From Stenotrophomonas nitritireducens (GTDB taxonomy: Bacteria > Pseudomonadota > Gammaproteobacteria > Xanthomonadales > Xanthomonadaceae), in assembly GCF_001700965.1 (NCBI RefSeq), contig NZ_CP016756.1, positions 3,090,501 to 3,154,500 of the forward strand: DNA of 64,000 nucleotides, written 5' to 3'. The number at the start of each line of letters is the position of its first letter. Position 1 is the stretch's first letter. Under the pieces are notes generated by a model. The model worked only from the letters and a program-made list of their open reading frames with translations. It had not been told where the DNA came from and did no database searches. A program made the position numbers and the translations under genes. Of this stretch, positions 1 to 64,000 are shown piece after piece.

Positions 1-278
1 CGGTGCAGCGGCTGCTGCAGATCACCGGGCCGCGCCTGGTGCCGGGCAAGGCACCGGCATTCAATGGCGCAGCGCCGGGGTTGATCAGCATTGGCTGGCA
101 GCGCCCGGACGGCCGCCGGCTGTGGTTGTTCTGGGCGGCGCAACCCGGGCAGGTCCAGGTTGATGGGCTCAGCCAGGCGGTGCTGCACGACGTGCTGACG
201 GGGGCGCGCAAGCAACTGGGCAGTGGCGATGCGGTGCAGGTGCCGGTGTCGACCTCGCTGTCGGTACTGGAGTGGTGA
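1..278 (+). CDS. C-terminal fragment of a probable glycoside-hydrolase-like protein of a polysaccharide locus
   Basis: The window opens inside this gene. About 91 C-terminal residues are visible, ending at a TGA that overlaps the ATG of the next gene (TGATG at 276-280). The visible part has alternating hydrophobic strands, including LWLFWAA, as in the C-terminal beta-sandwich of GH39/PslG-like enzymes that trim exopolysaccharide. That assignment is an inference from context (glycosyltransferases, Wzy and flippase follow at once) and from strand pattern; no catalytic residue is in view. The GTG at position 3 is unlikely to be the real start because the frame is open to the window edge. Confidence 0.5.
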   Translation, partial: VQRLLQITGPRLVPGKAPAFNGAAPGLISIGWQRPDGRRLWLFWAAQPGQVQVDGLSQAVLHDVLTGARKQLGSGDAVQVPVSTSLSVLEW

Positions 279-1480
279 TGCGGCCGCTGCACATCCTGTG
301 GATCCTGCCGTATCTGCCGTGGCCGACTACCAGCGGCGGCAAACTGCGCCAGTACCATCTGCTGCGCTGCCTGGCCGCGCGTGGGCATCGCATTACCTTG
401 CTGGTGCAAAGCAAAGTGCCGCTGGATGCCGCGACCCAGGCACAGCTGGAACCGCTGCTGGAACGGCTGGTGGTGCTTGAGCGGCGGCCGCTGCGCTCAA
501 TGAAAACCATGCTCGCCGGGCTGCTGTCGCCGGCACCGCTGCTGGCCTCGGTCAACGGCTACGCGCCAGCCTTCAGCCGTACGCTGGAGCAGTTGCTGCA
601 GCAACCCTGGGATGTCGTGCAGTTGGAACACTCCTATATGTTCGAGCCGTGCCGCGGCCCACTGCGCAAGCATCAAGGCGGTTTCCTGCTCAGCGAACAC
701 AATGTCGAATCCACGCTGGCAGAGGTGACCTACAGTCGTCTGCCGGCGGTGTTCAGGCCATTGGCGCGGCTGGACCGTTGGCGTTACCAGCGTTGGGAGC
801 GCCGGGTTGTTGCCGCCGCGCGCAAGGTGGTGGCGATGACCGAGGACGATGCCCGGGTGCTGGCGGCTTACAGCCGCCAACCGGTCGCGGTGGTGGTCAA
901 CGGCACCGATACCGGGGCGTTCTCGGAGGTGATGGCTGATCATGCCGCACGGCGGATTTTGTTCGTCGGCAACTTCGAGTACGCGCCCAATATCGATGCG
1001 GTGGAGTGGCTGCTGGACGAGATCATGCCGGCGATATGGGCGGCGGAACCGCAGGTACGTCTATGCCTCTGCGGCTACGCATTGCCGGCGCAATGGGCCG
1101 AGCGTTGGCCGGATCAGCGTATCGAGTGGCTTGGGTTCGTGCCCAGCCTGCAGCCGGTGCAGGCCAGCAGCAGCCTGTTCCTGGCTGCGCTGCGCGATGG
1201 TGGCGGTTCCAAGCTCAAGGTGCTGGAGGCGATGGCGGCGGGCTTGCCGGTGGTCGCTACGCCGCAGGCAGTGTCCGGCCTGGATGTGCAGCGTGGCACG
1301 CATTACCAGGGCGGGGTGGACACGGAGGCGCTGGTTGCTGCGGCCTTGCAGTTGTTGGCCAATGCACCGCTGGCGCACAGCACCGGTGAGGCGGGCCGTG
1401 ACCATGTACGCGCGCAACACGATTGGCAGCGTTCCGCAGATCAGCTGGAGGCGGTGTACGCCGGGCTGACATGCGCATAG
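278..1480 (+). CDS. glycosyltransferase, GT4-like (exopolysaccharide)
   Basis: 400 residues. The N-terminus HILWILPYLPWP followed by a GGK stretch is the first Rossmann strand and loop of GT-B enzymes. Near residues 305-330 lies the donor-binding segment GGGSKLKVLEAMAAGLPVV, typical of GT4 and Stp1-like sugar transferases. It probably adds one sugar from a nucleotide-sugar donor to a lipid-linked repeat unit at the inner membrane. The start is set at ATG 278, which overlaps the upstream stop; a GTG six bases earlier is possible. The end overlaps the next gene by 10 bases, so the two are probably translationally coupled. Donor and acceptor cannot be read from the sequence. Confidence 0.85.
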   Translation: MRPLHILWILPYLPWPTTSGGKLRQYHLLRCLAARGHRITLLVQSKVPLDAATQAQLEPLLERLVVLERRPLRSMKTMLAGLLSPAPLLASVNGYAPAFSRTLEQLLQQPWDVVQLEHSYMFEPCRGPLRKHQGGFLLSEHNVESTLAEVTYSRLPAVFRPLARLDRWRYQRWERRVVAAARKVVAMTEDDARVLAAYSRQPVAVVVNGTDTGAFSEVMADHAARRILFVGNFEYAPNIDAVEWLLDEIMPAIWAAEPQVRLCLCGYALPAQWAERWPDQRIEWLGFVPSLQPVQASSSLFLAALRDGGGSKLKVLEAMAAGLPVVATPQAVSGLDVQRGTHYQGGVDTEALVAAALQLLANAPLAHSTGEAGRDHVRAQHDWQRSADQLEAVYAGLTCA

Positions 1481-2574
1481 GCATCGATTACCGGCCGGTC
1501 ACCGCCGCACCGCATTCGGGTATTGCCCGGCAGGTGCTGGCCCTTGAGCAGGCGCTGTTGGCCGAAGGCTGCGAGCTGCTGCGTTTCAGCATGGCGCCGG
1601 AAGGGCATCCGCACCGGCAGCTGGCCATCTGCCCGCCTGCGACGCCGGCCAGCGCCGGCCTGCATCGCCCGCGTTCGCGGCTGGCCTTCGAGCTCGGCTT
1701 CCTTCCGGGCGCACTGCGGCAGCACGGCGTCGATCTGTATATCGCCACCGCCAACAGTGGTTTGCCGCTGCGCCGCCCGCCTACATTGCGCAGGCAGGTA
1801 CTGTTGCTGCACGACGTGTTCCAGCTGACCTTGCCCGGCCGTCATGCCAGCTGGTTGCACGGGCGTGTCTATGGCGCCATGGATCGTTTTCTTATTGGGC
1901 ACGCGGTGCGCGGCGCCGACGCGATCTGGACACCTTCGCAGTTCAGCGCCGCTGCGCTTGCACGGCTGTATCCGCGTGCTGCCCAGCGCACCTCGGTGCT
2001 GTCCAATGCGGTACTGCCGCTGGCGGCACCCAGTCCCACGCCCGATCCGGCGTTGCCCGCGCGCTACTGGCTGGTGGTGGGCACCCGCGAGCCACGCAAG
2101 AACATCCCGTTCCTGTTGCAGCAGTGGAACGCGCTGCGCGTCGACGGCCACGCGCTCCCGGATCTTGTACTTATCGGTGACCCTGCCGATGTCCCTGCAC
2201 AACTGGCGGCGCTGTCTGGCCTGCACTGGCGCAGCGGCCTGAGCGACGCGCAGCTGTCGCGGCTGTATCACGACGCCGGACGCCTGCTGCACCCGGCAAC
2301 CGCCGAAGGATTTGGTTTGCCGGTGATCGAGGCATTGAGTTGCGGCACGCCGGTCGCGGTCGCCACCGGCAGTGCGCTGGATGAGATCACGCCGGCACAG
2401 GCGCTGCGGTTTGATCCGCAGGACGCGGCCGCGCTGCGCCGCGCGCTGCTGGCTGCGGCAGCGGGGCGCGCCGAGCAGGAATCCACTGGCGCCCTGATGT
2501 TGGCCGCACAGCGCTACAGCGCCGGCCCCTATCAACAACGGGTGGCGCAGCTGTTGCAGGAGGCATGGCGATGA
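1471..2574 (+). CDS. glycosyltransferase, GT4 family
   Basis: 367 residues. The N-terminus MRIGIDYRP is the start of many GT4 mannosyl- and rhamnosyltransferases. The C-terminal half has the EX7E donor motif in EGFGLPVIEALSCGTPV (about residues 275-291), which binds the nucleotide sugar. A longer frame is open upstream to 1423, but ATG 1471 starts exactly at the conserved first strand and lies in a 10-base overlap with the preceding gene. It is the second sugar-transfer step of the same locus. The exact linkage is unknown. Confidence 0.88.
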   Translation: MRIGIDYRPVTAAPHSGIARQVLALEQALLAEGCELLRFSMAPEGHPHRQLAICPPATPASAGLHRPRSRLAFELGFLPGALRQHGVDLYIATANSGLPLRRPPTLRRQVLLLHDVFQLTLPGRHASWLHGRVYGAMDRFLIGHAVRGADAIWTPSQFSAAALARLYPRAAQRTSVLSNAVLPLAAPSPTPDPALPARYWLVVGTREPRKNIPFLLQQWNALRVDGHALPDLVLIGDPADVPAQLAALSGLHWRSGLSDAQLSRLYHDAGRLLHPATAEGFGLPVIEALSCGTPVAVATGSALDEITPAQALRFDPQDAAALRRALLAAAAGRAEQESTGALMLAAQRYSAGPYQQRVAQLLQEAWR

Positions 2575-3968
2575 GGCTGGGCACCACTGTCGCCGTGCTG
2601 TGCGGCCTGCTGTTCGGCAGCCTGCTGCTGTTCCTGCCGCCGTCGAAGTTTTTCGTGGTGTTGGCGGGGCTGCCGGCCGCCTTGGTGGTGCTGCGTTGGC
2701 CGATGGTGGGACTGTCGCTGTTCGCGCTGGTGGCCACCTTCATGCCGTTCAGCACGTTGCAGGTGGGTTTCCGCTTCACCCTGGCCGAGGCGATGCTTGG
2801 GCTGACCTGGGCGGGGGTGGCGCTGCAGTTGTTCTTCCAGCGGCTGGAGCGGCCGCAGTGGGGTAGCGTCGAGCGTGGCTTGCTGTTGTTGATGGTGTTC
2901 AGTGTGCTGCCGTTCCTGGTTGGCCAGGTGATGGTGGTGGCCGATGGCAATGGCCCGGTCAACTGGGTGCGCTGGTTGGCCAACCTGTCGCTGCTGTTGC
3001 TGGCACCGCTGATGCTGTCGCAGGAAAAGCAGCGCGAACAACTGATGGTGATGCTGCTGTTGGGCAACCTGGCCATGTTGCTGCTGTCGCTGGGGATGTT
3101 CGTCAAATCACGCAGCGCGCTGGACATGATTCCAGTGCTGGAGAAGATGCACTACGCGCACCCGGAGGCGTTGCTGGATATTTTCAGTGCCGAGAACGCG
3201 CGCCTGGGCTCGCCTTGGGTTCACCCCAACCTGACCGGCGGTGCGATGGCGATGTTCGTGCCACTGGCGGCCTTCTACGGCCTCTACCAGCACGGCTGGC
3301 GGCGCGCATTGGGCGCGACAGTGGCCGTGCTCGGCTGTGCGGCCCTGCTGTTGAGCAGTTCGCGTGGCGCCATTCTGGCCATCGGCCTGGTGCTGCTTTG
3401 GCTGTCCTGGCTGCGGGTTCCCTATGCGCGTGCGATGGTCATGGCCGGCATCATCCTCGGCGGGGTGCTGGCGCTGACCTATGCGCCGCTGCAGGACCGT
3501 CTGGCAACGATGTTCTCATCGGACAATGCCAGTACCGAGGTGCGTGTGGATGAGTACAAGCGTTTCCCGGAGGCGGTGGCGCGCTATCCCTTGGGTATCG
3601 GCTTCCGCACCGAACCGCCGGTGCCGGGCAGTGGCCTGCTCGGCATCTCCAATCTGTGGCTGTACTACATGTACAAGCTGGGAGTGCTGGGCATGCTGCT
3701 GTATTGCGTGGTGACCTGGCGCTGGTGGCGACAGGTACGGCCGCGCGGCAAGGTGGTCACGGTGGATGGACGCAACGGGCTGTGGATGGGCTGCACCACC
3801 GGCCTGGTAGCGGCCTTGCTGACCGGGCTGATCGATCACTATTACAGTTTCACCATGGTGCTGGTGGCCTTGTTCTGGCTGCTGATGGGTCTTGGCCTGC
3901 AGAGTGCGGCCTCGGTGCCCTCCGGTACCCCTGGCCAGCCTTTGTCGAGTTTGAGGAAGCAGCAATGA
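2571..3968 (+). CDS. O-antigen ligase / Wzy-like polysaccharide polymerase
   Basis: 465 residues, polytopic with roughly ten to twelve hydrophobic segments. A larger loop around residues 170-215 contains GSPWVHPNLTGG, and a short SSSRGA motif follows. This is the Wzy_C/WaaL pattern, in which a periplasmic loop carries the catalytic region. It should polymerise or ligate the lipid-linked repeat unit outside the inner membrane. Two ATGs compete, 2565 and 2571. The AGGAGG box at 2558-2563 is only one base from the first but seven from the second, so 2571 is chosen; that ATG also overlaps the previous stop (ATGA). Confidence 0.85.
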   Translation: MRLGTTVAVLCGLLFGSLLLFLPPSKFFVVLAGLPAALVVLRWPMVGLSLFALVATFMPFSTLQVGFRFTLAEAMLGLTWAGVALQLFFQRLERPQWGSVERGLLLLMVFSVLPFLVGQVMVVADGNGPVNWVRWLANLSLLLLAPLMLSQEKQREQLMVMLLLGNLAMLLLSLGMFVKSRSALDMIPVLEKMHYAHPEALLDIFSAENARLGSPWVHPNLTGGAMAMFVPLAAFYGLYQHGWRRALGATVAVLGCAALLLSSSRGAILAIGLVLLWLSWLRVPYARAMVMAGIILGGVLALTYAPLQDRLATMFSSDNASTEVRVDEYKRFPEAVARYPLGIGFRTEPPVPGSGLLGISNLWLYYMYKLGVLGMLLYCVVTWRWWRQVRPRGKVVTVDGRNGLWMGCTTGLVAALLTGLIDHYYSFTMVLVALFWLLMGLGLQSAASVPSGTPGQPLSSLRKQQ

Positions 3969-4786
3969 GACACCGGATTTTTCATTCCATGGATCTGCGT
4001 GCACGGCTGGGCGACTATGCGGCCCGCATGCAGGTAACGCCGGCTGCGTTGGCCGAGGCCTACGATTGGTTGTTGGCCAACGAGGGCGCATTCGAGGAAG
4101 CCAGCGGTGATCAGGTGCGGGTATCGATCTGCTCGGTGGATATCGAATCGCAGCTGCAGCATCCACTGGGCAAGCAGCTCTACCACGTGCTGAAGACCGA
4201 GGTTCCTGCGCAGCTGGTGCCGCGCTATGGCATCAACTGGCCGACCTTCAAGGACCGCTGCCTGCGCCTGTGGGAGCAGGTCTACAACATCGCCATCAAC
4301 AAGGTGCCGTTCCATTGGGTGCGGCTGACCTGGCTGCGCATCGGCGGCGCGAAGATCGGTGAGGGTTCCACGATATGGCGCAACACCGAAGTACTGGGCG
4401 TCAACAATCTGGTGATAGGCAAGGACAGCGTGATTGCCTGGCATTGCCAGATCGATGCCCGCGCCGGCCTGCGCATCGGTGACCATGTTGCCATCGCTTC
4501 GCACGTGCTGATCATTGCCGGCTCACACGATCTGACCGCACCGGAGTTCTGGTCGGTTTCCGCGCCCATCATCATCGAAGACTACGTGTGGATTGCCAGC
4601 CGCGCGCTCGTCGCGCATGGCGCGCACCTTGGCCGTGGCTGCGTGATCACCGCCAATACCGTGGTGGCCAAGGACGTGCCGCCCTACAAAATCATCGGCG
4701 GCACCGGGGCCAAGCCAATGGGTGAGAGGCCGCACAACCTGTCCTACCGGGTGGGTGGCAAGAACATCCTGACGCTGCTGCACTGA
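3965..4786 (+). CDS. hexapeptide-repeat O-acyltransferase (WcaF/VatD-like)
   Basis: 273 residues. The C-terminal 150 or so residues are a left-handed beta-helix with imperfect hexapeptide repeats (IGGAKIGEG, IGDHVAIAS, IIIEDYVWIASRA, LGRGCVITANTVV). The putative catalytic His lies in AGSHDL. The N-terminal 110 residues are helical and unassigned. It probably acetylates the exopolysaccharide repeat unit. The reading frame is open far upstream, but ATG 3965 overlaps the Wzy stop (ATGA) and has a GAGG box in front, so it is taken as the start. The flippase follows after two bases. Confidence 0.82.
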   Translation: MRHRIFHSMDLRARLGDYAARMQVTPAALAEAYDWLLANEGAFEEASGDQVRVSICSVDIESQLQHPLGKQLYHVLKTEVPAQLVPRYGINWPTFKDRCLRLWEQVYNIAINKVPFHWVRLTWLRIGGAKIGEGSTIWRNTEVLGVNNLVIGKDSVIAWHCQIDARAGLRIGDHVAIASHVLIIAGSHDLTAPEFWSVSAPIIIEDYVWIASRALVAHGAHLGRGCVITANTVVAKDVPPYKIIGGTGAKPMGERPHNLSYRVGGKNILTLLH

Positions 4787-4788
4787 GC

Positions 4789-6231
4789 ATGTTCCGCACC
4801 ACGCTCTGGTTGACGGTGGTGACGGTAGCCGGGCTTGCGCTCGGCTTCGGCCGCGAGTGGCTGCTGGTTGATGCCTGGGGCGCAGGTGCACGTACCGATG
4901 GTTTTCTGGTGGCGCTGTTCCTGCCCGAAGCCATCCGCATGACCTTGGCCGCGGGCCTGTTGTCGTCGGCCGCGCTGCCGCTGTATCAACAGCTGGATGT
5001 GGAGCGCCGCAGCGGGTGGGTTTCCACCCAGGTGGCGAGCGTGTTGTTGACCGGTGTGCTGATCAGCCTGGTACTGGCAGTGGCTGCAGGCCTGTGGGTC
5101 AGGTTGATCGGTCCGGGGCTGGCGCCTGCGGCGCAGCACACTGCGCAATCCAGTCTGCTGGTGCTGTCCTGCGTGATACCGATGCTGCTGCTGCATGCAT
5201 TGGCAGCGGCGGTGGGCCAGGCCCAGCAACGTTTTCTGGTGGCCGGTCTCGGCTCGTTTCTCTACAACCTGCCGCCGGTGCTGTTGTTGCTGCAGCAACG
5301 TGGGGCAAGCGATGAGCGCAGCCTGTCGTGGGCATTCGTTGCTGGTGCCGCACTGATGCTGTTGTCGGTGTTGCCACTGCTGTGGCGTGGTGGCTGGCGG
5401 CCGTGGCGCTGGAATTGGCGGCGGCGCGACGCTATCGATCTGTATGCCCGGCTGGGGCCACTGCTTGCCAGCGCCGGTGCCAGCCAGGGGCTCGTGCTTG
5501 TGGAGCGCATCTGCGCTTCTTTCCTCGGCGAAGGTGCCATCACCCTGGTCAACCTGGCGCGCAAGCTGGTCAACCTGCCTTTGGTCGCACTGATGAGTCT
5601 CAACCAGGTTGTGTTGGCGCGCATGGCGCAGTTGGATGAAGACCTCGCCGCGCGGCGCGCTGCTTTGCGCTTTGGTCTGCTGCTGACGGCGGCAATGACC
5701 ATTCCTGCTGCAGCCGGCATGATTGGCAGTGCGCCGTCACTGGTCGAAGTTCTGCTGCCTTCCGGCATGCAGCACGGGCCGTTGCCGATGTTGCTGGCGT
5801 GGTTTGCATGCGTGATTGTTTTCGGCGCATGGAATGCCTTGCTCGCGCGTTACGCCTACGCCATCGGTAACACGGTCTTGCCGATGCGCTATGAGTTGGC
5901 GGGCAGCGCGGTCAACGCCTTGGCACTGGCGTTGGTGCCGGCAGTGACGGGCATTGCCGGTATTGCCTGGGCTGCGTTGGCCGGATGTCTGGTGACTGCC
6001 CTGCTGTTCCTGCGGCGCTACGCGCTGCTGGGTGATCCATTGATGCGGCGATTGCCGGTACTGGCGATGCTGGCGTTGGCCGGGGCGGTGCCGCTGTTCT
6101 GGCTTTCAACGGGAGTGTGGCTGCAGATTTCCGCCGCTGCGCTGTACGCGCTGGCATGGCTGCTGTTGCTGGGAAGTTGGTGCCTACGCGTCGCGCGTGC
6201 GCCGACGGTTGTTCCGGCGAAGTTGACTTGA
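4789..6231 (+). CDS. MurJ/MviN-family lipid-linked oligosaccharide flippase of the polysaccharide locus
   Basis: 480 residues with about fourteen hydrophobic segments. The N-terminal stretch with LGFGREWLLVDAWGAG resembles the start of MurJ and related MOP flippases, in which arginines line the cavity. In this locus it most likely flips the lipid-linked repeat unit, the job Wzx does elsewhere, rather than lipid II. That is inferred from position: it closes an overlapping run of polysaccharide genes, and a terminator-like hairpin follows. Use as a second lipid II flippase cannot be excluded from sequence alone. Confidence 0.78.
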   Translation: MFRTTLWLTVVTVAGLALGFGREWLLVDAWGAGARTDGFLVALFLPEAIRMTLAAGLLSSAALPLYQQLDVERRSGWVSTQVASVLLTGVLISLVLAVAAGLWVRLIGPGLAPAAQHTAQSSLLVLSCVIPMLLLHALAAAVGQAQQRFLVAGLGSFLYNLPPVLLLLQQRGASDERSLSWAFVAGAALMLLSVLPLLWRGGWRPWRWNWRRRDAIDLYARLGPLLASAGASQGLVLVERICASFLGEGAITLVNLARKLVNLPLVALMSLNQVVLARMAQLDEDLAARRAALRFGLLLTAAMTIPAAAGMIGSAPSLVEVLLPSGMQHGPLPMLLAWFACVIVFGAWNALLARYAYAIGNTVLPMRYELAGSAVNALALALVPAVTGIAGIAWAALAGCLVTALLFLRRYALLGDPLMRRLPVLAMLALAGAVPLFWLSTGVWLQISAAALYALAWLLLLGSWCLRVARAPTVVPAKLT

Positions 6232-6345
6232 GTGGGCGGCTTGAACAGCCGACATTGACGCTCATGCAACGCGTTTGAACCGCGCGTTCTGCATGCCCAT
6301 TCGACTGTGCCTGGCAACGCTGCGCAGTTTCAATGGGCCACCGAC

Positions 6346-6378
6346 AACAGCCACGGTGTGCTCAGCGCCGTGGCTGTT
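6346..6378. terminator. bidirectional hairpin between convergent genes
   Basis: Perfect 11-bp inverted repeat AACAGCCACGG / CCGTGGCTGTT with an 11-base loop. It lies between the end of the polysaccharide operon (+) and the end of the lone pilin gene (-). There is no long T-run, so termination is inferred from symmetry and position. Confidence 0.6.
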
Positions 6379-6391
6379 CTGAAGTGGACGG

Positions 6392-6757
6392 TTACAGATA
6401 AGTGATCTGTACCAGATAACCACTGCTGCTCGTTGACTGTGCAGCCAACCGGTACTGGATCGAGAACAGCCGTTGCTGGGCCTGTGGCAGCGGCGCCATC
6501 AAGGTGGTCGCGGCATACGGATCGGCAGCAGAGCCGACCGGTATGTTGCTGCCCGTGTCCAGGGTTTCCACACGGATGGCCGCGCCCTGGGTTGCACGCG
6601 GGCAGTCATCCAGGCGCAGCTGCTGTGCCTCCACTTCAAGTGTGGTCGCGCAGCCCGGGCTGGTTATCCGGCCGCTGAACTGCACCGTGCCACCACTGGC
6701 ATGCGCCGGTGCGCTGATCGCAACTAGTACAACGCCAAGCAGGAAAGAACGGTTCAT
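6392..6757 (-). CDS. small fimbrial subunit-like protein, divergent from the fimbrial operon
   Basis: 121 residues. A signal peptide (MNRSFLLGVVLVAISAPAHA) is followed by a GTVQFSGRITSPGC strand that matches the N-terminal pattern of type 1 pilins. A second Cys lies about 18 residues on, and the C-terminus ends in alternating hydrophobic residues with a penultimate Tyr (SSGYLVQITYL), as expected for the beta-zipper recognised by the chaperone. At about 100 mature residues it is shorter than the usual 150-residue pilin. ATG 6757 has GGAG eight bases upstream; the frame extends further but loses the signal peptide. It could be a minor subunit or a terminator of the fimbria encoded on the other strand. 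Confidence 0.75.
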   Translation of the reverse strand: MNRSFLLGVVLVAISAPAHASGGTVQFSGRITSPGCATTLEVEAQQLRLDDCPRATQGAAIRVETLDTGSNIPVGSAADPYAATTLMAPLPQAQQRLFSIQYRLAAQSTSSSGYLVQITYL

Positions 6758-7027
6758 GGCGGCGCTCCGCGTTGGGGCCTTCAGTAAGCGCCCGCCCATC
6801 GCAATGCAGAAGACGCAAAGTGCCGTTCTGCTGGAGGCGATCACGCAGCGAAGGTGATTTTCATCAAGGCGCGTTTTTCCAATTGATGACAGGTGTTTTT
6901 TTCAGACGCTGTTCGGCGGTTTCAAGGGGCCAGGTGGTGAAACTGGGCAGCTCTATCCCATCGATCGATATGCGGAAGTTGCTGGCTTCCACGTCTAAGC
7001 AGCGGCGGCAAGTCAATTCGCAATTTT

Positions 7028-7043
7028 TGTGGAGGTCGTCACA
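7028..7043. promoter_or_regulatory. candidate Clp/CRP binding site upstream of the fimbrial operon
   Basis: TGTGG-AGGTCG-TCACA matches 9 of the 10 defined positions of the CRP consensus TGTGA-N6-TCACA, with the correct N6 spacing. Xanthomonads have Clp, a CRP-family regulator that recognises the same sequence and responds to c-di-GMP. The site centre lies about 145 bases before the pilin start codon. Confidence 0.5.
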
Positions 7044-7079
7044 CTATTAATTGCTAACGTTCGCTCCCGGACCTGACAG

Positions 7080-7134
7080 GCGATCGCTGCGTTCTCACCA
7101 CGGTGCAAACCGGTGAGGTACCGCTCCGGATCGC
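7080..7134 (+). other. potentially structured 5' leader of the fimbrial operon
   Basis: Outer arms GCGATC (7080-7085) and GATCGC (7129-7134) enclose an inner hairpin CTCACC (7094-7099) / GGTGAG (7112-7117), ending 47 bases before the pilin ATG. It could be a regulatory fold or protein target. It does not carry the conserved core of the c-di-GMP-I riboswitch. Confidence 0.35.
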
Positions 7135-7181
7135 TTGTTTCCCTCCGCACTCTCTCCAATCACCAGGGCAAGGTAAACGCA

Positions 7182-7721
7182 ATGCGCACTGTCACTCTCT
7201 GTGTAGCTTTCGTACTCGCGGCTGTTCCGTTCGCGTCACGCGCGGTCGATGGCACCATCACGTTCAACGGTGAAATCACCGACAAGACCTGCACCATCGT
7301 GACGCCGCAAGGTACCGATTTCACCGTTACCTTGCCGACCGTATCCAGCAGTACGCTCGCAGCGGCTGGCCAGGTTGCAGGGCGCACGCCGTTTTCGATC
7401 AATATTTCCGATTGCAATCCAGGCGAGGTGGCTACTTACTTCGAGCCTGGTGCGACCGTGGATCTTGGGTCCGGGCGTTTGAACAACGCGGCGACCACCG
7501 CTGCCGCGACGAAGGTCCAGTTGCAGTTGTTGGGCGCCAACAATCTGTTCCTGCCGGTGGTCAGTGCAGGTGCGGGCAGTACGCAGGCCAACTCGCAGTG
7601 GGTAACGGTCAATGCCGGCGGCTCGGCGGACCTGAACTACTTCGTCGAGTACTACGCCACCGGTCCTTCCACGCCGGGTGAAGTTACCAGCAGCGTCAAG
7701 TACACGATCATCTACAACTGA
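7182..7721 (+). CDS. smf-1: major fimbrial subunit, SMF-1-like pilin
   Basis: 179 residues. A Sec signal peptide ends near SRA, then comes the mature start VDGTITFNGEITDKTC, which closely follows the N-terminal pattern of SMF-1 fimbrin from Stenotrophomonas. Two Cys (in DKTC and ISDC) form the pilin disulfide. The C-terminus SVKYTIIYN has the penultimate Tyr used in chaperone recognition. Subunits are exported, capped by the chaperone and polymerised by donor-strand exchange at the usher. ATG 7182 has AAGG seven bases upstream and is preferred to an in-frame ATG at 7113 that would put extra residues before the signal peptide. It is the first gene of a four-gene operon. Confidence 0.9.
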   Translation: MRTVTLCVAFVLAAVPFASRAVDGTITFNGEITDKTCTIVTPQGTDFTVTLPTVSSSTLAAAGQVAGRTPFSINISDCNPGEVATYFEPGATVDLGSGRLNNAATTAAATKVQLQLLGANNLFLPVVSAGAGSTQANSQWVTVNAGGSADLNYFVEYYATGPSTPGEVTSSVKYTIIYN

Positions 7722-7787
7722 TCCCCGGCATATTCGCTTGCCGGCGAGCGCAGGTTCGGCCGGCGGTGTTCCTTCAGGGGGCTGGCT

Positions 7788-8507
7788 GTGACGATTTTCC
7801 TATCGAGAGTGCTGCTCGCCGGCCTGGCGTCCGTTTGCCCGCTGCAGGCGCTGGCAGGCGTAGTGATCAACGGTACGCGTGTGATCTACCCGGCCCAGGC
7901 CAGGGAAGTGACGGTGCAGGTGGACAACGTCGGGGAGTCTCCTTCGCTGGTGCAGGCCTGGGTCGACAGTGGCGACCAGAGCCAGACTGCGGAAAACAGC
8001 GACGCGCCCTTCATGCTGACGCCGCCCATCAGCCGGGTTGAACCCGGGCGCAGCCAGGCGTTGCGCCTGGTCTTCACCGGAGCGGACCTGCCAGCAGACC
8101 GCGAATCGGTGTTCTGGCTCAACGTATTGGATGTGCCGCCGTCGCCGCAGGCTGGCGGTGACGAGCAGAACTATCTGCAGGTGGCATTCCGCTCGCGGAT
8201 AAAACTTTTCTACCGGCCGCGAGGCTTGCCAGGCACTGCCAATGAGGCGCCGCTTGCACTGCGCTGGCGTCATGAAGGTGACGTGCTGCGCGTAAGCAAT
8301 TCGACGCCCTACAACGTGACATTGGCTGAGGTGCAGGTGCTCGATGGTGGTGCACAGCGCAGCGTGGAGCAGCAGGGAAAAATGATCGGACCGCACCAGG
8401 ACCTGCAGTTGAGTGTGAGTGGCAGGGTCGAGCGCGTGCGATTCATCAGTATCAATGACTACGGTGGACGGGCCGAGCATACCGTCAGCGTCGACGCGGG
8501 CGGCTGA
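7788..8507 (+). CDS. periplasmic fimbrial chaperone (PapD/FimC family)
   Basis: 239 residues with a signal peptide. The first Ig-like domain starts VVINGTRVIYPAQAREVTVQV, and the G1 strand contains NYLQVAFRSRIKLFYRP, the PapD signature with the conserved basic residue that anchors the subunit C-terminus. The SVFWLNVLDVPP motif lies just before it. The second Ig-like domain ends near residue 235. The chaperone folds and caps pilins in the periplasm. Start GTG 7788 has a G-rich box about eight bases upstream. The gene sits 66 bases after the pilin gene and 67 before the usher. Confidence 0.93.
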   Translation: MTIFLSRVLLAGLASVCPLQALAGVVINGTRVIYPAQAREVTVQVDNVGESPSLVQAWVDSGDQSQTAENSDAPFMLTPPISRVEPGRSQALRLVFTGADLPADRESVFWLNVLDVPPSPQAGGDEQNYLQVAFRSRIKLFYRPRGLPGTANEAPLALRWRHEGDVLRVSNSTPYNVTLAEVQVLDGGAQRSVEQQGKMIGPHQDLQLSVSGRVERVRFISINDYGGRAEHTVSVDAGG

Positions 8508-8574
8508 GCCGGGGCACGAGTGCCAAGCAGGCCGTGGATAAGTTGTCGCGCAATCGTCCTGAAGGAACGTAGGC

Positions 8575-11196
8575 GTGATTGAGAGCAGATCGGGAGTGAC
8601 CATCCAGCGCATCATCGCGCGCTGTCAGCCGCCATTGGCGCCGTATGTGTACTGGATCGCAGTGGCGGTGTACCCGGCTGCGCTGTCTGCTGCGCCGGCA
8701 CCAGCATCGGCAAATCTGGGCGAGCAGGCCTTGCTGGCTGCTGCCGCGCCAGCGCCGGCGCGCGCGGAGTTCGATTCGGATTTTCTCTCCGGTCACGGCC
8801 CAAAGGTGGATCTGTCCGCTTTCAGCAATGGCAATCCGATGGTGGCCGGCAGTTATCGCGTGGATATCTACGTCAATGGCAGCTGGCAGGGCCGGCGCGA
8901 CCTGCAGTTCAAGGCCGGTGCGGATGGTGTTGTCAAGGCCTGTCTGGGGATGCCCTTGCTGGAGGAAATCGGGGTGGACACCACACAGCTGCCAGCTGCA
9001 GAACCAGCGGTGCCGCTGACCGGCGCCGATGACTGTGTGCAGATCGCACAGCGCATGGCCAATGGATCCGGCCGGTACGACAGTGCCAATCTGCGCTATG
9101 ACCTGAGCATCCCGCAGGCCTTTCTACGCCGCGAAGCACGTGGTTACGTGAACCCCGCACTGTGGGACCGCGGTATCAATGCCGCCTTCCTCGGCTACAG
9201 TTTCAATGCGATTGACAGCGATGTGCGCTTGCCCGGGGGGCGTCGCAATCGCACGGCATACCTGGGCTTGAACATGGGGTTGAACGTAGCGGGTTGGCAG
9301 CTGCGCCAGGATGCGAATCTGACCTGGAACGACGCGCACGGCAATGGCGCACATTGGCAGCGTATCGCCACCTACGCACAGCGCGGCATTCCGCAGGTGC
9401 GTGGCATGTTGACCATCGGTGAGGCGTTCAGCAACGGCGAGTTGTTCGACTCGACTGGCTATCGTGGCATCAGCTTGGCCAGCGATGATCGGATGCTGCC
9501 TGATTCGCTGCGCGGTTATGCGCCGGTGGTACGCGGCATCGCTGAAACCAACGCACGGGTGGAGATTCGGCAGAATGAGCAGCTCATCTATTCGGCAAGC
9601 GTATCGCCGGGCAACTTTGTCATCGAGGATCTGTATCCAACGGGTTATGGCGGCGACCTGGAGGTGACTGTCATCGAGGCGGACGGACGCCAGCGTGCCT
9701 TCAAGGTGCCGTTCGGCTCCGTGCCACAGATGCTGCGCCCGGGCGTGTCGCGTTATGCGCTGACAGCGGGGCAGGTGCGCAACGAACGCCTGCTGGATGA
9801 GCCTTGGCTGCTGCAGGGCACTTATCAACGCGGTATGGGCAATCGGCTGACGCTGTATGCCGGCAGCGCGTTGAGCGAGGGCTATACCTCCGTACTGTAC
9901 GGCGCTGGTGTGGCGACGCCGCTGGGTGCATTTGCCGCGGACGTGACGCATGCGCGTACCCGCTTGCCGGCAGCCGGTAGCAGGCAGGGCGCGAGCGTTC
10001 GTTTGAGCTACAGCACCTTGTTGGGTGATACCGGCACCGATCTGACGTTGGCTGCCTACCGCTACTCCACCCGTGGGTTCTACAGCCTGCAGGATGCCTT
10101 GTATACGCGTGATGCCATTGACCGTGGCGTCAGCACCTTGCCCATTGGACGCCAGCGCAGCCAGCTGCAGTTGACCTTGAACCAGCCATTGGGTCAACGC
10201 CTCGGCGCCGTGTACCTGACCGGCGCGGTGCGTGATTTCTATGATCTTCCCGGGACCAGCACGCAGTACCAGCTGGGCTACAACACGGCGTGGCGCTCAC
10301 TCAACATTGGTTTTTCGGCCCTGCATACCGAGGACGGTCAGTTCGACCGCAAGGACACCCAGTATCTGCTCAGTGTGAGCATGCCGCTGGGCCGCAAGGG
10401 GCGCCCATTGTCACTGACGACCGATCTTGGCATGCGCGAGCATGGCGGCTACGACAGCAGCCGCGTCGGCATCACCGGCAGTGCTGGCGTCGACAACAAC
10501 TTCAACTACGGCGTGGCCTTGTCGGATAGCCGCGATGGCGGCACCAGTGGCATTGCCAACGCCAACTACCAAGGCCGCTATACAGCACTCAATGCTTCCT
10601 ATGGCTATTCCAGCGACTTCCGCCAGGTCTCGCTGGGAGCGAGCGGTTCACTTGTTGCCCATGCCGGTGGTGTGACCCTGACGCCGCAGCGGGGTGACAC
10701 CATGGTTGTGGTGCAGGCCGAGGGCGCACGTGATGCACGGCTGACCAATGCGGCGGGTTTGCGCATAGATGGGCGCGGCTACGCGGTTGTGCCGTATGCA
10801 TCGCCTTACCGGCTTACCACCGTTACGTTGGACCCGCAGGACATGTCGCGGGAGGTTGAGCTGGAAAGCAGCAGTCAATCCGTAGCGCCATATGCGGGGG
10901 CAATCAGTTTCCTGCGATTCGAGACCCGCAGGGGGCGTGCTGTGCTGGTGCAGGTGCGCACGGTGGATGGCCAGCTGCTGCCGTTCGGTGCGCAGGCCAA
11001 GGATGCGCAGGGCCAACCGGTTGGTATGGTCGGACAGGCAGGGCGGCTGTACCTGCGCAGTGAGCAGGATCACGGTCACCTGCAGCTTGCCTGGGGTGAA
11101 GGAGCTGACCAGCAATGCGGAGTTGACTATCAGTTGCCAGCGGCGCTCGCAACGGAACCGATGGGGTTCATCAGGGTGGAGGCGACATGTCGTTGA
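8575..11196 (+). CDS. outer-membrane fimbrial usher (FimD/PapC family)
   Basis: 873 residues. After a long N-terminal leader, the usher N-domain begins FDSDFLSGHGPKVDLSAFS. The central beta-barrel follows, with the usual GVS and YSASVSPGNFVIEDLYPTG segments near residues 335-355 (plug region). Two small C-terminal domains end in a Cys pair (QQCGVDY ... VEATCR). It catalyses donor-strand exchange and exports the fibre. GTG 8575 is preceded by GAAGGA at a good distance; the signal peptide would start unusually late (about residue 20), so an internal start is possible. It overlaps the adhesin gene by 10 bases. Confidence 0.93.
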   Translation: MIESRSGVTIQRIIARCQPPLAPYVYWIAVAVYPAALSAAPAPASANLGEQALLAAAAPAPARAEFDSDFLSGHGPKVDLSAFSNGNPMVAGSYRVDIYVNGSWQGRRDLQFKAGADGVVKACLGMPLLEEIGVDTTQLPAAEPAVPLTGADDCVQIAQRMANGSGRYDSANLRYDLSIPQAFLRREARGYVNPALWDRGINAAFLGYSFNAIDSDVRLPGGRRNRTAYLGLNMGLNVAGWQLRQDANLTWNDAHGNGAHWQRIATYAQRGIPQVRGMLTIGEAFSNGELFDSTGYRGISLASDDRMLPDSLRGYAPVVRGIAETNARVEIRQNEQLIYSASVSPGNFVIEDLYPTGYGGDLEVTVIEADGRQRAFKVPFGSVPQMLRPGVSRYALTAGQVRNERLLDEPWLLQGTYQRGMGNRLTLYAGSALSEGYTSVLYGAGVATPLGAFAADVTHARTRLPAAGSRQGASVRLSYSTLLGDTGTDLTLAAYRYSTRGFYSLQDALYTRDAIDRGVSTLPIGRQRSQLQLTLNQPLGQRLGAVYLTGAVRDFYDLPGTSTQYQLGYNTAWRSLNIGFSALHTEDGQFDRKDTQYLLSVSMPLGRKGRPLSLTTDLGMREHGGYDSSRVGITGSAGVDNNFNYGVALSDSRDGGTSGIANANYQGRYTALNASYGYSSDFRQVSLGASGSLVAHAGGVTLTPQRGDTMVVVQAEGARDARLTNAAGLRIDGRGYAVVPYASPYRLTTVTLDPQDMSREVELESSSQSVAPYAGAISFLRFETRRGRAVLVQVRTVDGQLLPFGAQAKDAQGQPVGMVGQAGRLYLRSEQDHGHLQLAWGEGADQQCGVDYQLPAALATEPMGFIRVEATCR

Positions 11197-12218
11197 TCAG
11201 TGGCCTGTGGCGCAATCGTCGCCTGTTTGCCTGCGCACTCGGTGGGATGTTGCTGGCGCCGGGAGTGCAGGCCCGGTGTGCACTCAACCCGGGGCCATTC
11301 GTGCCGCAGGATGTGCAGATGGACATGGGGCAGGTGATCATCCTGCCGGGCCTGCCGGTAGGCGGGCTGATCAAGGAACTGGTGGTGGTTATCAACGAGC
11401 GTGCGGGGGCGGCGCAATGCAGCACCGCTGGCAGTGCCATCGGCATCTTCAACAACGCGGCGCAACGCGTTCCCGTGCCGGGTTTCAGCAATGTGTTTGC
11501 AACGGATGTTGTTGGTGTTGGCATCCGCGTCTACCGTGATTCGGGTGACATCAAAGCGTTCTACCCGCATACGTTGCTGCTGCCCAGCAGCAACAGCGTG
11601 CGTCTGGCAGGTGGCACATTCCGTGTGGAGCTGATCAAGACGGCGGCGGTAACGGGTTCAGGCCTGATTGCTCCGGCCGGCAGATTCACCACCTATTACT
11701 TCGATGGTGATGGGCCCACCAAACCCGTGCTTGTTTCGACTTTCAAGGGCTCGGGCACGACAGTGGTCAATCCAACCTGTTCGGTGCAGGCGGGTAGCCG
11801 CAACATCGTGGTGGAGTTTGGTTCGGTGCCGGCCAGCACCTTCAGCGGTGTGGGCAGCCGGGCTGCTGACCGTGATTTCGACATCCGCCTGGCGTGCCAA
11901 GGCAGCAATGTCGCACAGTTCCAGAGCAGGATCGGTATTCGCCTGGACGCTGCCCAGGACAGCTCCAACCTGCCTGGGGTGCTGCCACTGACCGCGGCTA
12001 CGAATGCGGCAACAGGTATTGCCATTGAGTTGGTGCAGCGTGCCGGCACTGCCGAGCGGCAGGTGCGCTTTGCCCAGAACATCGACCTGGGCCTTAGCGT
12101 ACCCGGGCCGAGCACCATGAGCCTGCCGTTGCGCGCGCGCTACATCCAGACCCGTGCCGGCAGGGTGACGCCGGGCAAGGCCAATGGCACGGCAACCTTT
12201 ACCATCCAGTACAACTAG
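11187..12218 (+). CDS. fimbrial tip adhesin, two-domain (FimH-like architecture)
   Basis: 343 residues with a signal peptide (cleavage near VQA-RC). The N-terminal half (about 25-195) carries two Cys and is probably the receptor-binding domain. The C-terminal half (about 200-343) is a pilin domain: a Cys in NPTCSV, another in LACQGS, and the final strand GTATFTIQYN for chaperone binding. A subunit of double length at the end of a chaperone-usher operon is the usual tip adhesin. The receptor cannot be predicted. The start overlaps the usher stop (ATGTCGTTGA), which suggests coupled translation. Confidence 0.88.
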   Translation: MSLISGLWRNRRLFACALGGMLLAPGVQARCALNPGPFVPQDVQMDMGQVIILPGLPVGGLIKELVVVINERAGAAQCSTAGSAIGIFNNAAQRVPVPGFSNVFATDVVGVGIRVYRDSGDIKAFYPHTLLLPSSNSVRLAGGTFRVELIKTAAVTGSGLIAPAGRFTTYYFDGDGPTKPVLVSTFKGSGTTVVNPTCSVQAGSRNIVVEFGSVPASTFSGVGSRAADRDFDIRLACQGSNVAQFQSRIGIRLDAAQDSSNLPGVLPLTAATNAATGIAIELVQRAGTAERQVRFAQNIDLGLSVPGPSTMSLPLRARYIQTRAGRVTPGKANGTATFTIQYN

Positions 12219-12348
12219 AGGACCAGCATCACCATGCAGTGCCGGACCACTACTCCGGTTGTGAAGACTCCAGCCTGACTCCGCACGCCCGTGGCGGAAC
12301 CCGTCTGCCCCGTTCTAGAATGCTGCCTTGCCATCAAGGGGGCAGTGC

Positions 12349-13134
12349 ATGGGGATGCACGCGGATACCAGCTGTATCAATTGTGGTCGCGGGGCCGGCG
12401 GTCCCGATCAGAAGTATTGTCCGAACTGCGGTCAGCCGACCCCGGCACATCGCATCGACTGGCATTTCCTGGGCCATGAGCTGGAGCACAGCGTGCTGCA
12501 CATGGACCGCGGCATCCTGTACTCGCTCAAGCAGCTGATGGGCCGGCCGGGTCGCCTGCTGCGTGATTACATCGAAGGGCGGCGCGGCAACCAGGTCAAG
12601 CCACTGCTGCTGATCACGATGATGTCGGCGCTGGTGCTGCTGTTGAATCGTTTGGTTACCGGCAACAGCATCTTGGACAGCGGTGCACCCGAGGTAATGT
12701 TTGCCGGCCAGGCGTTGCCGGCGGAGGTGCTGCGGTTCGTGGCCGCATCGCGCACGGTTGCTGCCTGGATCGAGTCACACTTCGCTGCATTCACGCTGCT
12801 GTTGCTACCGATCGAAGCGCTGGCGTTCCGGTTGGTCTTCAGCCGTTACAGCAAGCTGAATTATCCCGAGTGGCTGGTGATGACCACGTTGCTCACGGTG
12901 CAGGCCTTTGTCATCTGGTCGCTGCTTGTATTGCTGCACCGCTGGGTGCCGAATACCCAGCTGCTGGCCGGCATGCTGGGCATGATCTACAGCGTGGTTT
13001 CGCTGGTGCAGTTCTTCCAGCATCGGCCGACATGGTCGACCGTGTGGCGCAGCCTGTTGGCACTGGGCTTGTTTTCGGTGGTCAGCGCGATGCTGATATT
13101 CGCTGCCACCATCACGGTGATGGCGCTTGGTTGA
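12349..13134 (+). CDS. DUF3667 membrane protein with N-terminal zinc ribbon
   Basis: 261 residues. The N-terminus has a CxxC-x11-CxxC zinc ribbon (CINC ... CPNC). Next comes a helical segment with an RxxxxYIEGRRGNQVKP motif typical of DUF3667, then about five membrane segments to the C-terminus. Function is unknown; in many genomes this family stands alone, as here. ATG 12349 has AAGGGGG six bases upstream and is preferred to ATG 12355 and to an upstream GTG-type start. The preceding 130 bases after the adhesin gene hold only a weak CCGGA/TCCGG inverted repeat. Confidence 0.78.
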   Translation: MGMHADTSCINCGRGAGGPDQKYCPNCGQPTPAHRIDWHFLGHELEHSVLHMDRGILYSLKQLMGRPGRLLRDYIEGRRGNQVKPLLLITMMSALVLLLNRLVTGNSILDSGAPEVMFAGQALPAEVLRFVAASRTVAAWIESHFAAFTLLLLPIEALAFRLVFSRYSKLNYPEWLVMTTLLTVQAFVIWSLLVLLHRWVPNTQLLAGMLGMIYSVVSLVQFFQHRPTWSTVWRSLLALGLFSVVSAMLIFAATITVMALG

Positions 13135-13156
13135 CCCGCCAGCGCTGGCGCTTCAA

Positions 13157-14473
<1,317 letters not shown>

Positions 14474-14866
14474 GGGGGAATTCCGTGGATTGCAGGCTGT
14501 TCCTCTCGCTGGGTGGGGGAGGATGCCGGAGGCAGTTGCAGTTGCAGTTGCAGGAGCTGGTGCAGCTTGAATGCGGTGGTGCTTGCCATCCCTTCTCCCG
14601 CGCGCGGGGTTAAGAACGGGCGTTTACGAGCCAAAGGCTCGTGACTGTTCGTACGCACCGCGTGCTGCGCGGGGCAGGGGCGCGGAGCGAGGTGCCCCGA
14701 AGGGGCGGATGAGGGCCGCTCCATCCGCTCTTCAGTTTTCTGACTTTGACAACGCGGGCGGTGCAGGTCTTTAGCGAAGAGCTTGCCCTCACCCCAACCC
14801 CTCTCTCCCGCAGGCGGGAGAGGGCTTCAAAGCAAAGGGCGCGCTGTCCTGCGCCGCCGCCAAAAG
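14474..14866. repeat. intergenic block of dispersed palindromic repeats
   Basis: 393 bases with no gene. Contents: a CCTTCTCCCGC-type palindrome near 14590; ACGAGCC-AAA-GGCTCGT hairpin at 14626-14642; and CTCTCCCGC-AG-GCGGGAGAG at 14803-14822 within a CCCTCACCCCAACCCCTC context. Relatives of the CTCCCGC/GCGGG element recur at about 45050-45070. These look like REP-type elements spread through the genome. The promoter of the permease gene must lie in the left part but is not evident. Confidence 0.55.
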
Positions 14867-14893
14867 CAGACGGCCGCACTGGGCGGCCGTCTG
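14867..14893 (-). terminator. Rho-independent terminator of ettA
   Basis: Perfect 11-bp stem CAGACGGCCGC / GCGGCCGTCTG with a five-base loop, read on the minus strand and followed by CTTTTGG. It begins eight bases after the ettA stop. Confidence 0.85.
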
Positions 14894-14900
14894 TCGGGTA

Positions 14901-16565
14901 TTACTTCAGTGCCTTGAAACGCAGGCGCTTGGGACCGGCGTCATCGCCCAGGCGACGCTTCTTGTCCTCTTCGTACTCGCGGTAGTTGCCCTGGAAGAAC
15001 TCCACGTGCGAGTCGCCTTCGAAGGCGATGATGTGCGTGGCGATGCGATCCAGGAACCAGCGATCATGCGAAATGACGAAGGTGTTGCCCGGGAACTCCA
15101 GCAGCGCATCTTCCAGCGCACGCAGGGTTTCGATGTCCAGATCGTTGGACGGTTCGTCGAGCAGCAGCACGTTGCCACCCTGCAGCAGGGTCTTGGCCAT
15201 GTGCAGGCGGCCACGCTCACCACCGGACAGCGAACCCACCATCTTCTGCTGGTCCTGGCCCTTGAAGTTGAAGCGGCCGATGTAGGCACGCGACTGGATC
15301 TCGACACCGTTGATGTTGAGGATGTCCAGGCCGCCAGCAATTTCCTGGAACACGTTGTGGTTGCCCACCAGCGCGTCGCGGCTCTGGTCCACGTAGGACA
15401 GCTGCACGGTCGGGCCGGTCACGATCTCGCCGGAATCCGGCTTCTCAAGACCGGTGATCATCTTGAACAGGGTCGACTTACCGGCACCGTTCGGGCCGAT
15501 GATGCCGACGATGGCACCCGGCGGGATGATCATCGACAGGTTGTCGATCAGCAGGCGGTCGCCGAACTTCTTGGAGACGTTCTTGAACTCCATCACCGAG
15601 TTGCCAAGGCGCTCACCCGGTGGGATGAACAGCTCGTTGGTCTCGTTGCGGCGCTGGTAATCAACGCTCTGCAGTTCGTCCAGGCGGGCCAGACGCGCCT
15701 TGCCCTTGGTGCGGCCACCCTTGGCATTCTGGCGCGACCATTCCAGTTCCTTCTGGATCGCCTTCTGGCGAGCCTTTTCCTGGTTGTCTTCCTGCTTCAG
15801 GCGCTCGTCCTTCTGCTCCAACCACTGGGTGTAGTTGCCCTTCCACGGAATACCGCGGCCGCGGTCAAGTTCCAGGATCCACTCGGCGGCGTTGTCCAGG
15901 AAGTAGCGATCATGGGTAACGGCGACCACGGTGCCGGTATAGCGGTGCAGGAACTGCTCCAGCCATTCGACGGACTCGGCGTCCAGGTGGTTGGTTGGTT
16001 CGTCGAGCAGCAGCATGTCCGGCTTCTGCAGCAGCAGGCGGCACAGTGCCACGCGGCGCTTTTCACCACCGGACAGGTTGCCGATCACGGCCTCCCATGG
16101 CGGCAGGCGCAGTGCATCGGCAGCGATGTCCAGCTGCTGTTCCACGGTGTGTGCGTCACCGGCGGCCAGAATGGCCTCCAGGCGCTCCTGTTCCTTGGCC
16201 AGCGCGTCGAAATCGGCGCCTTCTTCAGCGTAGGCGGCGTACACGGCTTCCAGCGCGGCCTGTGCCTGCAGCACGTCGCCCACGCCTTCTTCCACGGCCT
16301 GGCGCACGGTGTGCTCCGGGTTCAATTCCGGCTCCTGGGCCAGGTAGCCGACCTTGATTCCGGCCTGCGGGCGGGCTTCGCCCTCGAAATCGGTGTCCAC
16401 GCCGGCCATGATCTTCAGCACGGTGGACTTGCCGGAGCCGTTCAGGCCCAGCAGGCCGATCTTGGCACCGGGGAAGAACGACAGCGAGATGTCCTTGATG
16501 ATCTGCCGCTTGGGCGGGACCACCTTGCTGACGCGGTTCATGGTGTAGATGTATTGCGAGGACAT
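14901..16565 (-). CDS. ettA: energy-dependent translational throttle protein EttA (ABC-F ATPase)
   Basis: 554 residues, matching E. coli EttA (555). There are two ABC domains without membrane segments. Domain 1 has Walker A GLNGSGKST, signature LSGGEKRR and Walker B LLLDEPTNHLD. Domain 2 has GPNGAGKST, LSGGERGR and LLLDEPSNDLD. Between them lies the charged P-site interaction linker (residues about 240-320, rich in K, E and R). EttA binds the ribosomal E site and gates the first elongation cycle according to ATP/ADP ratio. Start ATG 16565 begins MSSQYIYTM, the family start, with GGAG six bases upstream; a longer frame upstream is not used. Confidence 0.96.
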   Translation of the reverse strand: MSSQYIYTMNRVSKVVPPKRQIIKDISLSFFPGAKIGLLGLNGSGKSTVLKIMAGVDTDFEGEARPQAGIKVGYLAQEPELNPEHTVRQAVEEGVGDVLQAQAALEAVYAAYAEEGADFDALAKEQERLEAILAAGDAHTVEQQLDIAADALRLPPWEAVIGNLSGGEKRRVALCRLLLQKPDMLLLDEPTNHLDAESVEWLEQFLHRYTGTVVAVTHDRYFLDNAAEWILELDRGRGIPWKGNYTQWLEQKDERLKQEDNQEKARQKAIQKELEWSRQNAKGGRTKGKARLARLDELQSVDYQRRNETNELFIPPGERLGNSVMEFKNVSKKFGDRLLIDNLSMIIPPGAIVGIIGPNGAGKSTLFKMITGLEKPDSGEIVTGPTVQLSYVDQSRDALVGNHNVFQEIAGGLDILNINGVEIQSRAYIGRFNFKGQDQQKMVGSLSGGERGRLHMAKTLLQGGNVLLLDEPSNDLDIETLRALEDALLEFPGNTFVISHDRWFLDRIATHIIAFEGDSHVEFFQGNYREYEEDKKRRLGDDAGPKRLRFKALK

Positions 16566-16635
16566 GACGTCTCCGTAGCGCACGCCTGCGCCCGGTCCGG
16601 AAGCGGACTGGGCCCAGGACAAAAGGGAATCATCC

Positions 16636-16641
16636 ATTATA
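16636..16641 (-). promoter_or_regulatory. -10 box of the ettA promoter
   Basis: A perfect TATAAT on the minus strand, about 70 bases upstream of the ettA start codon. No good -35 hexamer is visible 16-18 bases further upstream. Confidence 0.5.
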
Positions 16642-16784
16642 ACAGGGACCCCGCCATGCCCGGCTGACCGCCAGCTGCCCTTGCCGGTTTATGAATGGGA
16701 AAGCCCGTAACCGTTTCCAGCCGGAATTCGTTCAGGCGAAGTGAGCATTATGGGAACTGTCCACCAACCCAGTGAGGGCCACCC

Positions 16785-17258
16785 ATGAAGATGAACCGCT
16801 TAGCTGTCGCAGCGATGACCACCCTGCTGGCATTTGGTGCCACCGCCCCGGCCTTTGCGGCAGGTGACCGCGATGACCACGACCGTGGCCGCCATGGCTG
16901 GGATGACCGTGGCCGTGGCCATGACCGCGGCAGGGGGCACGGGCATGACCGCCACGACCGCCGTGATGACCGCCGCCATTACAGCAACGGCTACCGCGAG
17001 GGCTACCGCGACGCCCGCTACAACGACCGCCGCTATTACGCCCCGCCGCCGCGCGTGGTCTATCGCCCCTATGGTTTCGAGCGTGGTCACCGCTACAGCA
17101 ACTACTACGGCGGCCCGGTCTACGTGGTCAACGACTACGACCGTTACCACGTGCGTCGTCCGCCACACGGCCACCGCTGGATCCGCGATGACCGCGGCAA
17201 CATGCTGATGGTGGCCATCGCCACCGGCATCATTGCCGATGTCGTGTTCAACCGTTGA
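16785..17258 (+). CDS. RcnB-like periplasmic protein, rich in Arg, His and Asp
   Basis: 157 residues. A clear signal peptide ends AFA-AG. Next is a low-complexity DRGRGHDRG/HDRHDRRDD region (about residues 27-70), then Tyr/Arg-rich sequence. The C-terminus RRPPHGHRWIRDDRGNMLMV matches the RcnB family motif PPxGxxWxRxxxDxxLV. RcnB in E. coli helps nickel/cobalt homeostasis; most homologues are uncharacterised, so a metal role is only suggested. ATG 16785 has GAGG about seven bases upstream. Monocistronic, closed by a strong terminator. Confidence 0.75.
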   Translation: MKMNRLAVAAMTTLLAFGATAPAFAAGDRDDHDRGRHGWDDRGRGHDRGRGHGHDRHDRRDDRRHYSNGYREGYRDARYNDRRYYAPPPRVVYRPYGFERGHRYSNYYGGPVYVVNDYDRYHVRRPPHGHRWIRDDRGNMLMVAIATGIIADVVFNR

Positions 17259-17283
17259 GCAGTAGCCGGCGGTAGCTGAAAAG

Positions 17284-17311
17284 AAAAGGCGCATCTTCGG
17301 ATGCGCCTTTT
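17284..17311 (+). terminator. Rho-independent terminator with UUCG tetraloop
   Basis: Perfect 12-bp stem AAAAGGCGCATC / GATGCGCCTTTT closed by TTCG, 25 bases after the RcnB-like gene. The flanking A and T runs make it functional in both directions, so it may also separate transcription from the convergent tpsA gene, whose stop is 19 bases away. Confidence 0.92.
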
Positions 17312-17330
17312 CGGTTTCAAGGGGCCGGGA

Positions 17331-20300
17331 TCACTCCGGTTGCAGACTCAAGCAGCCCATTCCCCTTGCCTGTGTGCAGCTGCCCTCCGGCAACAGGATG
17401 CTGGTGCCACTGGAGGATGCGGCAGGCAGCAACGGTGGCAGGAGGTTGGGTAGCGACACCGGCGCTGCATCATTGCGGCTGGCAACCACGGCGCGGGCCA
17501 TTTCAGCGGCGGTCTCCGCCGATACCCCTACCACCTGCAGGCTGCCGTCCTGGTAGCTGATGTCGTAGTTGCCCAGGCGGGCGCCCTGCGCATCACCGGC
17601 GAGGATGGCGTACATGCCGGGCTGCGCGTTGGCGTTGTTGCCGGCGCTGGACAGCGAAACACTGTCGATGCTGTCGCCGTTGAGCAGCCCGTTGCTGCGG
17701 AAATCATCCAGGGCCAGCACCTGGCCGATGCGCTTGCTGGTGTTGTTGGCGGTGATGACCAACCCGGCCTTGCCGATCGACAGGCTGCCATCGACGTAGC
17801 GGATGTCGTAATTGGACAGGCCGGTACCAACGGCATTGCTCGCGGTGATGCTGTAGTTGCCAACGTTGGCCATCGCTGCGCTGCCGTTGCTGCTCAGGTC
17901 CAGGCCGGAAATGCTGTCGTTGTTGAGCAGACCAGTGCCGCTGAAGCCATTGAAGCCACCGCTCTGACCATATGTCTTGCCGCCATTGCCTGCGGTGATG
18001 GTCAGGCCGGCCTTGCCGATCGACAGGCTGCCATCTACGTAACGGATGTCGTAATTGGACAGGCCGGTACCAACGGCATTGCTGGCGCTGATCGCATAGT
18101 TGCCAACATTGGCGGTGGCTGGGTTGCCAAGGCTGGTCAGGTCCACACCGGTGAGAGTATCGAAGTTGACCAGGCCAAAAGCGTTGAAGCCGTTGAAGCC
18201 ACCAATCTGACCGTAGATCTTGCCGCCGTTGTTGGCAGTGATGGTCAGTGACCTCGGGTCAACCTGCAGCGTGCCATGCACGAATGCAAGCGCATAGTCG
18301 CTGGAACCGGCATCCAGTGAGCCTGCGCTGATGTCGATGTTGTACGGTGCTGCGGAGACACCTGCCATTGCTGCTGCGCCCGTTGAACTCAGCAGCGGCG
18401 CGCCGGAAAGCAGATTGCTCACCGAATCAGCCAGGTATGCCCCGCTGACTCCAGCCATCGCGCCTTCAACGGTGAACGCACTTCGCAGGTCGAGATCGTC
18501 GCCATAGATCTTGCGCAGGTTGTTGGCGCGGATGGTCAGTGTCGGCTGCCAGGCAAACACATAGCGGTTGCCGCTGTTGGTCGGGGCGGTGAACGCGGGT
18601 GTATTCCACAACGCGGTGTTGCCGCTGTCGAGCGCGCCGAAGACATGGCCCTGGAAGGGTGAAAGCAGGTTGACACGCCAGTGGCCGTTGGGTGAAACGG
18701 AGATCGCGTTGCTGCCGACACGGTTGTCGAAGATGCCAGCCGTGGCGAGGTCGACATTGCCGGCGTTGATCAGTCCGCCCAGGCGCAGGCCTGCGTCGGC
18801 GCTTACGCGCAGATCACCGGTGGTGGTGATGGTTCCCAGGTGCAGTGCATCGGCGCTGGCAATACGAGCGCTGCCCGCATCGATGTCCAGGCGACCACCA
18901 AAGTGGTTTCCTGATTGCTCCAGGTTGATGGCGCCGCCTGCATGTAGTTGGCTGTTGCCATCGATCAGCACAGCTGCGTTTTGCCGGATGTCGCCCGTGG
19001 TGGCGCGCAGGTTCAGCGAGCCGCGTGCACGCACGTCCGCCAGTTGCAGGCCGCCGGCGCTGACGAGGGTAATGTCGTTGCCATCGACCGCGATGCTGCC
19101 GAGGAAACGGTTGCCGCTGTCGGTCAGCGCGATGTCGCCGTCGGCATCGAAGCGGCTGTTGCGGACCACGTCCAGCGCGCCGGTCTGGGTGATGGTGCTG
19201 CTGCTGTCCACCGTCAGGTCACGACTGAGGGTGCCGCCCCGCAGGTGCACGCCGTTGCCGGCAAGGCTTGCATCGCGGGCCAGCAGTTGGGCGATGTCCA
19301 GCGCGCCTGTGCTGGTCAGCGTCACGTCGCGGCCAATGGCACGCAGGCCGCTGCCGAACTGGTTGCCGGTGTTGCCCAGCACGATGTCATTGCTGGCGCT
19401 GAGTGTGCTGTTGGCGCCGAACGCCAGCGTGCCGCTGCCCTGGCTGATGTTGCCGGTGCGCGTGGTAGCGGTGAGTACGCCGCTGATGTTGGCGTTGTTG
19501 AACAGCAGCGCATCGGCGTCGAGGCTGGCGTTGCCGAGGACAGTGGCGTTGGCCAGCGACAACGAGCCGTTGCCGTAGGCCGTCAGCTGGGTGAGGTTGA
19601 CGCTGTCCAGTGCCAGCGACGATTGCGCGCGGAGAGTGGCCTGGTTGCCCTGCAGCGCCACCTTGCCACCGAAGCTGTTGGCGGCATTGTCGAGCACCAG
19701 ATTGCCACCGTTGCCAGCACTGAAGACGGCATCGCCGCCCACCGTCAGCGCGCCGCCCTGGGCGAACCCCGCGGCACTGCCGATATCGAGCTTGCCGCGG
19801 GTCTGCAGTGCCCGTGCTGCGACGCTGGTACCGCGCAGCGTCAGATCGTTCAGGCGCTCCCCGTTGCCGGTACCGGCGTTGCCCTGCAGGTCCAACGCGC
19901 CAGCGGCACGCAGGCTAAGCGAGCTCTCGCCATCGGCCGTACCGTTGATCGCACCGCCTATACGCACATCGCCGGCGCTGCTGGCAATGCTGTAGTCGCG
20001 CGTCGACAACAGCGACAGGCCGCCCAATGCGATCGTGCCGCTGCTGCTGATGTCGCCGCCAAGACGCGTAGTGGACACTCCGCTCGTGTCGAGGCTGGCC
20101 AGTGCAGTGCTGCCCCCGAGGGTGCTGTTGAATATCACATCTAGTGCACGCTCGATGGTGAATGCATGGGCGCCATCGATGCTGCCATTGAAGAAGATCT
20201 GGCCGACATCGCTGGCCAGGCGGGTATCGCCCAGCAGCGTGACCGCGCCGTCGTAGCGCTGCAGGCCCAGCGTGCTGACCGCAGTGGGCAGGTGCAGGCG

Positions 20301-22916
20301 GGGGGCCGTCGCCTGCAGGCTGGTCGCCTTGATGCTGGAGAACGCCAGCAGATCGTTGGCCTGGATCTGTACCTCCTTTCCGCTTACCGACACGCTGCCG
20401 CCGAAGTGGTTGCTGTTGCCGTTCAAGGTGATCGCATCGCCGGCAATCAGGGTGGTGATGCCATCCACGCCCAGTACAGTGTTGGCCGCCTGGCTGAGCG
20501 ACCCATCAAGTTCCAGCCGCAGCGCGCCACCGAGCCGTACGTTGCCCAGCTGCAGATCATCTGCATTCACTCTGGCATTCACGCCATCCAGGGAGACGGC
20601 GCCGCCAAAGCGGTTGCCTGGGTTGGTGAGTTGGATGTCGCCGATGGAACCAAAGGTGGCGGTGCCCCCGACAAGGTAAGCGCCACCCTGGATCAGCGGC
20701 AGCGCGCTGACGATGCGCAGCGCGCCCTTGCTGGTGATGCCCAAGCCGCTGAAGAGCAGCGTATCGATGTCGATGTTGCGTGCGGCGATGCTTCCCCTGA
20801 GCAGGAGGGTGCTTTGCGCTTTCAGCCCCAGGTCGTAGCCATCGGGGTTGCTTGGGGAAGTGCCGCTGCTGATGCCGCCGCTGCTGATGGCGCCGCCACT
20901 GCTGTGCAGGCGCGCGTTGCCGGTCAGGTGCACCGACCCGTCGAGCCCGATGTTGCCGCTGCTGCTGATGTCATTGCCCAGTTCAATCACGCCGGCGTTG
21001 GCCTGCAGCGACTTCAGTGCCGAGGTCGCGCCCAGCGGCCCGCCGAGCGCGATCCCTGTGAACGCAGACAGGGTCAGCGCGCGGTTGGCCCCGTTGCTGT
21101 CGACGGCACCATTGAGGCTGACTTTGCCATTGGTGCTGGTCACGCCGATGTCGGCATCCAGCCGCAGCGGACCGCTGAAAACGATGTCGTTGGCTGCGCG
21201 CACGTTGCCGGCCAGCAGGGTGCCGCCACCGGCAGCGACATTGAGTGCCTGCAGCGGTGTGATCGAGCCGATCGCCCCTGCGAATGTGGTGGCCTGCGAG
21301 GTAATAACGTTGAGCTGATAGGCACCATCGACGCTGCCGGCGAAATGGCTGTTGGCGGCGGTCACGCTGCTGTTAGCGACCAGCCTCAGCGGCGCGCGAT
21401 ACAGCTGGTCAGCCGAGGTCAGCAGGTTGCCGCTGAGCGTGACGGCGGCGCCGTTCGCATCCAGGCTGCGACCATCGATGCCGCCCAGTGCCAGGGTGCC
21501 GCTGGTATCGAGCACGATGTCGTTGCCCGTTGCGAAGAGCGGGCCACCAAAGCTGTTGCCGGTGTTTCCCAGGGTGATGTCCTTGCGCGTGGCGCCGTCG
21601 AGCGCGGTCAAGCTGGCGCTGCCGACGACCTGCAGCGCGCCGTTGTTGGACAACGCGCTGCGGGTGAACAGGGTCAGGTCACCGCCGACGGTGCCGGCGA
21701 CTGCGCCGATGCGGTTGTCGACGCCGCTGAGGTTGGCTGCACCCTGTACGTCCAGCCGCACGGCCCCCTGCAAGGAGCCGCTGCTGCCTTGGCTGACCGT
21801 GGCAGCGGTCAGCTCGATCATGTCGGCCTCCACTGTCCCGCCCACGTTGACGTTGCCGGTGTTGGCGATCAGCTGCGCGGCGTTGGCGGTGATGCTGCCA
21901 CCGGTGATATCGACGCTGGAACCGACGATGGCGGCCGTATCGGCGGTGATCGTTGCGCTGCTCAGTATCGGCGCGGTGCTGCGGATGGTCAGTACGCCGT
22001 CGCCGGCATCGATCGCATTGGCGATGATGGTGCCACCGGTGTTGATGCCATGGCTGGCCAGCCCGGGGCCGACCATCGCGTTCATGCCGATGCTGCGGGC
22101 GGTCAACGTGCCGGTATTGATGACGCCGATGGCGGCGGCGGTGCTGGCGGAAGTACCGGCGAACGCCAACCGGACGTTGCCGGCCGATGAGGCCTCGCGG
22201 GTGACCAGGACGCCGCCTGCGGCGACCAGATCGATGTTGCCGTTGACGGCGTTGATCAGGCCGCTGTTGCTCACCGCGCCACCGACCAGGCTGATGCCAC
22301 CATCGCTGGCGGTGAGGGTGCCGCCATTGTTGCTGATCGTCGCGCCAGTCCCTCCTCCGGTCAGTTGGAACATCGGTGGCAAGGGGCCGCCGTCGACGGG
22401 CAGCGATGGCGTGCCGACATTCAACGTGCTCGCCAGCAGGCCGCCAACGTTGACGCTGGCACCGCTGGTGAAAGCGATGCCCGACGGATTGAGCAGGAAT
22501 ACCTGGCCGTTGGACCACATCTGGCCGGCAATGATGCTGGCCGTGCCACCGGTGACCTGGTTGATCGATACTGACTGTGAGCTGGGCAGGTTGAAGTTGA
22601 CCTGGTTACCCGCGCCGATGTTGAAGTTCTGCCACTGGATCAGCGCACTCTGCGTGCTCTGGCTGACGTTCAGCACGTTGCCGCTGGAGTTGATCGATGC
22701 GCTGCCGGCGATGATCTGGCCGTTCTGCGGCAGCGACTGCGCGGCGGCCTGCAGGCAGGTAGCCAGCAGCAGTGCGCCTGCCAGCGGTGCCAGCCGCACG
22801 GTGCGCTGTGAGGTGGCCAAGCTGCTGCGGCCGCGGCCCGCGCTGGCACCGATTTCCGAGGCTACCTGCATCAGGCCCAGGGCGTGGTTGTACACAAGGC
22901 GATAAATGCGATTCAT
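17331..22916 (-). CDS. TpsA: large two-partner-secretion adhesin (filamentous-haemagglutinin type, MBG domains)
   Basis: 1861 residues. The N-terminus MNRIYRLVYNHALG is an extended signal peptide region, followed by the hydrophobic core and cleavage near AAAQ. The TPS secretion domain (about 60-310) includes QNFNIGAGNQVNFNLP and the NPSGI motif. The passenger is a long beta-helix in which a motif around N-x-FGG-x-V-x3-G recurs seven times (near residues 452, 765, 835, 1079, 1185, 1272 and 1334). From about 1460 on come four MBG-type modules with KIYG motifs; two are near-duplicates 81 codons apart. The mature protein has only two Cys, both in the last 17 residues (GSCTQARGMGCLS). It lies 11 bases downstream of its transporter gene. 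Likely role: surface adhesion or biofilm. Confidence 0.93.
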   Translation of the reverse strand: MNRIYRLVYNHALGLMQVASEIGASAGRGRSSLATSQRTVRLAPLAGALLLATCLQAAAQSLPQNGQIIAGSASINSSGNVLNVSQSTQSALIQWQNFNIGAGNQVNFNLPSSQSVSINQVTGGTASIIAGQMWSNGQVFLLNPSGIAFTSGASVNVGGLLASTLNVGTPSLPVDGGPLPPMFQLTGGGTGATISNNGGTLTASDGGISLVGGAVSNSGLINAVNGNIDLVAAGGVLVTREASSAGNVRLAFAGTSASTAAAIGVINTGTLTARSIGMNAMVGPGLASHGINTGGTIIANAIDAGDGVLTIRSTAPILSSATITADTAAIVGSSVDITGGSITANAAQLIANTGNVNVGGTVEADMIELTAATVSQGSSGSLQGAVRLDVQGAANLSGVDNRIGAVAGTVGGDLTLFTRSALSNNGALQVVGSASLTALDGATRKDITLGNTGNSFGGPLFATGNDIVLDTSGTLALGGIDGRSLDANGAAVTLSGNLLTSADQLYRAPLRLVANSSVTAANSHFAGSVDGAYQLNVITSQATTFAGAIGSITPLQALNVAAGGGTLLAGNVRAANDIVFSGPLRLDADIGVTSTNGKVSLNGAVDSNGANRALTLSAFTGIALGGPLGATSALKSLQANAGVIELGNDISSSGNIGLDGSVHLTGNARLHSSGGAISSGGISSGTSPSNPDGYDLGLKAQSTLLLRGSIAARNIDIDTLLFSGLGITSKGALRIVSALPLIQGGAYLVGGTATFGSIGDIQLTNPGNRFGGAVSLDGVNARVNADDLQLGNVRLGGALRLELDGSLSQAANTVLGVDGITTLIAGDAITLNGNSNHFGGSVSVSGKEVQIQANDLLAFSSIKATSLQATAPRLHLPTAVSTLGLQRYDGAVTLLGDTRLASDVGQIFFNGSIDGAHAFTIERALDVIFNSTLGGSTALASLDTSGVSTTRLGGDISSSGTIALGGLSLLSTRDYSIASSAGDVRIGGAINGTADGESSLSLRAAGALDLQGNAGTGNGERLNDLTLRGTSVAARALQTRGKLDIGSAAGFAQGGALTVGGDAVFSAGNGGNLVLDNAANSFGGKVALQGNQATLRAQSSLALDSVNLTQLTAYGNGSLSLANATVLGNASLDADALLFNNANISGVLTATTRTGNISQGSGTLAFGANSTLSASNDIVLGNTGNQFGSGLRAIGRDVTLTSTGALDIAQLLARDASLAGNGVHLRGGTLSRDLTVDSSSTITQTGALDVVRNSRFDADGDIALTDSGNRFLGSIAVDGNDITLVSAGGLQLADVRARGSLNLRATTGDIRQNAAVLIDGNSQLHAGGAINLEQSGNHFGGRLDIDAGSARIASADALHLGTITTTGDLRVSADAGLRLGGLINAGNVDLATAGIFDNRVGSNAISVSPNGHWRVNLLSPFQGHVFGALDSGNTALWNTPAFTAPTNSGNRYVFAWQPTLTIRANNLRKIYGDDLDLRSAFTVEGAMAGVSGAYLADSVSNLLSGAPLLSSTGAAAMAGVSAAPYNIDISAGSLDAGSSDYALAFVHGTLQVDPRSLTITANNGGKIYGQIGGFNGFNAFGLVNFDTLTGVDLTSLGNPATANVGNYAISASNAVGTGLSNYDIRYVDGSLSIGKAGLTITAGNGGKTYGQSGGFNGFSGTGLLNNDSISGLDLSSNGSAAMANVGNYSITASNAVGTGLSNYDIRYVDGSLSIGKAGLVITANNTSKRIGQVLALDDFRSNGLLNGDSIDSVSLSSAGNNANAQPGMYAILAGDAQGARLGNYDISYQDGSLQVVGVSAETAAEMARAVVASRNDAAPVSLPNLLPPLLPAASSSGTSILLPEGSCTQARGMGCLSLQPE
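17766..18085 (-). repeat. 243-bp tandem duplication inside tpsA (MBG modules)
   Basis: The segment starting near 17766 reappears near 18009 with very few changes over about 75 bases, a period of 243 bases or 81 codons. Both copies encode NAVGTGLSNYDIRYVDGSLS followed by an MBG module. In-frame repeats of this kind allow gain or loss of modules by recombination. Confidence 0.75.
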
Positions 22917-22927
22917 GGTTGGATTCC

Positions 22928-24616
22928 TCAGAAAGTGCTGCTGATGCGCGCCCAGTACTGGGTGCTGCGTTGGTCACTGCCGCTGTAGCTGCCGGTGGGC
23001 TTGGCCGCGCTCATCTCCAGGCGCAGCTCCGGCTTCCATGGCAGCCGCAGGCCAAGGCCTACACCGGCGCCTTCCAGGGTGATCGGCAGCACTCCGAGGC
23101 GGCGGTTGTCCGGCGCCGGCGAAGTGCGGCCCCAGTCGTAGAACAGATTTATATCGACCAGGTCGCCCCAACGCCGGCCATCGAAGGGCGAGGGCGTGTC
23201 GGCGAAGCCCGGTGCGCTGACCTGGTATTCGAACGTGGCCTGCACGCCGCGGTCACCCAGTGCATTGGACAGCGGATAGGCACGCACGCTGGTAGGCCCG
23301 CCAACGCTGAACTGCTCCAGCGGGGTCAGCGCATCTTCGGTGAACTGCGCGCTGCTGCGCAGCAGAAGACGCTGGTTGCCGGGCAAGGCCTGCAATCGCG
23401 CCACGCTCGTACGCGCTACCCAGAAGTACGGTGCGTGCGCGGTGTACAACCAGTTGAACGGCGAGGATTCGTCGTTGACCGACTTGCGCAGCGATACCTG
23501 TGCCAGGTTCATGCCGCGCCATCGGCGGTCGGTGTGACGCAGGCTGATGCCGGCATCGAGTACATCGAAGCTGTGCCGCGACAGCAGCATGCCCAGCCCT
23601 TCCAGTTCGGATTCCTCGTGGATCCAGCGTGCCGATGCCTGCACCTGCAGGTCGTTGCGTTGGATGAACTTCCAGTCACCGCCGGCGTAGAACAGGGTGG
23701 TCGGGCCGGTCAGGCGCATCGCCGCGAACGGCCCGCTGTTGATCTCCATCTCGCTGCGGCTGATGCCGGCAATCGCGCTCAGGCCATCTACCTGCGCGGA
23801 CGGCACGCTCAGCGACAGCGCCGCTTGCCAGCTGTCGGCCGGGTCCAGCCCGTAACCGAGGCTGGCGGCCAGCACATCGCCTGCACCAAGCGCATTGAAC
23901 GCACTCACCGCGACTTCGGCGCGGTACTTGCCGGTGCTGTCGGTGCCGTAATTGTTCAACCCGGCGGTGATCTCGTACGGATGAGCGCTGTCTTTGGCGA
24001 CCAGCACGATGTCGGTCTCGCCTTCGTTCTGGCCGGGCTGCAGTACCGAGGTGACCGACACGCCGGGCAGGTCGCGGGCGTAGAGCAGGGCGCGTTCCAG
24101 CTCGGCCTGGCGCAGCGGTCGGCCAATCAGGCCCAGACTGCTGGCATTGAGCTGGTCGTCGCGGTAGCGCTGGCTGCCCTGCACCAGCACCCGGCCGACC
24201 CGGCCTTCGATGACCTTCAGGGTCAGGGTCTGGCTGTCGCCGATCTGCTGCGGCGGGATATAGGCCACCGACACCAGGAAGCCGGCATCCCGGTAGGCCT
24301 GGGTGACGCGGGCGGTGATCTGCTCGATCTGCGGGAAGCTCAGTGCCGCCGGCAGGGTCGGACTGATCTCATGCAGGGCCTGGTTGGCAACGGCCTCGAT
24401 CGAGTCGCGGCTGATGCTGCTGGCCGGGTGTTCGCCAACCCCTTCCACGCTGACTTTTGCGACCTGCACGGTGGCGACGGCCGCTGAAGCGGGTTCGGCG
24501 GCCGTAGCGGGTGCTGCCTGTGCCAGGACCAGCGCCAGTGCGCAGGAGAGCAGGGCGGCGCTTGCGCACAGGGAACGGGCGGGACGAGGGCAGGTGTGGC
24601 GGCCAGGGCGGTGCAT
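22928..24616 (-). CDS. TpsB: outer-membrane transporter of the two-partner system (FhaC/ShlB/HecB family)
   Basis: 562 residues. A signal peptide (ending near TAA) is followed by two POTRA domains (about 50-130 and 135-205; IPPQQI and VIEGRVGRVLVQG mark the POTRA2 region), then a 16-strand barrel. It has the Omp85/TpsB barrel motifs VGGPTSVRAYP (about 445-455, loop L6 with the conserved VRxY) and LFYDWG (about 505). It recognises the TPS domain of TpsA in the periplasm and exports it. First gene of the tpsB-tpsA operon. The ATG at 24616 has AAGGA unusually far upstream (about 12 bases), so the exact start is less certain. Confidence 0.93.
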   Translation of the reverse strand: MHRPGRHTCPRPARSLCASAALLSCALALVLAQAAPATAAEPASAAVATVQVAKVSVEGVGEHPASSISRDSIEAVANQALHEISPTLPAALSFPQIEQITARVTQAYRDAGFLVSVAYIPPQQIGDSQTLTLKVIEGRVGRVLVQGSQRYRDDQLNASSLGLIGRPLRQAELERALLYARDLPGVSVTSVLQPGQNEGETDIVLVAKDSAHPYEITAGLNNYGTDSTGKYRAEVAVSAFNALGAGDVLAASLGYGLDPADSWQAALSLSVPSAQVDGLSAIAGISRSEMEINSGPFAAMRLTGPTTLFYAGGDWKFIQRNDLQVQASARWIHEESELEGLGMLLSRHSFDVLDAGISLRHTDRRWRGMNLAQVSLRKSVNDESSPFNWLYTAHAPYFWVARTSVARLQALPGNQRLLLRSSAQFTEDALTPLEQFSVGGPTSVRAYPLSNALGDRGVQATFEYQVSAPGFADTPSPFDGRRWGDLVDINLFYDWGRTSPAPDNRRLGVLPITLEGAGVGLGLRLPWKPELRLEMSAAKPTGSYSGSDQRSTQYWARISSTF

Positions 24617-24736
24617 CAGATGGGTATTCCTTACGGTTCAACGGGAGGGCTGGCGGCTGGAAAAGCAACTAGCTCACTCTGTTAACCGTAAGAACCGTGG
24701 CGGTACGATCACTGAAATCAGGTAACAGATTTAATT

Positions 24737-24752
24737 TGTGACTTACGTCACG
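24737..24752. promoter_or_regulatory. candidate Clp/CRP binding site between tpsB and glyA
   Basis: TGTGA-CTTACG-TCACG matches 9 of 10 defined positions of TGTGA-N6-TCACA, with the right spacing. The wider sequence GTGAC-TTAC-GTCAC is a perfect 5-bp palindrome. It is 120 bases upstream of tpsB and about 110 upstream of glyA, so it could act on either or both. Confidence 0.55.
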
Positions 24753-24818
24753 GGTTGATCTGTGCTGGCCGCTGCGCGTTCATGCCGATGAACAGACGGT
24801 CTTGCGGCCGGAACGGGC

Positions 24819-24824
24819 TACAAT
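24819..24824 (+). promoter_or_regulatory. -10 box of glyA
   Basis: TACAAT within GGCTACAATCGG, about 35 bases before the glyA start. The same GCTACAATCG string occurs before the FMN riboswitch at 30971-30980. The -35 region is weak. Confidence 0.5.
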
Positions 24825-24858
24825 CGGAAGCTCCCTCGCCCCCGTACCAGGAGCTGTG

Positions 24859-26112
24859 ATGTTCCCGCGTGAAGCCCGTATCGAGTCCTACGATCCCGAG
24901 TTGGCCAAGGCCATTGCCGATGAGTGCCAGCGTCAGGAAGACCATGTCGAGCTGATTGCCAGCGAGAACTACGCCAGCCCGATGGTGATGGAGGCGCAGG
25001 GCAGCCAGCTGACCAACAAGTACGCCGAGGGCTACCCGGGCAAGCGCTACTACGGTGGCTGCGAGTACGTGGACATCGCTGAGAAGCTGGCCCTGGACCG
25101 CCTCAAGCAGCTGTTCGGCGCCGATTACGCCAACGTGCAGCCGCACAGCGGCTCGCAGGCCAACCAGGCCGTGTATTTCGCGCTGCTGCAGCCGGGCGAC
25201 ACCATTCTGGGCATGAGCCTGGCCCACGGCGGTCACCTGACCCACGGCGCCAAGGTCAATGCTTCGGGCAAGATCTTCAACGCCATCCAGTACGGCGTGG
25301 ACGAAGCCGGCCTGATCGACTATGACGAAGTCGAGCGCCTGGCGCTGGAACACAAGCCGAAGATGGTGGTGGCTGGTTTCTCCGCCTATTCGCAGATTGT
25401 CGACTGGGCGCGCTTCCGCGCCATCGCCGACAAGGTCGGTGCCTATCTGTTCGTGGACATGGCGCACGTCGCCGGTCTGGTCGCCGCTGGCGTCTACCCG
25501 AGCCCGATTGATCACGCCCACGTGGTGACCTCGACCACCCACAAGACCCTGCGCGGTCCGCGTGGCGGCATCATCATCGCCAAGGGCGCTGGCGAAGAGA
25601 TCGAGAAGAAGCTGCAGTCGATCGTGTTCCCGGGCATCCAGGGCGGTCCGCTGATGCACGTCATCGCCGCCAAGGCCGTGGCCTTCAAGGAAGCGTTGGA
25701 GCCGGAATTCAAGGCCTACCAGCAGCAGGTGGTGAAGAACGCGCAGGCAATGGCGACCACCCTGATCGCGCGCGGTTACAAGATCGTCTCCGGCGGCACC
25801 CAGAACCATCTGATGCTGGTGGACATGATCGGCAAGGACGTGTCCGGCAAGGATGCAGAAGCCGCACTCGGCAAGGCCCACATCACCGTCAACAAGAACT
25901 CGGTGCCGAACGACCCGCGTTCGCCGTTCGTGACCTCGGGCCTGCGCCTGGGCACCCCGGCCATCACCACCCGCGGTTACCAGGAAGCCGATTGCGTGGC
26001 GCTGGCGGGCTGGATTGCCGACGTGCTGGACGCTCCGGCCGACGAAGCCGTCATCGCCCGCGTGCGTGATGCGGTCAGCGAGCAGTGCCGCAAGTACCCG
26101 GTTTATGGCTGA
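24859..26112 (+). CDS. glyA: serine hydroxymethyltransferase
   Basis: 417 residues, identical in length to E. coli GlyA. It contains the PLP-lysine motif [15 protein letters not shown] (about residues 224-238), the N-terminal [18 protein letters not shown], and the substrate loop YGGCEYVD. It interconverts serine and glycine with tetrahydrofolate and supplies one-carbon units in the cytosol. The open frame begins earlier, but ATG 24859 has AGGAG five to six bases upstream and starts at the family N-terminus. nrdR follows after a terminator-like hairpin. Confidence 0.98.
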
Positions 26113-26169
26113 TCGGTGGCGGGTGCCAGCGTATTGCGGCGCCCGTTCCAGCCTGAGCTGACCGCATTA

Positions 26170-26206
26170 CCCCGGGTTGGGCGCTTGCCCCGGCCCGGGG
26201 TTTGTT
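26170..26206 (+). terminator. terminator-like hairpin after glyA
   Basis: CCCCGGG (26170-26176) pairs with CCCGGGG (26194-26200), with further G/C pairing inside, followed by TTTGTTG. It separates glyA from nrdR. Confidence 0.55.
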
Positions 26207-26267
26207 GTATCTGCGTTACAGGTTTTCCACGTCGCATGCGCGGCGCCTGATGTCCAAGGCTTGAAAC

Positions 26268-26801
26268 ATGCATTGCCCGTTCTGCCAGCACACCGATACC
26301 CGCGTGATCGACTCACGTGTTTCCGAAGATGGCGCCACCATCCGCCGCCGGCGTGGCTGCGAAGCCTGTGGCGAGCGTTTCAGCACGCTGGAAACCATCG
26401 AACTAAAGCTGCCGGTGATCGTCAAGAGTGACGGTGGCCGCGAGGCCTTCGATGCGCGCAAGCTGCGGGTGGGCTTTGACCGCGCGCTGCAGAAGCGACC
26501 GGTATCGGAAGAGCGCATCGAGGCGGCGGTACGCGCCGTGGTGCACCAGCTGCGCATGTGCGGCGAGCGCGAAGTGCCCTCGATCAAGGTCGGCGGCTTC
26601 GTGATGGACGAGCTGCGCAAACTCGACCATGTCGGCTATGTACGCTTTGCCTCGGTCTACCGCAGCTTCGAGGATGTGGCGGATTTCCGCGACGAGATCG
26701 AAAAGCTGGAGCGTGATCATTCCAATGATGAGGGTCAGCTACCGCTGCTGGACCGTGCGCGGGTGGAAGAGGCGCGGGCAGGCAAGAACGGCAAGCGCTG
26801 A
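26268..26801 (+). CDS. nrdR: transcriptional repressor NrdR
   Basis: 177 residues. The N-terminal zinc ribbon CPFC ... CEACGERF contains the typical RVIDSR segment, followed by an ATP-cone domain (about 45-140, starting [19 protein letters not shown]). NrdR senses ATP/dATP and represses ribonucleotide reductase genes. The position between glyA and ribD is the common one in gammaproteobacteria, where nrdR heads the rib-nusB-thiL block. The C-terminal tail after residue 155 is longer than in E. coli (149 residues in all) and rich in charged residues. Confidence 0.97.
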
Positions 26802-26837
26802 CCTGTGCGTTGGCTCGGTATGGATGCCGAAACGACG

Positions 26838-27779
26838 ATGCGATCAACGGGAAAGCGGTTTTCACGCAATGGACTGTTTGTGGCCGCGTTGTGTCTGACA
26901 TTGACTGCACAGGCGCAGACGCAGGACCAGGAGCAGCAGTTGTCCAAGCTGTTGGATGTGGCTGAGCGTGCCCGGCAGGCTGCGCAGGAGGCCGCCGACG
27001 CTGTTTCCACGCTGGATCAAGCTCGGCGCATGCCATCTTCCTGTGTGGGAGAGACCTGTACGCCAGAGGCGCTGGCAGGTCGCTATCGCATCGTCGAAGA
27101 GGGATTTGCAGGCTCGGTTCTGGAGTTGGGCCGCGAGGGGAACTATGCGCTGCAGTTGGCCATGTCTCCCTTGCCGCGCAGCTCGAAAGGGCAATGGTCG
27201 CTGGAGGACGGCATGTTGTTGCTGCATCCGCGCGATGATCTCGCCGACGCCGTGCAGCTGGTTCCTTATGAAGCCAGGTCGGCCGAGCGCGCGCAGTTGC
27301 AGCAGCTGCTTGCCGACCTGCAACAGGCGCATCCGGACCCGGCTGAAAGCAGCGATCACGACGCGCTCGAGGAATTGCAGGCGCAACTTGCAGACACGCA
27401 CGTAGCGGGCAGGCCGCTATACGTTGATCTGCTCGATCCAATGAGCGGCGTGGCCAGCGACGGCGTGCAGGTTGTGTTGGAGCTGGCCCAGGGCGAGCTG
27501 GCCGCTGAAGGCAAGTTGTCTGGGGGAAACGCCTATCGCTTCCCATCACCGGCACCGGGGCAGGTGGTGACTGGCCTGCGCTTGCACTTCCCAGGCATGG
27601 ATGCGCCCCTGCGCCTGCCTTTGCAACCGCCGCTGCGGCCTGGCTACCAGGTGCTGTTTGACGGTTGCGCGGTGGGTATGTGCGAATCGGCAACGATGGG
27701 CTTGCTGTTGGAGCAGGCGGAGGGTGGCGTGCGTTTTGATGCCTTGGGCATTGGCGTGTTCCAGCGCGTGAACGACTAG
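26838..27779 (+). CDS. uncharacterised exported protein
   Basis: 313 residues, no family recognised. The start is ambiguous: in-frame GTG 26805, ATG 26820 and ATG 26838. The last gives a compact signal peptide (MRSTGKRFSRNG, then a hydrophobic core, cleavage near AQA) and is preferred although no good ribosome site precedes it. After the signal comes a Gln/Ala-rich helix (about 25-65), probably coiled-coil. The body has two Cys pairs (SSCVGETC near residue 70 and GCAVGMC near 275) that could form disulfides, and alternating strands in between. It sits between nrdR and a GNAT gene, with no clue to function. Confidence 0.65.
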   Translation: MRSTGKRFSRNGLFVAALCLTLTAQAQTQDQEQQLSKLLDVAERARQAAQEAADAVSTLDQARRMPSSCVGETCTPEALAGRYRIVEEGFAGSVLELGREGNYALQLAMSPLPRSSKGQWSLEDGMLLLHPRDDLADAVQLVPYEARSAERAQLQQLLADLQQAHPDPAESSDHDALEELQAQLADTHVAGRPLYVDLLDPMSGVASDGVQVVLELAQGELAAEGKLSGGNAYRFPSPAPGQVVTGLRLHFPGMDAPLRLPLQPPLRPGYQVLFDGCAVGMCESATMGLLLEQAEGGVRFDALGIGVFQRVND

Positions 27780-27827
27780 GTTTTTGAATAGGCAGACCAC
27801 CGAACGTGGCTGCGTGAGTTGAATTCG

Positions 27828-28295
27828 ATGAAGATCATCAATCTGCAGGACCGGCGCGAACTGCTGCCGGCAATCGCCCTTGCCCACGTGCAGGCCTTCG
27901 GCACGCTGCTGCCCAACTGGACGCTGGCCCAAGCCGAAGCCGAGCTGCGTGCGCAGCAGCGCGACGGCATTCCCTGTACCTGGCTGGCCGAAGATGACAG
28001 CGGCTGGCTGGGCTCGGTCAGCCTGTTGCATGACGATCACGAGCAGATACGGGGCTGGTCGCCGTGGTTGGCGTCGCTGTATGTGGACGAAGCCGCGCGT
28101 GGCAAAGGCGTCGGCGCAGCGCTGGTAGCGCACTGCGTGGCGCAGGCGGCGGCGCTGGGCGTGGCCGTGCTGTACCTGTATTGCGAAACACCGATGGTGG
28201 CGTGGTATCGCAGCCTGGGTTGGCGTGTGCATGCCGAGCTGCAATTGGGTCCGTTGGCGATCACGGTGATGGCAATGGAGACCGGTTCCCGCTGA
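27828..28295 (+). CDS. GNAT-family N-acetyltransferase
   Basis: 155 residues. The acetyl-CoA-binding motif A is SLYVDEAARGKGVGAALVAHCV (about residues 85-106, R/Q-x-x-G-x-G/A). Motif B follows with LYCETPMVAWYRSLGW (about 123-138). The substrate cannot be inferred. ATG 27828 is the likely start; a TTG three codons earlier is possible. It lies upstream of ribD with 95 bases between. Confidence 0.85.
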   Translation: MKIINLQDRRELLPAIALAHVQAFGTLLPNWTLAQAEAELRAQQRDGIPCTWLAEDDSGWLGSVSLLHDDHEQIRGWSPWLASLYVDEAARGKGVGAALVAHCVAQAAALGVAVLYLYCETPMVAWYRSLGWRVHAELQLGPLAITVMAMETGSR

Positions 28296-28390
28296 TCTGG
28301 CGGGAAATGCAGGTGCCGGCGGCGGTGCGCATACACTTGGCGCACTACTACTGCCCAAACCGGCAGCGCATTCGCAATGAGGTTTTACCG

Positions 28391-29500
28391 ATGAGTCAGT
28401 TCACCGCCACCGATCACCTGCTGATGGCCCGCGCGCTGCGCCTGGCCGAACGCGCGGCCTGGACCACCCGCCCGAATCCGATGGTGGGCTGTGTCATTGC
28501 CCACGGCGATGAAGTGGTGGGCGAGGGCTGGCATCAGCGCGCTGGCGGCCCGCATGCCGAAGTGTTTGCGTTGCGCCAGGCCGGTGAGCACGCGCGCGGT
28601 GCTACTGCTTACGTCACTTTGGAACCCTGCGCGCACTACGGCCGCACGCCGCCCTGCGCGCTGGCGCTGATCGATGCTGGTGTGGGCCGGGTGGTGGCGG
28701 CGATGGCCGATCCCTTCCCTGACGTGGATGGCGGCGGCTTCGCGCTGCTGCGCCAGGCTGGCATCCACGTCGAGGTGGGTTTGATGGCGGCGCAGGCGCG
28801 TGAGCTCAATCATGGGTTTCTATCGCGCATCGAGCGTGCCCGCCCGTTTGTGCGGGTGAAACTGGCCAGCAGCCTGGATGGACGCACGGCAATGGCCAAC
28901 GGCGAATCCAAGTGGATCACGGGTGAGGCGGCACGTGCCGACGTGCAGCAGTGGCGTGCCCGCGCGGGCGCGATCCTGACCGGCGCGGCAACGGTGTTGG
29001 CGGACGATCCGCTGCTGACCGCACGCCCGCAGGCCGGCGAATTTCTACCGCCATTGCGGGTAGTGCTGGACGCACGGCTGCGCACCTTGGACTGCAAACG
29101 TGTGCGCGAAGGCGAGGCGGCCACCTTGTATCTGCATGATCCGTCGGTGCCGGTGCCCGCGCTGGAGGATGCCGAATTCGCCGGCGTGGGTGTGCAGGGC
29201 GATGGCCGGCTTGATCTGGCCGAGGTGATGGCGATGCTGGCCACGCGCGGGATCAACGAGGTGCATGTCGAAGCGGGGCCAACCCTGTGCGGCGCTTTGC
29301 TCAAGGCCGGATTGGTTGACGAACTGTTGCTGTACATAGCGCCCTTGTTGATGGGCGATGGCGCGCGGCCGTTGTTGGCGGGCCTGGGCATTGAGCATAT
29401 GGCCCAAGCCCTGCCGCTGGAGGTGCATGACACACGCATGCTCGGCAAAGACCTGCGTCTGCTGCTGCGGCCCTCATTAGGGACGGCGTCGCCCCGCTGA
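28391..29500 (+). CDS. ribD: bifunctional riboflavin biosynthesis protein RibD (deaminase/reductase)
   Basis: 369 residues. The N-terminal cytidine-deaminase-like domain has the zinc ligands PHAEV (about 50) and PCAHYGRTPPC (about 75-85). The C-terminal reductase domain (about 150-365) contains VRVKLASSLDGRTA, the start of the RibD_C fold, and VEAGPTLCGALL. It converts the pyrimidine product of GTP cyclohydrolase II to the ribityl form with NADPH. Start ATG 28391 opens at the family N-terminus; the long upstream extension of the frame runs through the GNAT gene and is not used. ribD is not under the FMN riboswitch here: the riboswitch lies 1.5 kb downstream, before ribE. Confidence 0.96.
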   Translation: MSQFTATDHLLMARALRLAERAAWTTRPNPMVGCVIAHGDEVVGEGWHQRAGGPHAEVFALRQAGEHARGATAYVTLEPCAHYGRTPPCALALIDAGVGRVVAAMADPFPDVDGGGFALLRQAGIHVEVGLMAAQARELNHGFLSRIERARPFVRVKLASSLDGRTAMANGESKWITGEAARADVQQWRARAGAILTGAATVLADDPLLTARPQAGEFLPPLRVVLDARLRTLDCKRVREGEAATLYLHDPSVPVPALEDAEFAGVGVQGDGRLDLAEVMAMLATRGINEVHVEAGPTLCGALLKAGLVDELLLYIAPLLMGDGARPLLAGLGIEHMAQALPLEVHDTRMLGKDLRLLLRPSLGTASPR

Positions 29501-29513
29501 GCGCAGCGCACCC

Positions 29514-29580
29514 GTAGTGCCGAGCCATGCTCGGCAGGGGCTTTACCGGGAACGCCTTGCCGAGCATGGCTCGGCACTAC
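29514..29580. repeat. SMAG-like palindromic repeat dimer, copy 1
   Basis: 67 bases beginning GTAGTGCCGAGCC and ending in the exact complement GGCTCGGCACTAC, with a nested CCGAGCATGG/GCTCGG core. Both ends show GTAG or CTAC, the hallmark of the SMAG family of Stenotrophomonas maltophilia. It starts 14 bases after the ribD stop and may act as its transcript end. Confidence 0.8.
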
Positions 29581-29674
29581 ACGGATGACGCCCCGCAACG
29601 CAGCCGGAAAGCACCGCTCCTGTAAGGGCCAATGTCTGCAGCTGCAGCCGTCAGTGGGGACGGCCAGCGCACCA

Positions 29675-29741
29675 GTAGTGCCGAGCCATGCTCGGCAGGG
29701 GCTTTACCGGGAACGCCTTGCCGAGCATGGCTCGGCACTAC
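29675..29741. repeat. SMAG-like palindromic repeat dimer, copy 2
   Basis: Base-for-base identical to the 67-base copy at 29514-29580, in the same orientation, 161 bases further on. The 94 bases between them show no gene. Confidence 0.8.
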
Positions 29742-29780
29742 ATGAATCACGCACGCTGGCTGCAATCCGAAAAATAAAAA

Positions 29781-29800
29781 CGGGGGCCTTTCGGCCCCCG
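29781..29800 (-). terminator. Rho-independent terminator of the Ax21-like gene
   Basis: Perfect 8-bp stem CGGGGGCC / GGCCCCCG with a GAAA loop on the minus strand, followed there by TTTTTATTTTT. A textbook terminator, 25 bases after the stop codon. Confidence 0.93.
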
Positions 29801-29825
29801 CTGCATTAAACCCGGTATGGCCGGA

Positions 29826-30449
29826 TCAGAAGCTGGCGCGTACGCCGACCGAGTACTGGGCGAAGTCACCCATCCACTGGCCTTCAGCAACCACGCCCCA
29901 GGTCTTGTTGAACTTGACCTGGCCGCCCAGCACGCCGACGAACTCGGTGTCCATGTCGCTGCCATCAAGGGCGCCGCCCTTGATCCACGCTTCGGTACGT
30001 GCCGACGGCTTGCCGCGCAGGCCGACGGTCACGCGACCGGCGTTGACGTGGCTCTTGTAGGTGCCGTTGTCTTCGCCAGCACCGCTCAGCTTTTCGTCAA
30101 GGCTCAGGCGCAACCAGGCGATGTCGGCGGTGAAGTCGACGCGCTCGCTCATGTTCATGTGGTAACCGGCGCCCAGCTCCGGCTGGCCCAGCTTGACCTT
30201 CGAGCGTACGCCGTTGCCCCAGTTGATCGACTTGCGGACCTGCGAGTAACCGGCGAACAGGTTGACCTTGTCGGCGATATCAAACGAACCGCGCAGGTAG
30301 GCGCCGTCCAGGTTCGGGTCATCGAGGTCGTTGCTGTTGATCTGGACCTGGGTCCAGCCGGCTTCGGCGTAGGTGTAGCTGAGCTCGTCAGCGGAGGCGA
30401 CAACAGGTGCGGCTGCCAGCATGGCGGCCAGAATCAGGGTCTTGCGCAT
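29826..30449 (-). CDS. Ax21-family small outer-membrane beta-barrel protein
   Basis: 207 residues. A signal peptide MRKTLILAAMLAAAPVVASA is followed by ELSYTYAEAGW, the conserved mature start of the Ax21-like family of Stenotrophomonas and Xanthomonas. Eight or so amphipathic strands follow, and the C-terminus ends in Phe (YSVGVRASF), as required for barrel assembly. It belongs to the outer membrane. The early literature on Ax21 as a secreted signal was withdrawn, so no signalling role is claimed. It has its own promoter, operator-like repeat and terminator and is inserted, on the opposite strand, between ribD and the rest of the rib genes. Confidence 0.88.
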   Translation of the reverse strand: MRKTLILAAMLAAAPVVASADELSYTYAEAGWTQVQINSNDLDDPNLDGAYLRGSFDIADKVNLFAGYSQVRKSINWGNGVRSKVKLGQPELGAGYHMNMSERVDFTADIAWLRLSLDEKLSGAGEDNGTYKSHVNAGRVTVGLRGKPSARTEAWIKGGALDGSDMDTEFVGVLGGQVKFNKTWGVVAEGQWMGDFAQYSVGVRASF

Positions 30450-30527
30450 GGAATCCTCTTGGATGTGATGTCCGTGTCAACCGACCCCTTGCGGGCCGGA
30501 ACCGTAACGTCTTGTGACGGTGCGCGG

Positions 30528-30555
30528 ATTCTAACGAAAAATTCACATGTGACAA
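30528..30555 (-). promoter_or_regulatory. promoter of the Ax21-like gene with operator-like repeat
   Basis: On the minus strand, -35 TTGTCA (30550-30555) and -10 TAGAAT (30528-30533) are 16 bases apart, each with five of six consensus bases. An inverted repeat TTCACA (30542-30547) / TGTGAA (30560-30565) straddles the -35 box, and TCACATGTGA (30543-30552) is a perfect palindrome inside it, so repressor control is plausible. Confidence 0.7.
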
Positions 30556-30783
30556 GTGGTGTGAAGATGCCGACTGCATAGTCACGGATCCGTTCGGATA
30601 TAGGACTTTTGCGCGGTATGGCGTTATTTCTCGGAACTTTATCGTCCAATTGACTGAATTCCGAATTTTTGCCGCGTGCTCGCCGATGGCGGAGCAGGGC
30701 GATACTTCCAGAGCAATCCCATTAATTTGGCTGCAGGTTCTGCTCCAGTAGCGTCCCTTTTCAGGGTAGGTAACGTGGGTTGT

Positions 30784-30809
30784 TGCAGGTAACCCTTTGG
30801 CTACCTGCA
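30784..30809. other. inverted repeat with GGTAAC repeats
   Basis: TGCAGGTA (30784-30791) and TACCTGCA (30802-30809) form an 8-bp inverted repeat with a 10-base spacer. GGTAAC occurs just before it (30769) and inside it, and a related TGTAAC after it. It could be an operator or a small hairpin; no regulator is known. Confidence 0.35.
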
Positions 30810-30972
30810 TGTAACCTCAGGCGCCGTGGCACCTCAGCCAGGCGCGGCAGCAGTACGTGCGGAGCTCCATGCCGCAAAGTCCTGGCGGCGAAAACGGCCG
30901 CTCCGCCGCCCCGTTCCACCGATGGGAAGCACTTGTTCAGCCGGGCCCGGGCCTTGCTGGGACCAGCGCTGC

Positions 30973-30978
30973 TACAAT
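30973..30978 (+). promoter_or_regulatory. -10 box of the riboflavin operon
   Basis: TACAAT, about 30 bases before the FMN aptamer. TTGCTG lies only 13 bases upstream, too close to be a normal -35, so only the -10 is claimed. Confidence 0.5.
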
Positions 30979-31009
30979 CGCTGGGCCGGTTCGCCGGCAC
31001 TCACAAACG

Positions 31010-31186
31010 TCTTCAGGGCGGGGTGCAACTCCCCACCGGCGGTAGGTGCAACGCTCCCGATGGGGTCGCTGCATAAGCCCGCGAGCGCTCCAGCAAGGCC
31101 CGCACAGCAGTGCGGTTACCGGTCGGAGGTCAGCAGATCCGGTCAGATGCCGGAGCCGACGGTCATAGTCCGGATGAAAGAAGACG
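31010..31186 (+). ncRNA. FMN riboswitch (RFN element)
   Basis: All conserved blocks are present in order: CTTCAGGGCGGGGTGCAA, CTCCCCACCGGCGGTA, a variable arm, AAGCCCGCGAGC, then GGTCAGCAGATCCGGT, CCGGAGCCGACGGT, ATAGTCCGGATGAAAGAAGA. The aptamer closes with CTTC/GAAG pairing. Downstream, CGGTCCCC (31193-31200) can pair with GGGGCCG (31206-31212), a candidate expression-platform hairpin. FMN binding is expected to lower expression of ribE and, by overlap, ribBX, ribH and nusB. Confidence 0.97.
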
Positions 31187-31265
31187 GTGTTTCGGTCCCC
31201 TTGCAGGGGCCGTGCGCCTGTTTGCCTTGCGGCGTTTTTCGCTCACTGTATTGCGGAGAACGTTA

Positions 31266-31868
31266 GTGTTTACTGGAATCATCGAAGGCGTCGGCCGTCT
31301 GGCCGCACGCGAACCCATCGGCGGCGATGTCCGCTTCACCTTCGCCGTCGGCAGCCTGCCGTTCGAGCAGGTGCAGATGGGCGAGAGTATCGCCGTCAAC
31401 GGCGTCTGCCTGACCGTCATCGAGTTCGACGGCAGCAGTTTCAAGGCCGATGCCTCCACCGAAACCCTGGATCTGACCACGCTCGGCGGCCTGGCCGAGG
31501 GCGCGGTGATCAATCTCGAACGCGCCATGCGCCCGACCGACCGCCTCGGTGGTCATCTGGTCAGCGGCCATGTCGATGGCCTGGGCAAGGTGCTGTCCAT
31601 CCACGAGGATGCGCGCGCGCTGCGTTGGCGCTTTGCCGCACCCAAGCCGCTGCTCAAGTACATCGCCAAGAAAGGCTCGATCTGCGTGGATGGCGTCAGC
31701 CTCACCGTCAACGAAGCCGATGACGAAGGCTTTGAAGTCGCGCTGATCCCGCACACCGTCGCCAATACCGCCTTCTCCACCACCGGCGTGGGCAGTGCGG
31801 TCAATCTGGAAATCGATCTGGTCGCCCGCTATGTCGAGCGCCTGCTGGGCCAAGGAGCCGCACAATGA
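31266..31868 (+). CDS. ribE: riboflavin synthase, alpha chain
   Basis: 200 residues in two lumazine-binding repeats (about 1-97 and 98-195). The first starts MFTGIIEGVG and includes AVNGVCLTV; the second includes GHLVSGHVDGLGKV and GVSLTVNEA. It dismutates two molecules of dimethyl-ribityllumazine to riboflavin. The start is GTG 31266, with GGAG seven bases upstream; the frame is open further but runs into the riboswitch. First gene behind the FMN riboswitch; its stop overlaps the ribBX start (ATGA). Confidence 0.97.
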   Translation: MFTGIIEGVGRLAAREPIGGDVRFTFAVGSLPFEQVQMGESIAVNGVCLTVIEFDGSSFKADASTETLDLTTLGGLAEGAVINLERAMRPTDRLGGHLVSGHVDGLGKVLSIHEDARALRWRFAAPKPLLKYIAKKGSICVDGVSLTVNEADDEGFEVALIPHTVANTAFSTTGVGSAVNLEIDLVARYVERLLGQGAAQ

Positions 31869-33010
31869 ATTTCGCCCCCGTTCCCGAACTGCTGGAAGAG
31901 ATCCGCGCCGGTCGCATGGTGGTCATCGTCGATGACGAAGACCGCGAGAACGAAGGCGATCTGATCATGGCGGCGGAGTTGGTCAAGCCGTCGGACATCA
32001 ACTTCATGGTCACCCATGGCCGCGGCCTGGTATGCCTGCCGCTCACCCGCAGCCGTGCTGCCGATCTTGGTCTGGCGCCGATGGTGCAGGCCAATACCGC
32101 ACAGTTCCAGACCAATTTCACGGTCAGTATTGAAGCGGCCGAAGGCGTGACCACCGGCATTTCCGCGCATGACCGTGCACATACCATCCGCACGGCGGTG
32201 AAGGCCAACGCCAAGCCGTCCGACCTGCACCAGCCTGGCCACATCTTCCCGTTGATCGCCCAGCCCGGTGGTGTGCTGACCCGCGCCGGTCACACCGAAG
32301 CCGGCGTTGATCTGGCGATGCTGGCCGGTCTGGAGCCGGCCGGCGTGCTGGTGGAAATCCTCAACCCCGACGGCAGCATGGCGCGCCGCCCGGAACTGGA
32401 AGTGTTTGCCCGCGAGCACGGCCTGAAGATGGGCTCCATCGCCGACCTGATCGCCTACCGGCTGGCCACCGAACATACCGTTGAGCGCGTCGACGAGCGC
32501 GAAATCGCCACCGAGTTCGGTGTTTTCAACCTTGTCACCTACCGCGACCGCATCGCCAACGACCTGCATTTCGCGCTGGTCCGGGGCACCCCGGACAAGG
32601 ACACGCCCACCTTGGTGCGGGTGCAGGTGGAAAACCCGCTGGCCGACCTGCTGCATTGGCGCCGGGATGATTTTGGCGTGGCCAATACCGATGCGCTGCG
32701 GGCCATCGACGCCGCCGGTGCCGGAGTGATGGTGGTGCTGTCGGCACCGCGCGACACCAATTCATTGCTGGCCCGCCTGCGCCAGCAGCCGGCGCCGGTC
32801 ATCCCGGGCAAGGACAAGGACGTGGGCCAGTGGCGCCGCAACGGTGCCGGCGCGCAGATCCTGTCGGATCTGGGCCTGGGCAAGCTGCGCGTGCTGGGCA
32901 CCCCGCGCCGGCAGATCGGCCTGGCCGGTTACGGCCTGGAAATCGTCGAAACCCTGAAGCCGGAAACCAGTGACGAGGAACCAGCAACTAGTTTTGAGGT
33001 CAGGAACTAG
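31865..33010 (+). CDS. ribBX: RibBX: DHBP synthase fused to a degenerate GTP cyclohydrolase II domain
   Basis: 381 residues. Residues about 1-205 are a complete DHBP synthase: [16 protein letters not shown] holds the acidic active-site loop and HTEAGVDLA the catalytic His. The rest aligns with the GTP cyclohydrolase II fold but lacks its zinc cysteines (the region of CxxDxxxxxxCxC reads [13 protein letters not shown]) and the GRGIGL loop; the late [10 protein letters not shown] motif remains. This matches the RibBX variant described for many Proteobacteria, whose second domain is not a working cyclohydrolase. A separate ribA would then be needed. The last 17 or so residues come from repeat-like DNA. 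Confidence 0.92.
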
Positions 33011-33015
33011 TGGTC

Positions 33016-33073
33016 AGGAACGAGAAACCAGTAAAGGTTGGGCGGTTTGGCTGTTCACTCGTTTCTCGTTCCT
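33016..33073. repeat. long inverted repeat between ribBX and ribH
   Basis: Perfect 13-bp arms AGGAACGAGAAAC (33016-33028) and GTTTCTCGTTCCT (33061-33073) around a 32-base loop. The left arm belongs to a series of related GAAC/CCAGT/AACTAG words that starts inside the last codons of ribBX. It could attenuate transcription into ribH or be a small mobile repeat. Confidence 0.65.
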
Positions 33074-33143
33074 ACACCCCCAAGTTTCTGCTTCAAGAGC
33101 CGCGCACGTTAAACTTACCCACCCTCAGGAACCCCACGCCCCC

Positions 33144-33611
33144 ATGAGCCACTACGAAGGCGACCTCCGCCCGGCCGGATCGGCCCGTTTTGCCATCATT
33201 GCCAGCCGCTGGAATGCCCGGATCACCGATATCCTGGTCACCGGCGCCCGCAAGAGCCTGGCCGGCAACGGTATCGGCGAGGACGCCATCGACGTGGTCC
33301 GTGTGCCCGGTGCCTGGGAAATCCCCCTGGTTGCCGCGCGTCTGGCTGCAGCCGGGCAGCACGCTGCGATCATCGCCCTGGGCTGCGTGATCCGTGGCGA
33401 AACCCGCCATTACGAACACGTTGCCGACCGCTGTGCCGAAGGCCTGATGCGCGCCCAGCTGGATTTTGGCGTGCCGGTGCTCAATGGCGTGCTGGCGGTG
33501 GAGCGGGTGGAGGATGCCGATGCCCGTGCGGGCGGCAACCATGGCAACAAGGGTGAGGAAGCCGCATTGTCGGCATTGGAAATGGTCAATCTTCTGGAAC
33601 AGCTGCCATGA
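33144..33611 (+). CDS. ribH: 6,7-dimethyl-8-ribityllumazine synthase
   Basis: 155 residues, the length of E. coli RibH (156). Conserved elements: [21 protein letters not shown] (residues about 55-62) and the catalytic [13 protein letters not shown] with His. It condenses the ribityl-pyrimidine with DHBP. ATG 33144 matches the family start; AGGA lies rather far upstream (15 bases). Stop overlaps nusB (ATGA). Confidence 0.97.
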
Positions 33612-34087
33612 ACAACAAGAACAACGGCAAGCCTGCCGGAAAGCCGGTCCGTCGCGATGGCGTCGACCCGGTACTGCGCTCGCGCGCGCGTCGCCGTGCC
33701 CTGCAGGCAATCTATGCCTGGCAGATATCCGGCGGCAACGCCGAGTCGCTGCTGGCCCAGTTCGCCCACGAACAGGCCCACGAAATCGCCGACCTGGTGT
33801 ACTTCGAAAGCCTGCTGCGCGGCGTGCTGGACAACCGCCGTGATCTGGACGAGGCGCTGGCCCCGTTCGTCGACCGTGCGGTCGAAGAAGTGGATGCCAT
33901 CGAGCGTGCGGTACTGCGCGTGGCGGCCTTCGAACTGCGTTACCGCCAGGATGTGCCGTACCGCGTGGTGATCAACGAAGCCATCGAAACCGCCAAGCGG
34001 TTTGGCTCCGAGCACGGCCATACCTATGTCAATGGCGTGCTTGACCGCGCCGCGCTAGAGTGGCGCAAGACTGAATCCAACCAATAA
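33608..34087 (+). CDS. nusB: transcription antitermination factor NusB
   Basis: 159 residues, all-helical, with the NusB landmarks [20 protein letters not shown] (about 25-44, RNA-binding face), [23 protein letters not shown] and [16 protein letters not shown] near the end. It joins NusE and boxA RNA in rRNA antitermination. It overlaps ribH by four bases, the standard ribH-nusB coupling. The first 20 residues are a basic extension not found in E. coli. Confidence 0.96.
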
Positions 34088-34133
34088 CCGACGGCGGCGG
34101 CTTCGCCACCAACGGGGTTTGCTGCAGCGCCGG

Positions 34134-34167
34134 GCCGGCATCATCGGCGCCGGCGTTGTTGTTTTTT
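34134..34167 (+). terminator. terminator-like hairpin between nusB and thiL
   Basis: GCCGGC (34134-34139) pairs with GCCGGC (34149-34154), then TTGTTGTTTTTT. It ends 13 bases before the thiL ATG, so it may end nusB transcription or attenuate thiL. Confidence 0.6.
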
Positions 34168-34180
34168 AGGGAGCGCGATC

Positions 34181-35173
34181 ATGAGCCTTGACGAGTTTGG
34201 ACTGATCGAGCGGATACGTCGGCGTACCGCTGCGCGCGACGATATCGTGCTGGGCATTGGCGATGATGCGGCGTTGCTACAGCCGGCGCCGGGCCAGCAA
34301 CTGGTGGTGACCACCGACACACTCAATATCGGCGTGCACTTTCCGCCAGAAACGCCCGTGGCCGATATAGGCTGGAAAGCCTTGGCGGTGAACCTCTCCG
34401 ATCTTGCCGCGATGGGCGCAACGCCGGCCTGGTGCAGCTTGTCGTTGTCACTGCCCGATGCCAGTGCGCAATGGGTGGACGCATTTGCGCAGGGGTTCTT
34501 CGCACTTGCCGATCTGCACGGCATCGCCCTGATTGGTGGCGATACCACCCGTGGCCCGCTGTCGATTTCAATCACTGCGATGGGCCAGGTGCCTGCAGGG
34601 CAGGCGTTGCGTCGCGACGGCGCGCAGCCCGGTGATGACATCTGGGTCAGTGGCGTGCCCGGCGAAGCGGGGCTGGCCTTGGCGCTGTGGCAGCAGAACG
34701 CGTTGGACGTAAGCCGGATTGCCGACGATTCCGCGCGTGAGCACCTGCGCCTGCGTCTGGCCCGGCCCACACCGCGGGTTGAACTGGGTCGCGCGCTGCG
34801 CGGCGTGGCGACCGCCGCGGTGGATGTTTCCGATGGGCTTCTGGCCGACCTCGGGCACATCTGCACACGCAGTGGCGTAGCCGCCGATGTGCTTGAAAAC
34901 GCGCTGCCCGCCTCGCCGGCGGCACAGCAATGCGCGCTTTCGGGCGCCTTCAATGCATTGCGTACGGGCGCTGGCGATGACTACGAATTGTGTTTTACCG
35001 CCCCTCGGGCGCAGCGGCAGGCGGTGCACGAAACCATGGCTTCCGTAGCAGTTCCGCTTACCCGGATTGGCTATATTCGAGCCGGGACCGGGCTGCAGGT
35101 GATCAACCAGGAGGGGGATGTGCTGGTGGCGTCGAAGCAGGGCTACAACCACTTTTCGGGCACTGGGGAATAG
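34181..35173 (+). CDS. thiL: thiamine-monophosphate kinase
   Basis: 330 residues. AIRS/PurM-like fold: N-terminal GIGDDAALL (about 27-35) and TDTLNIGVHF bind Mg and ATP; VNLSDLAAMGA and GGDTTRG continue the site; DVSDGLLADLGHI and GDDYELCF lie in the C-terminal domain. It makes thiamine diphosphate from the monophosphate. ATG 34181 has AGGGAG upstream. It is the usual partner downstream of nusB. Confidence 0.96.
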   Translation: MSLDEFGLIERIRRRTAARDDIVLGIGDDAALLQPAPGQQLVVTTDTLNIGVHFPPETPVADIGWKALAVNLSDLAAMGATPAWCSLSLSLPDASAQWVDAFAQGFFALADLHGIALIGGDTTRGPLSISITAMGQVPAGQALRRDGAQPGDDIWVSGVPGEAGLALALWQQNALDVSRIADDSAREHLRLRLARPTPRVELGRALRGVATAAVDVSDGLLADLGHICTRSGVAADVLENALPASPAAQQCALSGAFNALRTGAGDDYELCFTAPRAQRQAVHETMASVAVPLTRIGYIRAGTGLQVINQEGDVLVASKQGYNHFSGTGE

Positions 35174-35316
35174 GGGAACCCCGCCATACGTACGACAAAT
35201 CTGCCGCGTTCACGCGGTGTCCACGTATTCATATTTAACATCGCGACTGTGATGGAAGTCGCATTTTGATGCAGCGCACTGGCTGCATCCAGCGACCGCA
35301 AACAGGGGATGGGGTA

Positions 35317-35751
35317 GTGGAAACAGCAACATTGGAAAAGCTCAGGGCCAAGGTGAGTGATGCAGCGTCACCTTCGTCCAGCGTGGATGGCGCGGCGCTC
35401 GAAACCGAACTCGACAAGGTCATCGAGCGCAGCACCGGCATTTCCATGCTGCTGGTATCCACGGCCGATGGCCGCGCGATCGCTCACCGTTCGTTGAACA
35501 AGCTTGATCCTCGCCGCTTGTCGGCGATGAGCAACTCGTTTCTTACGCTCGGTGAAACCCTCTCGCGCGAGCTTGGCCTCAGCACCGCGGATTACGTGAC
35601 CATGTCCACCTCGCAGGGCAGCATGGTGCTGGTGCGCGTTGCCGCGGACCGGCCTTACACGTTGGCTGCGCTGGGGCATGCCGATACATCGCTCGCCATC
35701 CTGTTGTATGCCGCCCGCGATGCCGCGGCGCGGATCAAGCAGTTGCTGTAA
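35317..35751 (+). CDS. Roadblock/LC7 protein A (MglB/CvnB-like)
   Basis: 144 residues. A single Roadblock/LC7 domain spans about 25-135: ELDKVIERSTGISMLLVSTADGRAIAHRS, then FLTLGETLSRELG, TMSTSQGSMVLVRV and TLAALGHADTSLAILLYAARDAA. Such proteins dimerise and act as regulators of small GTPases. Start GTG 35317 has AGGGG eight bases upstream; an ATG at 35269 would add 16 residues. It is the first of four co-directed genes that end with a GTPase gene. Confidence 0.82.
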   Translation: METATLEKLRAKVSDAASPSSSVDGAALETELDKVIERSTGISMLLVSTADGRAIAHRSLNKLDPRRLSAMSNSFLTLGETLSRELGLSTADYVTMSTSQGSMVLVRVAADRPYTLAALGHADTSLAILLYAARDAAARIKQLL

Positions 35752-35908
35752 CTCACCCGTTGCAGAGCATCCGTGCTGCAGTTCGCCTGGCGTGCCGGGA
35801 AACCTGCGCGGCTGATCGATACGGGCTGCAGAAACACGGGTGTCGCCGGGCATGCGCCTGACCGCACCACACCTCATAGACAACATTCGCTCAGGAACGG
35901 AGAACACC

Positions 35909-36271
35909 ATGGCTGGAAACGTCAAGCTGGACAAGTTGAATGAAATCGCAGGTTTCGTCGGCGCTGCACTGGTCGACAGTGACAGTGGCATGGCGTTGGG
36001 CATGCTGGGCGGTGGCCCGATCAATCTGGAAGTTGCGGCCGCAGGCAACACCGAAGTGGTGCGCGCCAAGCGCCGCGTCGCTGCCTCGCTGGGCATCACC
36101 GATGCGATTGAAGACATCCTGATCACCCTGACCAGGCAGTACCACCTGATCCGTCCGCTGGAAAGCAACGCGGACCTGTTCCTGTACGTGGTGCTTGACC
36201 GTTCGCGCGCCAACCTGGCGCTGGCCCGCCATGAGCTGAAGTCGTTCGAACAGACGCTCGATTTCAAGTGA
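35909..36271 (+). CDS. Roadblock/LC7-like protein B
   Basis: 120 residues. KLDKLNEIAGFVGAALVDSDSGMALGMLGGG matches the first half of a Roadblock fold; DILITLTRQYHLIRPL and FLYVVLDRSRANLALARHELKSFE match the second half. ATG 35909 has GGAG eight bases upstream. 157 bases separate it from Roadblock A. It probably pairs with protein A or forms its own dimer on the GTPase. Confidence 0.75.
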   Translation: MAGNVKLDKLNEIAGFVGAALVDSDSGMALGMLGGGPINLEVAAAGNTEVVRAKRRVAASLGITDAIEDILITLTRQYHLIRPLESNADLFLYVVLDRSRANLALARHELKSFEQTLDFK

Positions 36272-36309
36272 TGCAACGCCGAGCCGCTGCTCCGTGACGG
36301 AGCAGCGGC

Positions 36310-37305
36310 ATGGCAGCCAAGCATCGACCCACAGGCCTGATCGACACGATGAGTGCACCCGCCCGCAAGATTTCCACCGCAGTGATCGGATGCAAGGGCC
36401 TGGATGTCCTGCACATGATGCGGTTGAAAGTGGCCAGTTCGTTGCTGATGGCCGAGTACATCCAGGCAGAGGTGCAGGAGTGGAATCACCAGTCGGTGGA
36501 TCTGCTGGTGGCCTGCATCGACGACAGCAATGGCCAGCAGGCGCTGCGCGATGCCAATCTCAGGGGACTGCCGGTGTTGGCGGTCACCCGCAAGCTGCTC
36601 TCCGGGCTGTCTGTGCCGGGTGTGGCCTACGGCGCCAGCGTGCGCGATATCTTCCAGCAGTTGCGCCAGCTGTTGCTGGCCTCGGACGGCGGTGGCGAGC
36701 GCTTCCAGCCGCGTACCTTGTTCCGCAGCCTTGGTGATACCCAGGGCAAACCCAGCGTGCTGCATATGGGCCTGGTCAAGGTGATGGTCGATGCGGCGCG
36801 CGCGCGGGTCACCCTGCTGCGTGATCTGCCGTACGAAAACTGCCTCAATGCGGCGGCCGAGCCCGGCTGGACGCTGTCGCTGCTGGCAGGCGCGCCGGCG
36901 CTGGAAGAGGCGATGGCCGATGCGGTCAGCACGCATGCATTCGAGGATTTCTGCTGGCAGGCGGCGGCGTTATCCTCGGCGCCGCTGCTGGAGCAGGAAA
37001 CCACCGGCCTGTGCCAGCTGCGCGGCTGGCCCGAGGTGGAAACCGGCAAGTTGCCGCTGGCGTGGTTGCTGCCGATGGCGGCGATGATGCTGCGGCCGTG
37101 GCAACCGGGGCAGCTGGCGCTTGCCACTGACACGTCACTGGATGACATTGCCCGTATCATTGCGGCGGCGGCATGTACCGGGCTGCTGGATGCCAGTGGT
37201 AGCCAGACGACAGGTGATCGGCCTTCGGACAACAAGGTCTCAGGCTTCTTCACGCGTATCGCCAAGCGATTCGGGCTCAATTTCTCCAAGGGGCTTCAGG
37301 TCTGA
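36310..37305 (+). CDS. unknown protein of the Roadblock/GTPase cassette, pseudo-receiver-like N-terminus
   Basis: 331 residues, no family recognised with confidence. Residues about 20-110 have the alternating strand/helix pattern of a receiver-like domain (ISTAVIGC ... DLLVACIDD ... GLPVLAVTRKLL) without the normal phosphorylation site set. The middle is mixed. Residues about 250-300 are a helical module (SLDDIARIIAAAACTGLLDAS) of the kind seen in winged-helix and DUF742/PATAN-type proteins. ATG 36310 has GGAG eight bases upstream; ATG 36349 is an alternative. It ends five bases before the GTPase gene, so joint translation is likely. Confidence 0.7.
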   Translation: MAAKHRPTGLIDTMSAPARKISTAVIGCKGLDVLHMMRLKVASSLLMAEYIQAEVQEWNHQSVDLLVACIDDSNGQQALRDANLRGLPVLAVTRKLLSGLSVPGVAYGASVRDIFQQLRQLLLASDGGGERFQPRTLFRSLGDTQGKPSVLHMGLVKVMVDAARARVTLLRDLPYENCLNAAAEPGWTLSLLAGAPALEEAMADAVSTHAFEDFCWQAAALSSAPLLEQETTGLCQLRGWPEVETGKLPLAWLLPMAAMMLRPWQPGQLALATDTSLDDIARIIAAAACTGLLDASGSQTTGDRPSDNKVSGFFTRIAKRFGLNFSKGLQV

Positions 37306-37310
37306 CGGAT

Positions 37311-37856
37311 ATGGCAACCAAGTTGGTTTTTGTCGGTGAAATGGGTGCGGGTAAAACGACTGCGATCCGGTCGATCTCGGACATGGAACCGATCAGCACG
37401 GAAATGCCGATCAGCGACGACGCCGCATTGGCAGCATTCGAGGACAAGTCGCATACGACCGTGGCGCTGGATTACAGCTCCATTGAACTGGGCGATGGTG
37501 AGCTGTTGCATGTCTACGGCGTGCCGGGCCAGGCTTATCTGGATTTCATGTGGCCGATCGTCGCCGAAGGCGCAATCGGCGTGATCGTACTTGTGAGCGC
37601 ACTCAACCCGCGCGCGCTGCCAAGTACGTTGACTCTGCTGGAGCGCTTCCGTGGCCTAGCACCGGAAGCCTGTTTCGCCGTGGGCGTGACCTGCCAGGAC
37701 CGCGAACCCGATTTCAGTTTCGCCCAGTTCCGCAACGCACTGGCCAGCGAAGGCCATCGCCTGCCAGTGATGTGGGTAGACGCACGCGAAACCAGCCAGG
37801 TCGATTTCCTGATCAAGGCGCTGCTGTCCTGCCGCTACGCCGAATCGATCGCCTGA
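37311..37856 (+). CDS. MglA/CvnD-like small GTPase
   Basis: 181 residues. G1/P-loop GEMGAGKTT (residues 9-17), a switch I segment with HTTVALDYSSIEL, and G3 VYGVPGQAYLDFMW, the GxPGQ form that replaces DxxG in MglA and in the GTPases of actinobacterial conservons. The G4 position reads VTCQDRE instead of NKxD, again as in conservon GTPases. Together with two Roadblock proteins upstream it forms a switch module. In related systems this controls cell polarity, type IV pili or development; here the output is unknown. It is the last gene of the cassette; a repeat array follows. Confidence 0.85.
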   Translation: MATKLVFVGEMGAGKTTAIRSISDMEPISTEMPISDDAALAAFEDKSHTTVALDYSSIELGDGELLHVYGVPGQAYLDFMWPIVAEGAIGVIVLVSALNPRALPSTLTLLERFRGLAPEACFAVGVTCQDREPDFSFAQFRNALASEGHRLPVMWVDARETSQVDFLIKALLSCRYAESIA

Positions 37857-37891
37857 TACGCAGTCGCAGCGGCTGCTTTGCTGCGGTTGCA

Positions 37892-38582
37892 GGAGCGGCG
37901 TAGGCCGCGAAGCCACGAAAACATCAGATTACAGTTTTGCCTGGCACTGAACTGCCGCCAGCCTCGCGGCTGACGCCGCTCCCACAAACATACATACACA
38001 CAAATGCATGCCCAGCGTTGCTGCGGGAAGCTGCTTTGCTGTTTTTGTGGGAGTGGCGTCAGCCACGAAGCCACTGCAGCATCAGATTGCGGTTCTGCTT
38101 AGCACTGACCTACTGCCAGCTTCGCGGCTGACGCCGATCCCACAAACAGACATCCATGCCCAGCGTTGCTGCTGGAGCTGCTTTACTGCGGTTGTAGGAG
38201 CGGCGTAAGCCGCGAAGCCACGACAACATCAGATTGCAGTTTTGCCCGGCACTGAACTGCCGCCAGCTTCGCGGCTGACGCCGCTCCTAGACATACAAAT
38301 GCATGCGCAGCGCTGCTGGAGCTGCTTTACTGCGGTTGTAGGAGCGGCATACGCCGCGAAGCTACTGCAGCATCAGATTGCAGTTTTTGCCGGCACCGTT
38401 CTGCTGCCAGCTTCGCGGCTGACGCCGCTCCTACACATACAAATGCATGCGCAGCGCTGTCGTGCGAGAACTGCTTCGCTCTGGCTGTGGGAGCGGCATA
38501 AGCCGCGAAGCTACTGAAGCATCAGATTGCAGTATTACTGGGACCGACCTGCTGCCAGCTTCGCGGCTTACGCCGCTCCCAC
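37892..38582. repeat. array of five tandem REP-like dimers
   Basis: Five units begin at about 37892, 38050, 38197, 38341 and 38490 (spacing 158, 147, 144 and 149). Each starts with a hairpin GGAGCGGCGTAAGCCGC, then CGAAGC, runs about 55 bases through CATCAGATTGCAG, and ends with the reverse complement (GCTTCGCGGCTGACGCC, then GCTCC). A spacer with ACAAATGCATGC separates units. Unit 2 has compensatory changes in both hairpin halves (GGAGTGGCGTCAGCCAC), so the fold is kept. It fills the 800 bases between the GTPase gene (+) and the oxidase gene (-), both ending here. Small ORFs within it are artefacts of the repeat. Confidence 0.85.
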
Positions 38583-38657
38583 AGATACGCACACAAATGC
38601 ATGCCCGACGGTGCTGCCGGTGTGCCGCGCCCACTTGCCCCTCAAAACCTACAAGGC

Positions 38658-40046
38658 CTATGGGCCCTCTTGCTCCGGCAACACCTTGCCGGGATTTAGG
38701 ATCCCATCCGGGTCCAGCGCCTGCTTGATGGCGCGCATTGTCGCCAGGGTGCCTGCCGAAAATGCCTGGGTCATGAAGTCGCGTTTGGCCAAGCCGATGC
38801 CGTGTTCGCCGGACAACGTGCCGCCCAGTTGCAGGGCCAGTTCAAATACCTTTGGCAGTGCCGCATGCGCGCGCTCGTTCTCGCTGGCATCGTCCGGGTG
38901 ATAGAGGATGTTGACGTGCAGGTTGCCGTTGCCGGCATGGCCAAAGGTGACGATCGGCAGCTGCGTCTGCGCCGACAGCTGTTGCACGCCTTCCACCAGT
39001 GCTGGAATCTGCGATACCGGCACCACCACGTCTTCGTTGATCTTGCCTGGCGCGATGGTTTTCAACGCCGGCGACAAGGCGCGCCGTGCCGCCCACAGCT
39101 TGTCGCGCGCGCTGCCATCGGTGGCCACGTCCAGCGCCAGCATGCCATCGCCCTCGGCGGCTTCTGCCAGCGCATTGAGCAGATAGGGCAGGGTGTCGTC
39201 GTCGCCATCGGCATCGATCAATAGCATCGCGCCGGCTTCGGGTACCTGCGCGCCGTTGTGGCGCAGCAGCTGCAGGCTGCGTGCGTCCATGAATTCCAGG
39301 GTGGTGGGCGTTACCGGCTGCGCCATCACCCGCGATACCGCCGCCGCTGCCGCTTCCGCATCGCGGTACAGCACGCGCAGGCCGGCCTGGCTGCGCGGGC
39401 GCGGGGTCAGCTTGAGCGTGGCCTCGACGATCAGCGCCAGCGTACCTTCACTGCCAACCAGCAGATGGGTGAGGTCGTAGCCGGTGGAATCCTTGGTGTA
39501 CGGGCCGCCGCATTGAATCAATTCGCCGGTGCCGGTGACCGCCACCAGCCCAAGCACGTTGTCGCGGCTGGTGCCGTATTTCACCGCGCGCGGCCCCCCG
39601 GCATTGCAGGCCAGGTTGCCGCCGATGCTGCAGATGTCTGCGCTGGAGGGGTCCGGCGGCCAGAACAGGCCGTGCGGCATCAATGCCTGCTGCAGGTCGC
39701 CGTTGAGTACGCCGGGTTCGACCACCGCACAGCGATCGCCAGGGAGGATGGCGACGATGCGGTTCATATGCGCGAACGACAGCACGATGCCGCCGGCAGT
39801 CGGCACGGCGGCGCCGGTGGTGCCGGTGCCGGTGCCGCGGCCCACCAGCGGCACGCCGTGCTGGCGGCAGGCGCGGACGATGGCCTGCACCTGTTCGCGG
39901 CTGCGTGGCATCGCCACGCCCTGCGGCAGCGCATGCCGCCAGGAGTTGTCCTGGGCATGCGCCTGCAGGCTGCCGGGGTCGGTGTGCCAGTCATCGCCAA
40001 GCAGCTGTGACAGGGTGTGTTCGAAAGCAGCGGGCAATGGGGTCAT
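38658..40046 (-). CDS. FAD-linked oxidase (GlcD / D-lactate dehydrogenase family)
   Basis: 462 residues. The PCMH-type FAD domain covers about 35-215 (PLVGRGTGTGTTGAAVP, CAVVEPGV, ADICSIGGNLACNAGGPRAVKYG). The C-terminal FAD-oxidase domain carries FGHAGNGNLHVN and GTLSGEHGIGLAKR, the metal and substrate motifs. It oxidises a 2-hydroxy acid such as D-lactate, glycolate or D-2-hydroxyglutarate; the sequence does not settle which. ATG 40046 is chosen because it overlaps the stop of the gene upstream (ATGA) and starts at the family N-terminus. Confidence 0.9.
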   Translation of the reverse strand: MTPLPAAFEHTLSQLLGDDWHTDPGSLQAHAQDNSWRHALPQGVAMPRSREQVQAIVRACRQHGVPLVGRGTGTGTTGAAVPTAGGIVLSFAHMNRIVAILPGDRCAVVEPGVLNGDLQQALMPHGLFWPPDPSSADICSIGGNLACNAGGPRAVKYGTSRDNVLGLVAVTGTGELIQCGGPYTKDSTGYDLTHLLVGSEGTLALIVEATLKLTPRPRSQAGLRVLYRDAEAAAAAVSRVMAQPVTPTTLEFMDARSLQLLRHNGAQVPEAGAMLLIDADGDDDTLPYLLNALAEAAEGDGMLALDVATDGSARDKLWAARRALSPALKTIAPGKINEDVVVPVSQIPALVEGVQQLSAQTQLPIVTFGHAGNGNLHVNILYHPDDASENERAHAALPKVFELALQLGGTLSGEHGIGLAKRDFMTQAFSAGTLATMRAIKQALDPDGILNPGKVLPEQEGP

Positions 40047-40585
40047 GGCGGTGTCGATGAGGCGGGGGTGCGGTGCTGGATCAGGCGCCAACCGGCGACG
40101 CCGATCAGCAGCGGCAGCCACACCCAGCGCAGTTCCGAAAGGACGGTCTGCAGGCCGCGTGCGCTGAAGAAATTATTGGCAAACGGCGAGACGCGGATGG
40201 GCCGCCACGGCGCGAACAGGCGCTGATCGCTCCACGGCCACCACAGCGCGACGCCCAGGCCGCCGGAGGTCAGCGCATCCAGCAAGGGATGCGACACGGC
40301 GCAGATGAACACGAAGGCCGCTGCCTGGATGCGGCTTGCCTGCAAGGCCCTGGCAAAGGGAAGGGCCAAGGCCGCCAGCAACATGGCGAACAGCAATGAG
40401 TGGCTGGCACCGCGGTGACCAAAACCGTCGGCGTAGGGAATGTGCAGCGCAAAGGCCAGCACATCGGCATCGGGCAGCATCGCCGCAATCACGCCGGCGC
40501 CAAGCAGGCGCGTGGAAATGCGGCCGCGCTCGCTGGCGCACCACAGCGCCAGCGGAATTGCAGCATGGGTAAATACGCTAGGCAT
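40043..40585 (-). CDS. DUF457 (YdjM-like) membrane protein, predicted metal-dependent hydrolase
   Basis: 180 residues, four or five membrane segments. It has the family's histidines and aspartates: SVFTHAAIPLAL, MLPDADVLAF, GHRGASHSLLFA and VSHPLLDAL. Homologues include LexA-regulated YdjM of E. coli; biochemical function is not established. It overlaps yraN by one base upstream and the oxidase gene by four bases downstream, so lpoA-yraN-this gene-oxidase form one minus-strand operon. Confidence 0.85.
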   Translation of the reverse strand: MPSVFTHAAIPLALWCASERGRISTRLLGAGVIAAMLPDADVLAFALHIPYADGFGHRGASHSLLFAMLLAALALPFARALQASRIQAAAFVFICAVSHPLLDALTSGGLGVALWWPWSDQRLFAPWRPIRVSPFANNFFSARGLQTVLSELRWVWLPLLIGVAGWRLIQHRTPASSTPP

Positions 40586-40959
40586 CAGCAGTCGTCGGCG
40601 CGGAAGGCGTCACGGATCCAGTTCAGGCGCGGCGGTTCGCCGCTGGCTTCAACCACGTCGAAACGGCAGGGGCTGTTGGCCAGGCTGGGATGTTGGCTCA
40701 GGTACAACTGTGCGGCACGGACCAGCTTGCGACGTTTGCCCAAGTCAACCGAGGCCGCGCCGCCGCCGAACAGCGCCGAGCGGCGATAGCGCACTTCGAC
40801 AAACACCAGGCTGGCGGCGGTGGGGTCGTGCATCACCAGGTCCAGCTCGCCACCGCGAAAACGTACATTGCCGGCGCGCCAGCGCAGCCCGGCGTTCTCA
40901 AGCAGCACGCGGGCAGCGGCTTCCACCGCTGCGCCGCGTTGGTGCTGCTCAGCGGCCAT
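40585..40959 (-). CDS. yraN: UPF0102 family protein YraN
   Basis: 124 residues. Restriction-endonuclease-like core with [10 protein letters not shown] and [11 protein letters not shown] (D ... E-x-R in place of E-x-K), the UPF0102 signature. Role unknown; suggested to be a DNA-processing nuclease from fold alone. Start ATG 40959 begins [13 protein letters not shown]; a long upstream frame runs antisense of nothing useful and overlaps lpoA. It overlaps lpoA by 11 bases, the conserved lpoA-yraN order also seen in E. coli. Confidence 0.92.
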
Positions 40960-42673
40960 CACCAATGGCGACCGGGCGGCCGGCGCTGAAGGTGGACCAT
41001 GCTGGCGTACGCAGCACATTGCCGAAGCCGTCCAGATGCAGCGTACCGGTGGCGCCGCTGAGGCCGCTGCCGGTGCTGGTGGCCAGCTTCTCCATATAGG
41101 CGGTGATCTTCCAGGCGTCATAGCCGAAGGCGAACAGACGCCCGGCGCCGCCGCGTGCGGTCGGCAGGGTGGTAGCGACCGCAGCTGCGGCCGGCAGACC
41201 GGCAACGCCACGGCTGCTCCAGGCCTCGGTCGGGAACGCGATGCCATCGAGCGCTGCATCTTCTTCGGCCTTGCCGGTGCCTGCGGTCAGCTGCGAGGTG
41301 CCGACGCGGCTGACTGCGCTGAGCCCGGCCAGGGCAAGCTGCGGCGCCAAGGCGCGTGCCTGGTTGCCTTTGACGGCGAGCAGGATGGCATCGACGCTGC
41401 CGGCCTGGCGCAGTTGTGCGGTGATATCGGCAGGCGCTTCGCTGACAGAGATGGTGGCGGCAACCTTACCGCCGCGCTCGCTGAAGCGTTCCTTGAAGGC
41501 GTTGCTGGAGCGCCGGCCGGCATCGTCATTGCTGGCGATCACCAGCACATTGCGGCGTTCGCGGCTGAGCAGGTATTCGGCGGCCATCAGGCCGTCGTCT
41601 TCCGGTGCCAGCGAGAAAGCGGCATTGCCCGGCGGCGGTGCATCCTTGCCGCGGTTCAAGGCCAGCAGGGGCACCGGCAGCTCGCTGCGGTGGAACAGGG
41701 CATCCACTTCATCGCGACCCAGCGGGCCGACGATGAAATCCACGCCGCTGGCGACGGCCTTGTCATAGGCCGCACCGGCGCCACTGGCATTGCCCTTGGT
41801 ATCGATGAAGTCGATAGACGGGCGGCGGCGGCTTTCACCGTAGTAACCGGCCAGCAGGCCGTCACGGACCGAGGCACCTGCGGCGGCAAGATTGCCGCTG
41901 AGCGGCAGCAGTACTGCCATCTTCACCGGCGGGCGGTAGCCATCGGCATCGGCGGCCGGGCGCTTGCTGGTGTCCAGCTGCGCGGCGGTATCGCGGTCGA
42001 ACGGGCGCGGCAGCGGCAGGCCGCGGCCGATCATGGCGCGCCCGGCATGGTTGTAAAGCGGATCGCCAACCGGCAGGGCGGCGGCGCGGCTGCTGAGGGT
42101 GGCGTCATTCAAACCGGCCAGCAGGCGGGTGATGGTGCGCTGGTTGTCATTGCGCTCGCTGCCGCTGAGCAGGGTGCCGGCGCGGGCGCGCTCGGCAGCG
42201 GCGCTGAAGGCATCGCCGGTGGCTTCCAGCGCCTGTGCGCGGGCCAGGTACCAGCGCGCCTGCAGCGGCGCCGGCAGCGTGCCCGGGTTTTCGGTCAGCA
42301 CCTGCAATACGTTGGCCGGCTGCTTGTCGCTGAGTGCCAGCTCGGCCTGCAGCAGGTTGAAGCGCAGTCGGGTGGCGCCGGACAGCTGGCGCGGCTGTAC
42401 CTGTGCCATCAGCATGCGCGCACGGGCGCTGTCACCGGCTTCGTGCCAGGCAAAGGCAGCATCGGCCAGCAGCAGGCTTTTGCCGGCACCGCGCGCCAAC
42501 GCGGCCTGGGCTTCCAGTTGCTGCGCGGCTTCGCGCGGTTTGCCCTGTTCAAGCAGGGTGATGGCCGCCTGCTGGGCGGGTGAGCTGGTCGGAGCAACGC
42601 TGGTGGTGGCGCAGCCGACGAACAGCAGCATCGACAATGACAGGGCGGAAATCCGTGCGACTGGCTTGTTCAT
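40949..42673 (-). CDS. lpoA: penicillin-binding protein activator LpoA
   Basis: 574 residues. Lipoprotein signal with lipobox LFVGC at residues about 17-21. The N-terminal TPR-like helical domain (about 30-240) is Ala-rich. The C-terminal domain has a periplasmic-binding-protein type 1 fold (about 250-560: [54 protein letters not shown]). In E. coli LpoA sits in the outer membrane and stimulates PBP1a. The order rsmI, lpoA, yraN with rsmI divergent is the enterobacterial one. Confidence 0.92.
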
Positions 42674-42720
42674 TTGAGGTCCGTTCGACAGGGCGCGGCA
42701 GTGCCGGGCGGGGGAAACGG

Positions 42721-42730
42721 TAGGATTCTA
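42721..42730. promoter_or_regulatory. overlapping divergent -10 boxes for rsmI and lpoA
   Basis: TAGGAT (42721-42726, plus strand) and TAGAAT (42725-42730, minus strand) overlap inside GGTAG-GATT-CTACC. The site is placed well for both genes (starts at 42753 and 42673). The -35 boxes are weak, so the call rests on position and the -10 match. Confidence 0.35.
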
Positions 42731-42752
42731 CCCTTGGCCCACGGAAATACCG

Positions 42753-43592
42753 ATGATGAGTACTGCTGCTGCCACCTTGTATGTCGTTGCCACGCCGATC
42801 GGCAACCTCGCCGATCTGAGCCCGCGTGCGCAGGAGGTGCTGCGTTCTGTGGCCGCCATCTGTGCCGAAGACACCCGTCATACCGGTCAGTTGCTGTCGC
42901 ATTTCGGCATCAGCAAACCGCTGGTCGCCCTGCATGACCACAACGAGGAAGCCATGGCCGAGCGCGTGGTGGCGCGCCTGCTGGGCGGTGAGTCGCTGGC
43001 GGTGGTCAGTGACGCTGGCACGCCGTTGGTCAGTGATCCGGGGTTTCGTCTGGTGCGTGCTGCGCGTGCGGCGGGGGTCAAAGTCAGCCCAATCCCAGGC
43101 GCGTGCGCGGCAATTGCCGCCTTGAGCGTGGCTGGTTTGCCCAGTGATCGCTTCGTGTTCGAAGGTTTCCTGCCGGCCAAGGGCGCGGCCCGGCGCGAGC
43201 GCCTGAACAAGCTGGCCGCCGAAACCGGCACTTTGGTGTTCTACGAATCCTCGCACCGCATTGCCGAGTCGCTGGCCGACATGGCCGGTGCATTTGGCGG
43301 TGACCGGCCGGCGGTGGTGGCGCGCGAACTGACCAAGCTGTTCGAGACCGTGCTTGATGGCAACCTGGACCAACTGCTGGCCAAGGTGTTGGCCGACGAC
43401 AACCAGCGCAAGGGCGAGTTCGTGGTGATGGTGCAGGGCGCCGGCGATGACGAAGAAGCCAAGATTGCCGAAGGACGGCGCCTGTACGCCAAATTGAACG
43501 AGCATCTGCCGCCTTCCACCGCTGCCAAACTGGCGGCTGAACTGAGCGGTGCGCCGCGCAAGGCTTTGTATGGACAGGGCAGCAACGACTGA
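42753..43592 (+). CDS. rsmI: 16S rRNA (cytidine-1402-2'-O)-methyltransferase
   Basis: 279 residues, E. coli RsmI is 286. Tetrapyrrole-methylase fold: LYVVATPIGNLADLSPRA at the start, CAEDTRHTG, VVSDAGTPLVSDPGFRLV and PIPGACAAIAAL bind SAM; FEGFLPAKGAARRERL follows. It methylates C1402 of 16S rRNA; RsmH, encoded 3 kb downstream, modifies the same base. ATG 42753 or 42756. Confidence 0.97.
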   Translation: MMSTAAATLYVVATPIGNLADLSPRAQEVLRSVAAICAEDTRHTGQLLSHFGISKPLVALHDHNEEAMAERVVARLLGGESLAVVSDAGTPLVSDPGFRLVRAARAAGVKVSPIPGACAAIAALSVAGLPSDRFVFEGFLPAKGAARRERLNKLAAETGTLVFYESSHRIAESLADMAGAFGGDRPAVVARELTKLFETVLDGNLDQLLAKVLADDNQRKGEFVVMVQGAGDDEEAKIAEGRRLYAKLNEHLPPSTAAKLAAELSGAPRKALYGQGSND

Positions 43593-44334
43593 GGCGGTGT
43601 GGGCGGCGGCCGATGCCGCCAGCCTGCGCGCGCAGCTGGACCTGCGCGAGCAACCGTTGGCCGGTGGCTCGGGCGCCGAGATCAAGACCCAGCGCGAGCG
43701 CTGGATGATGGTGCGCTGGTTGACCGTCTGGGCCTCGCAGCTGGATTACCCGCTACGGGTGAACAAGCGCGAGAGCCCGGATTTCATGGTCGACACGGGC
43801 AGCGGCAGGATCGGACTGGAATGCATGGAAGTGGTGCCGGAGGCCTTCAAGCAATTGCAGGCCAAATTGAACGACATCAATTCCGGCTGGGTGCGGCCGG
43901 TGCCGGACCCACGCGGCGGGGAAGTGCGCAACGAATGGGACAGCCCGCTGCTGCGGCAGTTGCTGGCTGACACCTATGAAGGCAGCCCTTGGGCCGGCGA
44001 CGAGCCGGAACGATTGTGGGTGGAAGTGATGCGCTGGGCGGTGGAGAAAAAACGCCAGGTGCTGCACAAGCCGGCCTATGCCCGCCAGCCGCGCAATGTG
44101 TTGTTGCTGTACGACAACTGGCCGTTGCCGGCGGTGGCGTTTGTCGAAGATGCCGACCCGGCCGCATTGCGGGGGTGGGCGTTGGCTGCGCTGGAAGAGC
44201 TGTCGCGGCAATTGCGCGACAGCGATGCGCATGCGGACTTCCAGCAGATCGACATTCTGCATGACGGCTGGTTGCTGTCGTTCACCGATGCAGGGGTGCA
44301 GCCCTTGCGTTATCGGATGCCTGCGGCTGAATGA
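43570..44334 (+). CDS. uncharacterised protein, possible degenerate nuclease fold
   Basis: 254 residues, no family assigned. Residues about 35-100 read QRERWMMVRWLTVWASQL ... ESPDFMVDTGSGRIGLECMEVVP, which has the helix-strand layout of PD-(D/E)xK proteins (helix with Glu, then PD, then E-x-C), with Cys where the Lys would be. The rest contains RNVLLLYDNWPLP and ends HDGWLLSF. The start at ATG 43570 overlaps the rsmI end by 23 bases and has AAGG upstream; GTG 43597 is an alternative. It lies between rsmI and rnpB, a spot with no gene in Pseudomonas. It has no predicted signal or membrane segment. Confidence 0.65.
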   Translation: MDRAATTEAVWAAADAASLRAQLDLREQPLAGGSGAEIKTQRERWMMVRWLTVWASQLDYPLRVNKRESPDFMVDTGSGRIGLECMEVVPEAFKQLQAKLNDINSGWVRPVPDPRGGEVRNEWDSPLLRQLLADTYEGSPWAGDEPERLWVEVMRWAVEKKRQVLHKPAYARQPRNVLLLYDNWPLPAVAFVEDADPAALRGWALAALEELSRQLRDSDAHADFQQIDILHDGWLLSFTDAGVQPLRYRMPAAE

Positions 44335-44376
44335 AATGTTCGGCCAGTGGCAGGCTGGACGTGCGACAATACGCGC

Positions 44377-44730
44377 GGCGGAGTCGGCCAGACAGTCGCG
44401 TCATTCCTTCGGGAATGCCGAGGAAAGTCCGGGCTCCACAGGGCAAGGTGCCAGGTAACGCCTGGGCGGCGCAAGCCGACGGAAAGTGCAACAGAAAGAT
44501 ACCGCCGAACGGCCTTCGGGCGCGTGGTAAGGGTGAAATGGTGCGGTAAGAGCGCACCGCGAGTCTGGCAACAGACCGGTACGGCAAACCCCACCTGGAG
44601 CAAGACCAAATAGGGACCTAATGGCGTGGCCCGCGTCGGGTCCGGGTAGGTTGCTTGAGCGTTACGGTGACGTAGCGCCTAGAGGAATGACTGTCCACGA
44701 CAAAACCCGGCTTATCGGCCGGCTCCGCCG
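44377..44730 (+). ncRNA. rnpB: RNase P RNA, bacterial class A
   Basis: About 354 bases with all universally conserved blocks: 5' GGCCAGACAGTCGCG; GAGGAAAGTCCGGGCTCC; CAGGGCAAGGTGCCAGGTAA; TGCAACAGAAAGATACCGCC; GGTAAGGGTGAAATGGTGC; AGAGCGCACCGCGAGTCTGG; CAAGACCAAATAGGGACC; GGTAGGTTGCTTGAG; GAATGACTGTCCACGACA; CCGGCTTATCGGCCGG. The 5' GCGGAGTCGGCC pairs with the 3' GGCCGGCTCCGC (helix P1). A -10 box GACAAT at 44365-44370 suits a start near 44377. The catalytic RNA matures tRNA 5' ends. Confidence 0.97.
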
Positions 44731-44787
44731 CTTTTTCTGCCCGCCGGGCAGAAAAAGCCCCAAAGTTTTGCATGGTAAAACTTTGGG
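44730..44787 (+). terminator. two consecutive hairpins behind rnpB
   Basis: First, GCTTTTTCTGCCCG / CGGGCAGAAAAAGC, a 14-bp stem around a single base, starts right at the end of rnpB. Second, CCCAAAGTTTT / AAAACTTTGGG with a seven-base loop (44759-44787). Both have A/T-rich flanks that could end transcription; one may also protect the RNA 3' end. Confidence 0.7.
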
Positions 44788-45204
44788 CCCCAGGCCTTTA
44801 GCCTTCCAATTCCCCGCGCCTGTCGGCGCGCCCCCTTTACTAAAGGGGGCTGTTGCTCTTCGGATTTATTACTTGGCTCGCTGCGCATCGTGGCTGGGAG
44901 AGGTGCGGCTGTGGCTTTGGGCTGCGCTTTGGCTTTTGTTGCGCCTTGGCTTTGGCTTTGACTGTGGCCGTGGCTGTGGCCGTGGCCGTGGCTTTGGGTC
45001 TTGCTGTGGCTTTGGCTTTGGCCGTGGCTCCTGCCTTGCTGTTCTCTTTCCCTTCTCCCGCTTGCGGGGGAAGGTGCCCGGAGGGCGGATGGGGGGTGAT
45101 CTTGCTTTGGCTGTCGGCCAAAGCCAAAGCAAGGCCAAAGCCAAAGCAAGGCCAAACTCACCCCTCCCCAACCCTCCCCTTGGCCCTCGGCCAAAGGAAG
45201 GGGG
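44788..45204. repeat. gene-free block of short tandem repeats
   Basis: 417 bases. 44895-45035 is a run of degenerate six-base units (GGCTTT, GGCCGT, GGCTGT). 45051-45070 holds a CTCCCGC-TT-GCGGG palindrome related to those at 14474-14866. 45116-45149 is a perfect 17-bp tandem repeat GGCCAAAGCCAAAGCAA, with a third partial copy. The last segment is complementary to the six-base units, so a long hairpin is possible. CCTTGGCC / GGCCAAAGG near 45177-45196 may be the terminator of the next gene. Long ORFs seen across this block are low-complexity artefacts. Confidence 0.65.
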
Positions 45205-45981
45205 TCAGGAGCCAAAGCCTTCTTTTCCAATCTCCACGCGCGTCTCCCCCAGGAAAACACCCTCCGGTCCGAAACGGCGTTCGTGGATGAAGCCGCCGCC
45301 GTCATGGTTGATCGCCAGCAGGGTGCTGGCACGGGTGCCGTAGTCGGTGCCGCGTATGAACGCGCTCGACAACCGTCGTTCCAACTCCAGTGGAACGCCG
45401 GTAGCAGGCAACTGCGCATCCGCAGCCTGCTGCTCATCAGCCAGTGCCGCCCAAAGTGGCTCCAGGCCGTCATTGCCGGTGGCCAGCCAATCCTCAAGCA
45501 CGCCCATCAAACGCCGGGTTTTGGGCCAGGGTGCGTCCAGGGCACCGTTGGACATGCCGTGCACGCCTGGCGTCAGCTCGCTGCGGGCCTGCGGGTGGTT
45601 GCCCAGGTAGCTGCAGCTCTCCGCGTCCGCGACCAAGAGATTGAACGGTGCAAATGCCGGAGCCCTGCCGCCCAGCTGGTCGGCATAGTCCGTAGCGGAC
45701 TGTCGGCCAGCCAGGTAGCCGGCGATCAGTTCGCCCCGCGAGGGGCCGCCCGCTGCTGCGGTTGGGTCCCGCACATTGGTCACCACTGCGGCCTGACCGT
45801 GAAGATTTACCCCCATCCAGCTGCCGCCCGAGCGCAGGTCGCGGCCGGCGATCAGTTGATCGTGGGGTGCGGGCCAGCGCCCGAGGGGTGCAGTGGGGCG
45901 GGCGTGGAACTCGTCACGATTGCCCGCCATGAGCAGGCGCCAATGCGGGTGGGCTTTCCAGGCGATGGCAACCAGACACAT
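45205..45981 (-). CDS. NRDE/TANGO2-family protein
   Basis: 258 residues. It starts MCLVAIAW with Cys at position 2, as in Ntn-hydrolase-like members, and has the family tetrapeptide in AGNRDEFHARP (residues about 19-29), then GGSWMGVN and AVVTNVRDP, with GELI ... at 85-90. TANGO2 relatives in animals affect lipid and haem metabolism; the bacterial function is unknown. The frame extends 12 codons upstream, but starting at MCLV keeps the conserved N-terminus. It is divergent from mraZ. Confidence 0.9.
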   Translation of the reverse strand: MCLVAIAWKAHPHWRLLMAGNRDEFHARPTAPLGRWPAPHDQLIAGRDLRSGGSWMGVNLHGQAAVVTNVRDPTAAAGGPSRGELIAGYLAGRQSATDYADQLGGRAPAFAPFNLLVADAESCSYLGNHPQARSELTPGVHGMSNGALDAPWPKTRRLMGVLEDWLATGNDGLEPLWAALADEQQAADAQLPATGVPLELERRLSSAFIRGTDYGTRASTLLAINHDGGGFIHERRFGPEGVFLGETRVEIGKEGFGS

Positions 45982-46116
45982 GCAGCAAGTGTGCCGTTTT
46001 GCGCGCGCGGCGGCCATAAGAGGCTGAATGGCTGCTGGGTTGAGGGCGCATTTTCACGCCACCTCTACACCACTGAATTTCATACAAATCTCAAAATTTG
46101 AGACGAAACAGTAACT

Positions 46117-46125
46117 TGTGGATAA
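46117..46125 (-). promoter_or_regulatory. consensus DnaA box
   Basis: TTATCCACA on the minus strand, a perfect match to the strong DnaA 9-mer, 71 bases upstream of the mraZ -35 box. Chance occurrence in 64 kb of GC-rich DNA is not negligible. Confidence 0.45.
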
Positions 46126-46195
46126 ACCTTGAACAACTCTCTAAACATCGGCGCAAACCATTGATGCGACAGGCGATTTTGTGCGCGGAAAGTTG

Positions 46196-46223
46196 TTGAC
46201 AACCCTAGGCTCGCTGCTAAGGT
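46196..46223 (+). promoter_or_regulatory. promoter of mraZ and the dcw cluster
   Basis: Perfect -35 TTGACA (46196-46201), 16-base spacer, -10 TAAGGT (46218-46223), about 80 bases before the mraZ start codon. Confidence 0.65.
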
Positions 46224-46246
46224 GGGCATCAGAGGGAAAACCGGGT
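46223..46246 (+). promoter_or_regulatory. putative MraZ operator (three GGG boxes)
   Basis: TGGGC (46223), AGGGA (46233) and CGGGT (46242) are spaced 10 and 9 bases, the layout of the TGGGN direct repeats bound by MraZ in other bacteria. The first box overlaps the -10 element, which fits autorepression. Confidence 0.6.
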
Positions 46247-46309
46247 TTTTTGTGGTTTTTCGTGGTTCAATGACTTCCCAAGCAAAACGGACGAAAGGGT
46301 GCCATAGGC

Positions 46310-46756
46310 GTGTTCCAGGGTGAGACTGCCATCACGGTTGACGACAAGGGGCGCATGGCGGTGCCAACCGCCTACCGCGACCTTGTTGCGCGTGCCAGTG
46401 GCAACCGCCTGGTGCTGACCTACAACCCTTTCGAAGCCGGTTGCCTGTGGTTGTATTCAGAGCAGGAGTGGGAGCGGGTGCGGGACGACGTAATGGCAAA
46501 GCCCAATACCCAGCGTGTAGTGCGCACCCTGCAGCAGAAGCTTGTCGGCTCGGCCGCCCATCTGGAACTGGATGGCAATGGCCGTATCAGCCTGCCTTCC
46601 AGTCACCGCAGTGCGGTGGGCATCGAGAAGAAAGCAGTGCTGATGGGCATGGGTGAAAAATTCGAATTGTGGAGCGAGCAAGCGCATCGCGCACTGATCC
46701 AGCAGACGTTGTCTGACGAGGATCTGGGCGATGGGCTTCTCGATCTGAAGTTGTGA
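46310..46756 (+). CDS. mraZ: transcriptional regulator MraZ
   Basis: 148 residues, two AbrB-like half-domains: [15 protein letters not shown] (about 9-23) and [14 protein letters not shown] (about 86-99). MraZ forms a ring and binds repeats upstream of its own gene, repressing the division cluster. GTG 46310 begins [12 protein letters not shown], the family start; AAAGGG is ten bases upstream. Overlaps rsmH by GTGA. Confidence 0.96.
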
Positions 46757-47739
46757 GCCGGGGTGCCCGGGTGCGCGGTGAAGCGCAGGCCGGTCACCCA
46801 ACGGTGTCGCAGCCGCCGGCGGCTCACCTGCCGGTGCTGTACACCCAGGTCCTTGATGGCCTGAGGGTGATCGAAAACGGTACTTATCTGGATGGCACGT
46901 TTGGCCGTGGCGGCCACGCCGGCGGCGTGCTGCGCCAGCTCGGCCCGGACGGCCGTCTGCTGGTCATGGACAAGGACCCCGAAGCCATTGCCGTGGCCGA
47001 GCGCGACTTCGCGCCGGATGGCCGTGTCGCCATCTATCGCGGCAGCTTCGCCGATCTGCTGGATTGGGACGCAACCGCCGCCGGGCTGGATGGCGTGCTG
47101 TTCGACCTGGGCGTGTCCTCGCCGCAGCTCGACGTGGCCGAGCGTGGTTTCAGCTTCGGCAAGGACGGCCCGCTGGACATGCGCATGGACCCGGACTCGG
47201 GCGAGAGCGCTGCACAGTGGTTGAACCGCGCCGACGACCGCGAGATCGCCGACGTGCTGTTCACCTATGGCGACGAGCGGCAGAGCCGCCGTATCGCGCG
47301 GGCCATCGTTGCCCGCCGCGACAGCCAGCCGTTCACCCGTACCGCCGAACTGGCCGAACTGATCGCCTCGGTGATGCCGCGTGGCAAGGACAAGATCCAT
47401 CCGGCCACGCGCAGCTTCCAGGCCATCCGCATCCATATCAACCGCGAACTGGCCGACCTTGAGGCCGGCCTGGACGCGGCGATGGCGCGGCTCAAGCCCG
47501 GTGGCCGCTTGGCGGTGATCAGCTTCCATTCGCTGGAAGACCGCATCGTCAAGCAGTTCATGAACCGCCACGCCAAGGCGCCGCCGACCAATCGTCGTCT
47601 GCCGGAACTGCAGGCCTTCGTGCCGACGCTGGATCTGATCGGCGGTGCCATCAAGGCCGATGACGACGAGCTGGCAGTCAACCCGCGAGCACGCAGTGCC
47701 GTGCTCCGCGTTGCACAGAAGCGCGAGGTGGCCGAATGA
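46753..47739 (+). CDS. rsmH: 16S rRNA (cytosine-1402-N4)-methyltransferase
   Basis: 328 residues. SAM site [12 protein letters not shown] (about 49-60), [27 protein letters not shown], and C-terminal [15 protein letters not shown]. Methylates N4 of C1402 in 16S rRNA. GTG 46753 overlaps the mraZ stop; the first 20 or so residues before [10 protein letters not shown] are an unconserved leader. Confidence 0.97.
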
Positions 47740-47999
47740 GCCGCCTGCTGTTGATCGTCCTGCTGGCGTGCACGATTGCCTCGGCCATCGGCGTGGTGTT
47801 CATGCGCCACCGCCACCGCCAGCTGTTTGTCGAACTGTCCAAGCTGGAGCACGCACGCGACGAGCTCAACATCGAATTCGGTCGCCTGCAGCTGGAGCAG
47901 GCCACGCTGGCCCAGGCCACGCGCGTGGACCAGGAAGCACGTGGCCGGCTGGGCATGAAGTTCCCCGAAGCCGCTGACATCGTGGTGATCCGGCCATGA
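47736..47999 (+). CDS. ftsL: cell division protein FtsL
   Basis: 87 residues. One membrane segment at about 2-22, then a Glu/Leu-rich coiled coil ([20 protein letters not shown]) and [12 protein letters not shown] at the end. It forms the FtsQLB complex that activates FtsWI. It overlaps both neighbours by ATGA. Confidence 0.95.
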
Positions 48000-49858
48000 G
48001 CAAGCCCGGACGCAACCGCACCCGCACGCAGTTCAACCTGCGTAACCGCATGCTGATGGTTGGCGTGGGGCTGGGTCTGTGTGCGTTCACCCTGGTCGGG
48101 CGCGCGGCATACGTGCAGCTGATCAACAACGATTTCTACCAGCGCGAAGGCGAAGCCCGCTTCCTGCGCGATGTGCCGATCCCGACCTCGCGCGGCATGA
48201 TCACCGACCGCAATGGCGAGCCGGTGGCGGTGTCCACGCCGGTGGCCTCGATCTGGGTCAACCCGCAGGAACTGCTGCGTACGCCGGAGCGTATTCCGGA
48301 ACTGGCGCGCGCGCTGTCGCTGCCGGTGGACGAGCTGACCACCAAGCTGACGCAGAAGGCCGACAAGGAATTCATGTACCTGCGCCGCCGGATCAATCCG
48401 GATGTGGCCGAGCAGGTGGTGGCGATGAAGATCCCGGGCGTGTTCTCGCAGCGCGAGTTCCGTCGCTATTACCCGCAGGGTGAGGCGATGGCGCATGTGC
48501 TGGGTTTCACCAATATCGATGATCTGGGCCAGGAAGGGCTGGAGCTGGCCTTCGACGAATGGCTGCGCGGCAAGCCCGGTGCCAAGAAGGTCATCCGCGA
48601 CCGCAAGGGCGCCATCGTCGAGAGCATCGACCTGGTGCGGCCTGCCGAGCCCGGCAAGGACCTGACCCTGAGCATCGACCGCCGCATCCAGTTCCTGGCG
48701 ATGCGCGAGCTGCGCAATGCGGTCACCACCAACAAGGCCGCCGGCGGTTCCATCGTGATCATGGATGTGGCCACCGGCGAAGTGATGGCCATGGCCAACC
48801 TGCCGACCTACAACCCCAATTCGGTCAGCGGTGCCACCCCGGACACCCGTCGCAACCGCGCGGTCACCGATCTGGTCGAGCCTGGTTCGACGATGAAGCC
48901 GCTGACTATCGCCACCGCGCTGCAGAACCACGTGGTTACCCCGGATACGGTCATCGACACCAACCCGGGTTACATGTCGCTGGGCCGCTACACCATCCGC
49001 GACGTGCCGCGTAACAACGGCGTGCTCAATGTCACCGGCGTGATCACCCGCAGCTCGAACATCGGCGCGGCCAAGATCGTGGCGCGCATTCCGGACCAGA
49101 CCTTCTACGACTCGGTGCGTGGCTTTGGCTACGGCGTGGCCCCGCACAGCGGCTTCCCGGGCGAATCGGCCGGCGTGGTCGCGCGTCCGGGCAGCCCGAG
49201 CTGGTACGGCACCACCAAGACCACCATGTCCTACGGCTACGGCCTGTCGGTGACGCCGCTGCAGATCGCGCAGGCGTATTCGGCGCTGGGCAATGGCGGC
49301 CAGGTCATCCAACCAACTTTCATCAAGGGCCAGCGCAATGAAGCGCGTCAGGTCGTTGATCCGGAAGTCGCGCGCGAAGTGGTGCGGATGATGGAAACCG
49401 TGGTCACCAACGGCGGCGCCAAGCAGGCGGCGATCCTGGGTTACCACGTCGCCGGCAAGACCGGTACCGCCCGCAAGAACGGCCCCAACGGTTACGAACG
49501 CGGCCACTACAACCTGCTGTTCGCCGGCCTGGTGCCGGCCACCGCACCGCGCTATGCCGCGGTGATCGTGGTCAACGATCCGCAGGGCTCGCTGCAGTAC
49601 GGCGGCCTTGTGTCCGCGCCGGTGTTCCATCATGTGATGGAAGGCACGCTGCGCTTGATGGACGTGCCGCCGGATGACATCCAGTCCTGGCTGGCGGCGC
49701 AGGCCGCGGGCAAGGTGGGTGGCAAGCCGGGCAGCAACATGGCGCCGCTGCCGATTCCGCAGGACCCGGACGAGGCACCCAATGCCGCGGCCGAATTTGA
49801 TGCCGCACTGCCGACGGCCGTCGCTCCGACGCCTGCCGCCACGGAGGTGCGCCAGTGA
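47996..49858 (+). CDS. ftsI: peptidoglycan transpeptidase FtsI (PBP3)
   Basis: 620 residues. Membrane anchor at about 20-40; non-catalytic domain about 60-250; transpeptidase domain with the Ser of GSTMKP (about residue 299), SSN motif in TRSSNIGA, and KTG in AGKTGTA. Crosslinks septal wall with FtsW. The C-terminal tail (last 60 residues) is Pro/Ala-rich. The final codons overlap murE through GTGA in a 17-base sequence that recurs at the murE/murF junction. Confidence 0.97.
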
Positions 49859-51345
49859 GTCACACAATGAAGTTGTCACAGCTGCTGCCTGATCTGGCCC
49901 TGTCGCAGGACCCGCAGATCGGCGGCCTGGTGTTGGATTCACGGCATGTCCGCGCCGGTGATGCGTTTGTCGCAATCGCCGGTTTTGGCGCGCACGGGCT
50001 GGGTTTTGTCGAGCAGGCAAAGGCCGCCGGCGCGGCCGCGATCCTGTTTGATCCGCCGGCACCGGCGGAGCTGCCGGCACCGGCCGATGCCATCGCCGTG
50101 CCCGGCCTGCGTTCGCGCATGGGCGCGATGGCCGACCAGTTCCACGGCCAGCCATCGCGGGCGATGACCATGGTTGGCGTCACCGGCACCAACGGCAAGA
50201 CCTCGACCGTGCAACTGCTCGGCCAGGCCTGGCAGTTGCTGGGCACGGTCAGCGGCTCGATCGGCACGCTGGGCGTTGGCCTGTACGGCGCGGTGGTGCC
50301 GACCGGCTTCACCACGCCGCTGGTACTGCAGATGCACGAGGTGCTGGCACAGCTGCGCGATGCCGGCGCCAATGCCGTGGCGATGGAAGTCAGCTCGCAT
50401 GCCTTGGATCAGGGCCGCGTCGATGCCGTGCATTACGACGTGGCGGTGTTCACCAACCTCACCCGTGATCATCTGGATTATCACGGTGACATGGAGGCCT
50501 ACGGCGCGGCCAAGGCCAAGCTGTTCCACCGTCCGGGACTGAAGGCAGCGGCGATCAATCTGGACGATGCGTTCGGCCGTGAGCTGATCACCACCCTGGC
50601 TGCCGACGTACAGGCCATTGGCCTGAGCTCGACCGGCCAGGTCGGCGCCAGCATCCGCGCCGAGAAACTGGTGCTGGACGGGCAAGGCTTGGGCTTTGAC
50701 CTGGTCATCGCTGATGAGCGGCATGCGCTGCGTTCGCCGCTGCTGGGCCGCTTCAACGTCGACAACCTGCTGGCCGTGGCCGGTGCGCTGCATGGCCTGG
50801 GCGAGTCCAGCGCCAACATCTCCAAGGTGCTGGGCCAGCTGCAGCCGATCCGTGGCCGCATGAACCGCCTCGGCGGCCATGGCGAACCCACCGTGGTAAT
50901 CGATTACGCGCACACCCCCGACGCGCTGGAACAGGCGCTGCGCAGCCTGCACGGTCACCTCGATGGCCGCCTGCTGTGCGTGTTCGGTTGCGGTGGCGAG
51001 CGCGATACCGGCAAGCGCCCGCAGATGGCCGCCATTGCCGAAGAATTGGCCGACGTGGTGTTCGTCACTGACGACAATCCACGCGGCGAGAATGGCGACG
51101 TGATCGTCGCCGACATCATGGCTGGCTTCGTGACGCCTGCGCAGGTGAACGTGGTGCGCGATCGCGCCCGCGCCATCGCTGCGGCTGTCGCACAGGCAGG
51201 GGCCGGCGACATCGTGTTGATCGCCGGCAAGGGCCATGAGCCCTACCAGGAGATTGCAGGTATCAAACATCCCTTCGATGACACCGATGTGGCATCGCGC
51301 GCGCTTCAGGCGCGCCGGTACACGAATGCGGAGGTGCGCCAGTGA
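49855..51345 (+). CDS. murE: UDP-MurNAc-tripeptide synthetase (meso-DAP adding)
   Basis: 496 residues. ATP loop [15 protein letters not shown] (about 104-118); catalytic domain with [14 protein letters not shown]; the motif TDDNPRGEN, whose DNPR indicates meso-diaminopimelate as substrate. GTG 49855 has GGAGG six bases upstream and overlaps the ftsI stop; ATG 49867 lacks such a site. In Xanthomonas the precursor tripeptide can carry Glu made by the MurD2/MurL route. Confidence 0.97.
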
Positions 51346-52724
51346 AGCGCGCGCCCCTGTCGCTGATCGCCCATTGGGCCGGTGCCGAAATCCACGGCGA
51401 CGACGTCAGCATCGATGCAGTCAGCAATGACAGCCGCAGCTTGAGCGCCGGCAACCTGTACGTGGCCCTGCGCGGTGAGCGTTTCGACGGCCATGACTTT
51501 GCCGCCAACGCGGTCGAGCAGGGCGCCAGCGCCTTGCTGGTCGAGCGCCTGTTGCCGTTGGAAGTGCCGCAGATCGTGGTTGCCAACACCGAGCTGGCGT
51601 TGGCAAAGATTGCCGCAGCGATGCAGCAGCAGCGCACCACCCGCGTGTTCGCTATCACCGGCAGCAACGGCAAGACCAGCGTGAAGAACCTGCTGCTGGC
51701 CGTCATGCAGCATGCCGCTGCGGTTGCCGGTCAGCACGTGTATGCCACGCCGGGCAACCGCAACAACGAGATCGGCCTGCCGCTGGCGGTGATCGATGCG
51801 CCGGAAGATGCCGATTTCGCCATCTACGAGATGGGTACCGGCAAGCCGGGCGACATCGCCTACCTGACCGCCATCGCCGCACCGGACGTATCCATCGTCA
51901 ACAACGTCGCGCCGGCACATCTGGAACGCATGGGCAGCCTGCTGGAGATCGCCAACACCAAGGCGGCGGTCTATGACGACCTGCGCGATGGCGGTGTTGC
52001 GGTGATCAATGCCGACGATGCGTTCTCGCCGTATTTCGCTGCGCGTGCGGGTGACCATCAGTTGATCCGCTTCGGCCTGGAAGTCAGCGCCGACGTCACC
52101 GCTACCGGCATCGTGCTGGACGAGGCTGGTTCACGCTTCCAGCTGCGCACGCCGCACGGCGATGCCGAAGTCGCGCTGCAGTTACCGGGCCGTCACAACG
52201 TGCTCAACGCATTGGCTGCCGCTTCGATGGCACTGGCGGCCGGTATTGCATTGCCGCTGGTGGTCGAGGGCCTGGCGCAGGCGCGCCCGGTCGCAGGCCG
52301 CCAGGTAGCCCATGTGCTGGAAAACGGCGCGGTGTTGATCGACGACAGCTACAACGCCAACCCGGGTTCACTGGCTGCGGCGATCACCGCGCTGGCGGCG
52401 GGCAAGGGCGAGGGCTGGTTGGTGCTGGGCGACATGCGCGAGTTGGGCCCGGACGCGCAGGCGCTGCATGCGCAGGCTGGCCTGCGTGCGCGCGAAGCCG
52501 GGCTGAAGCGCCTGTACGCGCTGGGCCCGCTGAGTGCAGCGGCAGCGGCAGCCTTCGGCGATGGCGGGCGTCACTTCGACTCGCATGCCGCGCTGGCCGC
52601 CGTGTTGCAAACCGAACTTCATGCTGGTGTGCGTTGCCTGGTCAAGGGCTCGCGCGGCAGCGCCATGGACAAGATCGTGACCGCGCTGTTGGCGCGCGGC
52701 GAGGACACTACACATGTTGCTTGA
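51342..52724 (+). CDS. murF: UDP-MurNAc-pentapeptide synthetase
   Basis: 460 residues. ATP loop [14 protein letters not shown] (about 105-118), [39 protein letters not shown]. Adds D-Ala-D-Ala to the tripeptide. GTG 51342 has the same GGAGGTGCGCCA leader as murE. It overlaps mraY by 11 bases. Confidence 0.97.
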
Positions 52725-53799
52725 ATTGGCCCGTTGGCTGCAGCAGTTGGACGGCCTGTTCCGGTTGTTCAACTATATTACTTTCCGCGGCATCCTGGCG
52801 GCGCTGACCGCCTTGTCGCTGTCCCTGTGGCTGGGGCCGATGGCGATCCGTCGCCTGGCCCAGCTCAAGGGTGGTCAGCCGATCCGCAAGGATGGCCCGC
52901 AGTCGCATTTCTCCAAGGCCGGCACGCCGACCATGGGTGGCGGCTTGATCCTGACCACGGTGCTGGTATCGGTGCTGCTGTGGGGTGACCTGCGCAACCG
53001 TTATGTGTGGCTGGTGTTGGTGGTGATGCTGTGCTTTGGCGCCATCGGCTGGTATGACGACTGGTTGAAGATCGCCAAGCGCGACCCGAACGGCCTGAAG
53101 TCGCGCTGGAAGTACGCGCTGCAGTCGATCTTCGGCCTGGCCGCTGGCATCTTTCTGTACAAGACCGCGGTGGTGCCGGCCGAGCTCACCTTCTACATCC
53201 CGATGTTCAAGTCGATTGCGCTGCCGCTGGCAGGTTTCAGCTTCGTCGCGATTGCCTACTTCTGGATCGTCGGTTTCTCCAACGCGGTCAACCTGACCGA
53301 TGGCCTGGATGGGCTGGCGATCATGCCGACGGTGCTGGTGGCCTGTGCGCTGGGCGTGTTCGCCTATGCCTCGGGCAATGCGGTGTTCTCCAGTTACCTG
53401 CAGATCCCGCAGATTCCCGGTGCCGGTGAACTGGTCATCATCTGCGCGGCGATTGCCGGCGCGGGCCTGGGCTTCCTCTGGTTCAACACCTATCCGGCCA
53501 TGGTCTTCATGGGCGACGTCGGCGCGCTGGCGCTGGGGGCGGTGCTGGGCACCATCGCGGTGATCGTGCGCCAGGAACTGGTGCTGGTGATCATGGGCGG
53601 TGTGTTCGTGATCGAAACCCTGTCGGTGATGATCCAGGTGGCCTCGTTCAAGCTCACCGGCAAGCGTGTGTTCCGCATGGCGCCGATCCATCACCACTTT
53701 GAACTGAAGGGCTGGCCGGAGCCGCGCGTGATCGTGCGCTTCTGGATCATCTCGGTGGTGCTGGTGCTGATCGGCCTGGCAACCCTGAAGGTGCGGTGA
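52714..53799 (+). CDS. mraY: phospho-MurNAc-pentapeptide translocase MraY
   Basis: 361 residues, ten membrane segments. Active-site landmarks [30 protein letters not shown] and [19 protein letters not shown]. Makes lipid I. In most gammaproteobacteria murD follows; here the next gene is ftsW, whose ATG shares one base with the mraY stop. Confidence 0.98.
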
Positions 53800-55118
53800 T
53801 GGACGATTACTCGCGTCAGGCAACCCGACTTGAAGCCATTGGTGGCAGCTACGACAAGTGGCTGCTCGGTGCCGCCGTGGCGCTGGCTTCGATCGGGATC
53901 GTGATGGTGGCTTCCAGCTCCATCGCGCTGACGCAGAGTCCGTTCTATTACCTCACCCGCCACCTGATCTTCATCGCCATTGGCGTGGTTCTCGCGGCGG
54001 TGACGATGCGGGTGGAGCTGAAGGAAATCGAGAAGTACAACCAGCTGCTGTTGCTGGGCTGTTTCGCGCTGCTGATCGTGGTGTTCATTCCGGGCCTGGG
54101 CAGCAGCGTCAACGGTGCGCAGCGCTGGATCAACCTGGGCTTCTCCAAGTTCCAGACCGTGGAAGCGGTCAAGGTGCTGTACATCGTCTGGTTGTCCAGC
54201 TACCTGGTGCGCTTCCGCGACGAGGTCAATGCCACCTGGCAGGCCATGCTCAAGCCGGTCGGCGTGGTCGGCGTGCTGGTCGTGCTGCTGCTGCTGCAGC
54301 CTGACTTTGGTTCCTCGATGCTGCTGCTGGGCATCACCACCTGCATGCTGGTGCTGGGCGGCGCGCAGATCACCCGCATCATCCTGCCGGTGCTGCTGTT
54401 GCTGCCGGGCCTGATCGCGCTGGTGATCTTCGAACCCTACCGCATGCGCCGCGTCACCTCGTTCATGGATCCGTGGCAGGACCAGCTGGGCTCGGGTTAC
54501 CAGCTGTCCAACGCGCTGATGGCCATCGGCCGCGGCGAGTGGACCGGTGTGGGCCTGGGGGCTTCGATCCAGAAGCTGAACTATCTGCCCGAATCGCATA
54601 CCGACTTCATCTTCTCGGTGATTGCCGAGGAACTGGGTTTTCTGGGCGTGTGCGGCATTATCAGCCTGTACGTGCTGCTGGTTGGCCGTGCCTTCTGGCT
54701 GGGCATGCGCTGCATCGAGATGCGCCGCCACTTTGCTGGCTACATCGCCTTCGGTATCGCGCTGTGGATCAGCCTGCAGACCTTCGTCTCGATCGGCGTC
54801 AATCTGGGCATGCTGCCGACCAAGGGCCTGACCCTGCCGCTGATCTCCTCCGGCGGTTCCAGCGTGATGATGACCTGCGTGGCAATGGGCCTGCTGCTGC
54901 GCGTGTCTTATGAATACAACCGCGCGGTGCGCCGCCAGGAAGTGCGCGAGGACCTCGACGGGGCCGAGCTGGATGTGGCCGAAGTACACGAGAACGAACC
55001 GGCCGAGCCGCGCAGCGAAACCGCTACCGCAGTTGCCGCCGCCATGCAGAGCAGCGCCGCGCGCGGCACCAGCCGCATGCAACAGCGGGTCGAGCCGACC
55101 TTCGGGAGGATCGCCTGA
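53799..55118 (+). CDS. ftsW: peptidoglycan glycosyltransferase FtsW
   Basis: 439 residues, about ten membrane segments. SEDS motifs [31 protein letters not shown] and [19 protein letters not shown]. Polymerises lipid II at the septum with FtsI. ATG 53799 is preferred to GTG 53796 because AAGGTG lies six bases before it and it shares a base with the mraY stop. The last 55 residues are a charged, Ala-rich cytoplasmic tail. Confidence 0.97.
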
Positions 55119-56215
55119 TGGCCGGCCCGATCACCAAGCAGGACCTGCGCCCGGTGATGATCATGGCCGGCGGAACCGGCGGGCATATCTTCCCGGGTCT
55201 GGCCGTGGCCAAGGTGTTGCGCGAGCGTGGCATCCCGGTCACCTGGCTGGGCGCCGACGGTGCGATGGAAACCCGACTGGTGCCGCAGCACGATATCCAT
55301 GTCGATACGCTGGCCATCTCCGGCCTGCGCGGCAAGGGCAAGCTGGCCTTGCTGGGTGCACCGATGCGTGTGCTGCGTGCGATCCGGGGCGCGGGCTACG
55401 TGTTGCGTGATCGCCAGCCGCGTGCTGTCGTCGCGTTTGGCGGTTTTGCATCCGGTCCGGGCGGCATCGCCGCACGCCTGCACGGCTTGCCGCTGCTGGT
55501 GCACGAACAGAACCGCGCGCCGGGCATGACCAACCGCATTCTGTCGCGCTTTGCGCGGCGCGTGCTGAGCGGCTTCCCGGGCAGCTTCGCCGGCGGCAAG
55601 GAAGAAGTGGTCGGCAATCCGGTGCGCGCTGAAATCGCCGCATTGGCAGCGCCGGAACAGCGTCTGGCCGGTCGTAGCGGCCCGATGCGGGTGCTGGTGC
55701 TGGGCGGCAGCCAGGGCGCACGTGCACTGAACAACGCCATGCCCAAGGCTTTGGCCGCGCTGGGTGACAGCGTCGCCATCGAAGTCTGGCACCAGTGCGG
55801 CGAGAAGCTGCACGAAGAAGCACTGCAGGCCTATCGCGCCGCAGGTGTGGAAGGCCGCGTCGACATGTTCATCAAGGACATGGCCGCCGCCTACAGCTGG
55901 GCTGATCTGGTGGTGTGCCGTTCCGGCGCGTCGACCCTAGCCGAGTTGTGCGCGGTGGGCATTGGCAGCGTGTTGGTGCCGTTCGCCGCAGCGGTCGACG
56001 ACCACCAGACCCGCAATGCCGAATATCTGGTTGAACGCGGCGCTGCCGAACTGCTCAAGCAGGACGACGCGCTGGCGATCAACCTGGAAGGCGTGCTGCG
56101 CACGCTGGCAAACAATCCCGGCCACCGCATGCAGATGGCGCAAGCCGCGCGTGGGTTGGCCAAGGTCGATGCGGCCGAACGCATCGCAGACATCATTCTT
56201 GAGGAAGCAGCATGA
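55118..56215 (+). CDS. murG: lipid II synthase MurG (GlcNAc transferase)
   Basis: 365 residues. GT-B fold with [16 protein letters not shown] (about 11-26), [41 protein letters not shown], and [13 protein letters not shown]. Adds GlcNAc to lipid I on the cytoplasmic face. Its stop overlaps the start of a 16-codon ORF rather than murC. Confidence 0.98.
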
Positions 56216-56262
56216 ACACGGCATCGCGCACCCGCGCCAGCCACACCGGAGGCCAGGCATGA
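56212..56262 (+). CDS. mini-ORF bridging murG and murC (16 codons)
   Basis: Encodes [16 protein letters not shown]. Its ATG overlaps the murG stop (ATGA at 56212-56215) and its TGA overlaps the murC start (ATGA at 56259-56262). GAGGA stands six bases before its ATG, and the GGAGG of murC lies within it. It has no similarity I recognise. The most economical reading is a translational coupler that carries ribosomes from murG to murC. A chance ORF is possible, since 51 bases without a stop is not rare in GC-rich DNA. Confidence 0.4.
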
Positions 56263-57695
56263 TCCGCCGCCTCAACGACACCACCGACCTGGTCCGTGCG
56301 TTCCCGCGCGTGCATTTCGTCGGTATCGGCGGCACCGGCATGAGCGGCATCGCCGAAGTGATGCTGACCCTGGGCTATGAAGTCTCTGGTTCTGACAACG
56401 CTGACAACGCTGCAACGCGCCGTCTGGCACGGCTGGGTGCGCGCGTCATGCGCGGTCATTCCGCCGCCAACGTGCTGGGCACCGATTGCATCGTGGTTTC
56501 CAGCGCCATCCGCGAAGACAACCCTGAGCTGATGGAAGCGCGCAGCCAGCGCATTCCGATCATGCCGCGCGCGGCGATGCTGGCCGAGCTGATGCGTTTC
56601 CGTCGCGGCATCGCCGTCGCCGGTACGCATGGCAAGACCACCACCACCTCGCTGACCGCTGCGATCCTGAGCGAAGGCAAGCTGGACCCGACCTTCGTGA
56701 TCGGCGGACAGTTGCTCGCTGCCGGTGCCAACGCCAAGCTTGGCGGTGGCGAGTGGTTGGTGGCCGAGGCCGACGAAAGTGATGGCAGCTTCCTGCGCCT
56801 GAATCCGTTGGTGGCGGTGATCACCAATATCGATGCCGACCATCTGGAAAACTACGGCAACGATTTCGCCCGCGTGCAGGCAGCGTTCGCCGAGTTCCTG
56901 CAGCGCCTGCCGTTCTACGGCTTGGCCGTGCTGTGCATTGATGATCCGGAAGTGGCTGCGCTGGCTGCCAAGACCCCGCGTCACGTGATGAGCTACGGCC
57001 TGAGCAGCAACGCCGACGTGCGCGCTGAGGACGTGGTGCAGGATGGCCCGCGCATGCGCTTCACTCTGCGTTTGCCGGAAGGCAGCAGCGTGCCGGTGAC
57101 GCTGGCGCTGCCGGGCAAGCACAACGTGCTCAATGCGCTGGCCGCCGCTGCGGTTGCTTGGCAGCTGGGCGTGGCACCGCAAGACATTGCCGCTGCGCTG
57201 GAGAAGTTCGAAGGCGTTGGCCGTCGCTTCAACGACCTGGGCGAAGTCACCACCCACAAGGGCGCCAAGGTGCGCGTGATCGACGATTACGGTCACCACC
57301 CGCGCGAACTGGAAGCGGTGTTCGCCGCTGCCCGTGGCGGTTGGCCGGACAAGCGTCTGGTGGTTGCGTTCCAGCCGCACCGTTACAGCCGTACCCGCGA
57401 TCAGTTCGATGCCTTCGCCGCCGTGTTGTCGGAAGTGGACGCACTGGTGTTGAGCGAGGTCTACCCGGCTGGCGAAGCGCCGATTCCCGGTGCCGATTCC
57501 AAGTCGCTGGCACGCGCCATCCGCGCGCGCGGCCGCAGCGAGCCGGTGGTGGTGAGCCATTCGGCCGATCTGGCCTCGGTGCTGCCGGACGTACTGCAGG
57601 ACGGCGATCTGCTGTTGATGATGGGTGCCGGCGACATCGGCGCCGTTGTCCAGCAGGTGGTCACCGACGGCTTCCAGGAGTCCAAGGGCGAATGA
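56259..57695 (+). CDS. murC: UDP-MurNAc-L-alanine ligase
   Basis: 478 residues. HFVGIGGTGMSGIAEVML binds the UDP substrate; ATP loop VAGTHGKTTTTSLTAAIL (about 124-141); EADESDGSFL; IDDYGHHPRE near residue 345. Adds L-Ala to UDP-MurNAc. ATG 56259 has GGAGG seven bases upstream and begins at the family start; the frame extends upstream through murG but is not used. ddl, which often follows, is not present here. Confidence 0.97.
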   Translation: MIRRLNDTTDLVRAFPRVHFVGIGGTGMSGIAEVMLTLGYEVSGSDNADNAATRRLARLGARVMRGHSAANVLGTDCIVVSSAIREDNPELMEARSQRIPIMPRAAMLAELMRFRRGIAVAGTHGKTTTTSLTAAILSEGKLDPTFVIGGQLLAAGANAKLGGGEWLVAEADESDGSFLRLNPLVAVITNIDADHLENYGNDFARVQAAFAEFLQRLPFYGLAVLCIDDPEVAALAAKTPRHVMSYGLSSNADVRAEDVVQDGPRMRFTLRLPEGSSVPVTLALPGKHNVLNALAAAAVAWQLGVAPQDIAAALEKFEGVGRRFNDLGEVTTHKGAKVRVIDDYGHHPRELEAVFAAARGGWPDKRLVVAFQPHRYSRTRDQFDAFAAVLSEVDALVLSEVYPAGEAPIPGADSKSLARAIRARGRSEPVVVSHSADLASVLPDVLQDGDLLLMMGAGDIGAVVQQVVTDGFQESKGE

Positions 57696-57790
57696 TGCTT
57701 GCCGCGCTGCCGCTACGCCGTACCCACGCAACCGCACTGCGGGCTGCGGCGGTCGCGTGCGGCTGCGCTGCCGGGGAGGGCGCACGATGA
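57692..57790 (+). CDS. mini-ORF bridging murC and ftsQ (32 codons)
   Basis: Starts at ATG 57692 (overlapping the murC stop as ATGA) or ATG 57695 (AAGGG six bases upstream). Ends with TGA 57788-57790, which overlaps the ftsQ ATG (ATGA). The product would begin MMLAALPLRR and is rich in Ala, Arg and Cys, with no domain. The ribosome site of ftsQ (GGGGAGG) lies in its last codons. It may be a translational coupler, a functional small protein, or what remains after loss of ddl from this position. Confidence 0.42.
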   Translation: MMLAALPLRRTHATALRAAAVACGCAAGEGAR

Positions 57791-58515
57791 ATGCCATCCT
57801 GCGCATGCTCGCCTGGCTGCTGGCCATCGCCCTGGTGGTGCTGCCGGTGGTTGCGGTGGTCAATGGCTGGGTCGGTGCCGAGGGCTGGCCGCTGGCCAAG
57901 CTGCGTGTGCATGGCGAGTTCAAGCGCGTGCCGGCCGAAGAGTTGCAGAAAGCCTTGCTGCCATATGCACGCTCGGGCTTCTTCGCGGTGAAGTTGCAGG
58001 ACGCGCAGGCGGCAGTGGAAAAACTGCCATGGGTGGAGAGCGCCCAGGTCCGCAAGCAATGGCCGGATGTGCTGGAAGTGACCATCGTCGAGCACCGCCC
58101 GTTCGCACGTTGGGGCAAGGACCGCTTGCTGTCAGAGCAGGGCCGCTTGTTCGCGGTGCCGCACGGGCTGGAGAACGCGCCGCTGCCCGAACTCGATGGC
58201 CCCGATGGCATGACCACTGAAGTGGTCGAGCTGTACAACGATTCACGCGCACTGTTCGCACCGGCCGGTGTGGACGTGCAGAAAGTGGCGATGGACGCGC
58301 GCGGCAGCTGGTCGCTGGCGTTGGACAACGGCACCGAAGTAGTCATTGGTCGCAACGATGCACGCTCACGCTTGGGCCGCTTCGTGCGCGTATTGCCACA
58401 GCTGACCCGTACCCAGGTGCCGATCGTGCGCGCCGACCTCCGCTATACCAATGGTTTCACGCTGAGCTGGGGAACCCCACCGCCGGCAACAAAGCAGACG
58501 CAGGACAGGACATGA
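57787..58515 (+). CDS. ftsQ: cell division protein FtsQ
   Basis: 242 residues. One membrane segment at about 8-27, a POTRA domain starting WPLAKLRVHGEFKRV, then LPWVESAQVRKQWPDVLEVTIVEHRPFARWG and the beta domain to about 235. Scaffold of FtsQLB in the periplasm. ATG 57787 has GGAGG eight bases upstream; the open frame further up is read through murC and not used. It overlaps ftsA by ATGA. Confidence 0.95.
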   Translation: MNAILRMLAWLLAIALVVLPVVAVVNGWVGAEGWPLAKLRVHGEFKRVPAEELQKALLPYARSGFFAVKLQDAQAAVEKLPWVESAQVRKQWPDVLEVTIVEHRPFARWGKDRLLSEQGRLFAVPHGLENAPLPELDGPDGMTTEVVELYNDSRALFAPAGVDVQKVAMDARGSWSLALDNGTEVVIGRNDARSRLGRFVRVLPQLTRTQVPIVRADLRYTNGFTLSWGTPPPATKQTQDRT

Positions 58516-59747
58516 ATCGCAAGGGAGACAAATCACTGATCGTTGGCCTGGACATCGGCACCTCCAAGGTGGTGGCGCTGGTCGGCGAGTATTCGCCGGG
58601 CAGCCCGATCGAGGTCATCGGCATCGGCTCGCACGAGTCGCGCGGTCTCAAGCGCGGCGTGGTGGTGGATATCGAATCCACCGTGCAGTCGATCCAGCGC
58701 GCCATCGAAGAAGCCGAGCTGATGGCCGGTTGCGAGATCCGCTCGGTGTACGCCTCGATTTCCGGCAACCACGTGCAGTGCCGCAACTCGCAGGGCATCA
58801 CCCCGATCCGCGAAGGCGAAGTGAGCTGGGGCGATCTGGATCGCGTGCTGGAAGCGGCCAAGGCCGTTGCCATCCCCGCCGACCAGAAGATCCTGCATGC
58901 GATCCCGCGCGAATACGTGCTGGACGATTCGCAGGAAGGCATCCGCAACCCGGTCGGCATGACCGGCGTGCGCCTGGAAGTGCATGCCCACCTGGTGGTG
59001 TGTGCACAGTCGGCCGCCGCCAACGTCAGCAAGTGCGTGCAGCGCTGCGGCCTGCAGGTGGATGACCTGGTGCTGTCCTCGCTGGCCTCCAGCGTAGCGG
59101 TGCTGACCGCCGATGAGCGCGAGCTGGGCGTGGTGATGGTCGACATCGGCGCCGGTACCACCGATATCGCAGTGTTCATCCAGGGCGCCATCTGCCACAC
59201 CGCTTCGTTGCCGATTGCCGGTGACCACGTCACCAACGACATCGCCCACATGCTGCGCACGCCGACCCCGGAAGCGGAGCAGATCAAGGTGCGTTACGCC
59301 TGTGCGCTGGCACAGCTGGCAACGGCCGAAGAAAGCATCCAGGTGCCGTCGGTTGGCGACCGCCCGCCGCGTCGCATGCCGCGTCATTCGCTGGCGCAGG
59401 CAGTGCAGGGCCGCTACGAGGAAATTTTCGAGATGGTGCAGGCCGAACTGCGCCGCTCGGGCTTCGAGGAAATGGTCCGCGCCGGGCTGGTGCTCAGCGG
59501 CGGTGCTTCGAAGATGGAAGGTGTGGTCGAGCTGGCCGAGGAAATGCTGCAGATGCCGGTACGCGTGGGCATTCCGCAGCACGTCACCGGCCTGGGCGAA
59601 GTGGTCGGCAATCCGGTGCATGCCACCGGCGTTGGCCTGCTGCTGATGGGCAGCCAGATCGAACACCCACGGCGTCCGTCGCTGCCCACCGGGCGCGCCG
59701 GCAGCATGTTCAACAAGTTGAAGAACTGGTTCCGCGGCGAGTTCTGA
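58512..59747 (+). CDS. ftsA: cell division protein FtsA
   Basis: 411 residues. Actin fold with IVGLDIGTSKVVALVGE (phosphate 1), VVMVDIGAGTTDIAVF (phosphate 2) and GLVLSGGASKMEGV (adenosine). The C-terminus MFNKLKNWFRGEF is the amphipathic membrane-targeting helix. Tethers FtsZ to the membrane. Confidence 0.98.
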   Translation: MNRKGDKSLIVGLDIGTSKVVALVGEYSPGSPIEVIGIGSHESRGLKRGVVVDIESTVQSIQRAIEEAELMAGCEIRSVYASISGNHVQCRNSQGITPIREGEVSWGDLDRVLEAAKAVAIPADQKILHAIPREYVLDDSQEGIRNPVGMTGVRLEVHAHLVVCAQSAAANVSKCVQRCGLQVDDLVLSSLASSVAVLTADERELGVVMVDIGAGTTDIAVFIQGAICHTASLPIAGDHVTNDIAHMLRTPTPEAEQIKVRYACALAQLATAEESIQVPSVGDRPPRRMPRHSLAQAVQGRYEEIFEMVQAELRRSGFEEMVRAGLVLSGGASKMEGVVELAEEMLQMPVRVGIPQHVTGLGEVVGNPVHATGVGLLLMGSQIEHPRRPSLPTGRAGSMFNKLKNWFRGEF

Positions 59748-59964
59748 GCGCGGTGCCGGTGGTAGAGCAGTGAGGCAGTCAGAACAGCAAGCAGTAAGGC
59801 AAGACGAAGTGCAGTAACGCAGTCATTGAAGCAGGCAACAACCACCGTGCAGGGGCAACCCGAAGCGGTATACCTAAAACAACTCGCCGGTGCAGGCGGG
59901 CGCAGAAGGAGAAGGATTCTTCCCGGATGCTCGACCCAATCACGGCAATAGAGAGGACATGGAC
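59748..59964. other. ftsA-ftsZ intergenic region with direct repeats
   Basis: 217 bases, the first real gap in the cluster after ftsA. Near-identical 11-mers GCAGTGAGGCA (59767), GCAGTAAGGCA (59791) and GCAGTAACGCA (59811) are spaced 24 and 20 bases. TATACC at 59869-59874 is a possible -10 for an ftsZ promoter. No convincing gene. Confidence 0.5.
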
Positions 59965-61191
59965 ATGGCGCATTTCGAACTGATTGAAAAGATGGCACCG
60001 AACGCGGTGATCAAGGTCGTTGGCGTGGGCGGCGGCGGCGGCAACGCCGTGGCGCACATGGTCAACAGCAGCGTGGACGGCGTGGAATTCATCACCGCCA
60101 ACACCGACTCGCAGGCCATCAAGAATTGTGGTGCCAAGCTGCAGCTGCAGCTGGGCACCAACGTAACCAAGGGTCTGGGCGCAGGCGCAAACCCGGAAGT
60201 CGGCCGCCAGGCCGCATTGGAAGACCGTGAGCGCATCATGGACGCCCTGCAGGGTGCGGACATGGTGTTCATCACCGCCGGCATGGGCGGTGGCACCGGT
60301 ACCGGCGCTGCGCCGGTGGTGGCACAGCTGGCCAAGGAAATGGGCATCCTGACCGTGGCCGTGGTCACCAAGCCGTTCCCGTTCGAAGGCCGTCGCCGCA
60401 TGCAGGTGGCACTGAAGGGCATCGAAGAACTGAGCCAGCACGTCGATTCGCTGATCACCATCCCGAACGAAAAGCTGATCACCGTGCTCGGCCGCAACGC
60501 CACCATGGTGCAGGCTTTCCGCGCTGCCAATGACGTGCTGCAGGGCGCCGTGCAGGGCATCGCCGATCTGATCGTGCGCCCGGGCCTGATCAACGTCGAC
60601 TTCGCCGACGTGCGCACCGTGATGTCGGAAATGGGCCTGGCCATGATGGGCACCGGCACCGCACGCGGTGATGACCGCGCCCAGGCTGCTGCCGAAGCCG
60701 CCATCCAGAACCCGCTGCTGGACGATGTGAACCTGGCCGGCGCCAATGGCGTGCTGGTCAACATCAGCGCCGGCACCGACATCACCATGAGCGAGTTCGA
60801 CGAAATCGGCCGCACCGTGCACGCTTTCGCTTCGGAAGATGCCACTGTGGTGATCGGTACCGTGATCGATCCGGATCTGGGTGACGAGATCAAGGTGACC
60901 GTGGTCGCCACCGGCCTGAACCGTGCCGTTGCCAAGAACGCACAGCGTCCCGGCGAACGCGGCCCGATCAAGCTGGTCCGCAATGCCACCACCGGCCAGG
61001 CCGAGTTTGAAGAGTACGAAAGCCCGGCCGATGCCGTGGCCAAGGCCGTGGGCAACACCATGGGCATGGGCCTGCGTCGTCCGAGCTCGGACACCGTGTC
61101 TGCTTCCACCTCGTCGGCGTCGCCGGCCGCTGCAGAGCTGCCGAACGACTACCTGGACATCCCGGCGTTCCTGCGCCGCCAGGCTGACTGA
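59965..61191 (+). CDS. ftsZ: cell division GTPase FtsZ
   Basis: 408 residues. [10 protein letters not shown] near residue 20, tubulin signature [11 protein letters not shown] (about 107-117), T7 loop [11 protein letters not shown], and the conserved C-terminal peptide [14 protein letters not shown]. Two in-frame ATGs: 59959 is only two bases from GAGAGG, 59965 is eight, so the latter is used and gives [10 protein letters not shown]. Confidence 0.98.
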
Positions 61192-61323
61192 TGCGTTAGC
61201 AGGGGCCGCTCAGGCCCGGTCATCGCGTACGCCGGCGACGGCGCCGTGGTCCGGGCAGGGCAGGCTCCGGATACAGAACCGAGACGCCGGGGCTGTCCAC
61301 CCCGGTGGGAATACCATGTCCTT

Positions 61324-61357
61324 TATCGCCGGGCCAAGGCCGGCCCGGCGATATTTT
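61324..61357 (+). terminator. Rho-independent terminator of ftsZ
   Basis: Perfect 12-bp stem TATCGCCGGGCC / GGCCCGGCGATA, six-base loop, then TTTT. It separates ftsZ from lpxC, so lpxC needs its own promoter; TATTCT at 61419-61424 is a candidate -10. Confidence 0.88.
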
Positions 61358-61472
61358 GGTGCTGGACGGTCGCTGACGCGCGGTTTTTGCTGCGCACAGG
61401 GCCTGTGTTAACGCGTGTTATTCTTGTTTGTCCCCCTGGCTGCGCCTGCGCGGCCCCTCCGGCCTTACACAC

Positions 61473-62384
61473 ATGATCCAGCAACGCACTCTCAAGAACA
61501 CGATCCGCGCCACCGGCGTCGGCCTGCACAGCGGTGACAAGGTCTACATGACCCTGCGTCCCGCGCCGGTCGACCATGGCATCGTGTTCCGGCGGGTGGA
61601 TCTGGACCCGGTGGTGGAAGTGCCGGCGCGTGCCGATCTGGTCACCGAAGTCACTTTGTGCACCGGTCTGACCTGTGAAGGCGCCAAGATCCAGACCGTT
61701 GAGCACCTGATGTCGGCACTTGCCGGCCTTGGCGTGGACAACGTCATCGTCGAGCTGTCCTCGGCCGAGCTGCCGATCATGGACGGCTCCTCCGGCCCGT
61801 TCGTGTTCCTGCTGCAGTCCGCAGGCATCGTCGAGCAGGGCGCGGCCAAGCGCTTCCTGCGCATCCTCAAGACGGTGGAGGTACGCGACGGTGACAAGGT
61901 CGCCCGTTTCGAGCCGTACGAGGGCTACAAGCTCGGTTTCACCATCCAGTTCGATCACCCGATGATCCCGGCCAAGCAGTCGCGGGTGGAGATCGAGTTC
62001 TCCTCGGCGGCCTATATCAAGGAAATCTCGCGCGCCCGCACCTTCGGCTTCATGCGCGATCTTGAATACATGCGTGAGCGCAACCTGGGCTTGGGCGGCT
62101 CGATGGACAATGCCATCGTGCTCGATGAATTCCGTGTGCTGAACGACGACGGCCTGCGCTACACCGACGAGTTCGTGCGCCACAAGATCCTCGACGCCAT
62201 CGGTGACCTTTATTTGGCCGGCGGCCAGGTGCTGGGTGCCTACGAGGGCTTCAAGTCCGGCCACGCGCTCAACAACAAGTTGGTGCGGGCCCTGCTGGCC
62301 GACCAGAGCGCCTGGGAATGGGCCAGCTACGACTCACCGGTGGCTGCCGATCCGGTCCTGTACGGCGTCCCGGCCTACGCCTGA
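61473..62384 (+). CDS. lpxC: UDP-3-O-acyl-GlcNAc deacetylase LpxC
   Basis: 303 residues (E. coli 305). Zinc ligands in TVEHLMSAL and [12 protein letters not shown] (H and D), with catalytic His in [12 protein letters not shown]. Second, committed step of lipid A synthesis. ATG 61473 starts MIQQRTLKN, the family start. Confidence 0.98.
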
Positions 62385-62421
62385 GTTCTGGCCGGGCGGG
62401 TCGTAAGAGAATTGGTGCTTG

Positions 62422-62472
62422 GGACTACGACTAGTCCTAAATGTCATCAATTTGTGAACCCCATCGGGGTTC
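62422..62472 (+). terminator. two short hairpins after lpxC
   Basis: GGACTA-CGAC-TAGTCC (62422-62437) and GAACCCC-ATC-GGGGTTC (62456-62472). The second is a compact 7-bp stem and a candidate terminator, though only an interrupted T-run follows. 62473-62607 shows nothing recognisable. Confidence 0.45.
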
Positions 62473-62607
62473 AAGTCTGAATTTAACGAATAATTAACAA
62501 AAGACTAACTCCTTCGCTGCATTCCGCGGCTAGGATTCCTGCGGCCTCCAATTCTGTCCTTGCGGCGTGAAGATGGAGACCGGGGCCGATCAGGTTCCCG
62601 GTGGCCT

Positions 62608-63042
62608 TCAGGATTTTGTGGATTTCACATCCTGCAGGGCTGCCAATGCGTCGCGCAGTCCTTTATGCGTGGCTTCGCTTACTGCGGTACTGCGTTGGTC
62701 GTTACGCACTGGGGAGTGCGCGGACGCGGTCGCAGTCTTGACGGTCACTCGGGTGGCCTTCAGCCCGATGGATCGGGCCGCGTCGAGCAGCTGGTCTTCG
62801 GCAAGCCTCACTTTGGCGTGCCACACCGGCGATTCGACGAGAAAAACGAGGTGTTCGCCGTCCACATTGGCCAACCGGCAACGGTTAGCCAGCGCCGGCG
62901 GCAAATGGGGGCGCAATTGCCGGTCCATCGCATCGAGCCACAAGGCCCGGCGCAGCGGATTTCCTGCTTTGTCCGCCATCGCCGCTTCCAGCGCCTGTTT
63001 GGGCGCGGAACGGGAACGAACACTGGATTTCGGCTCTGACAT
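62608..63042 (-). CDS. dciA: DciA-like protein (DUF721), putative replicative helicase loader
   Basis: 144 residues. DUF721 region about 15-105: ALWLDAMDRQLRPHLPPALANRCRLANVDGEHLVFLVESPVWHAKVRLAEDQLLDAARS. The family includes DciA, which loads DnaB in bacteria that lack DnaC or DnaI. The C-terminal 40 residues are flexible and basic. It starts only 12 bases from the divergent peptidase gene. Confidence 0.88.
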   Translation of the reverse strand: MSEPKSSVRSRSAPKQALEAAMADKAGNPLRRALWLDAMDRQLRPHLPPALANRCRLANVDGEHLVFLVESPVWHAKVRLAEDQLLDAARSIGLKATRVTVKTATASAHSPVRNDQRSTAVSEATHKGLRDALAALQDVKSTKS

Positions 63043-63052
63043 AAGAATTCTT
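63043..63052. promoter_or_regulatory. palindrome shared by two divergent start sites
   Basis: AAGAATTCTT, a perfect 10-bp palindrome, fills the 12-base gap between the dciA ATG (minus) and the peptidase ATG (plus). Each gene's ribosome-binding region therefore lies in it, and their promoters must lie inside each other's coding sequence. Confidence 0.5.
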
Positions 63053-63054
63053 CA

Positions 63055-64000
63055 ATGACATTTAAAAAGATCGTAATCAAAACGCGTGAACAGAAGGCCA
63101 AGACGCCCTTTTCCCGCGTTCAGATGTTTTTCGAGGACCGCCCGCAGGCATTGCTGGGTAGCGTACTCGGCGTCGGTTGCCTGATGGGCGTGGCGCTCAG
63201 CCTGGCCATCGGCATGGTGGGTGATTCGGCCCTGCAGTCCAAGGTTGATCATCAGCAGCAGGAACTGGCCAAGGTACGCGCTGATGCGCAGACCCAGGTC
63301 AACGCCCTGGCCGCCCGCCTCGGCGAGCTGCAGGCGCAGGCCACCCGGCTCAACGCCCTGGGCGAGCGCCTGACCCAGATGGGCAAGCTGGAAGACGGCG
63401 AGTTCGACTTCCAGGAAACCCCGGGTATGGGTGAAGGCGAGCCCGGCCCGACCCAGGATATCCCGGTGAGCGCGGTAAACAGCGACTTACAGGTGCTGGA
63501 GCAGCGTTTTGCTGCTTCAGGCAAGCAGTTGTCGGTGATGGAATCGCTGCTGTTCGATCACCAGCTCGAGCTGAACGCCGTGCCTTCGCGCATGCCGATC
63601 CGCAACACCTACATCACCTCCAACTTCGGCGGCCGCGCCGATCCGTTCGGCCGTGGTGCCGGCAACCACAAGGGCATGGACTTCCACGCCCGCGTCGGTG
63701 ACCCGGTGCTGGCCGTGGCCGATGGCGTGGTCAGCTTTTCCGGTGTGAAGGGCGGCTACGGCAATGTGGTCGAAATCGACCACGGCAACGGCTACAAGAC
63801 CCTGTACGCGCACAATTCGCGCCTGACCGTGCGTGAAGGCGGGCTGGTGCGGGCCGGCCAGGAAGTGGCCAAGGCGGGCTCTACTGGCCGTTCCACCGGC
63901 GCCCACGTGCACTTCGAGGTCTGGCAGAACGGCATGGTGATGAACCCGCGCAAGTTCCTCGGCGAGGGCGGCAATACGCCGGTCGGCCGTCTCAGCCGTG
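63055..64000 (+). CDS. M23-family metallopeptidase (LytM), partial
   Basis: 315 codons visible, open at the window end. Membrane segment at about 33-55, coiled coil at about 60-110, LytM domain from about 185: SNFGGRADPFGRGAGNHKGMDFHA gives the first zinc His and Asp, GAHVHFEVWQNG the HxH. All zinc ligands are present, so it can be an active peptidoglycan endopeptidase. In related genomes secA follows. Confidence 0.93.
   Translation, partial: MTFKKIVIKTREQKAKTPFSRVQMFFEDRPQALLGSVLGVGCLMGVALSLAIGMVGDSALQSKVDHQQQELAKVRADAQTQVNALAARLGELQAQATRLNALGERLTQMGKLEDGEFDFQETPGMGEGEPGPTQDIPVSAVNSDLQVLEQRFAASGKQLSVMESLLFDHQLELNAVPSRMPIRNTYITSNFGGRADPFGRGAGNHKGMDFHARVGDPVLAVADGVVSFSGVKGGYGNVVEIDHGNGYKTLYAHNSRLTVREGGLVRAGQEVAKAGSTGRSTGAHVHFEVWQNGMVMNPRKFLGEGGNTPVGRLSR

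Follow-up and report, generated by a model that had tools for sequence, protein, structure and literature searches.

The 64,000-nucleotide stretch of DNA analysed here (the window) carries on the + strand, at positions 35317–37856, a four-gene cassette that is very probably a Group 3 MglA system, as judged from the GTPase motifs and the gene neighbourhood. The cassette consists of a Roadblock/LC7 protein (RB1), a short Roadblock-like protein (RB2), an unclassified protein (P) and an MglA-family GTPase. Group 3 MglA systems of beta- and gamma-Proteobacteria were defined by Wuichet and Sogaard-Andersen (2014; PMC4316618), with Stenotrophomonas and Xanthomonas named. Besides one or two MglB, their neighbourhood includes a conserved unknown protein in which a receiver-like part is combined with a winged helix, and a role in transcription was suggested. 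The window cassette resembles these systems in its GTPase motifs, its Stenotrophomonas host, its Roadblock genes and the receiver-like part of the unknown protein P, whose C-terminal part looks winged-helix-like; RB2 itself lies below Pfam detection. The cassette belongs to a known class, catalogued in 2014, and is not a new kind of system; the novelty for a gammaproteobacterium put forward in the first-pass annotation is therefore not supported. The available part of PMC4316618 does not describe a BLUF domain swap, the basic tail and Trp-Pro (WP) motif of P, permuted gene orders, loss of P alone, or phage and plasmid copies of RB2. We propose that P is an input adaptor which would bring a GTPase under Roadblock control to the membrane, probably steering surface behaviour. 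We give this reading a little less than an even chance; it is testable and is not found in the available part of that paper.

The cassette has the following features:

35317..35751, + strand: RB1, MglB-type Roadblock/LC7 protein, 144 aa, GTG start, with a Pfam Robl_LC7 match
35909..36271, + strand: RB2, short, strongly conserved Roadblock-like protein, 120 aa, identified by family alignment
36278..36314, + strand: strong predicted RNA hairpin between the RB2 and P genes, z = −4.9
36349..37305, + strand: P, putative adaptor protein, 318 aa, from 31 homologues, a 17-row alignment and AlphaFold2 models
36370..36684, + strand: predicted N-terminal receiver-fold domain of P, residues 8–112, usual acidic pocket not conserved
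37027..37032, + strand: Trp-Pro motif of P, residues 227–228, from the alignment of 57 P proteins
37057..37179, + strand: winged-helix-like part of P, residues 237–277
37243..37269, + strand: C-terminal basic tail helix of P, residues 299–307, GFFTRIAKR then FGLNF
37311..37856, + strand: MglA-family GTPase, 181 aa, G3 GVPGQ, Thr-Thr at G2, DAR at G5, degenerate G4

This gene set is the one read in the first-pass annotation, with RB1 identified by its Pfam match, RB2 through its family, and P left unclassified. The cassette is flanked upstream by NusB and ThiL and downstream by an FAD-linked oxidase and YdjM, as assigned by Pfam in the four genes searched. Gaps are 143 bases between ThiL and RB1, 157 between RB1 and RB2, 77 between RB2 and P, and 5 between P and the GTPase. 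Within the window no pilus gene adjoins the cassette. A sigma-70 promoter scan gave 0 hits (0.5 expected), and 2 terminators were found where 1.9 were expected, i.e. as by chance. Ten loci were folded for the hairpin between RB2 and P, and 7 of them, with Xanthomonas and Acinetobacter loci among these, show z ≤ −2, the exceptions being L080, L095 and L039; it may decouple expression of RB2 from that of P and the GTPase. Repeated GC-rich palindrome-like units, spotted by eye and perhaps REP-type elements, are present 3′ of the GTPase gene at positions 37880–38700. The nearest named relatives of the window genome are Stenotrophomonas. Near 1.819 Mb the same genome has a second cassette (L035) with a P-like protein, a GTPase and a Roadblock protein, in that order; no RB2 match is found in this stretch.

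The GTPase matches Pfam PF03029 (E-value = 6.8e-7). As a single sequence it matches MglA weakly (E-value = 0.01), and its family profile matches MglA with an E-value = 6e-10, with eukaryotic Sec4/Rab proteins somewhat better at 3.6e-12; MglA is the sole bacterial protein among the PDB matches listed. The GVPGQ and VTCQD sequences pointed out earlier are present. GVPGQ forms a G3 of GxPGQ type that lacks the Asp, and all 17 aligned GTPases share G70, P72, G73 and Q74; VTCQD is a deviating G4, and G5 is VDAR. In G2, a Thr occupies the intrinsic Arg finger position (HTTVALDY vs. DRTLFFDF in MglA). The cassette shares its switch architecture with the Myxococcus MglA/MglB system (Group 1) but differs from it in Thr-Thr vs. 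Arg-Thr, GVPGQ vs. TVPGQ, and the presence of an extra adaptor gene.

RB1 has a Robl_LC7 match above cut-off (E-value = 1.8e-6), and its position is conserved, with tblastn matches at the equivalent place in L036, L038 and L039. The window RB2 shows no Robl_LC7 match in Pfam. In the RB2 family, 4 of 16 aligned members match Robl_LC7 at E ≤ 1 (best 1e-8), and the best PDB match of the family profile is a Roadblock/LC7 protein (E-value = 0.0032). A second copy of RB2, 77% identical, is found in the window genome at G000:C1:3696025–3696385 with no cassette GTPase match adjoining. Among 120 RB2 loci surveyed, 40 have no GTPase in the available stretch, some of these stretches being ended by contig ends; thus RB2 seems active outside the cassette as well. 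In Moraxella lacunata (L148:5992–6348), an RB2 without GTPase lies directly before genes that resemble type IV minor pilins.

The Group 3 mgl locus of Snodgrassella consists of one mglA and two coupled mglB, one of these two being similar to a third, orphan mglB of 121 aa. The orphan was linked to spreading and gut competition by effects on soft agar and in bees, not in Stenotrophomonas (PMC11112851). The window genome shows a similar set, RB1 and RB2 plus a further RB2 copy elsewhere, with RB2 at most a candidate orthologue of the orphan. Group 3 systems are catalogued but barely tested, and the Snodgrassella work is the only experimental Group 3 study found, judged from titles and the openings of abstracts.

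The cassette recurs as a unit, the check set for it in the first-pass annotation, with one locus (L080) lacking P. Matches to the GTPase query are found in 38 of 149 genomes of the family, close and distant types pooled. At an E-value of 1e-6 the RB2 profile hits 18 of 369 genomes of the class and 40 of 398 of the phylum, and a search of genome contigs gave at least 532 confirmed relatives; the best 80 of these are from Xanthomonadales and Moraxellaceae where a finer name is given. In L007–L015, P is about 28–31% identical to the window P over most of its length, RB2 is 74–78% and the GTPase 61–63% identical, and the linkage of RB2, P and GTPase is kept. In stretches that extend far enough, RB1 lies in front (L038, L039; L081–L097). 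Recurrence of the order RB1, RB2, P, GTPase in other genera, despite a P identity of only about 28–30%, indicates linkage beyond chance.

The 120 RB2 loci comprise the 80 best relatives and 20 + 20 from further searches and are not independent. A GTPase is present at 80 of them, with 81 GTPases in all. When genes are sorted by stop codons, with P candidates required to have a tail charge of at least +1, the orders RB1-RB2-P-GTP (25), RB2-P-GTP-RB1 (25) and P-GTP-RB1-RB2 (7) account for 57 of the 81. These three orders are permutations of one cyclic order. Non-cyclic orders number 6 of 81 and are all from Acinetobacter: GTP-P-RB2 once and GTP-RB1-P-RB2 five times (L137, L140, L145, L150, L151), where P sits between both Roadblock-type genes. 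At the remaining 18, P is not recognised, there are extra frames, or the loci are partial. An apparent order RB1-RB2-GTP-P, seen at three loci when frames were sorted by starts, proved by stop-codon ordering to consist of artefacts or extra frames. Stenotrophomonas sp. Iso1 (L080) has lost almost the whole of P, and only its last codons remain before an intact GTPase frame, although an assembly error is possible; the RB1 and RB2 frames are intact. Thus P appears not always to be needed. A further variant with a different Roadblock-like gene upstream is seen at L042 and L025, and L042 also has a short P.

P yields no Pfam match at an E-value of 1 and no NCBIfam match. A length of 331 residues had been assigned to it, but the start that aligns with homologues is the ATG at 36349, which gives 318 aa; 24 of 31 homologues have 315–322 aa, and the alternative ATG at 36310 falls within the predicted hairpin. 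AlphaFold2 predicts a receiver-like fold at the N-terminus. The acidic pair after strand 1 is not conserved: position 16 is mostly Ala, Ser or Val, and of 57 proteins 46 have Gly at position 17 and a single one has Asp there; strand-3 position 56, which is approximate in a sequence alignment of such divergent proteins, is Asp in 7 of 57. On these residues the domain does not appear to be a phosphorylatable receiver. A Trp-Pro motif follows; of 57 aligned P proteins, all have the Trp and 56 the Pro, but the pattern is missing from nine P-slot proteins of other loci. The C-terminal part is helical and looks winged-helix-like. A Foldseek search with it gave no match at E ≤ 0.001, which leaves room for families absent from the fold lists. 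Five broken, cut or badly called frames (L093, L094, L138, L104, L100) are excluded from the P alignment, and L090, which has a stop character and was read from before its start, is kept in the 57-row counts and dropped from the 56-row counts.

In six relatives the pseudo-receiver is replaced by a BLUF photosensor. An Agarilytica plasmid carries genes for RB2, a BLUF protein, a GTPase and a Roadblock protein in this order, and the BLUF protein has a WPDF stretch after the BLUF domain and a basic tail at its end. Five more BLUF-WP proteins were found among ten P-slot proteins scanned, from three genomes of one family, and a GTPase follows four of the five; the exception, L179:6147–6935, has no adjoining GTPase match. 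BLUF is absent from ten further P-slot proteins scanned. The BLUF-WP proteins in the P slot indicate that the N-terminal domain of P is exchangeable while the C-terminal module is constant, and the BLUF N-terminus together with the conserved basic tail suggests how the switch may work. Among the literature matches listed for BLUF with Roadblock, small GTPase or MglA, none is on this combination, apart from one cyanobacterial phototaxis paper containing all three words. With the swap, blue light becomes a known stimulus for a Ras-like switch of bacteria, which opens its input, localisation and output to direct tests. Short P-slot proteins of other loci (L204–L206, L213), considered as PATAN/DUF4388 carriers, have no Pfam support for this.

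In the tail of P, R303, A305, R307, F308, G309 and L310 are invariant in 17 sequences of the window's own P family. The tail helix is present in both AlphaFold2 models at low to middling confidence and is preceded by a low-confidence linker. Of 69 distinct P tails, 65 carry a charge of at least +2 in the last 24 residues, vs. 83 of 319 control proteins, the controls being genes from a rough gene caller in which wrong frames are possible. Charge and moment criteria together select 38 of 69 tails and 23 of 319 controls, with a Fisher p of 2.5e-18 that is overstated because the relatives are not independent (L080, L094, L190 and rows with identical last 14 residues are excluded). The BLUF-type tail of L178 has a charge of only +1. 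For 51 of 56 proteins the tail moment lies above the 95th percentile of the protein itself, and in only 9 of 56 does it beat composition-matched shuffles (p < 0.05).

In the proposed mechanism, the two Roadblock-type proteins, RB1 as the MglB-like one and RB2 as a conserved partner, would set the nucleotide state of the GTPase, with GAP or GEF roles that we infer. P, a modular protein, would couple this switch to an input through a swappable N-terminal sensor: here the pseudo-receiver, probably answering a protein partner and not phosphate, and in some relatives a BLUF blue-light sensor. Its constant winged-helix-like part would bind the Roadblock-GTPase complex, which the basic C-terminal tail would anchor to the inner membrane. 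Once active, the GTPase would act on machinery of the cell surface, with type IV pili as the likeliest, though weakly suggested, target; the polarity or surface role raised in the first-pass annotation is likewise conjectural. PilT is found in all 18 RB2-positive genomes of the class (E ≤ 3.5e-133), yet 309 of 369 genomes of the class exceed the PilT cut-off; PilT is too common for its co-occurrence with RB2 to discriminate.

The same data bear on other readings of P. The tail could serve as a peptide that docks onto the GTPase or onto a Roadblock dimer, with P a soluble GTPase regulator; this is suggested by the shuffle result, where 47 of 56 tails do not stand out, by the six invariant residues and by the linker before the tail. 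However, across P families the side chains of the tail vary while the pattern of charge and hydrophobicity is largely kept, which is more like membrane helices, and we regard docking as rather unlikely. We give the same low probability to P acting as a response-regulator-like transcription factor that binds DNA and is controlled by the Roadblock-GTPase pair, in a system that regulates genes, as suggested by Wuichet and Sogaard-Andersen (2014; PMC4316618). The receiver fold and winged-helix-like part are consistent with it, as are weak sub-threshold matches to HTH families among relatives and a Streptomyces plasmid RB2 relative whose neighbour, a DUF4388+HTH protein, bears the annotation of a transcriptional regulator. 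The presumed recognition helix of P is neutral or acidic, i.e. not basic, in 44 of 56 proteins; taken with the tail data, this offers a specific alternative to the transcription-factor role suggested in that paper.

The cassette also resembles actinobacterial conservons (CvnA–D) in combining a Roadblock protein, a GxPGQ GTPase and a small partner. A conservon of this type, made up of sensor kinase, Roadblock, DUF742 and GTPase but with its kinase detached, would account for the shared GTPase type and Roadblock partner, and a Streptomyces RB2 neighbour has a sub-threshold DUF742 match (E-value = 0.027). However, Pfam finds no histidine kinase in the four flanking genes, in agreement with the first-pass annotation, P matches no DUF742 model, no DUF742 match over cut-off is present in the whole window genome, and the cassette has a second Roadblock-like gene. 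The missing adjacent kinase and DUF742 rule out an actinobacterial conservon as such, and the version with a detached kinase is largely refuted and very improbable. The helical C-terminal module of P that had been noted is upheld, as a part that looks winged-helix-like; the CvnC/DUF742 role proposed for it is at most an analogy since no DUF742 match is found.

A wider reading, which we hold somewhat more tentatively than the adaptor role of P, is that Group 3 systems may be modular sense-and-place devices, with a constant winged-helix plus basic-tail adaptor carrying varied sensors, among them a light-gated membrane Roadblock-GTPase switch, and that RB2 may be an independent, very widespread platform also found on phages and plasmids. 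RB2 gives no match in annotated phage records. A search of IMG/VR shows five loci, and in three of these (L163–L165) phage genes surround RB2. Plasmid relatives of RB2 are found in 28 records from Streptomyces, Hymenobacter, Deinococcus and others, with 50–66% identity among the 20 listed.

On Acinetobacter-like contigs, RB2 copies lie near phage genes at about 5992–6360 in L163, L164 and L165 and at L118:6004–6360. The neighbours include a terminase and a portal gene in L163, a terminase in L164, a Q-like antiterminator in L163 and L165, and an endolysin in L118; the L163 copy of RB2 has no PHROG match. In the Streptomyces plasmid loci L168 and L169, the neighbours of the RB2 relatives include a Robl_LC7 gene and one for a DUF4388-like protein; a GTPase is not annotated in these stretches. 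In the IMG/VR contig L166 (5470–6357), RB2 is fused C-terminal to a DUF4388 domain (E-value = 1.3e-16).
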